A stretch of DNA of 42,917 nt from an uncultured Flavobacteriaceae bacterium (GTDB lineage: Bacteria; Bacteroidota; Bacteroidia; Flavobacteriales; Flavobacteriaceae). The notes below the pieces were generated by a model. It saw nothing but the letters and a program-made list of their open reading frames with translations, was not told the DNA's origin and searched no databases. Position numbers and translations under genes: made by a program. Shown piece after piece: positions 1 through 42,917 of the stretch (within the stretch, counting starts at the first letter, position 1; each line of letters starts with the position of its first letter). The stretch is from contig CAJWXC010000003.1 of assembly GCA_913048215.1 (NCBI GenBank), forward strand, positions 1 to 42,917. The letters run 5' to 3'.

Positions 1-254
1 ATTGTGAAGAGGGTTGCGTTGGAGATTTTTTATTTGTAAAAAATTAGCGCCAGTATAACAACCAAGAATTTTTTTAGAGCCACTTCAACGCCATATAAAA
101 AACACTTATTTTAGTTGTAATAATTTTACCCGCGCAAAAGATACTAAAATTAAAACAGGGTTTGGTTTTATACAAAACCAAACCCTGTTTTAAAGCGTTT
201 ACACTTTTTCAATCATTACGGTAACAGTACTCTTGAATGTGCTTATAAAGTTTG
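1..254. other. Left-edge intergenic stretch downstream of recA
   Basis: No gene could be supported here. Two short open frames enter from the left edge on the plus strand and stop at about 39 and 47. Either could be the last residues of a gene lying outside the window, but neither is recognisable. The only clear structure is the strong hairpin at 150-193, listed separately. The bases between that hairpin and the recA stop hold nothing I can identify. Confidence 0.5.
150..193 (-). terminator. Strong hairpin terminator downstream of recA
   Basis: Bases 152-169 and 174-191 are perfect inverted copies (18 bp) around a 4-nt loop. Two more A-T pairs extend the stem to 20 bp. Read on the minus strand the stem is followed by a T-rich run, as expected of an intrinsic terminator for recA, whose stop lies about 60 bases away. 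The flanks are A/T-rich on both sides, so it may also stop transcription entering from the left. Confidence 0.8.
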
Positions 255-1268
255 TTAAGCTCCCGCCAAAGCTTTAATACAATCCTTTATTTTAATTTCT
301 AGCTCTTCCATAAGCTCTGGATTGTCTAGAAGTAATGTTTTAACCGCATCTCTACCTTGACCTAATTTGGTTTCGTCATAACTAAACCAAGATCCTGCTT
401 TTTTAATGATTTCAAAATCTACTCCAAGATCTATAATTTCTCCCACCTTAGAGACTCCTTTTCCATACATGATATCAAACTCAACTAATTTAAAAGGAGG
501 AGCAACTTTGTTTTTTACGACTTTTACTCGTGTTTTATTTCCTAAAACACTTCCGTTTGTGTCCTTGATTTGAGTTGATCGTCTTATATCTAAACGCACA
601 GATGCATAAAATTTCAAGGCATTACCCCCAGTGGTAGTCTCAGGGTTTCCAAACATAACTCCAATTTTTTCACGCAATTGATTGATAAATATTACCGTGC
701 AATTGGTTTTAGAGATGGATCCTGTTAGTTTTCTTAATGCCTGGGACATTAAACGAGCATGTAAGCCCATTTTACTATCCCCCATTTCTCCTTCAATTTC
801 ACTTTTTGGAGTTAACGCTGCCACAGAATCAATAACAATAATGTCAATGGCTCCAGAACGAATTAGATTGTCTGCAATTTCTAGGGCTTGTTCTCCATTG
901 TCTGGTTGAGAGATAATTAAATTCTCAACATCTACACCAAGACTCTCTGCATAATACCTGTCAAAGGCATGTTCTGCATCAATAAAAGCAGCAATACCCC
1001 CTTTTTTTTGTGCCTCTGCTATTGCATGAATCGTAAGGGTTGTTTTTCCCGAAGATTCTGGGCCATAGATTTCAATCACTCTCCCTCTTGGATATCCACC
1101 CACCCCAAGGGCCACATCAAGACCTAATGAACCAGAAGGTATAACATCTACATCAATAATGGCTTGATCTCCCATTTTCATTACAGTTCCTTTACCATAG
1201 GTTTTGTCTAATTTATCTAAAGTAAGTTTTAGTGCTTTTAATTTTGCGTCTTTCTCTTTATCTGCCAT
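255..1268 (-). CDS. recA: Recombinase RecA
   Basis: RecA is the ATP-dependent DNA strand-exchange protein of homologous recombination, and it also triggers SOS-type responses. The 337-residue product has the family's usual length. The Walker A motif GPESSGKTT is at residues 69-77. The DNA-binding loop region [19 protein letters not shown] is intact, and the C-terminus is short and lysine-rich rather than strongly acidic. The gene is alone on the minus strand, divergent from trhO, with a terminator after it. A near-perfect Bacteroidota promoter lies about 120 bases upstream, overlapped by a perfect 25-bp palindrome that may be a repressor site. The start MADKEKD is the only sensible one. Confidence 0.99.
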
Positions 1269-1389
1269 AATGCTGTTTTTTATGTCTTATTTTGGTGTTA
1301 AAAATAAACCTTCGTTTTGCTTAAAACAATCAAATGCTTGCTTGTTTTTTAAAGGTTGTGAACACTTGCTTTTAAGTATTCTTACTATG

Positions 1390-1420
1390 CAAATATACAA
1401 AAATTTGGAAATATTCCAAA
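1390..1420 (-). promoter_or_regulatory. recA promoter (TTTG-N19-TATATTTG)
   Basis: On the minus strand, TTTG (1417-1420) is separated by exactly 19 nt from TATATTTG (1390-1397). This is the Bacteroidota housekeeping promoter pattern (-33 TTTG, -7 TAnnTTTG). It predicts a start site near 1383 and a leader of about 115 nt before the recA ATG. Match and spacing are both ideal; the exact start site is inferred. Confidence 0.8.
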
Positions 1421-1424
1421 TTTT
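1400..1424. promoter_or_regulatory. Perfect palindrome over the recA promoter, candidate operator
   Basis: AAAATTTGGAA (1400-1410) and TTCCAAATTTT (1414-1424) are perfect inverted copies around ATA. The palindrome covers the spacer and the -33 box of the recA promoter, where a bound repressor would block RNA polymerase. A LexA-like SOS repressor site is one reading. No LexA gene is in the window and no consensus for this lineage can be checked here. Confidence 0.5.
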
Positions 1425-1478
1425 GGAAGGTTTCCTTGCTATAGATTTAAGAATCATAAGTATTTAATCCATATAACA

Positions 1479-1508
1479 TTGCTTTACCCGTCTTTTTTTC
1501 TACTTTTG
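1479..1508 (+). promoter_or_regulatory. trhO promoter (TTG-N19-TACTTTTG)
   Basis: TTG (1479-1481), 19 nt, then TACTTTTG (1501-1508) fits the Bacteroidota promoter pattern. A start site near 1515 would leave a leader of about 30 nt before the ATG at 1546. Confidence 0.7.
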
Positions 1509-1545
1509 AACCTTATTTCTTTTTAACCCTTAACATTCGTATAGC

Positions 1546-2577
1546 ATGCAACTGTACAATACCCTAAGTGCCAAAGAAAGAGCCACTCTGCTAGAACAAG
1601 CTGCAGACGAACGCTTAACCCTTTCCTTTTATCAATATGCGCATATTGGTAATCCAGAACTTTTTAGAAATCATTTGTTTATTGCCTGGGACGCACTAGG
1701 TGTTTTAGGACGTATATATGTAGCCAAAGAAGGTATAAATGCACAGCTTTCTGTACCTGGAAAAAAGTTCAATGAGTTTAAAGCCTTCTTGGACGGTATT
1801 TATTTTTTGGAAAATTGTAGATTAAACATTGCAATAGAGCAAGACCTAAAGTCTTTTTTAAAGCTAAAGGTAAAGGTGCGCCATAAAATTGTAGCAGATG
1901 GTCTTAACGATACCACCTTTGATGTTACGAACAAAGGAGTTCATGTAGACGCCAACACCTTTAATGATTTAATAGAAGATCCAGATACGGTTTTGGTAGA
2001 TATGCGTAACCACTATGAAAGTGAAATCGGACATTTTAAAAACGCTCTTACACCAGATGTAGATACTTTTAGAGATTCTTTAGACATCATAGAGCAAGAC
2101 CTGCAGGACCATAAAGAAGATAAAAAATTAGTGATGTACTGCACCGGTGGAATTCGTTGTGAAAAAGCAAGCGCGTACTATAAACACAAAGGCTTTAAAA
2201 ATGTATTTCAGTTGGAAGGGGGGATCATAGAATACACCCGCCAGGTAAAAGATAAGGGGCTAGAAAATAAATTTTTAGGGAAAAACTTTGTTTTTGATCA
2301 CAGGCGCAGTGAGCGCATTAGTGAGGATATCATTTCTAATTGCCATCAATGCGGAAACCCCTTTGACAGTCATACCAATTGTGCTAATGAAGGCTGTCAT
2401 TTGTTGTTTATTCAGTGCGATGTTTGCGCAGAAAAAATGGAGCATACCTGTAGTGATGAGTGCCACCAAATTATTCACCTACCCCTTGAAAAACAAAAAG
2501 AACTTCGCAAAGGAGTTCACGCAAGCAATAAGATATTTAAAAAAGGAAGATCTCAGAAGCTTCAATTTAAGAAGTAG
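1546..2577 (+). CDS. trhO: tRNA uridine(34) hydroxylase, rhodanese family (TrhO/YceA)
   Basis: The family hydroxylates wobble uridine 34 of certain tRNAs with molecular oxygen, giving 5-hydroxyuridine. The 343-residue product has the expected order: an N-terminal acylphosphatase-like UPF0176 domain (about residues 20-115), then a rhodanese domain (about 125-235) with the loop CTGGIRCEKAS, whose catalytic Cys is residue 199. A C-terminal segment (about 265-310) is rich in paired Cys and His (CHQCGNP, CDVC, CSDEC) and probably binds zinc. It is transcribed alone, divergently from recA, from a good promoter just upstream. Length and motifs match the longer YceA form, so identification is secure; the tRNA substrate is taken from the family. 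Confidence 0.93.
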   Translation: MQLYNTLSAKERATLLEQAADERLTLSFYQYAHIGNPELFRNHLFIAWDALGVLGRIYVAKEGINAQLSVPGKKFNEFKAFLDGIYFLENCRLNIAIEQDLKSFLKLKVKVRHKIVADGLNDTTFDVTNKGVHVDANTFNDLIEDPDTVLVDMRNHYESEIGHFKNALTPDVDTFRDSLDIIEQDLQDHKEDKKLVMYCTGGIRCEKASAYYKHKGFKNVFQLEGGIIEYTRQVKDKGLENKFLGKNFVFDHRRSERISEDIISNCHQCGNPFDSHTNCANEGCHLLFIQCDVCAEKMEHTCSDECHQIIHLPLEKQKELRKGVHASNKIFKKGRSQKLQFKK

Positions 2578-2782
2578 TTTATAATTCTGAATTTTTATTC
2601 TGTAAGATTTAATACCTTTACATTGTAAACAATAGTGTTTCATTTATTAGAGAGTTTTTGGTTGTAATGATTTGTTTATTCAAACACCGTGAAGATGTAA
2701 CTGAACAATGAGGTTGGTACTAACGTAGGTCTAGGGCAGGGCAATAAACAATACTTCCAAAACTCCACTATATATAATTAAT
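2578..2782 (+). other. Intergenic leader region before ricT
   Basis: This 205-nt gap holds no convincing gene. A weak -7-like box TACCTTTA is at 2613-2620, and a small palindrome ATTGT-AA-ACAAT follows at 2622-2633. If that box is used, ricT would have a leader of about 155 nt. I see no recognisable riboswitch or terminator. Confidence 0.35.
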
Positions 2783-4069
2783 ATGGGCTGTACTAGCTGT
2801 GCCTCTGGCGCCGATGGACAACCAAAAGGCTGCAAGAACAATGGTACTTGTGGAACCGATGGCTGTAACAAATTGACGGTGTTTGATTGGCTTTCAAATA
2901 TGTCGCTTCCTGCAAATATGACTCCCTATACTGGAGTAGAGGTGCGTTTTAAAAATGGACGTAAACATTTTTATCAAAACAACGAAAATCTTTCTTTAAG
3001 CATTGGTGATATTGTTGCCACTCAAGCAGAAACTGGACACGATATTGGCATTGTGACTCTTACTGGTGAGTTGGTACGAGTGCAAATGAAAAAGAAAAAA
3101 GAAAACCCAGATGCCACCAAACTTCCAAATCTATACAGAAAAGCCACCCAAAAAGATATAGATATATGGCAAAAGGCAAGAGACCGTGAAGCAGATATTC
3201 AAAAACGCTCTAGAGTCATTGCCATTAGGTTGGGGCTGCGCATGAAAATTAGTGATGTGGAGTTTCAAGGAGATGCCTCTAAAGTTATTTTTTATTACAC
3301 GGCAGAAGAGCGCGTAGATTTTAGAGAATTAATTAAAGAATTTGCTCGTACGTTTAATTCTCGCATCGAAATGAAGCAAGTGGGCTTCAGGCAAGAAGCA
3401 GCTCGTTTGGGCGGTATTGGTTCTTGCGGTAGAGAATTATGTTGTTCTACGTGGCTAACAGATTTTAGATCTGTAAACACCTCAGCGGCAAGATATCAGC
3501 AACTTTCTTTAAATCCTCAAAAACTTGCAGGTCAATGCGGTAAACTAAAATGCTGTTTAAACTTTGAACTAGACACCTACATTGATACATTAGCAACATT
3601 CCCTAAAAATGATGTAAAGCTCAAAACAGACAAAGGGAGTGCCATTTGTCAAAAAACAGATATTTTCAAGGGATTATTGTGGTTTGCCTACGAAAAAGAG
3701 GCTATGAATTGGCACGAACTAACCCTAGAGAGGGTCAATGAAATTATTGCCATTAATAAAAAAGGAAATACGGTAGCCAACCTTGAAGAGTATAAAATAG
3801 AAACTAAAATTGATGACACCGAGCTTTTCAGTAATGTGGTTGGGCAAGATAGCCTTACTCGTTTTGATGCCCCAAAATCATCAAATCGTAGAAAGAAGAA
3901 GAAAAGACGCAATTCTAGAAAACCAGTAGGAGCAACATCTGGAAAAGCAAACAACCCAAATGCTAGAAATAAAAAACAAACAGGGGGAGCTCCTGGAAAA
4001 GCAAACAAATCAAACTCAAGAAATAAAAACCGTAACAATCGTAGTAAACCCAACAATCCAAAAAAGTAA
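2783..4069 (+). CDS. ricT: PSP1-domain protein, RicT (YaaT) family
   Basis: The 428-residue product carries a PSP1 domain (about residues 45-300) with its typical cysteine motifs GSCGRELCC and GQCGKLKCC. In Bacillus subtilis RicT (YaaT) acts with RicA and RicF in an iron-sulfur-containing complex that affects RNase Y and phosphorelay function; whether that role holds here is unknown. Two additions stand out. A glycine-rich N-terminus has Cys at 3, 6, 17, 23 and 28. A basic, low-complexity tail after about residue 365 is rich in Lys, Asn and Arg and contains two copies of an 18-residue unit around GKAN. The stop overlaps the gldH start (TAATG), so the two are translationally coupled. Confidence 0.88.
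   Translation: MGCTSCASGADGQPKGCKNNGTCGTDGCNKLTVFDWLSNMSLPANMTPYTGVEVRFKNGRKHFYQNNENLSLSIGDIVATQAETGHDIGIVTLTGELVRVQMKKKKENPDATKLPNLYRKATQKDIDIWQKARDREADIQKRSRVIAIRLGLRMKISDVEFQGDASKVIFYYTAEERVDFRELIKEFARTFNSRIEMKQVGFRQEAARLGGIGSCGRELCCSTWLTDFRSVNTSAARYQQLSLNPQKLAGQCGKLKCCLNFELDTYIDTLATFPKNDVKLKTDKGSAICQKTDIFKGLLWFAYEKEAMNWHELTLERVNEIIAINKKGNTVANLEEYKIETKIDDTELFSNVVGQDSLTRFDAPKSSNRRKKKKRRNSRKPVGATSGKANNPNARNKKQTGGAPGKANKSNSRNKNRNNRSKPNNPKK
3941..4048 (+). repeat. Two-copy 54-bp tandem repeat in the ricT tail
   Basis: The string GGAAAAGCAAACAA recurs 54 bases apart, starting at 3941 and 3995, in the same reading frame. The encoded units (GKANNPNARNKK and GKANKSNSRNKN) are degenerate copies. 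It lies within the basic low-complexity tail of the RicT-like protein. Confidence 0.6.
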
Positions 4070-4551
4070 TGTATAAGTGTTTTTTTGTAAGTGTTTTATC
4101 TCTGCTTTTTCTTGCCTGTGACTACAGCGCGGTTACTGCAGACACCAAGGCAATTAGCGCTGATGGTTGGCAGGTAAAAGACCCTGCTATTTTTGAGCTG
4201 CCAATGCTAGACAGTCAAAGGACTTACAATGCATTTATAACCGTAAGAAACAACAACAAGTATCCTTTTAGCAATTTGTTTTTGATTGTTTCACTGCAGC
4301 ATCCTTTTGGCAAAACAGTGGTAGATACACTAGAATATAAAATGGCAAGACCAGATGGATCTTGGCTAGGAACAGGTATTGGAAACGTGAAGGAAAATAA
4401 ATTATTTTATAAGCAAAATATTGTCTTTAATGAAAAAGGAAATTATACTTTGAACATTACCCACGCAGTACGCAATAATGGAGAGCCGCAAGGCGTTAGC
4501 AAACTTGAGGGAATTACAGATATAGGCTATAGCATTGAAATTGTAAAGTAG
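4069..4551 (+). CDS. gldH: Gliding motility lipoprotein GldH
   Basis: GldH is a lipoprotein required for gliding in Flavobacterium johnsoniae; its biochemical role is not settled. The 160-residue product starts with a lipoprotein signal peptide whose lipobox LFLAC places the lipidated Cys at residue 17. The rest is a compact beta-rich domain without enzymatic motifs. Typical GldH features are visible, such as TVRNNNKYPFSNLFLIV near residues 64-80 and a GTGIG loop near residues 104-108. It sits between ricT and a class A penicillin-binding protein gene, an order I know from other flavobacteria. No other gld or spr genes are present, so motility itself cannot be inferred. Confidence 0.9.
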   Translation: MYKCFFVSVLSLLFLACDYSAVTADTKAISADGWQVKDPAIFELPMLDSQRTYNAFITVRNNNKYPFSNLFLIVSLQHPFGKTVVDTLEYKMARPDGSWLGTGIGNVKENKLFYKQNIVFNEKGNYTLNITHAVRNNGEPQGVSKLEGITDIGYSIEIVK

Positions 4552-4621
4552 TTTTTTGGACCACTATTTAAAATTAAAAAGAGAGTAAAATTCTAGGCCT
4601 TAACACAAAAAGTAGTACAGC

Positions 4622-6937
4622 ATGGCTCAAAAAAAAACCACTAGAAAAAAAAAGAAAAACAAAAAAAAGGGTAGCTTCATTACCCTGTTTTGGTTGTTGT
4701 TACTAAGTGCTGTAGCGGCTGTTGCTTTATTGTTCTTATTAGCCTCATTTGGGGTGTTTGGCAGTCTTCCAGATGAAACTAGTCTCGAAAATCCAGAAAA
4801 AAATCTTGCTACAGAAATTATCTCTACAGACGGCAAGGTTATTGGTAAATTTTACAAAGAAAACCGGACTCCTGTGGCATACCAGGAGCTTCCTGAGCAC
4901 CTTAAAAATGCCCTTTTAGCTACAGAAGATATTCGGTTTTATGACCATAGTGGAATAGACATTCGTGGAACACTTCGTGCAGCTGTTTATTTAGGGAGCA
5001 AAGGAGGGGCAAGTACTATTTCACAACAATTAGCAAAACAATTATTTACAAACCAAGCCTCAAGAAATAAATTTCAACGAGGGATACAAAAAGTGAAAGA
5101 GTGGATTATAGCAACTCGCTTGGAGCGCCGCTATACAAAAAATGAGATCCTCACCATGTACTTTAATGAGTATGATTTTTTAAATCAAGCCATTGGCATA
5201 GAATCTGCCAGCAATATTTATTTTGACAAAGCACCTAGCCAACTAAATGTTAGCGAATCTGCTATGCTCGTTGGGATGTTTAAAAACTCTTCCCTATACA
5301 ATCCTTTAAGAAATCCAGAGGGGGTTAAAAACAGAAGAAATGTTGTTTTATCTCAAATGCATAAGTATGATTTTATTTCAAAACAGCTTAAAGACAGCCT
5401 ACAGGCAACTCCCCTTGAGTTTAAATACACCCCACAAGGACACGTTGAGGGATTGGCAACTTATTTTAGAGAGTATGCCCGTGCTTTTATGGGAGATTGG
5501 ACTAAAAATAATCCCAAGAGTGATGGCACTAACTTTAACATCTACAGAGATGGGTTAAAAGTCTATACTACCATTGACGCGGGCATGCAAAGCTATGCAG
5601 AAAAAGCAATGACAAGCCATCTGTCCAACCTACAAAACGAATTTACCAAGCAAAACAAATACAATAAAACAGCTCCCTTTAGAGATGTAGAGCCAGAAGA
5701 AATTGATAGAATTATAAGCAATGCTATACGCAGAAGCGAACGCTACAGAGCAATGAATGCCCAGGGAAAAAGCAAAGAAGAAATTTTAAAAAGCTTTGAT
5801 AAAAAACGAAAGATGCGCATTTTCTCTTGGAATGGTGATATAGACACAGTAATGACTCCAAGAGATTCCATTAGATACTACAAAAATTACTTACAAGGCG
5901 CTATGATGTCTATGAATCCTCAAACAGGAGAAGTAAAAGCTTATGTGGGTGGTATAGATTATAAACACTTTAAGTATGATATGGTTTCAACGGGTAAAAG
6001 GCAAATTGGCTCCACCTTTAAGCCGTTTGTTTATGCCACCGCCATAGATCAAATGCACATGTCGCCTTGTGATACATTGCCTAACACCCCTTATTGTATT
6101 CCAGCTGGTACTAGAGGAAACATGAATGATTGGTGCCCTAAAAATTCTAGTGATAAATACGGAGGCATGCTATCGCTAACAAATGCGCTGGCAAATTCTA
6201 TAAATACCGTTACTGCAAGACTCATAGACCGCGTTGGTCCTGAGCCTGTGATTACTTTAGTTGAGAAAATGGGAATAGACACAAAAAACATATTACCCGT
6301 TCCTTCTCTAGCCCTGGGCACACCAGATGTATCTTTATATGAAATGGTAGGAGCTTATAGCACTTTTGCTAACCAAGGGGTGTATGTAAAGCCGTCACTT
6401 ATCACTAGAATTGAAGATAAAAACGGTACTGTTTTGTACCAACACACACCACAAACCAAAGACGTTATAAGTAGTGAAACAGCCTATGTTACCATTAATT
6501 TATTACAAGGTGTTACCGAGGCTGGATCTGGTTCTAGACTGCGTCATAAAACCGGCGCCAACAGCGCATATAAAACTACAGTAACGGGGTATCCTTATGA
6601 ATTTAAAAACCCAATAGCGGGTAAAACAGGAACCACCCAAAACAATAGTGATGGTTGGTTTATGGGCATGGTACCTAATCTTGTTACAGGAGTTTGGGTT
6701 GGGGGCGAGGATCGCTCTGTCCATTTCGAGACTACCATGTATGGGCAAGGAGCCACCATGGCATTGCCTGTTTGGGCCTTGTACATGAAAGACTGCTACA
6801 ATGACCAGCGACTGGATATATCAAAAGAGGAGTTTATCGTACCCCCAGATCTTACCATTGAGGTAGATTGTGAAAAATGGAGGTCACAAACCACGCCTAA
6901 AGACATAGACCAGGTACCTGATGAATTTGATTTTTAA
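4622..6937 (+). CDS. Class A penicillin-binding protein 1A (glycosyltransferase/transpeptidase)
   Basis: This bifunctional peptidoglycan synthase polymerises lipid II and cross-links the stems. The 771-residue product has a very lysine-rich cytoplasmic start (residues 1-17), one membrane anchor (about 18-45), and a GT51 domain with motif ATEDIRFYDHSGID at 100-113 (catalytic Glu 102) and STISQQLAKQL. The transpeptidase domain has all three active-site motifs: STFK at 464-467 (nucleophile Ser 464), SIN at 526-528 and KTG at 668-670. An interdomain insertion lies around residues 330-420. It follows gldH by 70 bases and may be co-transcribed with it; a terminator follows. The long A runs at 4626-4672 make the start region prone to sequencing error, but the frame is intact. 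Confidence 0.95.
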   Translation: MAQKKTTRKKKKNKKKGSFITLFWLLLLSAVAAVALLFLLASFGVFGSLPDETSLENPEKNLATEIISTDGKVIGKFYKENRTPVAYQELPEHLKNALLATEDIRFYDHSGIDIRGTLRAAVYLGSKGGASTISQQLAKQLFTNQASRNKFQRGIQKVKEWIIATRLERRYTKNEILTMYFNEYDFLNQAIGIESASNIYFDKAPSQLNVSESAMLVGMFKNSSLYNPLRNPEGVKNRRNVVLSQMHKYDFISKQLKDSLQATPLEFKYTPQGHVEGLATYFREYARAFMGDWTKNNPKSDGTNFNIYRDGLKVYTTIDAGMQSYAEKAMTSHLSNLQNEFTKQNKYNKTAPFRDVEPEEIDRIISNAIRRSERYRAMNAQGKSKEEILKSFDKKRKMRIFSWNGDIDTVMTPRDSIRYYKNYLQGAMMSMNPQTGEVKAYVGGIDYKHFKYDMVSTGKRQIGSTFKPFVYATAIDQMHMSPCDTLPNTPYCIPAGTRGNMNDWCPKNSSDKYGGMLSLTNALANSINTVTARLIDRVGPEPVITLVEKMGIDTKNILPVPSLALGTPDVSLYEMVGAYSTFANQGVYVKPSLITRIEDKNGTVLYQHTPQTKDVISSETAYVTINLLQGVTEAGSGSRLRHKTGANSAYKTTVTGYPYEFKNPIAGKTGTTQNNSDGWFMGMVPNLVTGVWVGGEDRSVHFETTMYGQGATMALPVWALYMKDCYNDQRLDISKEEFIVPPDLTIEVDCEKWRSQTTPKDIDQVPDEFDF

Positions 6938-6955
6938 ATTCTCAAAAACATCAAA

Positions 6956-6999
6956 CAAAAGCCAAAGCATGTGTAATGTACTTTGGCTTTTGTATTTTT
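6956..6999 (+). terminator. Rho-independent terminator after PBP1A
   Basis: CAAAAGCCAAAG (6956-6967) and CTTTGGCTTTTG (6981-6992) form a perfect 12-bp stem with a 13-nt loop. A T-rich run follows. It separates the ricT-gldH-PBP1A cluster from the CoA-transferase genes. Confidence 0.85.
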
Positions 7000-7017
7000 A
7001 TGAAAAATTAAAGACAC

Positions 7018-7716
7018 ATGATTAATAAAACAGTGGCAAATGTTCAACAAGCTTGTAAGGGCGTACAGGATGGAATGACTTTTATGTTAGGAGGTTTTGG
7101 TTTATGTGGGATACCAGAAAATGCAATTGCAGAGTTGGTACGCCTTGATGTTAAAAAAGTAACCTGTATTTCAAACAACGCTGGGGTAGATGATTTTGGC
7201 CTGGGTTTGTTGCTTCAAAAACGACAGATAAAGAAGATGATTTCCTCATATGTTGGAGAGAACGCAGAGTTTGAGCGACAGATGCTCAGCGGAGAGTTGG
7301 AAGTAGAGCTCATCCCTCAAGGAACACTTGCCCAGCGTTGTTTGGCTGCCCAAAGTGGGGTTCCCGCATTTTATACCCCTGCAGGATATGGCACAGAGGT
7401 AGGTGAGGGTAAAGAATCTCGAGACTTTAACGGGAAAATGCACCTGCTAGAACACGCCTTTAAAGCGCAATTCTCTTTTGTTAAAGCGTGGAAGGGAGAC
7501 ACTGCAGGTAATTTAATTTTTAAAGGAACTGCAAGAAATTTTAATCCAAATATGTGTGGGGCTGCAAATATCACAGTGGCTGAGGTTGAGCAGTTGGTTC
7601 CAGCAGGTGAGTTGGATCCAAATCAAATCCATATCCCCGGTATTTTTGTGCAACGAATTTTTCAGGGAGCACAGTATCAAAAGCGCATAGAGCAAAGAAC
7701 AGTAAGACAACCATAG
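7018..7716 (+). CDS. scoA: 3-oxoacid CoA-transferase, subunit A
   Basis: This is the alpha subunit of a succinyl-CoA:3-ketoacid CoA-transferase, which moves CoA between succinyl-CoA and acetoacetate or a similar acid in ketone-body and branched-chain catabolism. The 232-residue product matches the family's length and contains the conserved stretches MLGGFGLCGIPENAI (residues 23-37), SNNAGVDDFGLG and FYTPAGYGTEVGEGKE. Family members have the catalytic glutamate in subunit B, encoded 32 bases downstream, so the pair forms an operon. Exact substrate preference cannot be read from sequence. Start ATG at 7018 fits the family N-terminus. Confidence 0.93.
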   Translation: MINKTVANVQQACKGVQDGMTFMLGGFGLCGIPENAIAELVRLDVKKVTCISNNAGVDDFGLGLLLQKRQIKKMISSYVGENAEFERQMLSGELEVELIPQGTLAQRCLAAQSGVPAFYTPAGYGTEVGEGKESRDFNGKMHLLEHAFKAQFSFVKAWKGDTAGNLIFKGTARNFNPNMCGAANITVAEVEQLVPAGELDPNQIHIPGIFVQRIFQGAQYQKRIEQRTVRQP

Positions 7717-7748
7717 ACAAAGCAAGGCTACACATTAAACAAAAAACT

Positions 7749-8402
7749 ATGTTAGATAAAAATCAAATAGCACAACGCATCGCCCAAGAGGTAAAGGATG
7801 GCTATTATGTAAACCTTGGAATTGGCATCCCTACCTTGGTGGCAAATTTTGTGCGTGATGATATACAGGTTGAGTTTCAAAGCGAAAACGGAATACTTGG
7901 CATGGGTCCTTTTCCCTTTGAGGGAGAAGAAGATGCAGATTTAATAAATGCAGGAAAACAAACCATTACAGCCCTTAAAGGAGCTTCTTATTTTGATAGC
8001 GCCACTAGCTTTTCGATGATTCGAGGGCAACATGTAGATTTAACCATTTTGGGAGCCATGGAGGTATCTCAAAACGGAGATATTGCCAATTGGAAAATCC
8101 CCGGCAAGATGGTAAAAGGGATGGGCGGCGCCATGGATTTGGTTGCCAGCGCAGAAAATATAATTGTTGCTATGATGCACACCAATAGAGCTGGGCAATC
8201 AAAACTGTTAAAACAATGTAGCCTCCCTTTAACGGGTATAAATTGCGTTAAAAAAATTGTTAGTAATCTCGCTGTTTTAGAGATTGTGGACGGAAAGTTT
8301 AAACTCCTAGAAAGAGCCCCTGGGGTGAGTGTTTCTGAAATTCAAAAAGCAACCTTAGGAGATCTAATTATAGAGGGGGAGATTCCTCAAATGAAATTTT
8401 AA
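7749..8402 (+). CDS. scoB: 3-oxoacid CoA-transferase, subunit B
   Basis: The beta subunit carries the catalytic residue: the SENG motif (SENGILGMGPFP) places the nucleophilic glutamate at residue 46, which forms the enzyme-CoA thioester intermediate. At 217 residues it has the usual length. Other family signatures are DLTILGAMEVSQNGDIANW and GAMDLVASAENIIV. It partners the gene just upstream. The reading frame ends 4 bases inside the convergent ABC ATPase gene, so the two 3' ends overlap with no obvious terminator between them. Confidence 0.94.
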   Translation: MLDKNQIAQRIAQEVKDGYYVNLGIGIPTLVANFVRDDIQVEFQSENGILGMGPFPFEGEEDADLINAGKQTITALKGASYFDSATSFSMIRGQHVDLTILGAMEVSQNGDIANWKIPGKMVKGMGGAMDLVASAENIIVAMMHTNRAGQSKLLKQCSLPLTGINCVKKIVSNLAVLEIVDGKFKLLERAPGVSVSEIQKATLGDLIIEGEIPQMKF

Positions 8403-10096
8403 TTTTTTTGTATTCCTTTTGGAATAGAATTTATAAGTCTTTTGGTGTATTGTTTAACAGGGTTTGCGTATATTTCATCTGCATCACCCAACTCTTCGAT
8501 GACTCCCTTGTTCATAACCAATAATTGATCTGCCATGTATTTTACAACCGCTAAATCATGAGAAATAAAGATATAGGTAAAACCGAAATCTTCTTTAAGC
8601 TCATTCAGTAAATTAAGTACTTGCGCTTGCACAGAGATATCCAAAGCAGAAACACTTTCATCACAAATAACTAGTTTGGGCTCCATGGCGATGGTTCTTG
8701 CTATCCCAACTCGTTGGCGCTGACCTCCAGATAACTGATGTGGGTACCTATAAAAATAACTAGTCTCTAAACCAACGCGAGACAGTAGCTCCATTGCTTT
8801 TTCTTTGCGCTGCTTTTTGGAGCCTCCAATGTTGTGTACTTCCATGGGCTCCAGTATAGCCTCTCCAATAATTTTTCGAGGATGTAAAGAAGAGTACGGA
8901 TCTTGAAAAATAAGCTGAATATCTTTGCGCAAAGACCTTAAGTCTTTACTTTTTAGGGTAGTGATTTCTTTTCCTTTATAGAAAATAGCTCCTTTTGTGG
9001 CTTTTTCAAGTTGAAGAATCACTTTTCCAAGGGTTGATTTTCCACAACCAGACTCTCCTACAAGGCCCAGAGTTTCTCCTTCAAAAACATCAAAACTGAC
9101 CCCATTTACGGCTTTAATTTCTTGAGCTTGCCCAAATAAACCAACCTTAGTAAAATAAGATTTAGCAATATTTTCTACTCGCAGCAAAGGAGTTTTTGTG
9201 TATATACTGTGATGTCTTTTTGCGCGTTGCTGAGAGGTTATACTTTTAGGAATAAAACTATTATCTTTCATGGAGGCAATGGTTGGCAGGGTTTTATATC
9301 GCACATCAAGTGTAGGTCTTGACCCTAGTAGCGCTTTGGTATAAGGCATTTTTGGAGTCTCAAATATTTCCTTTACTGTTCCCTTCTCTACAATAGCTCC
9401 CTTATACATTACCACTACCCTGTTTGCAAGTTCAGATACAAGTGCTAAATCATGAGAGATAAAAAGCACACTCATGCCAGTTTGTTTTTGCAAGTCTTTG
9501 AGAAGCTGTAAAATTTCTTTTTGTACAGTAACATCAAGCGCTGTTGTTGGCTCGTCTGCAATTAATATTTTTGGCTTGCAAGCAATAGCCATAGCAATAA
9601 TTACACGCTGGATTTGCCCCCCACTTATTTGGTGTGGGTAACTTGTGTAAATATCTTGGGGCCTTGGAAGTTGTACTTTTTCAAAAAGCTGAAGTACTTC
9701 TTTTTTTACCTGTGAGGCATTAAATTTATTGTGTTGTAATAATATTTCAGCAACCTGGAAACCACAGGTTAAAGATGGGTTTAAAGCGCTCATTGGTTCT
9801 TGAAAAATCATGGCAATATCATTGCCTCGAAGCCTAGCAAACGCCTTAGGGTGTAAGGAGAGTAAGGAGGTTTGCTCGAATTCTATACAGCCCTTTATAT
9901 AAGTGTTATTGTCTGGAAGCAAGCCCATAATAGCCTTTGATGTAACGGATTTCCCACTTCCGGATTCTCCTACAATGGCTAAAATCTCATTTTCATACAA
10001 TGAAAAGCTAATATCCTTAACAACGGTAGTTGTCTTTTTGTTTTTCCCAAAAGAAATGTTTAACTCTAATACGTCAAGTATTTTTTTTGTTGCCAT
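8399..10096 (-). CDS. ABC transporter ATP-binding protein with two cassettes (oligopeptide/dipeptide type)
   Basis: The protein has two complete nucleotide-binding domains. The first has Walker A GESGSGKS at residues 43-50, signature ISGGQIQRV and Walker B ILIADEP. The second has [17 protein letters not shown] and LVICDES. Each cassette is followed by the oligopeptide-type extension ([20 protein letters not shown]), as in fused DppD-DppF or YejF proteins, which energise peptide importers. No permease or binding-protein gene is adjacent, so substrate and partner are unknown. I chose the ATG at 10096 (MATKKILDV, 565 residues) because the 14 codons upstream do not resemble the family. It trails the heme gene run on the same strand. 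Confidence 0.9.
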
Positions 10097-10168
10097 TGTA
10101 TCAAAGATAGTGAAATCACAGATGGAGACAGCACACAATTTTTATTTTGAGAAACTTGCTAATAACAG

Positions 10169-10882
10169 CTACACCGTTAAAACTTCACTGGGGCTTAACA
10201 ACTCCTGATTTCTCAGTTTCAAGATAATTTGCGCTACTGTGACGGTGTCCTTTTCACAGTAGGCAACAATTCTGGCAATGTTATTTTCTTTGTAAAACAC
10301 ATCTCTTACCTGATCCCCTGAAATATCATTTTTTGGAGATGGGATTCCTAAAACGTGCGCCATAAGACCAAGAGATGTAAAGGTTTTATAATCACCAAAC
10401 TTCCACAATTCTAGGGTGTCCAGATGTGGGATCTCCCAAGGTTTTTTGCCAAACAAATTGAGTTTTTCAGGCAAATCAATACCAAGAATAACCATGCGCC
10501 GCGCAATGTAGGGGAAGTCAAATTCTTTTCCGTTGTGAGCGCACAACAAGTGGTTAGATTTGTTAAAATGGGTTTCTAGTAGGGTTTTAAAGTCTTTTAA
10601 AATAGTAGCTTCCTGTCCATGGAAGCTGGTAACCCTAAAGCTTCTTGGGTCTTCTTCTTTTTTGAAGTATCCCACAGAAATACAAATTATTTTACCAAAC
10701 TCAGCCCAAATTCCAGCCCTGTCGTAGAAGGCTTCGGGCGTGAATTTTTCTTTTCTTTGGTATTTAGTTTTTGCCTCCCAAAGTAGTTTTGTGTGTTTCT
10801 CTAGTGAGTTGTAATCAGCAAATTGAGGAACGGTTTCGATATCCAAAAATAGGATGTGCTCTAGTTTTATACGTTTTATCAT
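10169..10882 (-). CDS. DEDD-type 3'-5' exonuclease (PolB-like exonuclease fold)
   Basis: The 237-residue product resembles the predicted PolB-like 3'-5' exonuclease family (RNase H fold). Exo I is FLDIETVP with Asp 14 and Glu 16. Exo II is in LLCAHNGKEFDFPYIARR, and Exo III is YCEKDTVTVAQIIL with Tyr and Asp four residues apart, as in the DEDDy subgroup. It would remove nucleotides from 3' ends of DNA or RNA using two metal ions; its cellular job is not known. It lies 67 bases after hemB on the same strand, so it may be read from the heme operon without taking part in heme synthesis. It has no polymerase domain. Confidence 0.82.
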   Translation of the reverse strand: MIKRIKLEHILFLDIETVPQFADYNSLEKHTKLLWEAKTKYQRKEKFTPEAFYDRAGIWAEFGKIICISVGYFKKEEDPRSFRVTSFHGQEATILKDFKTLLETHFNKSNHLLCAHNGKEFDFPYIARRMVILGIDLPEKLNLFGKKPWEIPHLDTLELWKFGDYKTFTSLGLMAHVLGIPSPKNDISGDQVRDVFYKENNIARIVAYCEKDTVTVAQIILKLRNQELLSPSEVLTV

Positions 10883-10949
10883 GATAATGTGAGCGGGGAG
10901 TAGACATTAAAATTACGCTATTATTTTTAAATACTAAAATAACAGGCCA

Positions 10950-11933
10950 TTAAAGTATTGTTACAGCATCTTTGGCAAAATAGCTGGCAATCATGTGAGC
11001 TCCCGCTCTTTTTATGCTCAAGAGTTGCTCCATCATTACTGCATTATGATCTAGCCACCCTTTTTGTGCCGCAGCTTTTAGCATAGCATATTCTCCACTT
11101 ACTTGATACACCGCTACAGGGACATCAACGGCATTGCTTATCTCTCTTACGATGTCTAGATAGCACAGACCTGGCTTTACCATTACTATATCTGCCCCTT
11201 CCTTAATATCCATAAGAGTTTCTTTGATAGCCTCTTTCCTGTTTGCAGGGTCCATTTGGTAGGTTTTTTTGTCTTTTGGAATGTTTTTGAGATCCACTGG
11301 TGCGCTTTGAAGGGCATCTCTAAAAGGTCCGTAAAAAGCACTAGCATATTTGGCGCTATAACTCATAATACCTGTGTTGTGAAATCCTTCTTGCTCGAGC
11401 AAAGAGCGAATATCTAAAATACGCCCATCCATCATATCGCTGGGAGCAACAATATCTGCTCCTGCTTGTGCATGGCTTAGCGCCATTTCTGACAAGACGC
11501 TATTTGTATCATCATTTTGTATAATGCCCTGCTCCACAATGCCATCATGACCATATTTTGAGTACGGGTCTAATGCCACATCTGTCATTACAATCATATC
11601 TGGACACACATCTTTTATGGTTTTAATGGCTCGTTGCATCAGCCCTTGGGCATTTAAAGCCTCTGTCCCTTTATTGTCTTTAAGTTTTTCAGAGACTTTT
11701 ACAAACACCAGCACACTGGTAAGCCCCATTACCCAGAGCTCTAGTATTTCTTTTCGCAATAGATCTAAAGAATACCGGTAGTAATCTGGCATAGATGGTA
11801 TTTCTTGCTTTATCCCTTTCCCCTCAACGACAAATACGGGAACTATAAAATCTGTTGGCGCAATACTTGTCTCTCTCACTAGGTTTCTAATGGCCTGGGT
11901 TGTTCTAAGTCTTCTGTTTCTTCTTAACATCAT
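10950..11933 (-). CDS. hemB: Porphobilinogen synthase (delta-aminolevulinate dehydratase)
   Basis: HemB condenses two 5-aminolevulinate molecules to porphobilinogen. The 327-residue product has both active-site lysines: Lys 195 in SYSAKYASAFYG and Lys 253 in VMVKPGLCYLD. The metal-binding segment (residues 118-131) reads DVALDPYSKYGHDG. The three zinc-ligand cysteines of zinc-type enzymes are replaced by Ala/Asp residues, so this is the aspartate-rich, magnesium-type variant by known family rules. It lies 49 bases after hemF in the heme gene run. A second ATG one codon in (11930) is equally possible as the start. Confidence 0.97.
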   Translation of the reverse strand: MMLRRNRRLRTTQAIRNLVRETSIAPTDFIVPVFVVEGKGIKQEIPSMPDYYRYSLDLLRKEILELWVMGLTSVLVFVKVSEKLKDNKGTEALNAQGLMQRAIKTIKDVCPDMIVMTDVALDPYSKYGHDGIVEQGIIQNDDTNSVLSEMALSHAQAGADIVAPSDMMDGRILDIRSLLEQEGFHNTGIMSYSAKYASAFYGPFRDALQSAPVDLKNIPKDKKTYQMDPANRKEAIKETLMDIKEGADIVMVKPGLCYLDIVREISNAVDVPVAVYQVSGEYAMLKAAAQKGWLDHNAVMMEQLLSIKRAGAHMIASYFAKDAVTIL

Positions 11934-11982
11934 TTTTTTACCTCTTGCGGCACTTGATACATGATCTTATGCCAAGTTAATT

Positions 11983-12885
11983 TTAAACCCAGTTAACAGG
12001 GTTTTTTAACACTTTAATTAATTTTTCTTCCTCGCTACCCGCTTCTGGTTGGTGGTTATAGCGCCATTGTACCCTTGGCGGCAGGCTCATTAAAATACTT
12101 TCTATGCGGCCATTGGTTTTTAAACCAAAGAGGGTGCCTTTATCGTGTACCAAATTAAACTCTACGTAGCGTCCTCGGCGTACTTCTTGCCAGTCTTTGT
12201 GTGCTTGTGTGTAGGGCAACTCTTTTCTTTTTTCAACAATAGGTGTGTAGGCATCAAGAAAGCTGTTTCCAATTTGGGTAACAAAATTAAACCAATCTTT
12301 GATTTGCATCTGTGGAGATTTTTTACAGTAATCAAAAAATAAGCCTCCCACCCCTCTTGCTTCTTCTCTGTGTGGGTTGTAAAAATAGTCATCACAACGC
12401 GCTTTGTATTTTGGATAAAATAAAGGATTGTGAATATCACAGGCAGCTTTGCATGTTTTGTGAAAATGTATTGCATCTTCTTCAAACAAATAATACGGGG
12501 TAAGATCTTGACCTCCCCCAAACCATTGATCTATTAAAGAACCTTGTTTGTCATACATTTCAAAATAACGCCAATTAGCATGCACCGTTGGCACCATAGG
12601 GTTTAAAGGATGTAATACCAAACTAAGGCCACAGGCAAAAAAATTGGCCTCTTTTACACCAAAGTATGTTTGCATGCTTTTTGGCAATTCACCAAAGACT
12701 TCACTTGTGTTTACGCCTCCTTTTTCAAATACGGTTCCGTTTTCAATAATTCTAGTACGCCCACCTCCGCCCTGTGGACGCTCCCAAAGGTCTTGTTTAA
12801 AAGTAGCCCCACAATCAATAGCCTCAATTTTTGAGGTAATGGTATTTTGAAGGTCTTTTATATAAGCTACAAATTGTTCTTTCAT
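11983..12885 (-). CDS. hemF: Oxygen-dependent coproporphyrinogen III oxidase
   Basis: HemF decarboxylates two propionates of coproporphyrinogen III to vinyl groups using O2, giving protoporphyrinogen IX. The 300-residue product is collinear with the family. It contains GGGGRTRIIENGTVFEKGG near the N-terminus, VHANWRYFE, WFGGGQDLTPYYLFEED, and near the C-terminus RRGRYVEFNLVHDKGT and SILMSLPP. The start ATG overlaps the stop of the upstream EI24-like gene by 4 bases, which indicates tight coupling. Choosing the oxygen-dependent enzyme rather than the radical-SAM HemN/HemZ fits an aerobic organism; whether a second, anaerobic enzyme exists elsewhere cannot be seen. Confidence 0.97.
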   Translation of the reverse strand: MKEQFVAYIKDLQNTITSKIEAIDCGATFKQDLWERPQGGGGRTRIIENGTVFEKGGVNTSEVFGELPKSMQTYFGVKEANFFACGLSLVLHPLNPMVPTVHANWRYFEMYDKQGSLIDQWFGGGQDLTPYYLFEEDAIHFHKTCKAACDIHNPLFYPKYKARCDDYFYNPHREEARGVGGLFFDYCKKSPQMQIKDWFNFVTQIGNSFLDAYTPIVEKRKELPYTQAHKDWQEVRRGRYVEFNLVHDKGTLFGLKTNGRIESILMSLPPRVQWRYNHQPEAGSEEEKLIKVLKNPVNWV

Positions 12886-13619
12886 TTTTTATTTTCAATA
12901 AATCCTATAGTTTGTGATGTGGCAGCCGTTACAGATAAAGGTAATACAAGTAGCACCCCAATAAAAGGAATAAAAAGCATCATGGTAAATATAATACCAT
13001 TACCTATAGCAACGCCTTTATGCCTTTTTACAAACTGCACACTTTCTTTATATCCATAATGGCGCTCAAGTGTGTAATCCATATTACCAAAACCAGCATA
13101 GTAGGCTTGGACCAAAAACAATACTACCGTTGTAATAATGTTTAATCCCGGAACCAGACTTAAAACTAGTAGCGGTATTGTAATTAAAATTTCTAGGGTT
13201 AGGTTTCTGACATTAACCCGTATACCACGCCATAATTGAGCAGTGTTACTGGTCTTTCTATGGATATGCTGGGTACCTAAAAAATGCCTTTCTATTGCCT
13301 CAGAAACAGGACTCATAAAAGGAGCACTTAAGGCCATTACAATGTGTTTGTATACAATTAAGCCTAAAACAATAATTAACACTCCCCCAAGTATTTCTGC
13401 AAGGCTATGAAACCAATCAGCGCCCCATTGCCACACCCAAATTTGGTCAATGATATCAGCAATAGGGTCCCTTAGACTCCAGGCAAATAATATTATTAAG
13501 ACTGCTGTAAAAAAACTTATTAAAACAGGAATAGCAAAGTATTTCCACAAACCCAAGCGACCAATAAGCCCCAATGCGCTCGGGTATGCCTTAATGCCTT
13601 TAAAGATATTTTGTACCAT
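12882..13619 (-). CDS. EI24/CysZ-like integral membrane protein
   Basis: The 245-residue product is hydrophobic, with about five likely membrane segments: about residues 28-50, 75-100, 145-175 (possibly two) and 205-230. Its layout and motifs (YPSALGLIGRLGLWKYF near the start, LSAPFMSPVSEAIE in the middle) match the EI24/CysZ family. CysZ is a sulfate permease in enterobacteria, but most EI24 relatives have no known function. It overlaps hemF by 4 bases and follows the small gene at 13631 by 11 bases, so it is embedded in the heme operon. A link to heme or porphyrin precursor handling is possible but only inferred from position. Confidence 0.75.
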   Translation of the reverse strand: MVQNIFKGIKAYPSALGLIGRLGLWKYFAIPVLISFFTAVLIILFAWSLRDPIADIIDQIWVWQWGADWFHSLAEILGGVLIIVLGLIVYKHIVMALSAPFMSPVSEAIERHFLGTQHIHRKTSNTAQLWRGIRVNVRNLTLEILITIPLLVLSLVPGLNIITTVVLFLVQAYYAGFGNMDYTLERHYGYKESVQFVKRHKGVAIGNGIIFTMMLFIPFIGVLLVLPLSVTAATSQTIGFIENKK

Positions 13620-13630
13620 GAGGTGCTTTT

Positions 13631-14119
13631 TTACTCTGTCAAATATACCAACTCATTTTTATGCTGGTGCATTTGTTCAATTTTCTTTGTTTTTTGTGCT
13701 TTTTGACTCATTTTTTGCAATAAATCAATGATTTTTGCCTCTTTTTGATCTAAATGATTCAAAAAAAAGATTCTTCCAATAGTGTTATTGTGTAAATCCA
13801 TTTCTTGATCTAAAATTTCATTTTGAGTGACTTTTTCATACAAATCACCCACTTTTTGAGCCCAAAACACACTTTTTTGCTTGTTTTTGGCATATTTCAT
13901 TATTTTTCTACAAATCAATACATTCCAAAGAGCATGCCTAAATGCATTTGCTTTATTGCTTTTGTGATGGGTTTGTTTATAGAGCCTATCACAGATAAGT
14001 AGTGTTTTTTTTGTTGCCCTAATGGTGGGTATAATATAGTGCGGACGTGACAAAAACAAAAGCGATAGCCTTGTGAGCTGCCCTAGATGTAATTTTGTTA
14101 TGCGCCCCCAGATATTCAC
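13631..14119 (-). CDS. Uncharacterised protein, resembling the DUF6973 family
   Basis: The product has 162 residues and no known function. It has two motif-like stretches with polar residues that look catalytic or metal-binding: NKANAFRHALWNVLICRK (residues about 57-74, with Arg-His) and NEILDQEMDLHNNTIGR (about 99-115, with Glu, Asp and His). These resemble the DUF6973 family of Bacteroidota as far as I can recall; a profile search would be decisive. The C-terminal third is a lysine- and glutamine-rich, probably helical segment. No signal peptide is evident. Its start overlaps the end of hemE by one base and the EI24 gene follows after 11 bases, so it is transcribed within the heme run. Confidence 0.65.
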   Translation of the reverse strand: MNIWGRITKLHLGQLTRLSLLFLSRPHYIIPTIRATKKTLLICDRLYKQTHHKSNKANAFRHALWNVLICRKIMKYAKNKQKSVFWAQKVGDLYEKVTQNEILDQEMDLHNNTIGRIFFLNHLDQKEAKIIDLLQKMSQKAQKTKKIEQMHQHKNELVYLTE

Positions 14120-15147
14120 TAAGTTGCTTTGTATTGTTGTACCGCCTCAATAAATGCAGCTGCATTTTCTACAGGGATATTGGGTAAAATTCCGTGGCCC
14201 AGATTTACAATATATCTATCTTTTCCAAAGGCGTCAATCATTTGTTTCACCTGTTTTTTTATCTCCTTAGGAGGGCTAAAAAGCCTTGTTGGATCAAAGT
14301 TACCTTGCAGGGTAATCTTCCCGCCTGTTAATTTTCGTGCATTTTTAGCAGAACATGTCCAGTCTATTCCCAGTGCGCTGGCACCACTTTTTGCCATGGT
14401 GTCTAGGGCAAACCAACACCCTTTTCCAAAAGCAATTACAGGGGCATGGTCTTTTAAGGCATCAATAATTTGTTGGATGTATTGCCAAGAAAATTCCCCA
14501 TAATCAACAGGAGATAGCATGCCACCCCAACTATCAAAAACCTGAACAGCATCTACTCCTGCATTTACTTTTTCTTTTAGATAGGCAATGGTTGTGTCTG
14601 TAATTTTTTGAAGAAGCTCATGAGCAGCAACGGGCTGGGTAAAACAAAACTGTTTTGCTTTGTCAAAATTTTTGCTTCCCTGTCCTTGCACGCAGTAGCA
14701 TAATATAGTCCAAGGGCTCCCTGCAAAACCAATGAGTGGAATTTCATCGTTGAGTTTTTCTTTAGTCATTTTAATGGCCTCCATTACATACCCTAGGCTT
14801 TGATGAATATCTGGAACCACTACCCTGTCAAGATCTTTTTGAGACCTTATGGGATTTGGTAACCAAGGTCCAACATCTGGCCTCATCTCAACGGCTATAT
14901 TCATTGCCTGCGGAATCACTAATATGTCACTAAATAATATTGCGGCATCCATACCATATCTACGAATAGGCTGCACGGTTATTTCACTTGCAAGTTCTGG
15001 AGTTTGACAGCGCGTAAAAAAATCATACTTTGCTTTAATTTCCATAAATTCTGGCAAATAACGGCCCGCTTGTCTCATCATCCAAACGGGGGGTCTATCT
15101 ACTGTCTCTCCTTTTAGAGCTCTTAAGAATAAATCATTTTTAATCAT
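14119..15147 (-). CDS. hemE: Uroporphyrinogen decarboxylase
   Basis: HemE removes four acetate carboxyls from uroporphyrinogen III to give coproporphyrinogen III. The 342-residue product shows the N-terminal signature [17 protein letters not shown] (about residues 18-34), [16 protein letters not shown] in the middle, the [14 protein letters not shown] segment, and the C-terminal [14 protein letters not shown]. No cofactor motif is expected. It follows hemD by only 9 bases and overlaps the next gene by one, as in a single transcription unit. Confidence 0.98.
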
Positions 15148-15156
15148 ACTATAGTT

Positions 15157-15810
15157 TTATAAAATGGCTATGGTTTTTTCCAACACGCTTTGGATTGTAT
15201 TTGAATTTGCTACAACAACACTTTTAAAATATTTTTTTGCGCTAGTAGCTGTTGTTTGTCCAATGCAAAAAGCATGGGCATTTGTTTGGTGATTATTTTC
15301 TGAAATATAACTTGTTACGCCACTTGGGCTAAAAAACAAGATTCCACTCCATTTTTGGTCAAATTTCTTTGTTTTTAGCACTGTTTTATATGTTTTTACC
15401 TCAAAAAGGGTCATTTTTTCATTTTTTAGGGCATTTGGAAGCTCCTCTCTTCTGATGGTTCCGCAGAAATAATAAAAAACCCTGTTTTTGTAGTTTTTTA
15501 CTATCTTTTGACTCAATTCTGTAGCATTTTGGCCAATTTCTACCACTTTTAACCCATTTTTCTCTAAAAGGGTCTTTGTTTTATTGCCAACACAAAAACA
15601 ATTTTTTATGCCTAAATCTCCTTTATTTTTTGCTATAACAGAACGTACCGCTTGTTGGCTAGTAAAAATTGCATTATCTATTGCTCCAGGAATTTTAAAA
15701 TTTAAAAATTCTATAGCAATGGCATCATAATCTACTATGCACAACCCTTTTTGAGATAAAAGCTCTCTTTGATCTGGGTTTAGTTTTTTAGTAGATAAAA
15801 TGTTTTTCAT
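15157..15810 (-). CDS. hemD: Uroporphyrinogen-III synthase
   Basis: HemD cyclises hydroxymethylbilane with inversion of ring D. The family is very divergent, so position carries much of the call. The 217-residue product lies between hemC (6 bases away) and hemE (9 bases away). It shows a two-domain pattern with family-like pieces: AIFTSQQAVRSVI around residue 48, YYFCGTIRREELP around 113, and ILFFSPSGVTSYI near 157. The gene is noticeably A/T-rich with many lysine and asparagine codons compared with hemE, which is common for this weakly constrained protein. Confidence 0.88.
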   Translation of the reverse strand: MKNILSTKKLNPDQRELLSQKGLCIVDYDAIAIEFLNFKIPGAIDNAIFTSQQAVRSVIAKNKGDLGIKNCFCVGNKTKTLLEKNGLKVVEIGQNATELSQKIVKNYKNRVFYYFCGTIRREELPNALKNEKMTLFEVKTYKTVLKTKKFDQKWSGILFFSPSGVTSYISENNHQTNAHAFCIGQTTATSAKKYFKSVVVANSNTIQSVLEKTIAIL

Positions 15811-15816
15811 TTTTAG

Positions 15817-16731
15817 CTATACATTCATGTTCTTTTTAATCTCTTTAAGCAACATATCTGCACCTTTTTGCAGCAACTCTTTTGCAATTTTCTCGCCTGC
15901 TTTGAAAGCTAGATGGGGTAAAATAGTTTTTTCTATTGCAACTTTTTTACTGCCATCAAGAGAAAAGAGCTCCCCTTCAAATAGTATAGTATCCCCTTGT
16001 ATTTTTGCAAGTGCGCCTATGGGTGCAGTACATCCTCCTTCAAGAGTTCTTAAAAAATCACGCTCTATTTGTGTGCATATTTGTGATGGGGCGTGATTCA
16101 ACTTTTCAATTGCCTGTAAACAAAAAAGATCGTTTTGCAAACCAACCACAACCATAGCTCCCTGCGCGGGAGCAGGGGTCATCCAATGTAGGTCGGTATA
16201 GTTTTTGGGTAAAACCTTAATGCGCTCAAGGCCAGCTTTGGCAAAAATAGCGCCTTGCCAAGGGTTGTCTTGTAGTTTTTGTAAACGGGTATTTACATTA
16301 CCCCTTAAATTTACCACGGTGTGGTTTGGATATCGGTGGAGCCACTGTGCTTTGCGCCTTAAAGATCCCGTTGCTATGGTACAAGATTTTGAGAGATCTA
16401 TGGGTTGCTTTGTAACTAAAATATCTTGGGTACTGGCTCTGTTTAATACCGCTCCCTGAACAATCCCTTTGGGGAGCGCGGTTGGTACATCTTTAAAAGA
16501 GTGCACTGCGATATCAACGGTATTGTTTAACATGGCAACATCTAGTGTTTTTGTAAAAACACCTGTAATTCCTAACTCGTATAAAGGAGTGTCTAGATTT
16601 AGATCCCCTACAGATTTTACAGAAACTATTTGTGTGCTATAGCCCAATGCCTGTAACTTGTCTTGAACAGTGTGTGCTTGCCATAGAGCAAGTTGGCTAT
16701 CCCTGGTGCCTATTTTGATAACCTTATTCAT
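15817..16731 (-). CDS. hemC: Hydroxymethylbilane synthase (porphobilinogen deaminase)
   Basis: HemC links four porphobilinogens into hydroxymethylbilane, using a dipyrromethane cofactor attached to a cysteine. That Cys is residue 234, in LEGGCTAPIGAL. The 304-residue product also has the N-terminal IGTRDSQLALWQA, the substrate loop DIAVHSFKDVPT, and GSLRRKAQW with LRGNVNTRLQKL. The start overlaps the end of hemA by 8 bases, so the two are translationally coupled. Confidence 0.98.
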   Translation of the reverse strand: MNKVIKIGTRDSQLALWQAHTVQDKLQALGYSTQIVSVKSVGDLNLDTPLYELGITGVFTKTLDVAMLNNTVDIAVHSFKDVPTALPKGIVQGAVLNRASTQDILVTKQPIDLSKSCTIATGSLRRKAQWLHRYPNHTVVNLRGNVNTRLQKLQDNPWQGAIFAKAGLERIKVLPKNYTDLHWMTPAPAQGAMVVVGLQNDLFCLQAIEKLNHAPSQICTQIERDFLRTLEGGCTAPIGALAKIQGDTILFEGELFSLDGSKKVAIEKTILPHLAFKAGEKIAKELLQKGADMLLKEIKKNMNV

Positions 16732-17998
16732 GATGCTCCTGGTTTAATTTAAATATTTGCTCAATTAAACCTGCCGTTTGTTTGGGGTTACTGCTGCTGT
16801 TTTTTAAATGGTTTGCAACCTGAGTGGTAATTTTTTGGATAATTCTATCACTTATAATTTCTGCCTGCTCTTGATTAAAACCAGAAAGTTTACGACGCTG
16901 GTTGTCAATTTCACCAATTTTTATTTCACCAAGTTTGTTTTTTAATGCTTTTATTGTAGGGGCAAAACTCCTGTGTTGCGCCCAAGTATCAAACTCTGCC
17001 TCAGCTTCTTTTATAAGGTTTTGGGCTAGTGGTATTTGTGATTGTCTGTGGGCTAGGGTTGCGTCTGTAACCTTAGAAAGCTCGTCTAAATGTACAAGTG
17101 TAACATTAGGGTTTTGTGTCACGTTATTGGCCACATTTTTTGGAATAGATAAATCTAAAATTAAAAGGGGCTTTTTTAAATACAACAGTTCTTTACTTAT
17201 GGTAGGTTGCTGTGCTCCTGTTGCTACAATCATAATATCGCTTTTAGCAATTTCACTTTGAATATTAGCATAATCTTTCACAACTAGATTAAATTTTCCA
17301 GCCATTACCTCTGCCTTAGTCTTAGTTCTATTGATAAGGGTAATATGATCGTTTTTAGTATGTTTTATAAGATTTTCACAAGTATTACGACCAATTTTTC
17401 CAATCCCAAAAAGAAGTATATTTTTTTCGCTCACATAGGGCACTCTTGCCATTATGTATTGCACCGCAGCAAAACTAACAGAGGTTGCACCGGTAGAAAT
17501 TTCAGTTTCATTTTTAATTCGCTTACTTGCTTGTATTACTGCATTTCCAAGCCGTTCCATATATGGGTTTAACATTCCCATTTTTTTTGAGCGACTCAGG
17601 CTTTTACGAAGTTGGCTAATAATTTCAAAATCACCTAAGATTTGACTATCAAGACCAGTACCTACTTTAAATAGGTGTGATACCGCCCGTTGATCTTGGT
17701 ACACATAGGCTACTTTTTCAAACTCAGAAATACTCCCAGTGGTGTGTTCACACAGTAATGTAACTAAATCTTTAGCCTTTTGGGCAAACCCATAAAGTTC
17801 TGTTCTGTTACACGTTGAAATAAGAGTGAGTGATCTTACTGCAGATTGTTTGCTGGCAATTAAAATATCTTTTTGAACATTTTCTGAAACACTAAAACGT
17901 CCTCTTACTTCTGCATCAGCCTTTTTGTAATTAAGGCCAATGGCAAAGAATGTACCCTTTGAAGATGCCTCGTATGGGCTTTTAGCGTTGTTTTTCAT
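16724..17998 (-). CDS. hemA: Glutamyl-tRNA reductase
   Basis: HemA reduces glutamyl-tRNA to glutamate-1-semialdehyde with NADPH, the first and usually controlled step of the C5 heme route. With the start at 17998 (MKNNAKSP) the product has 424 residues, close to the family norm; a longer reading from 18061 adds 21 codons that look like leader sequence. The catalytic Cys is residue 63 in LISTCNRTELYG, and the NADP-binding loop LFGIGKIGRNT and the TGATSVSFAAVQ stretch are present. It is the first gene of the minus-strand heme run and faces an AraC-type regulator across about 200 bases of structured intergenic DNA. The next enzyme, HemL, is not in this window. Confidence 0.97.
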   Translation of the reverse strand: MKNNAKSPYEASSKGTFFAIGLNYKKADAEVRGRFSVSENVQKDILIASKQSAVRSLTLISTCNRTELYGFAQKAKDLVTLLCEHTTGSISEFEKVAYVYQDQRAVSHLFKVGTGLDSQILGDFEIISQLRKSLSRSKKMGMLNPYMERLGNAVIQASKRIKNETEISTGATSVSFAAVQYIMARVPYVSEKNILLFGIGKIGRNTCENLIKHTKNDHITLINRTKTKAEVMAGKFNLVVKDYANIQSEIAKSDIMIVATGAQQPTISKELLYLKKPLLILDLSIPKNVANNVTQNPNVTLVHLDELSKVTDATLAHRQSQIPLAQNLIKEAEAEFDTWAQHRSFAPTIKALKNKLGEIKIGEIDNQRRKLSGFNQEQAEIISDRIIQKITTQVANHLKNSSSNPKQTAGLIEQIFKLNQEHHE

Positions 17999-18040
17999 AA
18001 ACCACAAGTTGCTCCTGTAATAAAAAGAGAATGTGCTTGG

Positions 18041-18072
18041 CAAAAATAGAGGCATTGGCAATCAAAAAACAA
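18041..18072 (-). promoter_or_regulatory. Probable hemA promoter
   Basis: On the minus strand TATTTTTG (18041-18048) matches the Bacteroidota -7 box. A TTG (18070-18072) lies 21 nt upstream, slightly longer than the ideal 19. A start site near 18034 would give a leader of about 35 nt before the hemA ATG at 17998 and would lie inside the longer alternative reading, supporting the shorter start. Confidence 0.5.
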
Positions 18073-18079
18073 CGCAAGA

Positions 18080-18171
18080 GGTATCATTAATATCGATACC
18101 CGTTATTTTTTGATGTTATTCTATAAAAAACCGCTGTAAGTCACTATATTGCTATCATTACAAAATAACGG
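18080..18171. promoter_or_regulatory. Inverted and direct repeats between hemA and the AraC-type gene
   Basis: Three repeat pairs overlap here. GGTATC (18080-18085) and GATACC (18095-18100) are inverted with a 9-nt gap. CCGTTATTTT (18100-18109) and AAAATAACGG (18162-18171) are a perfect 10-bp inverted pair 52 nt apart. TATCATTA occurs directly at 18082-18089 and 18153-18160. The cluster lies upstream of the hemA promoter and of the regulator start, a natural place for operator half-sites of the AraC-family protein. Confidence 0.45.
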
Positions 18172-18202
18172 CTATTTGTTATTTATATTAATTCTAAATA
18201 AA

Positions 18203-19111
18203 ATGAAGGCACAGGACATCTCAAACGTATCAAAAAGTATCGCTCAAGGTATTTATAAAGAAACCATGATTGAACCTGGTTTTCATATTTTAAAGTTCAA
18301 CAACGAAACACTTGAAAATCAGCTATTTAAAAGAGATGTAAATGCAGATTTTATTCAATTTCATTTTTGCGTGAAAGGCTCAGGATCTTTTGGTTTTAAT
18401 AACGGAAATTATAGGTTGCCCATACAAGAGAGTGGCTCATTGCTTTTGTACAATCCGCAAAGAGATTTACCCATTGAGGTTATGGTAGCTCCAAATTCTT
18501 GGGTAATTTCGGTCTTGCTACCTATTAAAAAATTTCACACACTATTTTCTAATGAAACAAACTATATTCCATTTTTAAGTGGAGAAAACAAAGACAGAAA
18601 ATATTATAAAGATGCTCAAATTTCACCTTCGATGGCCATTGTGCTTAACCAGCTCATGAATTACAACCTACACAGCTCAATTAAACCTCTTTATTTTAAA
18701 GGAAAAGCCTACGAGCTGTTAAGCCTTTATTTTAACAGAGAGGAAGATGTAGATGTTGAACAGTGTCCCTTTTTGGCAGATGAGCTGAATGTTGTTAAAA
18801 TAAAAAAAGCCAAACAAATTATCATTGCCCGAATGGCAGAACCTCCAACCCTTCAGCAGCTAGCAGAAGAAATACAACTCCCAATTAATAAATTAAAAGA
18901 AGGCTTTAAACAAATCTATGGAGATCCTGTATTTGCCTTTCTGTTTGATTACAAGATGGAAGTTGCACGTCAATTACTGGTCTCGGGATCACATAATGTA
19001 AATGAGGTTGGCCTCAAAGTAGGTTACTCAACAGCTAGTCATTTTATTGCCGCATTCAAGAAAAAATTTGGTACAACCCCTAAGAAATTTATTATCGCTC
19101 AGGGGGCATAA
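18203..19111 (+). CDS. AraC-family transcriptional regulator beside hemA
   Basis: The C-terminal third (about residues 205-300) is a standard AraC DNA-binding domain with two helix-turn-helix units: PTLQQLAEEIQLPINKLKEG and the signature NEVGLKVGYSTASHFIAAFK followed by KKFGTTPKKF. The N-terminal part (about 20-125) looks like a small beta-rich, cupin-type sensor, as in PchR-like regulators, but no ligand residues are obvious. The ATG at 18203 (302 residues) is preferred to an upstream TTG at 18149, because the extra residues lack similarity and an A-rich leader precedes the ATG. It is divergent from hemA and followed by hemH, so control of heme synthesis is a fair inference; the signal (iron, heme or other) is unknown. 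Confidence 0.88.
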   Translation: MKAQDISNVSKSIAQGIYKETMIEPGFHILKFNNETLENQLFKRDVNADFIQFHFCVKGSGSFGFNNGNYRLPIQESGSLLLYNPQRDLPIEVMVAPNSWVISVLLPIKKFHTLFSNETNYIPFLSGENKDRKYYKDAQISPSMAIVLNQLMNYNLHSSIKPLYFKGKAYELLSLYFNREEDVDVEQCPFLADELNVVKIKKAKQIIIARMAEPPTLQQLAEEIQLPINKLKEGFKQIYGDPVFAFLFDYKMEVARQLLVSGSHNVNEVGLKVGYSTASHFIAAFKKKFGTTPKKFIIAQGA

Positions 19112-19190
19112 GCCATCAAATGTCAGCACCTATTTTCTTATTATTATGTTAATCTATCATGGCTAAATACAAGAACACATATTTAAAAGG

Positions 19191-19198
19191 TATTTTTG
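19191..19198 (+). promoter_or_regulatory. Possible -7 box upstream of hemH
   Basis: TATTTTTG matches the Bacteroidota -7 box, but no TTG lies at the right distance upstream. It would give a leader of about 95 nt. A short inverted repeat (TAGCAT at 19248-19253, ATGCTA at 19268-19273) lies between it and the hemH ATG. Confidence 0.3.
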
Positions 19199-19301
19199 TT
19201 ACTAGTTACTTATGTAAGTGTTTGTAGCGGTCTTCTCCCTACATCATTAGCATATCAAAACAATCTCATGCTATAGTCTAGAGAAGTTATTTAATAAAAT
19301 T

Positions 19302-20342
19302 ATGAAAGGAGTTCTTTTAGTAAACCTGGGGTCACCAGATAGTACAGATCCTAAAGACGTAAAAAAATATTTGGGCGAGTTCTTGATGGATGAGCGCGTT
19401 ATTGATGTGCCAAAATGGGCTAGAACATTGCTTGTAAAAGGTATTGTGTTAAACACACGCCCTAAAAAGTCTGCAAAGGCGTATGCAAAAATTTGGTGGG
19501 AAGAAGGCTCTCCGCTCATTGTACTGTCTGAGCGATTACAAAAAAAGGTCCAAGAAAAGGTTTCTATTCCCGTTGCCCTTGCTATGCGCTACGGATCAAT
19601 GACCCTAACAAAAGGGTTACAAGAACTAGTAGATAAAGGATGTACAGAAATAAAAACCATACCGCTATATCCTCAATTTGCGATGGCCACCACAGAGACC
19701 ATTGATGTAAAAATAGAGGAGCTGGTAGCAGAACATTTCCCTAGCCTTACCATAACCCCCACGCCAGCTTTTTACCACAAACAAGATTATATCAAGGTGT
19801 TGGCAGATAGTATTGGAGAAAAACTTAAAGACATAGATTACGAGCATTTATTGTTTAGCTATCACGGTGTTCCAGAGCGGCACATTAGAAAAAGTGATAT
19901 CACAAGCGGAGCTTGTAAAATGGATGGCAAATGTTGCTTTAAAAAAGGTTCCAAACAACATGAGTTTTGTTACAGACATCAATGTGAAATCACGACGGTT
20001 AATGTTGCAAAATATCTAAAACTAGAACGCGGCACCTATTCTACTACTTTCCAGTCTCGATTAGGTTTTGACCCATGGTTGCAACCTTACACAGACAGAA
20101 CTATTGAAAGGATGGGTAAAGAAGGCCTCAAAAAAATGGCAGTAGTCACTCCGGCTTTTGTGAGTGATTGTCTTGAAACTCTAGAGGAAATAGCCATGGA
20201 GGGAGAAGAAATTTTTCACGAAGTTGGCGGGAAAGTATTTAACACCATACCGTGTTTAAATGACAGAGACTCTTTTGCACAATTACTAGCCAGTTGGATA
20301 GAGAACTGGCAAACTGCAGAGACAAATGCCACAGCCATATAA
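19302..20342 (+). CDS. hemH: Ferrochelatase
   Basis: HemH inserts ferrous iron into protoporphyrin IX, the last step of protoheme synthesis. The 346-residue product has the active-site SYHGVPERH (His 188) and the C-terminal FVSDCLETLEEI with its conserved glutamates. Between them is an insert with five cysteines (residues 205, 211, 212, 223 and 228). Some bacterial ferrochelatases hold a [2Fe-2S] cluster on an internal cysteine set, but whether this insert does is not clear from sequence. The gene follows the AraC-type regulator after about 190 bases and is followed by a MATE transporter gene after 27 bases. Confidence 0.97.
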   Translation: MKGVLLVNLGSPDSTDPKDVKKYLGEFLMDERVIDVPKWARTLLVKGIVLNTRPKKSAKAYAKIWWEEGSPLIVLSERLQKKVQEKVSIPVALAMRYGSMTLTKGLQELVDKGCTEIKTIPLYPQFAMATTETIDVKIEELVAEHFPSLTITPTPAFYHKQDYIKVLADSIGEKLKDIDYEHLLFSYHGVPERHIRKSDITSGACKMDGKCCFKKGSKQHEFCYRHQCEITTVNVAKYLKLERGTYSTTFQSRLGFDPWLQPYTDRTIERMGKEGLKKMAVVTPAFVSDCLETLEEIAMEGEEIFHEVGGKVFNTIPCLNDRDSFAQLLASWIENWQTAETNATAI

Positions 20343-20369
20343 ATCTACTGTAAAGAGAAACACAACTCC

Positions 20370-21737
20370 TTGAAGAAAAATTCCGATTTATTAGGATTAC
20401 AACCCATTGGTAGTTTACTTGTAAAACAAGCGGTTCCTGCCTCTATTGGTATTTTAGTCATGTCTTTAAACATGATTGTTGATACCATTTTTGTAGGCCG
20501 CTGGATTGGCCCTTTGGCCATCTCTGCTATAACGGTGGTTATTCCAATCACTTTCTTTATAGCAGCACTTGGCCTTGCTATTGGTATAGGAGGTAGCTCT
20601 GTTTTGTCTCGTGCACTTGGGGCAAATCAAACTACAAAAGCCCTTGGTGTGTTTGGAAACATGAGCACCTTAACTTTTTTATCCTCAGGACTTTTAGCCA
20701 TTGTAGGGCTTGTTTTTCAAGATACGTTAATAAATTTTTTCGGCGCAGATGATAGCTTTAGAGACCTGGCATTAACTTATTACAGGATTGTGTTGTACGG
20801 CATTGTAATGCTAGCCATGTGCATGATGGGTAACAGCGTAATACGTGCCCAGGGCAAACCCAAGTTTGCTATGTATGCCATGATGCTTCCTGCCGTAGGA
20901 AATATTGGCATGGATTATCTGTTGATCAATGTTTTGGGCATGGGCATGGAAGGGGCTGCCTGGGCTACTTTTATTAGTTATGGTATTTGCTTTAGTTTTA
21001 TTTTATGGTTTTTTGTTTTTAAAAGTGAGCTGCGTCTTAGCCCTGAAAGTTTCTTGTTAGACCATGCAATTGTAAAAGAAATTAGTGGTCTTAGTTTTGT
21101 GACCCTAGCCAGACAAGGGGTAATTGCAATACTTACGGTTTTACTAAATAACGTGCTTATAAGAGTAGGAGATGCCATTGATGTTGCAAGCTACGGGATT
21201 ATAAGCAGGGCCCTTATGTTTGCACTGTTTCCTGTAATTGGAGTAAACCAAGGGTTTATGCCTATTGCGGGATATAATTATGGAGCTAAAAAATTACAAA
21301 GGGTGCGAGAAGCCATTAACATCTCTATCAAATATTCAGGGGTTTTAGCAATTTTTATCTTTATTCTTATCATGCTCTTTGCAGAGTCTTTTGTGGGTGT
21401 TTTTATAAGCGATACGGCAACACAGCCCGCTGCAATGGCCAACAATGCGCTACTTTTAGAAAAAACTCCTAATGCTTTGCGTTGGGTGTTTGCAGCCACC
21501 CCCGTTATTGTAGTGCAGCTCATAGGATGCTCTTATTTTCAAGCCATAGGGAAGGTTGTTCCTGCCTTATTACTGAGTTTAACAAAACAAGGGTTTTTCT
21601 TAATTCCGTTAATTTTAATACTGCCCACCTATTTTGGTGTTTGGGGGGTTTGGGTTTCATTTCCTATGGCAGATATTTGTTCTACATTAGTAACAGGCTA
21701 TTTTTTAAGGCGCGCTATCAAACACGATTTATCATAA
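20370..21737 (+). CDS. MATE-family multidrug/toxin efflux transporter
   Basis: The 455-residue product is an integral membrane protein with about 12 hydrophobic segments in two homologous halves, as in MATE antiporters, which expel cationic drugs or metabolites against Na+ or H+. Family-like stretches are SLNMIVDTIFVGRWIGPLAISAIT (first half), NSVIRAQGKPKFAMYAM, and GVNQGFMPIAGYNYGAKK (second half). The start is a TTG at 20370: the sequence after it matches the usual MATE N-terminus and no ATG is available in frame upstream. It lies 27 bases after hemH and is probably co-transcribed. The substrate is unknown; a porphyrin-related role would be only guesswork from position. Confidence 0.92.
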   Translation: MKKNSDLLGLQPIGSLLVKQAVPASIGILVMSLNMIVDTIFVGRWIGPLAISAITVVIPITFFIAALGLAIGIGGSSVLSRALGANQTTKALGVFGNMSTLTFLSSGLLAIVGLVFQDTLINFFGADDSFRDLALTYYRIVLYGIVMLAMCMMGNSVIRAQGKPKFAMYAMMLPAVGNIGMDYLLINVLGMGMEGAAWATFISYGICFSFILWFFVFKSELRLSPESFLLDHAIVKEISGLSFVTLARQGVIAILTVLLNNVLIRVGDAIDVASYGIISRALMFALFPVIGVNQGFMPIAGYNYGAKKLQRVREAINISIKYSGVLAIFIFILIMLFAESFVGVFISDTATQPAAMANNALLLEKTPNALRWVFAATPVIVVQLIGCSYFQAIGKVVPALLLSLTKQGFFLIPLILILPTYFGVWGVWVSFPMADICSTLVTGYFLRRAIKHDLS

Positions 21738-21779
21738 ACATAGTTTTTTTAGGTATCTTTAATTTCCAAAAAATAAGTT

Positions 21780-24700
21780 ATGAAAGCAATCAAAACATCT
21801 TTACTGCTTATTGCAGTTTCTTTTTTTAGCCTCCACCATCAACCCTTAGTAGCTCAAGAGTATGACCAGGCGCTTTATGATGCCCTAGAGTACAGACTTG
21901 TTGGCCCTTTTAGAGGCGGGAGAAGTGCCGCTGTAACAGGCGTTCCAGGCAAACCAAATTTATACTATTTTGGCGCCGCAGGTGGTGGTATTTGGGAAAC
22001 AAAAAACGGAGGAAGAAGCTGGAAGAACATCAGCGATGGCTTTTTTGGCGGCTCTATTGGCGCTATAGAAGTGGCCCAAAGTGATGCCAATGTAATTTAT
22101 GTGGGTGGTGGTGAGAAGACTGTACGCGGTAATGTGTCTTCTGGATACGGCATTTGGAAGTCAGAGAATGCAGGGAAAACTTGGACCCAAGCAGGTCTAA
22201 AAGATTCCCGTCATGTGCCAAGAATAGTAGTACACCCCACAGATTACAATACAGTCTATGCAGCTGTTATGGGAAATATCTACAAAGCAACACAAGAGCG
22301 TGGTGTTTATAAAAGCACAGATGGTGGTGCTACTTGGCGTAAAACTTTATTTGCAAATGAAAACGCAGGTGTTGTTGATCTTATTATGGACCCTAACAAC
22401 CCAAGAATTTTATATGCCTCTACCTGGAATGTAAGGCGCACACCTTACAGTCTTAGTAGTGGTGGTGATGGTTCTGCTCTTTGGAAAAGTGAGGATAGCG
22501 GAGAGACTTGGAAAGAAATTTCATCTCACCAAGGATTTGCAAAAGGCACCCTTGGAATAATTGGTGTAACGGTATCTCCCGCAAATAGCCAGCGTGTTTG
22601 GGCTATTGTTGAAAACGAGAAACAAGGCGGCGTTTATAGAAGTGATGATGGCGGAGAGTCTTGGAAAAAAATTAACGACGAGCGCAAATTGCGCCAACGA
22701 GCTTGGTATTATACCCGTATCTATGCAGATCCTAAAGACCAAGATGTGATGTATGTTTTAAATGTACGGTACCACAAAAGCACAGATGGAGGAAAAACCT
22801 ATAGCACCTATAACGCCCCTCATGGAGACCACCATGATTTATGGATTGCCCCAGAAGATCCTAAGAGAATGATTATTGGGGATGATGGTGGGGCGCAAAT
22901 AACCTATGATGGGGCCCAGACTTGGAGTACCTATTACAACCAGCCCACTTCACAGTTTTATAGGGTTACCACAGACAATGCATTTCCTTACAGGATATAT
23001 GCGGCACAGCAAGATAATAGCACCATCCGCATTTCTCACCGCACAGAGTCTCGAAGTATTGGAGAAGATAATTGGGAGGCTACCGCAGGTGGAGAAAGCG
23101 CTCATATTGCGGTTGATCCTTTAAACAATGACATTGTTTACGGCGGAAGTTATGATGGCTTTTTAACGCGGTATAACCATCAAAAAAATACGGTACGTAG
23201 CATTAGTGTTTGGCCAGATAACCCTATGGGGCATGGTGTTGAGGACATGAAGTATCGGTTTCAATGGAACTTTCCTATTTTCTTTTCTCCTCACAACCCA
23301 AAGAAACTATACACCGCCTCAAACCATTTGCATGCCTCGACCAACCAGGGAGAAAGTTGGGAATTACTTAGTCCAGATTTAACTAGAAACGATCCAGAGA
23401 AACAAAAATCTTCTGGAGGGCCCATTACCCAAGATAACACCTCTGTAGAATATTACTGTACGATTTTTGCTGCAGCTGAGAGCCCCCTAAAAGAAGGCTT
23501 GCTGTGGACTGGAAGTGATGATGGGCTTATACATGTTTCTAAAGATGGAGGAGAAAACTGGAGCAATGTTACCCCTAAAGGCATGCCAGAGTGGATGATG
23601 ATAAACAGTATTGAACCTTCTGTTTTTGACCCTGGAACCTGCTATGTGGCAGGAACCAAATACAAGACAGGAGATTTTAGCCCCTACTTATACAAAACCA
23701 CAGATTACGGGGCAACTTGGGAAAAAATCACAAAAGGAATCAATAAAGAACACTTTACAAGGGTGGTAAGAGAAGATCCAAACCAAAAGGGATTATTATA
23801 CGCAGGTACAGAAACAGGCATGTATGTCTCTTTTAATGATGGTGACTCTTGGCAACAATTTCAGCTCAATCTACCCATTGTTCCAATCACAGATATAACT
23901 ATCAAAGACGGAAATTTAATAGTGGCTACCCAAGGGAGAAGCTTATGGATTATAGATGATTTAAGCGTGTTGTATCAATTAAAGCAGGCAAAAAGCAGCG
24001 CTACATATTTATTTACTCCAAAAGATACTTATAGAATGGGAGGAGGCTCAAGATCTGGTTCTTTGACAGAGGGAGCCAACCATCCAAACGGAGTGATGAC
24101 CTATTTTAATCTTGCAGATAGTGAAGAAAAAAAAGTAACCTTGAGTTATTTGTCAATGGCAAATGATACTATTAAAAAGTTTAGCACCCGTCCAGATAAA
24201 ACCAAAAACATTGACGCCCTTAGTGTTTCTGATGGAGCCAATTATCATACCTGGAATATGCGCGGCAAAGGAGCAAAGCGCCTTGCGGGAATGATTTTAT
24301 GGTGGGCAAGCACTAGTGCCCCTCAGGCTGTGCCTGGAGCCTACAAAGTAGTGTTGGAGGTAGAAGATATGCCAGTACAATCTAGGGTCTTTAGGATCCT
24401 GGCAGATAAAAACGCAGAAACGGATATAGCAGGCATGCAAAGACAGTTTGATTTTATCACAGATGTAAACACTACGGTAGATAAAGCGCATACCTCCATA
24501 GAAAAAATACGCGCAATAAACAAGCAGTTAAAAGCTTTTAAAAAACAATACAAAAGCAATGAGGCTATAAAAGAGTTAATAGAAAAGGCAGACACCCTCA
24601 GTGAGCAGTTTAGCGCTATTGAGAAAGCTTTGTATCAAACCAAAAATAGAAGTGGGCAAGATCCTTTAAATTTCCCTATTAGGTTAACCAATAAATTAGC

Positions 24701-24890
24701 GCATTTAAATAGCTTGGTGAGTATGGATGATTTTCCGCCCACAAGCCAAGATATTGCTGTTAAAAATGAATTAACGGCTGCCATAGATAAAGAATTAACA
24801 AAATTTGATGTTCTTGTCTCTGGGGAAATAAAAGGCTTTAATGCGGCATTTAACAGCAAGCAACTTGATTATTTATTTATAGATCAGTAG
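21780..24890 (+). CDS. Secreted sortilin/VPS10-like beta-propeller protein (often annotated glycosyl hydrolase)
   Basis: The 1036-residue product has a cleavable signal peptide (residues 1-25, ending LVAQ), and so is exported. Residues about 30-720 hold many Asp-box (BNR) repeats of the S-x-D-x-G-x-x-W type, for example STDGGATWRKT, SEDSGETWKEI, SDDGGESWKKI, SKDGGENWSNV and TTDYGATWEKI. They indicate one or two large beta-propellers like sortilin or exo-glucanase propellers. The C-terminal part (about 730-1036) has a beta-rich region and then a helical, probably coiled segment. No glycosidase catalytic residues can be recognised, so the common hydrolase label is not supported. hemJ follows after 13 bases. 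A weak -7-like box TATCTTTA lies near 21753. Confidence 0.82.
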   Translation: MKAIKTSLLLIAVSFFSLHHQPLVAQEYDQALYDALEYRLVGPFRGGRSAAVTGVPGKPNLYYFGAAGGGIWETKNGGRSWKNISDGFFGGSIGAIEVAQSDANVIYVGGGEKTVRGNVSSGYGIWKSENAGKTWTQAGLKDSRHVPRIVVHPTDYNTVYAAVMGNIYKATQERGVYKSTDGGATWRKTLFANENAGVVDLIMDPNNPRILYASTWNVRRTPYSLSSGGDGSALWKSEDSGETWKEISSHQGFAKGTLGIIGVTVSPANSQRVWAIVENEKQGGVYRSDDGGESWKKINDERKLRQRAWYYTRIYADPKDQDVMYVLNVRYHKSTDGGKTYSTYNAPHGDHHDLWIAPEDPKRMIIGDDGGAQITYDGAQTWSTYYNQPTSQFYRVTTDNAFPYRIYAAQQDNSTIRISHRTESRSIGEDNWEATAGGESAHIAVDPLNNDIVYGGSYDGFLTRYNHQKNTVRSISVWPDNPMGHGVEDMKYRFQWNFPIFFSPHNPKKLYTASNHLHASTNQGESWELLSPDLTRNDPEKQKSSGGPITQDNTSVEYYCTIFAAAESPLKEGLLWTGSDDGLIHVSKDGGENWSNVTPKGMPEWMMINSIEPSVFDPGTCYVAGTKYKTGDFSPYLYKTTDYGATWEKITKGINKEHFTRVVREDPNQKGLLYAGTETGMYVSFNDGDSWQQFQLNLPIVPITDITIKDGNLIVATQGRSLWIIDDLSVLYQLKQAKSSATYLFTPKDTYRMGGGSRSGSLTEGANHPNGVMTYFNLADSEEKKVTLSYLSMANDTIKKFSTRPDKTKNIDALSVSDGANYHTWNMRGKGAKRLAGMILWWASTSAPQAVPGAYKVVLEVEDMPVQSRVFRILADKNAETDIAGMQRQFDFITDVNTTVDKAHTSIEKIRAINKQLKAFKKQYKSNEAIKELIEKADTLSEQFSAIEKALYQTKNRSGQDPLNFPIRLTNKLAHLNSLVSMDDFPPTSQDIAVKNELTAAIDKELTKFDVLVSGEIKGFNAAFNSKQLDYLFIDQ

Positions 24891-24903
24891 TAGTTTTACA
24901 ACC

Positions 24904-25437
24904 ATGGAATATAATTATATAAAATCCTTACACTTAATTTTTGTCATCACTTGGTTTGCGGGTTTGTTTTATATCGTGCGGCTGTTTGTATATCAAATAG
25001 AGGCCCAACACAAAGAATCTCCCGCTAAAGAAATTTTAGCAGATCAACTCAAAATTATGGCAAAGCGGTTATGGTATATTATTACTTGGCCCTCTCTGTT
25101 TTTGGCTGTAGGGTTTGCCATTTGGCTTTTAGCACTTCGTCCTTTTTACATTCAAGAGCCTTGGATGCAAGTCAAGCTTGGTTTTGTGGTAGCGCTTATT
25201 TGTTATCACATAAAGTGCCATCTCATTTTTAAAGATCTGCAAAAAGATGTGGTAAAATACTCTGGAAATTTTATGCGAATTTTTAATGAAGGAGCTACGA
25301 TTATTCTCTTTGCCGTTGTGTTTTTAGTGATATTAAAAAATGCAGTGAGTTGGATCTATGGTACGATTGGCATTATTGTTTTTGCCATATTGCTAATGCT
25401 TGGTTTTAAATTATATAAGCGCATAAGAGAGCGATAA
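24904..25437 (+). CDS. hemJ: Protoporphyrinogen IX oxidase, HemJ family
   Basis: HemJ is the small membrane protein that oxidises protoporphyrinogen IX to protoporphyrin IX, the step between HemF and HemH. The 177-residue product has four or five predicted helices. It opens with the typical YIKSLHLIFVITWFAGLFYIVRL (His 10 is a candidate heme ligand) and continues with MQVKLGFVVALICYHIKC and the C-terminal FNEGATIILFAVVFLVI. Length and motif order fit HemJ rather than larger CopD proteins. It lies 13 bases after the propeller gene and apart from the other heme genes, but it supplies the step missing from them. Confidence 0.88.
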   Translation: MEYNYIKSLHLIFVITWFAGLFYIVRLFVYQIEAQHKESPAKEILADQLKIMAKRLWYIITWPSLFLAVGFAIWLLALRPFYIQEPWMQVKLGFVVALICYHIKCHLIFKDLQKDVVKYSGNFMRIFNEGATIILFAVVFLVILKNAVSWIYGTIGIIVFAILLMLGFKLYKRIRER

Positions 25438-25501
25438 GGCTTTTGTTTTCAAAAAAGTGAGCCTATAATTATATCTCCCTTTTATAAAAGCGGTCTAATT
25501 A

Positions 25502-27001
25502 TTGTTATCTTTCGGTAACATTACAAAGTCTACACTATTGAAGTTTTACACACAATCTCTGAGAAATAGAATCTTTTTATCCATGCTACTATTGGTGGTT
25601 CTGGCCTCTATTTTAATTGCCGCTGTAACAGTATATCAATACCGCGAGGAGGCAGAAGATTACCACCATGATAGGCTAGAGCGGAAGCAGCAAAATATTA
25701 AAAAGCACATTAACTACGTCCTTAATGATGCCTCTTACCCTATACAAACAAAGTACATTGCCCTAATTTTTAAAGATGAGATTTATGAAATTAATCGCAT
25801 CCATAATTTAGAGCTCAGCTTCTATGATTTAAAAGGGGGCTTGCTAAAAAAATCTAAAAACTCGATTGGCAAAGACACTACAGGCAAAAATTTGCAACCT
25901 TATGTGCTAGATGCCTTACTAGCCTCTTCTGAAAAAACATTTATTGAAGAGTTTAAAGCAGCAGATCAAAACTATCAATCCTCTTACAGCTTTATTACAG
26001 ACAATAACTCAGCGCCATTGGCGATTTTAAATTTGTCTTACATAGAAGAAGATGGGTTTATAAAAGACGAATTAAAAGAAAGCCTCGCTAGATTAGCAGT
26101 TGCTTATCTACTTATGTTGGGCATTGCCATAATTTTGGCTTACTTTTTATCAAAATATATTACAAAATCACTCAATAGTATTTCTCAAAAAATAATTGAC
26201 ACCAGATTAAACAAACGCAACAAGCGAATTGATGTTTCACAAAACACCACTGCAGAAATCACAAATTTAGTCAAAGCATATAATGGTATGATTGATGAGC
26301 TAGAGGTTAGTGCTGCTCAATTAGCGGCCAGCGAACGGGAAGCGGCCTGGCGAGAAATGGCAAAGCAAGTGGCTCACGAGATTAAAAACCCTTTAACTCC
26401 AATGAGGCTCACAGTGCAGAGTTTCCAGAGAAAATTTGATGCCAAGTCACCAGATATTGTTGAAAAGATAAAGGAGTACAGCAACACCCTTATAGAGCAA
26501 ATTGATACTATGAGCTCGATTGCTTCTGCTTTTTCAAACTACGCTCAAATGCCTGCCCAGAAAGACGAGACTTTAAATGTTGTAAAAATCACCAAGTTGG
26601 CCCTTGATATTTTTAATGAAGAATATATCTACTTTACTCCCCGGCAAGAGCAAATTATAGCCAAATTTGATCGTTCTCAGCTCATCCGAGTGATTACTAA
26701 TTTAGTAAAAAACAGCACCCAAGCTCTGGAACAATCAAGCCAAGAAAACCCAAGAATTGATGTTTGTGTTTTTATGGAAGATGGCGCTGCTATTATTACT
26801 ATTGAGGATAATGGAATTGGCATATCTAAAGATAATGAAGACAAAGTTTTTGAGCCTAAGTTTACCACAAAAAACAGTGGTATGGGCCTAGGACTGGCAA
26901 TGGTTAAGAGTATTGTGGAGGCCTATGGAGGCAGTATTTCATTGCTATACTCAAAAGATAAAAACACTATTTTTAAAGTGTCAATACCTGCTCTACCCTA
27001 A
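25502..27001 (+). CDS. Sensor histidine kinase, NtrY-like
   Basis: This is a membrane-bound two-component sensor. Up to 499 residues: first membrane helix about 24-46, a periplasmic region about 47-195, second helix about 196-216, HAMP about 217-270, then HisKA with the phosphorylated His at 292 (QVAHEIKNPLTPMRL). The ATPase domain has N-box NLVKNSTQAL, G1 DNGIG and G2 GMGLGLAMVKSIVEAYGG. Domain order and H-box resemble NtrY. No response regulator is adjacent, so its partner is unknown. The start is uncertain: a TTG at 25502 gives the full length, but TATCTTTC at 25506-25513 resembles a -7 box, in which case translation more likely begins at the TTG at 25538. Confidence 0.88.
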   Translation: MLSFGNITKSTLLKFYTQSLRNRIFLSMLLLVVLASILIAAVTVYQYREEAEDYHHDRLERKQQNIKKHINYVLNDASYPIQTKYIALIFKDEIYEINRIHNLELSFYDLKGGLLKKSKNSIGKDTTGKNLQPYVLDALLASSEKTFIEEFKAADQNYQSSYSFITDNNSAPLAILNLSYIEEDGFIKDELKESLARLAVAYLLMLGIAIILAYFLSKYITKSLNSISQKIIDTRLNKRNKRIDVSQNTTAEITNLVKAYNGMIDELEVSAAQLAASEREAAWREMAKQVAHEIKNPLTPMRLTVQSFQRKFDAKSPDIVEKIKEYSNTLIEQIDTMSSIASAFSNYAQMPAQKDETLNVVKITKLALDIFNEEYIYFTPRQEQIIAKFDRSQLIRVITNLVKNSTQALEQSSQENPRIDVCVFMEDGAAIITIEDNGIGISKDNEDKVFEPKFTTKNSGMGLGLAMVKSIVEAYGGSISLLYSKDKNTIFKVSIPALP

Positions 27002-27046
27002 TCAATTTTAGTATTTTTACGACACTATTTTATACCATCAAAAATT

Positions 27047-27829
27047 ATGAGTTACACCAATATTTTATCCCAAATCCAAAATGGTATTACCACCATTACC
27101 ATTAATAGACCTTCAAAATTAAATGCATTAAATAGTCACACCATTGAAGAATTACACACTGCTTTTCAACAAGCTGACACAGATACGCAAACCAAAGTAA
27201 TTATCGTAACCGGAAGTGGAAATAAAGCTTTTGTAGCTGGAGCAGACATTAGTGAGTTTGCAGATTTTTCTGTTGCACAGGGAGCAGAACTAGCCGCACA
27301 AGGACAAGCATTGTTATTTGATTTTGTTGCAAACCTGCAAACCCCAGTAATTGCCGCTGTAAATGGATTTGCGCTAGGAGGGGGATTAGAGCTTGCAATG
27401 GCTGCTCACTTTAGGGTAGCTAGCGATACAGCAAAGATGGGTCTTCCTGAGGTATCTTTAGGAGTTATTCCTGGTTATGGGGGCACACAAAGACTCCCTC
27501 AATTAATAGGGAAAGGTCGAGCCATGGAGCTCATCATGACTGCGGGAATGATAGATGCAGCCAAGGCCTATGAGTTTGGCCTGGTAAATCACGTCACAAC
27601 TCCAGAAGAGCTACTCACTCTTGCCAACAAAATAGCCGGTAAAATTGCTCGAAACTCCTCAGTGGCAATTGCCGCGGCAATTAATGCTGTAAATGCAGGT
27701 TTTATGGATGGAAAGAATGGCTTTGAGGCAGAAATATCAGAATTTGGTATGTGTTTTGGTACCGCCGATTTTAAGGAAGGAACCCAAGCATTTTTAGGAA
27801 AAAGAAAACCTGTTTTTCCAGGAAACTAA
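27047..27829 (+). CDS. Enoyl-CoA hydratase/isomerase family protein
   Basis: The 260-residue crotonase-fold product has the oxyanion-hole and active-site segments in place. KAFVAGADISEF stabilises the thioester oxyanion. FALGGGLELAMAAHFRVA and GLPEVSLGVIPGYGGTQRL carry the two glutamates of true hydratases. It probably hydrates trans-2-enoyl-CoA in fatty- or amino-acid degradation; the chain length is not predictable. It follows the kinase gene by 45 bases and converges with the HD hydrolase gene. A -7-like TATTTTTA at 27012-27019 may give it its own promoter. Confidence 0.93.
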   Translation: MSYTNILSQIQNGITTITINRPSKLNALNSHTIEELHTAFQQADTDTQTKVIIVTGSGNKAFVAGADISEFADFSVAQGAELAAQGQALLFDFVANLQTPVIAAVNGFALGGGLELAMAAHFRVASDTAKMGLPEVSLGVIPGYGGTQRLPQLIGKGRAMELIMTAGMIDAAKAYEFGLVNHVTTPEELLTLANKIAGKIARNSSVAIAAAINAVNAGFMDGKNGFEAEISEFGMCFGTADFKEGTQAFLGKRKPVFPGN

Positions 27830-27839
27830 TGCTATAAAA

Positions 27840-28508
27840 TTATTTTTTACCATCCCATTCTTGATAGAACTGTTCTAGAAATTTTTCCATAAACACATGG
27901 CGCTCTTGGGCAATTTTTTTGCCCCAAGGGGTATTCATTTTATCTTTTAGAAGCAATAATTTTTCATAAAAATGATTTATAGTGGGGGCATCAGAGGCTT
28001 TATACTCCTTGGGTGTCATCTCTAGTTTTGGTTTTACAGATGGATCATAAATAGCTCTGTTTTTAAACCCGCCGTAGTTAAAGGTACGGGCAATACCTAT
28101 GGCCCCTATTGCGTCTAATCTATCTGCATCTTGTATTACCTCTAGTTCCTTAGAGTGAAATGTTTTAAGAGTATTACCTCCTTTAAAAGAAACATGTTCA
28201 ATTATTTTCACAACCTGTGTGATTGTATCTTGAGATAATTCTTGAGTTTGTAAAAATGCTGCTGCTTTTTTAGGCCCTATAGATTCATCACCATTATGGA
28301 ATTTGCTGTCTGCAATATCATGCAACAAAGCTCCTAGGGCCACGATGGTTTTGTTTACATTTTCATTTTCTGAAATTAAAAGTGCATTTTTGTAAACTCT
28401 CTGTACATGAAACCAGTCATGGCCGCCTTCGGCATTGTGTAGCTCTTGTTTTACAAATGCGATTGTGTTTTCGATTAAAAAGGTAAAGCTACTGCTGTTT
28501 TTGGGCAT
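27840..28508 (-). CDS. HD-domain phosphohydrolase
   Basis: The 222-residue product is a single HD domain of the YedJ/YpgQ type. Metal-binding residues are visible as GGHDWFHVQRV (His 30, Asp 31, His 34), the His-Asp pair in ALLHDIADSKF (63-64), and a later DADRLDAIGAIG. Such proteins hydrolyse phosphate esters or nucleotides, in some cases nucleoside triphosphates, with bound divalent metal; the substrate here is unknown. It is a single minus-strand gene converging with the enoyl-CoA hydratase and divergent from the plug/TPR fusion gene. Confidence 0.88.
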   Translation of the reverse strand: MPKNSSSFTFLIENTIAFVKQELHNAEGGHDWFHVQRVYKNALLISENENVNKTIVALGALLHDIADSKFHNGDESIGPKKAAAFLQTQELSQDTITQVVKIIEHVSFKGGNTLKTFHSKELEVIQDADRLDAIGAIGIARTFNYGGFKNRAIYDPSVKPKLEMTPKEYKASDAPTINHFYEKLLLLKDKMNTPWGKKIAQERHVFMEKFLEQFYQEWDGKK

Positions 28509-28591
28509 GATATATGATTAATAATTTTTGGCACAAAATAGGCGCTTAAAATTGAAACAAATTGGTCTTTTTATCGTCTAAGAGTAAATGT

Positions 28592-28604
28592 CGGTAATTT
28601 ACCG
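28592..28604. promoter_or_regulatory. Small palindrome before the plug/TPR gene
   Basis: CGGTAA-T-TTACCG is a perfect 13-bp palindrome 24 bases before the ATG at 28628. It could be a regulator site, or chance in A/T-rich DNA. No recognisable promoter box could be paired with it. Confidence 0.3.
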
Positions 28605-28627
28605 TAAAATCAAACAAAATCAAATCT

Positions 28628-30319
28628 ATGAAAAGTGTTTTAATCTCAGGTACAAGATTGCTTGTTCAGTTATGTCTTCTTTTGAGTGTCTCTGTGCTTA
28701 TGGCGCAGCAAAAAGAAGTGATTACGGGTGTTGTTAAAAATGTAGACGGCCCAATTCAAGGTGCTGTGATCACAATAAAAAACACATTTAATGAGACGGT
28801 AACCAATCAAAAGGGAGAATTCAGTATTACCGCTACACAAGATGATACGGTTATAGAAGTTGCTTCATTTGCAATGGAGTATCAGGAGGTAACTATCAAA
28901 AGAGGCGCCCCAATGACAATTGTACTAGAGTATGACGGCCAACTGTTGGATGAGGTGGTAATTAAGGCAAAATCAAAAGACAAATACGAAGAAACTCCTT
29001 TTGGCAGAAAAAAGAAAAAATCCCTAGGATATAGTTCTGGGCGAGAAATTACTGAGGCGGATATTAAAGATACAGACATAACTGTATTTGATATTTTAAG
29101 AAAAATGCCTGGAGTTCAAATATTTGGGCTTCCAGGGTTCAATCAATCCATACTTTTTACCAGAAATATAACCATCACCTCACAACCTCCCAGTGTAGTC
29201 CTTGATGGTGCTCTTTTAGACCAAAGTATCTTAAATAGTATTAGTCCTAGTGAAATTTCGTCTATAAAGTTACTCAAAGGGCTAGCGGCTACCCTGCGTT
29301 ATGGACAACTTGGTTCTGGGGGGATTATTTTTATTGAGACAAAGCTTGGTAAGGGAAACCAAATAACAACCGAAGAAAAAATTGAGTCATTGCAAGTCAA
29401 AGGGAATGAGTATACCCAAATCACTCCACTATTAGAAAGTGTAAACACAGATTCTGATAAGCTCCTTGAACTTAAAAAAGCTACAACATTTGAACAGGCA
29501 AAAGCAATTTTCAAAAAACAAGAAAAACAAACAACCACGATTCCTTTTTACATAGAATCTTCTGATTATTTTCTAAAATGGGACAAAGACTACTCTTTTA
29601 AAATACTATCAACCATTGCCAGAATTGCTCCAAACAATGCAAAGGCACTAAAGGCGTATGCCTTTAAGTTAGAGGAACGTGGAGACTATAAAAAAGTAAT
29701 AAATGTTTATACCCGCATATTGGCCTTAAGGCCCGAGAGTGCCCAAGGATATAGAGATTTAGCCCTGGCCTATCAAACTAATGGTGATTACGAGCTTGCC
29801 TTTACTCTTTTGTATCAAATCGTGTACAATACCATACCAAATGTAGATACTACCGCCATACAAGAACTGGCTTATAATGAGCTTAGAAATTTACTTGCCT
29901 TACATAAAACTAAAGTTTCTTACCAAAAGGTTCCTAACGAGCTTTTGGCTTTAAACTTTAAAAAGGACATAAGAATGGTGTTTGAATGGACGCAACCAGA
30001 TGTAGATTTTGATATCCAGTTTGTGAGTCCTGAACGCAAGTTTTTTAACTGGACCCATACAAGGTTTGAATCTAAAACGTTACTGCAGGATGAGGTTTCT
30101 CAAGGATATGCCATTAAAGAACACATCATTGACGATGCTCAGCCAGGATCTTGGATTGTTAATATAGAGTTTTTATCAAATGAGAGGCCTAAAAACCCAA
30201 CGTATTTGAAATACACGGTATTTAAAGATTACGGCTTACCCAGCCAGACCAAAAACACAAAGGTGATTGCTATGAAGGATTTACAAACAAAGGTCACTAT
30301 AGACCGCTTTGTAAATTAA
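28628..30319 (+). CDS. Exported carboxypeptidase-regulatory-like/TonB-plug/TPR fusion protein
   Basis: The 563-residue product has a signal peptide (1-26, ending LMAQ). A CarboxypepD-regulatory-like domain (about 29-103) opens with ITGVVKNVDGPIQGAVITIK. A TonB-receptor plug-like domain (about 137-240) has ITVFDILRKMPGVQI, PSVVLDG and SGGIIFIETK. TPR-like helices follow (about 310-420), then a C-terminal beta domain (about 440-540) with EWTQPDVDFDIQF and GSWIVNIEF, which resembles DUF2135 modules. No outer-membrane barrel follows the plug, so it is not a TonB receptor itself. Its function is unknown; it may act in the periplasm or at the outer membrane as a scaffold. The gene stands alone and converges with plsC. 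Confidence 0.75.
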   Translation: MKSVLISGTRLLVQLCLLLSVSVLMAQQKEVITGVVKNVDGPIQGAVITIKNTFNETVTNQKGEFSITATQDDTVIEVASFAMEYQEVTIKRGAPMTIVLEYDGQLLDEVVIKAKSKDKYEETPFGRKKKKSLGYSSGREITEADIKDTDITVFDILRKMPGVQIFGLPGFNQSILFTRNITITSQPPSVVLDGALLDQSILNSISPSEISSIKLLKGLAATLRYGQLGSGGIIFIETKLGKGNQITTEEKIESLQVKGNEYTQITPLLESVNTDSDKLLELKKATTFEQAKAIFKKQEKQTTTIPFYIESSDYFLKWDKDYSFKILSTIARIAPNNAKALKAYAFKLEERGDYKKVINVYTRILALRPESAQGYRDLALAYQTNGDYELAFTLLYQIVYNTIPNVDTTAIQELAYNELRNLLALHKTKVSYQKVPNELLALNFKKDIRMVFEWTQPDVDFDIQFVSPERKFFNWTHTRFESKTLLQDEVSQGYAIKEHIIDDAQPGSWIVNIEFLSNERPKNPTYLKYTVFKDYGLPSQTKNTKVIAMKDLQTKVTIDRFVN

Positions 30320-30322
30320 GTG

Positions 30323-31060
30323 TTAAGTGGCGCTTATGCTTTGTGTAATAATTTGCTCTGTAACAGCTATAAGCTCTTGGTGTGTGTAATCAGAAATTTT
30401 TATTGCTCGATGCACACGATGTTTTAAGTGCACCCCTAGGCCCATTGGAAAAAATCCGTATTGCTGCAGTTTCCATGAATTATTTACTGTAACTGGCAAC
30501 ACATATCCCCCAGGCATTTGCTCAAAAAGTGTTTTAAGTCCTCTTTCTTTAAAGGGTTTTGGTGAGCCGTCTTTACTTCTAGTGCCTTCGGGGAAAATGA
30601 CAACACTTCTATTGTTTTTGGCAGCATACTGCCCAATTTTGATAATTTGCTGGGTAGCCTCTAGTGGCTTTCTTCTGTTTATTAAAACCGAAGCTCCATG
30701 GGTAAGATTATATGAAATAGACGGAATACCTTTGCCTAATTCTTTTTTTGCAATAAAAGCAGGATGTATTTTTCTTAAATGCCAAATAATAGAGGGAATA
30801 TCCCAGGTGGTTTGATGATTGCAAACAATGATTAAAGGAACATTATCTGGAATTTCATTTTCCATAGTAAAACTAAAGCGTGTGCCAAGAACATGCAAGA
30901 CTTTAAGTATGGTCCAATTTAAAGCATCTACCGCTTTTTTGTGACCCTTATACCCAAAAAAGTTAAACCCTATCCATTGCCCTAAATGAAATACTAGTAA
31001 AGCGCAGGTAAAGCACAGGTAAAATAAAAAACTAATAGGATAGCTTATAATTTTTAACAA
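30323..31060 (-). CDS. 1-acyl-sn-glycerol-3-phosphate acyltransferase (PlsC family)
   Basis: The enzyme acylates lysophosphatidic acid to phosphatidic acid at the membrane. The 245-residue product has an N-terminal hydrophobic anchor (about 5-28), the catalytic NHQTTWD box (His 82, Asp 87), the phosphate-binding FPEGTRSKDG near residue 160, and a later VLPVTVNNSW, consistent with the four acyltransferase motifs. It converges with the plug/TPR gene after only 3 bases. Other lysophospholipid or ornithine-lipid acyltransferases share these motifs, so the acceptor is inferred. Confidence 0.9.
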   Translation of the reverse strand: MLKIISYPISFLFYLCFTCALLVFHLGQWIGFNFFGYKGHKKAVDALNWTILKVLHVLGTRFSFTMENEIPDNVPLIIVCNHQTTWDIPSIIWHLRKIHPAFIAKKELGKGIPSISYNLTHGASVLINRRKPLEATQQIIKIGQYAAKNNRSVVIFPEGTRSKDGSPKPFKERGLKTLFEQMPGGYVLPVTVNNSWKLQQYGFFPMGLGVHLKHRVHRAIKISDYTHQELIAVTEQIITQSISAT

Positions 31061-31093
31061 AAGTAGTTGGTTTTATAATTTAGTTGACGGTAT

Positions 31094-31139
31094 AAAAATA
31101 AAAAATTCCGATCATCTTAATATAGAGAACGGAATTTTT
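31094..31139 (-). terminator. Terminator after the bacilliredoxin gene
   Basis: AAAAATTCCG (31101-31110) and CGGAATTTTT (31130-31139) are a perfect 10-bp inverted pair with a 19-nt loop. Read on the minus strand a T-rich run follows. It lies about 20 bases after the stop of the gene at 31159-31569 and separates it from plsC. Confidence 0.75.
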
Positions 31140-31158
31140 AATAGGGTGTTTTTATAAA

Positions 31159-31569
31159 TTAACAATGCTCGTTATAAGCCCCTTTTAAGTTTTCTGCAAT
31201 CATATCTGCGGGACGCCCCTCGATGTGATGACGCTCTAACATGTGCACAAGTTCCCCATTTTTAAATAATGCCATAGAGGGTGAACTTGGAGGAAAGGGA
31301 ATCATTTGTGCGCGCGCAGCGTCTACTGCATCACGATCAACTCCTGCAAATACAGTTACAAGGTGGTCTGGTTTGCTGTCATTTTGTAAAGACATGCGGG
31401 CTCCTGGACGAGCATTTGCAGCAGCACAACCACAAACTGAATTTACAACCACAAGGGTAGTTCCTTCTTTACTTAATGCTTCTGTAACGTTTTGTTGTGT
31501 ATGTAATTCTGTAAACCCAATATTTGTGAGTTCTTCACGCATAGGTTTTACTAATTCTGGTGGGTACAT
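31159..31569 (-). CDS. Bacilliredoxin, BrxA/BrxB (YphP/YqiW) family
   Basis: The 136-residue product has a thioredoxin-like fold with the unusual CGC active site: VVNSVCGCAAANARPGA, with Cys 46 and Cys 48. In Bacillus, BrxA and BrxB remove bacillithiol from proteins under oxidative stress; they may act here with bacillithiol or another low-molecular-weight thiol. Other family segments are VFAGVDRDAVDAARA and FPPSSPSMALFKNGELVHMLERHHIEG. It is a single gene with its own -7 box and a terminator. Confidence 0.92.
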   Translation of the reverse strand: MYPPELVKPMREELTNIGFTELHTQQNVTEALSKEGTTLVVVNSVCGCAAANARPGARMSLQNDSKPDHLVTVFAGVDRDAVDAARAQMIPFPPSSPSMALFKNGELVHMLERHHIEGRPADMIAENLKGAYNEHC

Positions 31570-31601
31570 AATTTTTTACTATTTAAATGTTTATCGAGCT
31601 A

Positions 31602-31609
31602 CAAAGATA
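31602..31609 (-). promoter_or_regulatory. -7 box for the bacilliredoxin gene
   Basis: On the minus strand TATCTTTG is a full match to TAnnTTTG, 33 bases before the ATG at 31569. No clear -33 TTTG lies 19 nt further upstream, so the match is partial. Confidence 0.45.
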
Positions 31610-31699
31610 CTCAATAAGTTGGTTAAAATTTGCTAAACTTTTGGGCACTTCAAGAATTTCAATTACATATTATGTAACAATTTAGCGTATTGCTTTACT

Positions 31700-31707
31700 T
31701 ATATTTG
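31700..31707 (+). promoter_or_regulatory. -7 box for the TerB/DnaJ gene
   Basis: TATATTTG matches TAnnTTTG and would start transcription near 31714, about 12 nt before the ATG at 31726. No proper -33 box is evident. The position supports the ATG rather than the upstream TTG as the start. Confidence 0.45.
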
Positions 31708-31725
31708 TAATTTAATTTGGCATAT

Positions 31726-32481
31726 ATGTTTAGCATTTTTGGCGCGATAGTAGGGTATAGTATTTATAGATTTCCAGGAGCAATTGCAGGCTATTTTTTA
31801 GGGTCTTTTATTGATCGGTATAATAGCAAAAGAACAAACCCTGGTGGTCAGAGAGATGTTTTTAGGGATCTTTTTGATCAACAACGCGGTAAAACGGTAA
31901 ACCCTGCAGATTTTGAAATTAATTTACTATCCTTAGCCTCATTGGTTATAAAAGCAGATGGCACGGTAAGCCAAAGTGAATTAGATTTTGTGCGTAAGTA
32001 TTTTGTTCAGGCCTACGGAAAAGACAGAGCAAATGCTACCTTTAAGGTGTTTAATGATGTTGTTAAAAAAAGTGATCTCTCTGCCAAGGGTATAGCCAGT
32101 GTTATGCGGGCAAAAACCAGATATGAATCTAGATTGCAAATTTTACATTTTTTGTTTAGTATCGCCAATGCAGACGGAACTGTAACAACTAGTGAGGTTG
32201 AAATGATCAGCCAAATAGCAGGATTTCTCTCTATACAGTCTGCAGATTTCCATAGTATAAAAGCAATGTTTTTTAAGAATCCTGACAGGGCGTATAAAAT
32301 CTTAGAAATAGATAAAACAGCTACTGTGGCTGAAATAAAAAAAGCCTACCGTACCATGGTCAAAAAATACCATCCAGACAAACTTATAGACATGGATGAG
32401 GCCTATAAAAAAGGAGCAGAACAAAAGTTTAGAGAGGTTCAAGAATCTTATGAGCGCCTCCAAAAAGAGAGAGGGTTTTAA
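31726..32481 (+). CDS. TerB/DnaJ-domain co-chaperone, DjlA-like
   Basis: The 251-residue product has a glycine-containing hydrophobic N-terminus (about residues 5-27), probably a membrane hairpin or single anchor. A TerB-like helical domain follows (about 60-175), with two ADGTV acidic turns ([10 protein letters not shown] and [10 protein letters not shown]). A C-terminal J domain (about 187-251) has the diagnostic HPD in [10 protein letters not shown]. This is the order seen in DjlA, a membrane-anchored DnaK co-chaperone. I start at the ATG at 31726; the frame is open three codons further to a TTG at 31717. The gene is monocistronic and stops about 100 bases before the metal operon. Confidence 0.88.
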
Positions 32482-32515
32482 CCTCCCATTAGCTTAAGTG
32501 CTGGTAAGCAGTATC

Positions 32516-32543
32516 TTATTTTTTAGTCAAGGCTAAAAAATAA
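32516..32543. promoter_or_regulatory. Perfect inverted repeat upstream of the DtxR-family gene
   Basis: TTATTTTTTAG (32516-32526) and CTAAAAAATAA (32533-32543) are perfect 11-bp inverted copies around a 6-nt centre. The TTAG-N6-CTAA core resembles known DtxR-class operators in layout. It lies just upstream of the -7 box of the metal operon, so autorepression by its first gene is plausible. It could also fold as a weak terminator for the gene before it. Confidence 0.5.
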
Positions 32544-32568
32544 TTAAGGTGTATTAAAAAAATAATTT

Positions 32569-32576
32569 TACCTTTG
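32569..32576 (+). promoter_or_regulatory. -7 box of the metal transport operon
   Basis: TACCTTTG matches TAnnTTTG and ends only 4 nt before the ATG at 32581. With the usual spacing, transcription would start at or within a base or two of the ATG, which implies a leaderless or nearly leaderless mRNA. The -33 region has no TTTG, which may mean activator help or weak basal activity. Confidence 0.55.
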
Positions 32577-32580
32577 CCTT

Positions 32581-33237
32581 ATGTATTCATTAGCAGAAGA
32601 AAATTACATCAAGGCTATTTTTCATTTACAGCAAACCAAAACTGGCGCTGTAAGTACAAATGCCATTGCAGAAAGTATGGACACAAAAGCATCTTCTGCT
32701 ACAGATATGGTGCAAAAGCTGGCCGATAAAAAGGTGCTCTCATATATTAAATACAAAGGCTCTAAGCTTACCGAAAAAGGGAAGAAAATAGCTACTAGAA
32801 TTGTAAGAAAACATCGTTTGTGGGAGGTCTTTCTTGTAGACAAACTTGGTTTTCACTGGGATGAGGTTCATGAAATTGCAGAGCAATTAGAGCACATTCA
32901 TTCCAATGAACTTATCAAAAGATTAGATGCGTTTTTGGGTAGTCCAGCATTTGATCCTCACGGTGATCCTATTCCAGACGAGCATGGAAATTTCATGAAA
33001 ACAGAAAAAAAGTTGCTTTCCCAATTAAACAAAAGCCAATATGGTGTTTGTGTTGGTGTTAAAGAATCCAGTGCAGAGTATTTACAATATTTAGACAAAA
33101 AGAAAATAAGTATTGGCACTAAAATAAATGTCTTAGGTAAAGAGTTTTTTGATGGCTCTATGGTAATTCAAGTAGGAAGAGATCAGTTTTTTATATCCAA
33201 GCAAATTGCAGAAAATTTATATGTTCAAACAAATTAA
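32581..33237 (+). CDS. DtxR/MntR-family metal-dependent transcriptional regulator
   Basis: The 218-residue product has an N-terminal winged helix (about 1-70: EENYIKAIFHLQ, then AIAESMDTKASSATDMVQKLADKKVLSY as the HTH). A dimerisation and metal-binding helical domain follows (about 72-140: RKHRLWEVFLVDKLG, then EIAEQLEHIHSNELIKRLD and the DPHGDPIP loop). The C-terminal FeoA/SH3-like domain spans about 150-218. The domain order is that of full-length DtxR/IdeR-type repressors rather than short MntR. It is the first gene of a metal ABC importer operon and probably represses it when Mn2+ or Fe2+ is plentiful, acting through the inverted repeat just upstream. The next gene starts one base after its stop. 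Confidence 0.92.
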   Translation: MYSLAEENYIKAIFHLQQTKTGAVSTNAIAESMDTKASSATDMVQKLADKKVLSYIKYKGSKLTEKGKKIATRIVRKHRLWEVFLVDKLGFHWDEVHEIAEQLEHIHSNELIKRLDAFLGSPAFDPHGDPIPDEHGNFMKTEKKLLSQLNKSQYGVCVGVKESSAEYLQYLDKKKISIGTKINVLGKEFFDGSMVIQVGRDQFFISKQIAENLYVQTN

Positions 33238-33238
33238 A

Positions 33239-34147
33239 ATGATTAAAAAAATTATTGTCATGCTTGTTGTAACCGCTTTTTTGGGGTGTAAAAACAATAA
33301 AGTAGACAACGGAAAGCTCAATGTTGTGGTGACCACAACGATGCTAACCGACCTTGTTAAAAACATAGGCGGCGATCTTATCAATCTACAAGGATTAATG
33401 GGAGCGGGAGTAGACCCACATCTATATAAAGCAAGTGAAGGAGATGTTTCAAAACTATTTAACGCAGATGTAGTTTTTTATAACGGACTACATCTGGAAG
33501 GAAAACTGGTGTCTATTTTTGAAAAAATGGAAGCTCAAAAAACAACAGTGGCTCTGGGAGAATTTTTAGCAAAAGACGGCTTGATTGGGTCAGATTATTT
33601 TGCCTCTAATTATGATCCTCATGTGTGGTTTAATATTCAATACTTTAAAGAGTTTTCAAACAAAGTAACTGCTGTTTTATCAAATAAAGACCCAAAAAAC
33701 GCAGAGCGCTATGCGGCAAATAATCTAGCATTCCAGCAAGAATTAGATCTGTTACAAACAAGGGTAGTAGAAGCTATTGCCTCCCTTACGCCAGAGAAGA
33801 GAATTTTAGTTACGGCTCATGATGCTTTTAATTATTTTGGGAAGGCTTACGGCTTTAAAGTTGTTGGGCTTCAAGGGCTCTCTACCGCTACCGAGGCTGG
33901 TGTGCAAGACGTGCAGCAACTCTCTGAGTACATCATACAAAACAACGTGAAGGCTATATTTATTGAAAGCTCTGTGCCCAGAAAAACCATAGAGGCATTA
34001 CAGGCTGCAGTGCTATCAAAAGGCCATCAGGTTTCTATTGGTGGCTCTTTGTATAGCGATGCTCTTGGAGACACTGGGTCTGTAGAAGGAACCTATACAG
34101 GAATGTTTCTGTATAATGTAAAGACTATTGTTAACGCCTTACAATAA
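33239..34147 (+). CDS. Metal ABC transporter substrate-binding lipoprotein (TroA/ZnuA family)
   Basis: This captures Mn2+, Fe2+ or Zn2+ outside the inner membrane and delivers it to the permease. With the ATG at 33239 the product has 302 residues and a lipoprotein signal whose Cys is residue 17 (TAFLGC). An upstream start at 33206 would overlap the preceding gene and add non-signal residues. Expected metal ligands are visible in order: His in GVDPHLYKAS, His in NYDPHVWFN, Glu in IFIESSVPRK and Asp in LYSDALGD. This His-His-Glu-Asp set and the absence of a His-rich loop favour Mn/Fe over Zn. It is the second gene of the operon. Confidence 0.93.
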   Translation: MIKKIIVMLVVTAFLGCKNNKVDNGKLNVVVTTTMLTDLVKNIGGDLINLQGLMGAGVDPHLYKASEGDVSKLFNADVVFYNGLHLEGKLVSIFEKMEAQKTTVALGEFLAKDGLIGSDYFASNYDPHVWFNIQYFKEFSNKVTAVLSNKDPKNAERYAANNLAFQQELDLLQTRVVEAIASLTPEKRILVTAHDAFNYFGKAYGFKVVGLQGLSTATEAGVQDVQQLSEYIIQNNVKAIFIESSVPRKTIEALQAAVLSKGHQVSIGGSLYSDALGDTGSVEGTYTGMFLYNVKTIVNALQ

Positions 34148-34150
34148 CAG

Positions 34151-34888
34151 ATGACACAAAAAATTGCCATACAAGTAGATGATTTAACGGTAGCCTATAA
34201 TTACAAACCTGTTTTATGGGACATAGATTTGGTGATACCACAGGGAGTCTTAATGGCTATTGTGGGGCCCAATGGTGCAGGAAAATCTACCCTAATAAAA
34301 GCAATTTTAGGCATCATAGATCCCATTGCAGGTAGTGTGGCTATCTACGGGAAACCTTATAAAAAACAGCGAAAACTAGTTGCCTACGTGCCTCAAAAAG
34401 GAAGTGTAGATTGGGATTTTCCAACCACCGCATTAGACGTTGTTATGATGGGTACCTATGGAAGTTTAGGTTGGATTAAAAGGCCTGGGCAAAGAGAAAA
34501 AAAGGCTGCTTTAGAAGCCCTAGAAAAAGTAGACATGCTCTCTTTTAAAAACAGACAAATAAGCCAACTCAGTGGCGGGCAACAACAGCGTATTTTTTTG
34601 GCTAGAGCGTTGGTGCAAAACGCATCAATTTATTTTATGGATGAGCCCTTTCAAGGAGTAGACGCCTCTACAGAAATAGCCATTATTAATATCTTAAAAG
34701 AGCTCCGAAAAGCCGGGAAAACGGTAGTGGTTGTTCATCATGATTTACAAACAGTACCAGAATATTTTGATTGGGTTACGTTTCTAAATGTAAAGAAAAT
34801 TGCCACTGGAGCAGTAAAAGATATTTTCAACGATGACAACCTAACCAAAACCTACGGGATCAATTATAAAGTAGCGGTAAATAAATAA
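34151..34888 (+). CDS. Metal ABC transporter ATP-binding protein
   Basis: This is the 245-residue ATPase of the importer. Walker A is GPNGAGKST at residues 39-47. A Q-loop lies in [15 protein letters not shown], a stretch usual in Mn/Zn/Fe importer ATPases. The signature is [15 protein letters not shown], Walker B is [12 protein letters not shown], and the H-loop is VVHHDLQ. It follows the binding-protein gene after 3 bases and precedes the first permease by 5, so all lie in one operon. Confidence 0.96.
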
Positions 34889-34893
34889 ACCCA

Positions 34894-36018
34894 ATGAGTA
34901 TCACCGAGTATTTCAATCTAATATTTTCAGACTACACCCTACGCAACATTAGCCTAGGAACTGCTGTATTGGGTGTTATATGCGGTATGTTAGGGAGCTT
35001 TGCGGTTTTAAGAAAACAAAGTTTGTTGGGAGATGCTATTTCTCATGCCGCATTGCCTGGCATTGCCCTGGCGTTTTTAATAACTGGCGGCAAAGACAGC
35101 AATGTTTTACTTTTGGGAGCCCTGGTGAGTGGTTTGGTTGGCGCCTTTTGGATTCGTGGAATGATCTCCAAAACCCATTTAAAAAGCGATACAGCATTAG
35201 GGCTCATTTTGTCGCTCTTTTTTGGTTTTGGCATGATGCTCCTTACCTACATACAAAAACAACCCAACGCAAATCAAGCAGGTCTAGACAAGTATTTATT
35301 TGGCCAGGCGGCGACCCTAGTAGAGAGTGATGTTTTGCTAATGATAGGTGTTACAGGTGTCGCTCTTTTGGTAGTACTGTTGTTTTGGAAAGAATTTAAG
35401 CTGCTCCTTTTTGACCAAGACTACACCAAAACCCTCGGGTTTAACACAAAGTTTATAGACATTTTAATAACTTTTTTTATTGTTTTAGCAATTGTAATTG
35501 GGCTTCAGACCGTTGGGGTTGTTTTAATGAGTGCCATGCTCTTAGCGCCTGCCGCTGCAGCAAGACAGTGGACAAGCAGCCTGGCTATGATGGTTTTTCT
35601 TGCCGCACTTATAGGTGGTTTTTCTGGTGTGTTTGGCACTGCAATTAGCGCAACACAAAACAACCTATCTACAGGGCCGGTTATTGTGCTGGTAGCAAGT
35701 TTTTTTGTAGTGATTTCTTTTGTTTTTTCTCCTACCAGGGGGCTGCTGTTTAAACAAATAAGACTCATAAAAAATAGGCGTGATTTAAAGCTTAAAAAAA
35801 CCTTACAGTTTATGTATGGTATTGCCCAAACTCATGAAAACATTGACCACCCTCATACGATAAGAATATTGAATAATTTTCAAGGTTTTACTAAAAAGTC
35901 ATTACGTAAAATGGAAGAAAACCAGTGGATACTCCTTAACAAACAACAATGGTCTCTCACCTCAAAGGGTTTTAAGGAAGCTCAAAACCTTTTTAATCAA
36001 CAACCTCAGCATGAGTAA
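34894..36018 (+). CDS. Metal ABC transporter permease with C-terminal winged-helix-like tail
   Basis: The 374-residue product is a ZnuB/MntC-type permease (about residues 15-285, eight or nine helices) with family motifs LGDAISHAALPGIALAF and VGVVLMSAMLLAPAAAARQW. It then continues for about 85 residues into a cytoplasmic tail after FSPTRGLLF. The tail looks like a winged helix: a helical HTH-like part, then KKSLRKMEENQWILLNKQQW and LTSKGFKEAQNLF, which resembles the wing and final helix of DtxR/MarR-type domains. Ordinary permeases of this family end soon after the last helix. Chlamydial YtgCR, in which a DtxR-like repressor is fused to the permease, is the closest known parallel. The stop overlaps the next permease start by 8 bases. 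Confidence 0.9.
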   Translation: MSITEYFNLIFSDYTLRNISLGTAVLGVICGMLGSFAVLRKQSLLGDAISHAALPGIALAFLITGGKDSNVLLLGALVSGLVGAFWIRGMISKTHLKSDTALGLILSLFFGFGMMLLTYIQKQPNANQAGLDKYLFGQAATLVESDVLLMIGVTGVALLVVLLFWKEFKLLLFDQDYTKTLGFNTKFIDILITFFIVLAIVIGLQTVGVVLMSAMLLAPAAAARQWTSSLAMMVFLAALIGGFSGVFGTAISATQNNLSTGPVIVLVASFFVVISFVFSPTRGLLFKQIRLIKNRRDLKLKKTLQFMYGIAQTHENIDHPHTIRILNNFQGFTKKSLRKMEENQWILLNKQQWSLTSKGFKEAQNLFNQQPQHE

Positions 36019-36823
36019 TCCTCAAATAGAAATACAACTTATTGCGAGTCTGGTTGCAATCTCTTGTGCTATTCCAGGGGTATTTCTGGTGTTGCGAAAA
36101 ATGGCTTTAATTAGTGATGCCATTAGTCACTCTATCTTGCCAGGAATTGTTTTAGGATTTTTTATCACTCAAGATCTTAACTCTCCTATATTAATTATGT
36201 TGGCTGCCGGTACTGGAATTATTACAGTGGTGCTTGTAGAGCGTATCCAAAAAACAGGTCTTGTAAAAGAAGATACTGCTATTGGTCTTGTGTTTCCTGC
36301 CCTTTTTAGTATTGGGGTCTTATTAATTGCTAAAAATGCCAATGATATTCATCTAGATATAGACGCAGTCTTACTTGGAGAGTTGGCTTTTGCACCCTTT
36401 GATAGATTTCTACTCTTTGGAACAGATCTTGGGCCAAAAGCAGGCTGGGTGATGGGGGTTATTTTACTTATTACCTTGGTGCTATTGTATTTGTTTTTTA
36501 AAGAATTGAAAGTAAGCACATTTGATGTTGGTCTGTCTTCTGCCCTTGGTTTTTCACCAGCTATTTTACATTACGGACTAATGTCTGTGTCTTCTATTAC
36601 TGTGGTAGGAGCTTTTGACGCCGTAGGAGCCATACTGGTAGTTGCCCTTATGATTGCTCCTGCTGCCACCGCGTATTTACTTACCTCAGATTTAAAAAAA
36701 ATGTTGTGGCTTTCTGTCTGTTTTGGAGTTTTTGCGGCCATTGGCGGCTATTGGCTAGCGCACTGGCTAGACGCCAATATTGCGGGATCTATCACTACCA
36801 TACTTGCGGTGGTATTTTGCTAG
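36011..36823 (+). CDS. Second metal ABC transporter permease, truncated by an apparent frameshift
   Basis: The product is a complete permease core of 270 residues, with LISDAISHSILPGIVLGFF and VGAILVVALMIAPAATAYLL. The reading frame stops at a TAG (36821-36823) just inside the last helix (SITTILAVVFC). If one T is added to the T run at 36815-36818, the frame continues as VFLLVYFFAPKKGML, the normal family ending, which also aligns with the other permease. It would then run on to 37170 for 386 residues in all. So a one-base deletion, either real or a sequencing error, is likely. The core may still work, since many relatives end close to this point. Confidence 0.88.
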   Translation: MSNPQIEIQLIASLVAISCAIPGVFLVLRKMALISDAISHSILPGIVLGFFITQDLNSPILIMLAAGTGIITVVLVERIQKTGLVKEDTAIGLVFPALFSIGVLLIAKNANDIHLDIDAVLLGELAFAPFDRFLLFGTDLGPKAGWVMGVILLITLVLLYLFFKELKVSTFDVGLSSALGFSPAILHYGLMSVSSITVVGAFDAVGAILVVALMIAPAATAYLLTSDLKKMLWLSVCFGVFAAIGGYWLAHWLDANIAGSITTILAVVFC

Positions 36824-37170
36824 TGTATTTTTTTGCTCCTAAAAAGGGGATGTTGTCTGTCATGTATCGACAAAAACAGCAGCGCACAGAAGTTTCTTTA
36901 CTTACTTTTTTATTGCACCTTAACAATCATCAAGAAACAAAGGAGCGGCATATCAATCATTTGCGAGAGCACATTAATTGGCAACAGGTAAAAGCAAACA
37001 CCGTTGTAAAATTAGCCCTTGATAACAATATGATAACCATCACAGACAACGTTATCACCCTTACACAAAAGGGGCTTAGTTTTACTCAAACTGCCTTAGC
37101 GTATATTATTACCAATAAAGACGATAAAATAGAACACCTGAAGGATGACTTCTTTTTATTTAGAGGGTAG
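36824..37170 (+). pseudogene. Displaced C-terminal winged-helix-like tail of the second permease
   Basis: In the -1 frame, the permease sequence resumes (YFFAPKKGML) and continues through about 100 residues to a stop at 37170. The tail is helix-rich, then KANTVVKLALDNNMITITDNVITLTQKGLSFTQ, which has the HTH-wing-helix look of a winged-helix domain and parallels the tail of the first permease. An ATG at 36850 could start it as a separate protein of 106 residues (MLSVMYRQKQQ). It is best read as the severed end of the preceding gene. No classical slippery heptamer with a following structure is evident. Confidence 0.75.
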
Positions 37171-37194
37171 TAGCGCTTTTAAACCCCAAAATCA

Positions 37195-37599
37195 ATGAAA
37201 AAATTACTGCTTATTTTTAGTCTGGCTAGTATCATATCTTGCCAAGTATTGGACCAAAAACAACATACAGCCGCTACTACTTTTTTAGTGCCCCTTGGAA
37301 ATACAATTACTACATCTGGAGTTGCTATAACTCTAGATGCCGTTTTAGAAGACTCTAGGTGTCCTAGAAATACAACCTGTATTTGGGAAGGAAGAGCAGT
37401 AGTGAAAATTAGTATTACGCATCCCAAACAAAAAATCCGGGAGCTAACCGTGGTTTTTAAAAACCAAGAGCAAAGCATTATCACCCGCACAGAGGATGCT
37501 GTTTTTACAGCCCTGAAATTACTTCCCTATCCTGGTGGGGCTACCAGCAAAAAACTAGGGTATCAATTACAAGTTTCTTACAAAAAGAGTACTAATTAA
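37195..37599 (+). CDS. Small lipoprotein of unknown function
   Basis: The 134-residue product begins with a lipoprotein signal peptide (SLASIISC, lipidated Cys at residue 16). The rest is a beta-rich domain containing EDSRCPRNTTCIWEGRAVV (residues about 52-70), with two cysteines that could form a disulfide. I have seen similar DSRCP-x-CIW-x-G stretches in many uncharacterised Bacteroidota lipoproteins, so it belongs to a widespread but unstudied family. It starts 24 bases after the permease tail, so it may be the last gene of the metal operon, and it converges with the feo genes. Confidence 0.75.
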   Translation: MKKLLLIFSLASIISCQVLDQKQHTAATTFLVPLGNTITTSGVAITLDAVLEDSRCPRNTTCIWEGRAVVKISITHPKQKIRELTVVFKNQEQSIITRTEDAVFTALKLLPYPGGATSKKLGYQLQVSYKKSTN

Positions 37600-37619
37600 A
37601 ATACTAGTGTACACTTTTA

Positions 37620-37778
37620 TTAGTGGCAACCACAATTATCATTGCCGCATTTGGTGTTGCCACCGTCAAGAGTGCCCAACGGTTTTTTCTTTTTGGACAC
37701 AACTGCAGACCATACAAACTTGTTTGCCAAATAACCGGCTGCTAGTAAAAATGTAATACCCACAAAAAATTCTTGCAT
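37620..37778 (-). CDS. FeoB-associated Cys-rich membrane protein
   Basis: This 52-residue gene is easily missed by length cut-offs. The product has one membrane helix (about residues 4-26, MQEFFVGITFLLAAGYLA), a lysine patch (KKKK at 29-32), and a Cys/His-rich end KCGNDNCGCH with Cys at 44, 49 and 51. This is the architecture of the small FeoB-associated proteins that often replace FeoC, and it lies 6 bases after feoB on the same strand. It may aid FeoB assembly or bind iron at its cytoplasmic end; its exact role is unknown. Confidence 0.88.
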   Translation of the reverse strand: MQEFFVGITFLLAAGYLANKFVWSAVVSKKKKPLGTLDGGNTKCGNDNCGCH

Positions 37779-37784
37779 AGTTAA

Positions 37785-39884
37785 TTATTTAAACCATTGG
37801 TATGCTCCAAGGGCTGTAATATAAGCAATAGCTGTCATTATTACTAATTGCCATAGGGGCCATTTCCAACTATTTGTTTCTCGTTTTACTACTGCAAGTG
37901 TGCTCATACACTGCATGGCAAAAGCATAAAAAAGTAACAAAGAAACACCGCTTGCAAAATTAAAAAGGGGTTTTCCTGTTTGTAGGTTGGTTTCTGCGGC
38001 CATTCTGTTTTTGATGGTTTCTACGTCATCGTTTCCAACACTATAAATAGTGGCAAGAGTTCCTACAAAAACCTCTCTTGCGGCAAAAGAGCTTATCAGG
38101 GCTATGCCTATTTTCCAGTCATACCCCAGTGGTTTTACCGCAGGCTCAATAAATTTACCAGCATGACCAATATAGCTATGTTCTAGTTTAAATGCCGCTA
38201 TTTCTGTTTCTAGCTCATTTTGTGAAATAGGCGTTTCTAGGTTTTGTTGCTGTATAATGGCCTGGGCATTGTTAAAATCTCCTGGGCCGTATGATGCCAA
38301 TACCCATAGTATTATAGAGATCGCTAGAATGATTTTACCGGCACCAAGGACAAATGATTTTGTTTTTTCTACCACGGTAATACCTACATTTTTAAACAGC
38401 GGTAATTTATAATTTGGCATTTCTATTACAAAAAATGTTTTGCTGCGTATTTGTAATACTTTATCTAGCATCCATGCAGATATAATTGCCGCTCCAAAAC
38501 CTAACAAATACATAAACATTAAAGTAAGTGCTTGCAGGCTAAAGATACCCAACACGCGCTGCTCTGGTATGACCAAGGCAATGATGATAAGATACACAGG
38601 AAGCCTTGCAGAACAGGTGGTAAAGGGTGTTACTAAGATGGTGATGAGTCTCTCTTTCCAGTTCTCTATATTACGGGTGGCCATAATTGCCGGGATAGCA
38701 CAAGCGGTTCCAGCAATAAGAGGGACAACACTCTTACCACTTAAGCCGAAACGGCGCATGACACGATCCATTAAAAACACCACTCTACTCATGTAGCCAC
38801 TTTCTTCTAGAATAGATATAAAGAAAAACAAAAAGGCAATTTGCGGGATAAAAATAATAATCCCGCCCAAACCAGGGATAATACCCTCTGCTATTAAGTT
38901 GGTGAAATCTCCGGCGGGGAGCGTGCTTTTAGCCCATTCTCCTAGAGAGGCAAAGGTGCTATCTATAAAATCCATAGGGTAGCTGCTCCAATCAAAAATA
39001 GCCTGAAAAATAAGCAGCAAAACCCCAAAGAAAATCACGTAGCCCCAAAATTTATGCATTAAAATACGATCTAGACGACTCCTAAAATCTTTGGCACTTG
39101 CCTTATCTACCATAAGGGTTTGTTTAAGCACCTCATTGATAAACTGGTAGCGCTTTATGGTTTCTTTTTGCTGTAATCTTTTAAGATTGCTAATACTCTC
39201 TGTTTTAAAGCTAGCAACTCCTTTTAACTCATTTCTGTCTAGTTTTCCAAAGTTTACATCTTGGGTTATAACAAGCCAGAGCTTGTAAAGGTCTTGATTT
39301 GGGAATGTTTTTCTGAGCCTGTCAAAATATTCTGGAGCAATACTAGAGGCGTTCAAGCAAGGAGCAACGGAGAGTCTTTTGTAATTTGTAATAAGGTCTT
39401 TTAATTGCTCAAAACCTTCGTTTTCTCTAGAACTAATAAGGGCTATTTTGGTTTCAAGGCTTTGCTCTAAGGCGGTAATATCAAGGGTGATGGCTTTGCG
39501 CTTCATGCGGTCTGCCATGTTAATAACCAATATAGTAGGAATCCCTAAATCTTTAATTTGTGTAAAGAGCAGTAAATTTCTTTTTAAGTTTTCTATGTCT
39601 GTAACCACAACAGCTACATCTGGGAAATCCTTGTCATTTTTATTAAGTAGTAGCTCAATAACTACATTTTCATCTAGAGAAGAGGCATTTAAACTATAGG
39701 TTCCAGGCAAATCCAGCACATGGGCTTTTACCCCACGGGGCAGTTTGCAAATACCCTGCTTTTTCTCTACAGTTATCCCCGGGTAGTTTCCCACTTGCTG
39801 GTTGAGCCCTGTGAGTCTATTAAAGACAGAGGTCTTTCCTGTATTAGGGTTTCCAATTAGTGCAACGTTAAACTGTTTTGCCAT
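37785..39884 (-). CDS. feoB: Ferrous iron transport protein B
   Basis: FeoB is the GTP-dependent Fe2+ importer of the inner membrane. The 699-residue product has the N-terminal G domain: G1 GNPNTGKT at residues 11-18, the G2 region VGNYPGITVEKK, G3 DLPGTYSL and G4 NMADR. A helical linker follows, then a membrane domain with the two Gate motifs (about residues 330-460) including SGKSVVPLIAGTACAIPAIMATR and VTPFTTCSARLPVY. The cysteines in those two gates are present. feoA lies 3 bases upstream and the small Cys-rich protein 6 bases downstream, so the three form an operon. Confidence 0.98.
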   Translation of the reverse strand: MAKQFNVALIGNPNTGKTSVFNRLTGLNQQVGNYPGITVEKKQGICKLPRGVKAHVLDLPGTYSLNASSLDENVVIELLLNKNDKDFPDVAVVVTDIENLKRNLLLFTQIKDLGIPTILVINMADRMKRKAITLDITALEQSLETKIALISSRENEGFEQLKDLITNYKRLSVAPCLNASSIAPEYFDRLRKTFPNQDLYKLWLVITQDVNFGKLDRNELKGVASFKTESISNLKRLQQKETIKRYQFINEVLKQTLMVDKASAKDFRSRLDRILMHKFWGYVIFFGVLLLIFQAIFDWSSYPMDFIDSTFASLGEWAKSTLPAGDFTNLIAEGIIPGLGGIIIFIPQIAFLFFFISILEESGYMSRVVFLMDRVMRRFGLSGKSVVPLIAGTACAIPAIMATRNIENWKERLITILVTPFTTCSARLPVYLIIIALVIPEQRVLGIFSLQALTLMFMYLLGFGAAIISAWMLDKVLQIRSKTFFVIEMPNYKLPLFKNVGITVVEKTKSFVLGAGKIILAISIILWVLASYGPGDFNNAQAIIQQQNLETPISQNELETEIAAFKLEHSYIGHAGKFIEPAVKPLGYDWKIGIALISSFAAREVFVGTLATIYSVGNDDVETIKNRMAAETNLQTGKPLFNFASGVSLLLFYAFAMQCMSTLAVVKRETNSWKWPLWQLVIMTAIAYITALGAYQWFK

Positions 39885-39887
39885 GTT

Positions 39888-40142
39888 TTATTTTCGCTCA
39901 GGAGAATCTGTTTGTTCTGTAATAATCTCTATCTGTATTTGAGCCGCTGTTTCTTTTCTAATGGCTAGGTGTGCTCCATTTACAGTAAGATACATTGGAT
40001 CTTGAAATGGCGCAGTTTGTACAAGAGCCACCTCATTACCAGGCAAACATCCCATTTCTAGAAGTTTTAAAGGAACGGTATCAACAGAAAATTCTTTGAT
40101 AATGCCGCGCTGTCCTTGTTTTAATGTAGCAATGGTGGCCAT
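39888..40142 (-). CDS. feoA: Ferrous iron transport protein A
   Basis: FeoA is a small cytoplasmic SH3-like protein that supports FeoB. I start it at the ATG at 40142 (MATIATLKQGQRG, 84 residues). The ATG at 40166 lies upstream of the transcription start predicted from an excellent promoter, so the longer 92-residue reading is unlikely. Family features are RGIIKEFSVD, LLEMGCLPGNEVALV and HLAIRKETAAQIQIE. The gene heads feoA-feoB-Cys-rich protein. A Fur or DtxR-type site could not be recognised. Confidence 0.95.
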   Translation of the reverse strand: MATIATLKQGQRGIIKEFSVDTVPLKLLEMGCLPGNEVALVQTAPFQDPMYLTVNGAHLAIRKETAAQIQIEIITEQTDSPERK

Positions 40143-40167
40143 TTTATTTAGATTGATTTTAAACAAG

Positions 40168-40198
40168 CAAAAATAATTATTTGAACCCTACCTGCAAA
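40168..40198 (-). promoter_or_regulatory. feoA promoter (TTTG-N19-TATTTTTG)
   Basis: On the minus strand TTTG (40195-40198), exactly 19 nt, then TATTTTTG (40168-40175) matches the Bacteroidota promoter pattern in full. The start site is expected near 40161, about 20 nt before the ATG at 40142. Confidence 0.8.
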
Positions 40199-40253
40199 GT
40201 TTTACAAGGGGTATTGTGAAACTTTAACGCAACGAGGAGATCATAGGGGGGTC

Positions 40254-40952
40254 TTAATAATTAATTAACCCAAAGAAGATAGATTTTTTTCCTTGGTTTT
40301 GCAGCACTCCAATATCATGCAAGATACGATCCATCTCCTGGGTCTGAGTACCATCATAAAATCCACGGATTCTTTTTTGGGTGTCAATTAAAACAAAATT
40401 TTCTGTGTGCACGAGCCCCAGAGGGTCATCAGGGTTTTCTTTGGCAACCAAATATTGTTTTCTGGCAAGGTCGTAAATCTCTTGTTTACTACCAGTAACA
40501 AGGTTCCATTGTGTAGCGTTTACCTTTTTTTGAATGGCATACTTTTTAAGTTGGGCTACGGTATCAATCTCTGGCATTACCGTATGAGAGAGTAATAATA
40601 CATCTGGATTATTTGCTAATTTATCTTGCAACTCTACCATATTGCTTGTCATGATAGGACAAATGGTTTGACAGGTGGTAAAGAAGAAGTCTGCCACATA
40701 TATTTTACCCTCATAGGTATCTTGGGTTACGGTTTGCCCATTTTGATTGGTTAGCCTAAAATTTGAAATGGTATGGTATTTTTTTTGATGTCTTATCTCT
40801 TGGGAAACCAATGCCGCGCTCACCGCAGAGGGCTGGTATACTGGCAGTATCTCTACAGGCTTGAGAACACTGTAAATAATAGAAATTATAATCACAGATA
40901 GCGGCATTAAAACAATAGCAAGTAATTTGTATTTAGAAAAAAACTGTAGCAT
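40254..40952 (-). CDS. Sco1/SenC-family copper chaperone
   Basis: Sco proteins bind copper through two cysteines and a histidine and help build the CuA site of cytochrome c oxidase, or act as thiol reductants. The 232-residue product has an N-terminal membrane anchor (about 8-30) and a periplasmic thioredoxin-like domain. The motif TTCQTICPI gives Cys 94 and Cys 98, and His 182 lies in LVHTENFVLID. All three ligands are present, so it should bind copper. It lies 88 bases upstream of the feoA promoter region on the same strand but is a separate unit. No oxidase genes are nearby. Confidence 0.93.
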   Translation of the reverse strand: MLQFFSKYKLLAIVLMPLSVIIISIIYSVLKPVEILPVYQPSAVSAALVSQEIRHQKKYHTISNFRLTNQNGQTVTQDTYEGKIYVADFFFTTCQTICPIMTSNMVELQDKLANNPDVLLLSHTVMPEIDTVAQLKKYAIQKKVNATQWNLVTGSKQEIYDLARKQYLVAKENPDDPLGLVHTENFVLIDTQKRIRGFYDGTQTQEMDRILHDIGVLQNQGKKSIFFGLINY

Positions 40953-40974
40953 ATCTCTGAGTGATAATAAGCTA

Positions 40975-40982
40975 CAAAAATA
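40975..40982 (-). promoter_or_regulatory. -7 box for the Sco1-family gene
   Basis: On the minus strand TATTTTTG matches TAnnTTTG and would start transcription about 16 nt before the ATG at 40952. There is no TTTG 19 nt further upstream. Confidence 0.4.
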
Positions 40983-41075
40983 CGACCTAAAAATGATAAA
41001 AGCAGCCTAGCCTAGTGCTATTTTATTGCTGTAATATGTCTAAAAACAACATTTTTTTTGCACTACATAATAGAT

Positions 41076-41083
41076 TACTTTTG
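41076..41083 (+). promoter_or_regulatory. -7 box upstream of rseP
   Basis: TACTTTTG matches TAnnTTTG; the nearest upstream TTTG is only 15 nt away, short of the usual 19. The leader would be about 95 nt and contains a 7-bp hairpin (CTGGTTT at 41135-41141, AAACCAG at 41151-41157). Confidence 0.4.
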
Positions 41084-41183
41084 TGCCAAAGCGAAAGGCT
41101 AGTTAATTTACGTTGGTCTTTGCTTTTTTTTGTTCTGGTTTTGGAGCAATAAACCAGAAAATAACAATTTATTTTATTGAACT

Positions 41184-42500
41184 ATGAGTCCATTTTTCGT
41201 TAAAGCGATACAATTACTACTAAGTCTGTCTTTTTTAATCGTCCTTCATGAGCTGGGGCATTTTATACCCGCAAAGTTGTTTAAAACTAGGGTAGAGAAA
41301 TTTTTCTTGTTCTTTGACGTAAAGTTTGCCCTTTTCAGCAAAAAAATTGGAGAAACGGTATATGGTATTGGATGGTTGCCACTAGGGGGTTATGTTAAAA
41401 TATCTGGAATGATTGATGAGAGTATGGACAAGGAGCAAATGGCCCTGCCGCCTCAACCCTGGGAGTTTAGATCTAAGCCTGCTTGGCAGCGACTTATTAT
41501 TATGCTTGGAGGGGTTACGGTAAACATAATAGTTGGGTTTGTAATTTACATGGGGATATTACATTTCTATGGGCAAGATATTACCACTAATAAACAACTA
41601 CCAAATGGCTTTGCGGTACATGAGTCTTTCAAAGGGTATGGGTTCCAGGATGGAGATAAGATTTTATCTGTAAATGGCGCCGCTTTTGAGAACGTAACAG
41701 CAATCAACAAACATTTATTTTTACGTGATGTAAATACCATTGAGGTACTGCACAATACCGGAGAAAAACAAACCATTGAGATGCCCCAACAGATTGGTAC
41801 TTTAATGTTTGAGAACGATGTGCTTAGACCCTTTACCCAGCGCGTAGCACCAATTTTGGGGGTAATTGGTGATCAGAGCTTTCCTGCTGCTGCTGCAGGA
41901 TTTAAGATAGACGATACTATTTTGGAGGTAAACGGCACACCCATTGTGTTTTGGCATGAATTCCAGAACCTTGTAAAAGAAAATGGACAAAAAGAAAATG
42001 TATTTTTAATATCACGTGATGGAGCGCAGCTTACTTTAAAGGCAACTCCTAATGAGACTGGACAAATAGGGCTATTGCCCTACGGCACCTCCATACGCAA
42101 AGAGTATACCCTTGCAGAGAGCATCACAGGTGGTGTTGGATATGGTATGGATGTCTTGAAAGATTACATTACACAGTTTAAGTATGTATTTACCCAAAAA
42201 GGAGCCTCACAGGTTGGTGGTTTTGGAGCTATTGGAGGCTTGTTTCCAGACACCTGGGACTGGGTAAGTTTTTGGCAAACAACAGCCCTTATATCTATTA
42301 TACTAGCTTTCATGAATATTCTTCCTATACCAGCTTTGGATGGTGGGCACGTGATGTTTTTGTTATATGAGATGGTAAGCGGTAGAAAACCGAACGACAA
42401 ATTTATGGAGTATGCGCAGATGGTTGGATTTTTCTTGCTTATTGCTCTGGTTTTATTTGCCAACGGAAACGATATTTATAGATACTTCTTTGGCGGCTAA
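41184..42500 (+). CDS. rseP: Site-2 intramembrane metalloprotease RseP
   Basis: RseP cleaves membrane-bound anti-sigma factors and signal peptide remnants within the membrane. The 438-residue product has HELGH at residues 22-26 (zinc ligands His 22 and His 26, catalytic Glu 23) in the first helix. Two PDZ-like regions follow (about 135-200 and 220-290; for example GFKIDDTILEVNGTPI). The C-terminal NILPIPALDGGHV supplies the third zinc ligand, Asp. The order is that of two-PDZ RseP proteins. Its substrate anti-sigma factor is not in this window. It is a single gene followed by the tRNA-Asn promoter. Confidence 0.96.
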   Translation: MSPFFVKAIQLLLSLSFLIVLHELGHFIPAKLFKTRVEKFFLFFDVKFALFSKKIGETVYGIGWLPLGGYVKISGMIDESMDKEQMALPPQPWEFRSKPAWQRLIIMLGGVTVNIIVGFVIYMGILHFYGQDITTNKQLPNGFAVHESFKGYGFQDGDKILSVNGAAFENVTAINKHLFLRDVNTIEVLHNTGEKQTIEMPQQIGTLMFENDVLRPFTQRVAPILGVIGDQSFPAAAAGFKIDDTILEVNGTPIVFWHEFQNLVKENGQKENVFLISRDGAQLTLKATPNETGQIGLLPYGTSIRKEYTLAESITGGVGYGMDVLKDYITQFKYVFTQKGASQVGGFGAIGGLFPDTWDWVSFWQTTALISIILAFMNILPIPALDGGHVMFLLYEMVSGRKPNDKFMEYAQMVGFFLLIALVLFANGNDIYRYFFGG

Positions 42501-42516
42501 AAAAAACAAAAAACTA

Positions 42517-42547
42517 TTTGCAACAGATAAAAAATAATTTATATTTG
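42517..42547 (+). promoter_or_regulatory. tRNA-Asn promoter (TTTG-N19-TATATTTG)
   Basis: TTTG (42517-42520), exactly 19 nt, then TATATTTG (42540-42547) is a full match to the Bacteroidota promoter. Transcription would start near 42554, leaving about 80 nt of 5' precursor before the mature tRNA. Confidence 0.8.
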
Positions 42548-42633
42548 CACCCGCCTTATAATGATATGTGTTTCAAACACTTTTAATACGGGGCATCGCT
42601 AGAGACATTAGTCTTTATTTTTCTATATGAAAT

Positions 42634-42707
42634 TCCTCTTTAGCTCAGTTGGTTAGAGCATCTGACTGTTAATCAGAGGGTCCTTGGTTCGAGCCCAAGA
42701 AGAGGAG
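42634..42707 (+). tRNA. tRNA-Asn (anticodon GTT)
   Basis: A 74-nt cloverleaf can be drawn. Acceptor TCCTCTT (42634-42640) pairs with AAGAGGA (42700-42706), with discriminator G at 42707. The anticodon stem TCTGA/TCAGA encloses loop CTGTTAA with anticodon GTT at 42668-42670. The T arm is CTTGG-TTCGAGC-CCAAG. All stems are fully paired. The CCA end is not encoded. It reads AAC and AAU asparagine codons. Confidence 0.98.
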
Positions 42708-42718
42708 CGAAAATTAGA

Positions 42719-42748
42719 AGCCTTCACAGCAATGTGAGGGCTTTTTTT
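42719..42748 (+). terminator. Terminator after tRNA-Asn
   Basis: AGCCTTCACA (42719-42728), loop GCAA, and TGTGAGGGCT (42733-42742) form a 10-bp stem with one G-T pair, followed directly by a run of seven Ts. A textbook intrinsic terminator 11 nt after the tRNA. Confidence 0.9.
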
Positions 42749-42829
42749 ATAGGGGCTAACCAGTTGTTAAACCTTCTAAAAGGCTTACAACACTTTTATC
42801 TATACAACTCAAAGAACAGTATAAAACTA

Positions 42830-42917
42830 CTAAAAATTGACAGACTTTTGACAGACACTTACGTTCTTTTCGCCTTTTACAATCTTTAACAACCTATGTT
42901 GTGCCAACATATCTGCT
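42830..42917 (-). other. Possible C-terminal end of a gene entering from the right
   Basis: On the minus strand an open frame enters from the right edge and stops at 42830-42832 after 28 codons, ending VKGEKNVSVCQKSVNF. It is too short to identify and may be chance. The rest of 42750-42917 shows no other feature. Confidence 0.2.

Follow-up and report, generated by a model that had tools for sequence, protein, structure and literature searches.

Predicted winged-helix tails on both permeases of a Flavobacteriaceae metal importer and their relation to permease-DtxR fusions

Both permeases of an ABC-3 type metal importer from an uncultured Flavobacteriaceae bacterium continue beyond their membrane part into a tail that is predicted to fold as a winged helix, and sequence comparison argues firmly that the tail of the first permease (P1) is a truncated permease-DtxR fusion, the relic of a fused DtxR module. 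We suggest that P1 derives from the fusion of a permease with an entire DtxR module, that the metal-binding and dimerisation domain was lost in the ancestor of this lineage and the winged helix of P1 was kept, that the second permease (P2) came to have a winged-helix tail as well, and that the heterodimeric permease would thereby bear two such tails. The transcriptional work would be performed by the free DtxR which heads the operon, and the tails, facing the cytosol close to the ATPases, would act as an intramolecular pair of regulatory or coupling domains that adjusts transport like a trans-inhibition gate and does not read DNA. For this account as a whole we assume a probability of roughly one half.

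The operon and its two tailed permeases

The stretch of DNA analyzed here, called the window in the following, comprises 42,917 nucleotides of contig CAJWXC010000003.1, which belongs to a genome of 1.82 Mb in 151 contigs that is 83% complete. According to the list of open reading frames and Pfam, the operon consists of dtxR, a substrate-binding protein, an ATPase, P1 and P2, in this order (Table 1), and encodes a DtxR/MntR-controlled importer of the ABC-3 type, probably with manganese or iron as substrate. According to the initial annotation the operon starts with a complete DtxR, and indeed the free regulator matches PF01325 (winged helix, E 7.4e-13) and PF02742 (metal/dimer domain, E 2.7e-34) and contains a FeoA domain in addition. 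The top NCBIfam match of the ATPase is the Mn/Fe ATP-binding protein PRK15056, with a score under the curated cut-off of that model. The ABC_tran domain of the ATPase spans residues 24–167, and no C-terminal regulatory domain is found among the matches listed (25 of 28 Pfam families). The coordinates of the substrate-binding protein are those of the open reading frame as listed, and its real start possibly lies some codons further in.

Table 1. Features of the importer operon, with positions in the window
Feature	Position	Strand	Evidence
Predicted palindromic DtxR/MntR-type operator TTTTTAG-N6-CTAAAAA	32520..32539	.	exact match, 5' of free dtxR
Free DtxR/MntR-family regulator, 218 aa	32581..33237	+	PF01325, PF02742, PF04023 all above cut-off
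Substrate-binding protein, ZnuA/MntC type	33206..34147	+	PF01297, E 7.7e-71
ATPase subunit, 245 aa, Mn/Fe importer type	34151..34888	+	PF00005
P1, ABC-3 permease with predicted winged-helix tail, 374 aa	34894..36018	+	PF00950, residues 14-278, E 2.4e-73
P1 tail, 97 residues, linker plus predicted winged helix	35725..36015	+	AlphaFold2 pLDDT 81.3; hhalign to fused winged helix
P1 tail His motif (tail positions 37, 42, 44)	35833..35856	+	H37 in 95/96, H42 in 90/96, H44 in 95/96 rows
P2, ABC-3 permease, membrane part in first frame	36011..36823	+	PF00950, E 9.1e-49
P2 tail, 113 residues, predicted winged helix plus C-terminal helix, conserved end FFLFRG	36829..37167	+	AlphaFold2 pLDDT 72.8; hhalign to P1 tail
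P2 tail double HxxxH (tail positions 30, 34, 44, 48) with E39, E47, W51	36916..36972	+	row conservation

The early observation that both permeases run on past their membrane part was borne out, with an additional length of about 75–113 residues each. P1 is an intact open reading frame, and a phmmer match to the solved manganese permease 7kyp_B spans its residues 4–298; as PF00950 stops at residue 278 and this match at 298, P1 carries about 76–96 extra residues. The solved manganese ABC permease (7kyo, 7kyp) shares the permease core, but its chains of 282 and 290 residues match P1 up to residues 290–298 and have no winged-helix tail. The tail of P2 lies in another frame (36829–37170) than its membrane part, with the frame break within 36800–36825, where a one-base difference from two relatives explains the break, be it natural or an assembly error. 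P2 is likewise broken in a genome of the same genus (G010) and unbroken in G003 and G007. In addition, 79 of the 80 named relatives have an intact P2 gene of 385–411 amino acids, and in the same number of these loci both permeases are tailed, the contig of the 80th ending within P2. Since the named loci are the 80 top-ranking ones among at least 555 matches to P1, they are biased towards the type of the window.

The tail of P1 is under purifying selection and no chance read-through, its median dN/dS, calculated from the 9 of 45 pairs that were usable, being 0.053 as compared to 0.051 in the membrane part. For P2 the corresponding values, from a single usable pair of 21, are 0.044 for the tail and 0.049 for the membrane part. 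Mean pairwise identity among the named loci is 0.875 in the membrane part and 0.659 in the tail of P1 (76 rows), and 0.834 and 0.770, respectively, in P2 (79 rows).

Among 299 genomes of the Flavobacteriaceae, the P2-tail profile matches 119, the P1-tail profile 118 and both profiles match 116. Two of the genomes with a single match (G557 and G558), which are included in the counts of 119 and 118 and excluded from the 116, owe this weak match to free DtxR genes and not to permeases; of the other exceptions, G596 and G702 are incomplete genomes (76% each), and in G719 the match is degenerate. Both tails are present in Dokdonia, Winogradskyella, Aequorivita and Algibacter. One locus (L151) has kept the P2 tail together with its histidine pairs and has no P1 tail, and in two loci (L137 and L029) both permeases are bare. 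In 246 genomes of the order of the host, the P2-tail profile matches 7 and the P1-tail profile 14. Seven of these 14 P1-tail matches are located inside longer P1 genes with open frames of 432–459, and one further match (G338) is weak and broken.

Fold and origin of the tails

AlphaFold2 predicts a winged helix for both tails, in agreement with the initial annotation, with the order helix-helix-helix-strand-strand-helix and a pTM of 0.67 in each case. The alignments of the tails have little depth, with 34 rows and an Neff of about 2. The PDB neighbours of both predicted models are mainly winged-helix regulators, with MntR or IdeR in each list, and methyltransferases, Hel308 and others are also found among them. 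The highest VIA Z scores are 9.2 for the P1 tail (AF1382) and 9.6 for the P2 tail (MepR), and E. coli MntR (2h09) reaches 8.4 and 8.9, respectively. Since the two highest scores exceed the level given by the tool for unclear models by a modest margin, and MarR, PadR, CggR and MntR lie close together, the fold alone does not name a family. Foldseek searches with the models gave a best E of 0.010 for P1 and 0.021 for P2 and no match at or below 0.001. The predicted folds are thus not unrelated to winged helices and, with both tails in so many genomes of the family, the tails are conserved.

Scans of the tails with Pfam (34 members each) and NCBIfam yielded no DtxR match, only weak ones, a few of which are to winged-helix families; HTH_45 matches 14 P1 tails with a best E of 0.012, WH_AprA 9 P2 tails (0.0069) and EAP30 10 P2 tails (0.00023), and the tail profiles found no match under E 0.3 among PDB sequences. 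PF02742 is absent from the tails of the window, both of which stop before the HRLWE segment. A C-terminal winged helix of the DtxR type is recognizable in P1 by fold and profile, and in P2 by fold and a weaker profile match.

The seven longer P1 genes of the order survey are fusions to a complete DtxR module consisting of a winged helix, which is the part matched by the P1-tail profile, and a metal/dimer domain, and four fusion proteins obtained in full (P0004–P0007) each match PF00950 plus PF02742. In a survey of the class Bacteroidia, 53 of 198 genomes contain a match at 1e-20, and in 36 of the 198, as counted in rows, the P1 match begins in the membrane part and extends across the metal domain. 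These fusions (e.g. L024–L027, L114–L136, L152–L160) belong to the same P1 clade as P1 of the window; they differ from it in that P1 retains the metal/dimer domain and in that P2 is tail-less, as it proved to be in each of 30 distinct fused genomes whose P2 was read. A profile of 20 fusion tails (A4) matches SloR with an E of 3.1e-21, as well as DtxR-family repressors and MntR, over both domains. HRLWE, DHxH and AExxEH, which we take, after the DtxR/MntR structures, to be metal ligands of the DtxR type, are kept in nearly all of the 20 fusion tails.

Profile comparisons with hhalign connect the tails of the window to these modules. The P1 tail scores 47.5 against the fused winged helix, whereas 40 column shuffles reach 19.1 at most, and the fused winged helix scores 50.7 against that of free DtxR (shuffled maximum 16.0); for the fused against the free metal/dimer domain hhalign gives 99.3%. 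The P2 tail reaches 22.2 against the fused (shuffled maximum 17.1) and 26.0 against the free winged helix (maximum 16.6), and the two tails score 27.1 against each other (shuffled maximum 20.9). On the basis of these scores in comparison to the shuffles, DtxR ancestry can be regarded as firm for the P1 tail and as likely, although unproven, for the P2 tail.

In a tree of the membrane domains, all short-tailed P1 group together (SH-aLRT 96) in a clade that is nested inside the full fusions, which again suggests that the P1 tail is a truncated fusion. The tail-less P1 of L151 joins the short-tailed P1 (100), and the tailed P2, including that of L151, form one clade (100). This is a quick tree of 86 chosen rows, comprising 11 of the 96 short-tailed P1, with 33 of 83 forks open, many weak ones and some long branches (L141, L029 and others). 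A constraint that separates the full fusions from the short-tailed P1 is 57 log units worse with a p-AU of 0.039, a mildly decisive result from a test that was picked after inspection of the tree. The simplest reading of these sequence relationships would be a single transition with the loss of the metal/dimer domain from P1 and the gain of a winged-helix tail by P2; L151 would then, again in the simplest reading, have lost or never retained the P1 tail.

The free DtxR, its predicted operator and the DNA-reading face

The architecture described above, an ABC-3 metal permease with a C-terminal module derived from DtxR inside an ABC metal-importer operon, is the same as that of YtgCR from Chlamydia, whose released DtxR-like part acts as a repressor by way of release, iron-dependent dimerisation and repression (PMC7755916, PMC5599777). 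The tails of the window might by analogy constitute membrane-tethered or proteolytically released DNA-binding repressors, in favour of which the predicted winged-helix fold and the basic character of the P1 tail and of the fused winged helices (median pI 9.1 and 9.8) can be cited. Domains that bind DNA are often basic, so that unspecific DNA binding is possible. Compared with YtgCR by its description, however, the window differs in that the tails consist of the winged helix only, are present on both permeases and are accompanied by a separate DtxR. Lacking the metal/dimer domain of DtxR, they could not employ the YtgR mechanism as such, and the P2 tail is slightly acidic (pI 6.1).

The DNA-reading part of the fused modules also argues against a repressor. 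In a comparison of full fusions and free DtxR from the same 8 genomes, which does not include the tails of the window, mean identity of the recognition helix is 0.375 in the fused and 0.64 in the free proteins, whereas helix 1 (0.679 fused, 0.673 free) and the metal domain (0.662 and 0.734) are similar. Larger unpaired sets of 20 sequences each are concordant, with 0.647 for the recognition helix of free and 0.335 for that of fused proteins. Judged by these identities, the DNA-reading face of the full fusions has lost its constraint and the metal face has retained it. PF01325 at E 0.001 matches none of 30 fused P1 genes. MntR, DtxR and SloR share the predicted winged-helix fold of the tails, but the tails of the window belong to a membrane protein and are without the metal/dimer domain, and the fusions have not kept the signature of the recognition helix.

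In addition, most fused genomes contain a free protein with PF01325 (27 of 30), which is located within 5 kb of P1 in 17 genomes and elsewhere in 10; the remaining 3 have none. In all 8 fused loci with enough flank the free dtxR leads the same operon, with the gene order dtxR-SBP-ATPase-P1-P2 as in the window. The predicted operator of the window lies 42–61 bases upstream of the dtxR start, and with up to 2 mismatches allowed the expectation for the whole window is 0.08 such sites. In a set of 21 sequences (the window and 20 loci with a dtxR more than 60% identical), 20 contain TTAG-N6-CTAA in the 120 bases that precede dtxR, versus none of 116 other starts of open reading frames. The presence of a free DtxR together with a conserved predicted operator suggests that transcription already has a regulator of its own. 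The 20-mer was also considered as a marker of a regulon and rejected as such, a second perfect copy in the genome being located between convergent genes (L181) and not at a promoter. Four further places in the genome match the operator pattern with 2 mismatches, versus 2 places for the backward control pattern.

Taken together, the unconserved recognition helix of the full fusions, the absence of PF01325 from them, the free DtxR with its operator and the loss of the metal/dimer domain make a repressor in the style of YtgR quite unlikely. The comparison to YtgCR that was drawn at the beginning holds for the architecture, at least for the P1 tail with its origin from permease-DtxR fusions, and is probably wrong for the mechanism, and the proposal that the tails bind DNA is not supported for the same reasons. 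Metal sensing or gating by the transporter and a contact with the regulator, which were likewise proposed at the beginning, are possible. In the latter case the free DtxR could be captured by the tails and either sequestered or loaded, which would link transport activity to repression. One operon does encode both the tails and the regulator, and the full fusions retain a DtxR metal/dimer domain which could heterodimerise. The dimer domain is the contact surface of DtxR, though, and has been lost from the tails of the window; moreover, a dtxR at least 50% identical to that of the window is present in only 30 of the 80 named loci, counted on fetched flanks of which some are short. We therefore consider this link to the regulator very unlikely.

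Conserved histidines and a possible role in transport

Both tails are rich in histidine, which accounts for 4.7% of the residues in the P1 tail and 4.9% in the P2 tail versus 2.0% in the fused winged helices. The nearly invariant histidines of both tails are for the most part missing from the full fusions. Among 95 rows of P2 tails, H30, H34, E39, H44 and W51 are conserved in all, H48 in 94 and E47 in 93. In the predicted model of the P2 tail one HxxxH is found at the end of helix 1 and the other on helix 2, a layout that would suit a possible metal site. Exceptions to the motifs are L165, whose P1 lacks the His motif, and L173, whose P2 has a glutamate at position 48.

A histidine site common to both tails was rejected, because the histidines of P1 and P2 fall into different columns of the joint alignment. 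At the positions equivalent to those of the P2 tail, the full fusions have a histidine in 6 of 20 cases for H30, in none of 20 for H34, in 2 of 20 for H44 and in 1 of 20 for H48, so that H30 was possibly inherited and the pattern may in part be old. After the loss of the DtxR metal domain the tails might have evolved new cytosolic metal sites, with the two HxxxH pairs on neighbouring helices in P2 and with H37, H42 and H44 in P1, and might jointly form a hetero-dimeric gate that closes the importer at high cytosolic metal, which, if true, would mean that a DNA-binding domain has been converted into a transport gate. As the histidine columns of P1 and P2 differ and H30 may have been inherited, such a re-invented metal sensor becomes less likely, and we regard it as unlikely overall.

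The tails might also be purely structural and enforce the pairing of P1 and P2 or stabilise the interface to the ATPase, without any sensing. Their joint occurrence in the family would fit this possibility, as would the loss of the canonical metal domain, and the basic P1 tail could pair with the slightly acidic P2 tail. On the other hand, P1 fusions of the ancestral type retain the DtxR metal ligands, indicating that the module probably began as a sensor, the histidines of both tails are nearly invariant, and L151 still has a P2 tail with its histidine pairs in spite of the missing P1 tail. A purely structural function is thus possible but rather improbable.

A regulatory or coupling role in transport would be the simplest remaining use of the tail module, and it is favoured here because the module began with metal ligands, sits on a permease and has lost the constraint on its DNA-reading face. 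The position of the tails on the cytosolic side follows from the ABC-3 topology, and we infer it together with the ancestry of the P2 tail, the heterodimer, the regulation of transport and metal as the signal. The bare loci L137 and L029, and L151 with its P2 tail only, suggest that the tails are dispensable in some relatives, which counts against the explanation preferred here.

Add-on domains that throttle an importer are described for MetNI and ModBC, where they are located on the ATPase subunit (PMC10710835). The proposed likeness would be one of principle only, i.e. the adjustment of an importer by an extra domain in the cytosol, since the domains of the window are located on the permeases, its ATPase is without a regulatory domain and the feedback is hypothetical.

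Judged by title and abstract, in a literature consisting mostly of papers available without subscription, no paper on permease-DtxR fusions outside Chlamydia was found. The permease-DtxR fusion, which has been described for Chlamydia as the source of a repressor, is common in Bacteroidia, where it usually occurs beside a free DtxR, and one lineage appears to have exchanged it for two winged helices, one on each permease. As the fusions are common, their DNA-reading face is relaxed and the paired tails occur in cultured genera, the recruitment of the module as a post-translational gate is directly testable. At least one tail of this importer is a shrunken part of a metal-sensing regulator, suggesting that a regulator has turned into a built-in part, and perhaps a controller, of the transporter.

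Second permease and its C-terminal end

The reading frame of the second permease (P2) is disrupted in the window, and a second broken P2 frame was found in locus L006 of G010, a genome of the window's genus. P2 is intact in genomes G003 and G007, and in G001 and G002 contig ends fall within the gene. The frame break in the window and in G010 could be due to assembly trouble or to a true hot spot. In the window and its relatives the P2 tail ends in the near-invariant motif FFLFRG, which is preceded by a short predicted helix.

Locus L151 (genome G393), from the same taxonomic order as the window, carries the winged-helix tail, including both His pairs (the double HxxxH), on P2, which lacks FFLFRG, while its first permease (P1), with 297 aa, is without a tail. 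In L174 (G612) P2 has 464 aa, about 78 residues above the usual length, with extra residues inserted at its last membrane helix; the winged-helix tail is intact.

Features of the second permease and downstream genes in the window
Feature	Position	Strand	Remark
P2 frame disruption	36800-36825		
FFLFRG	37144-37167		P2 C-terminal end
134-aa protein	37195-37599	+	3' of importer
feoB	37785-39884	-	convergent, 3' of importer

Downstream genes and distribution of the operon

A Pfam search with the 134-aa protein gave no match. Together with feoB, this protein also follows P2 in 20 of the 80 named loci, which are the best 80 of at least 555 matches to P1.

The two-tailed operon was also observed in L063, L103 and L109, with P1 75–77% identical to that of the window. 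These records are named Membranihabitans (Saprospiraceae) and Brumimicrobium (Crocinitomicaceae), pointing either to horizontal transfer or to misnamed records.

Fused first permeases in other Bacteroidia

Some Bacteroidia P1 fusions (L139, L142) reach about 500 aa and extend beyond the metal domain; this extension looks like a FeoA-like third part, which would amount to an entire three-domain MntR on the permease. A search for PF01325 (DtxR winged-helix) proteins in G046, G118 and G120, three genomes with a DtxR-fused P1, found none, and the fused module might be their sole DtxR, provided that these genomes are complete.
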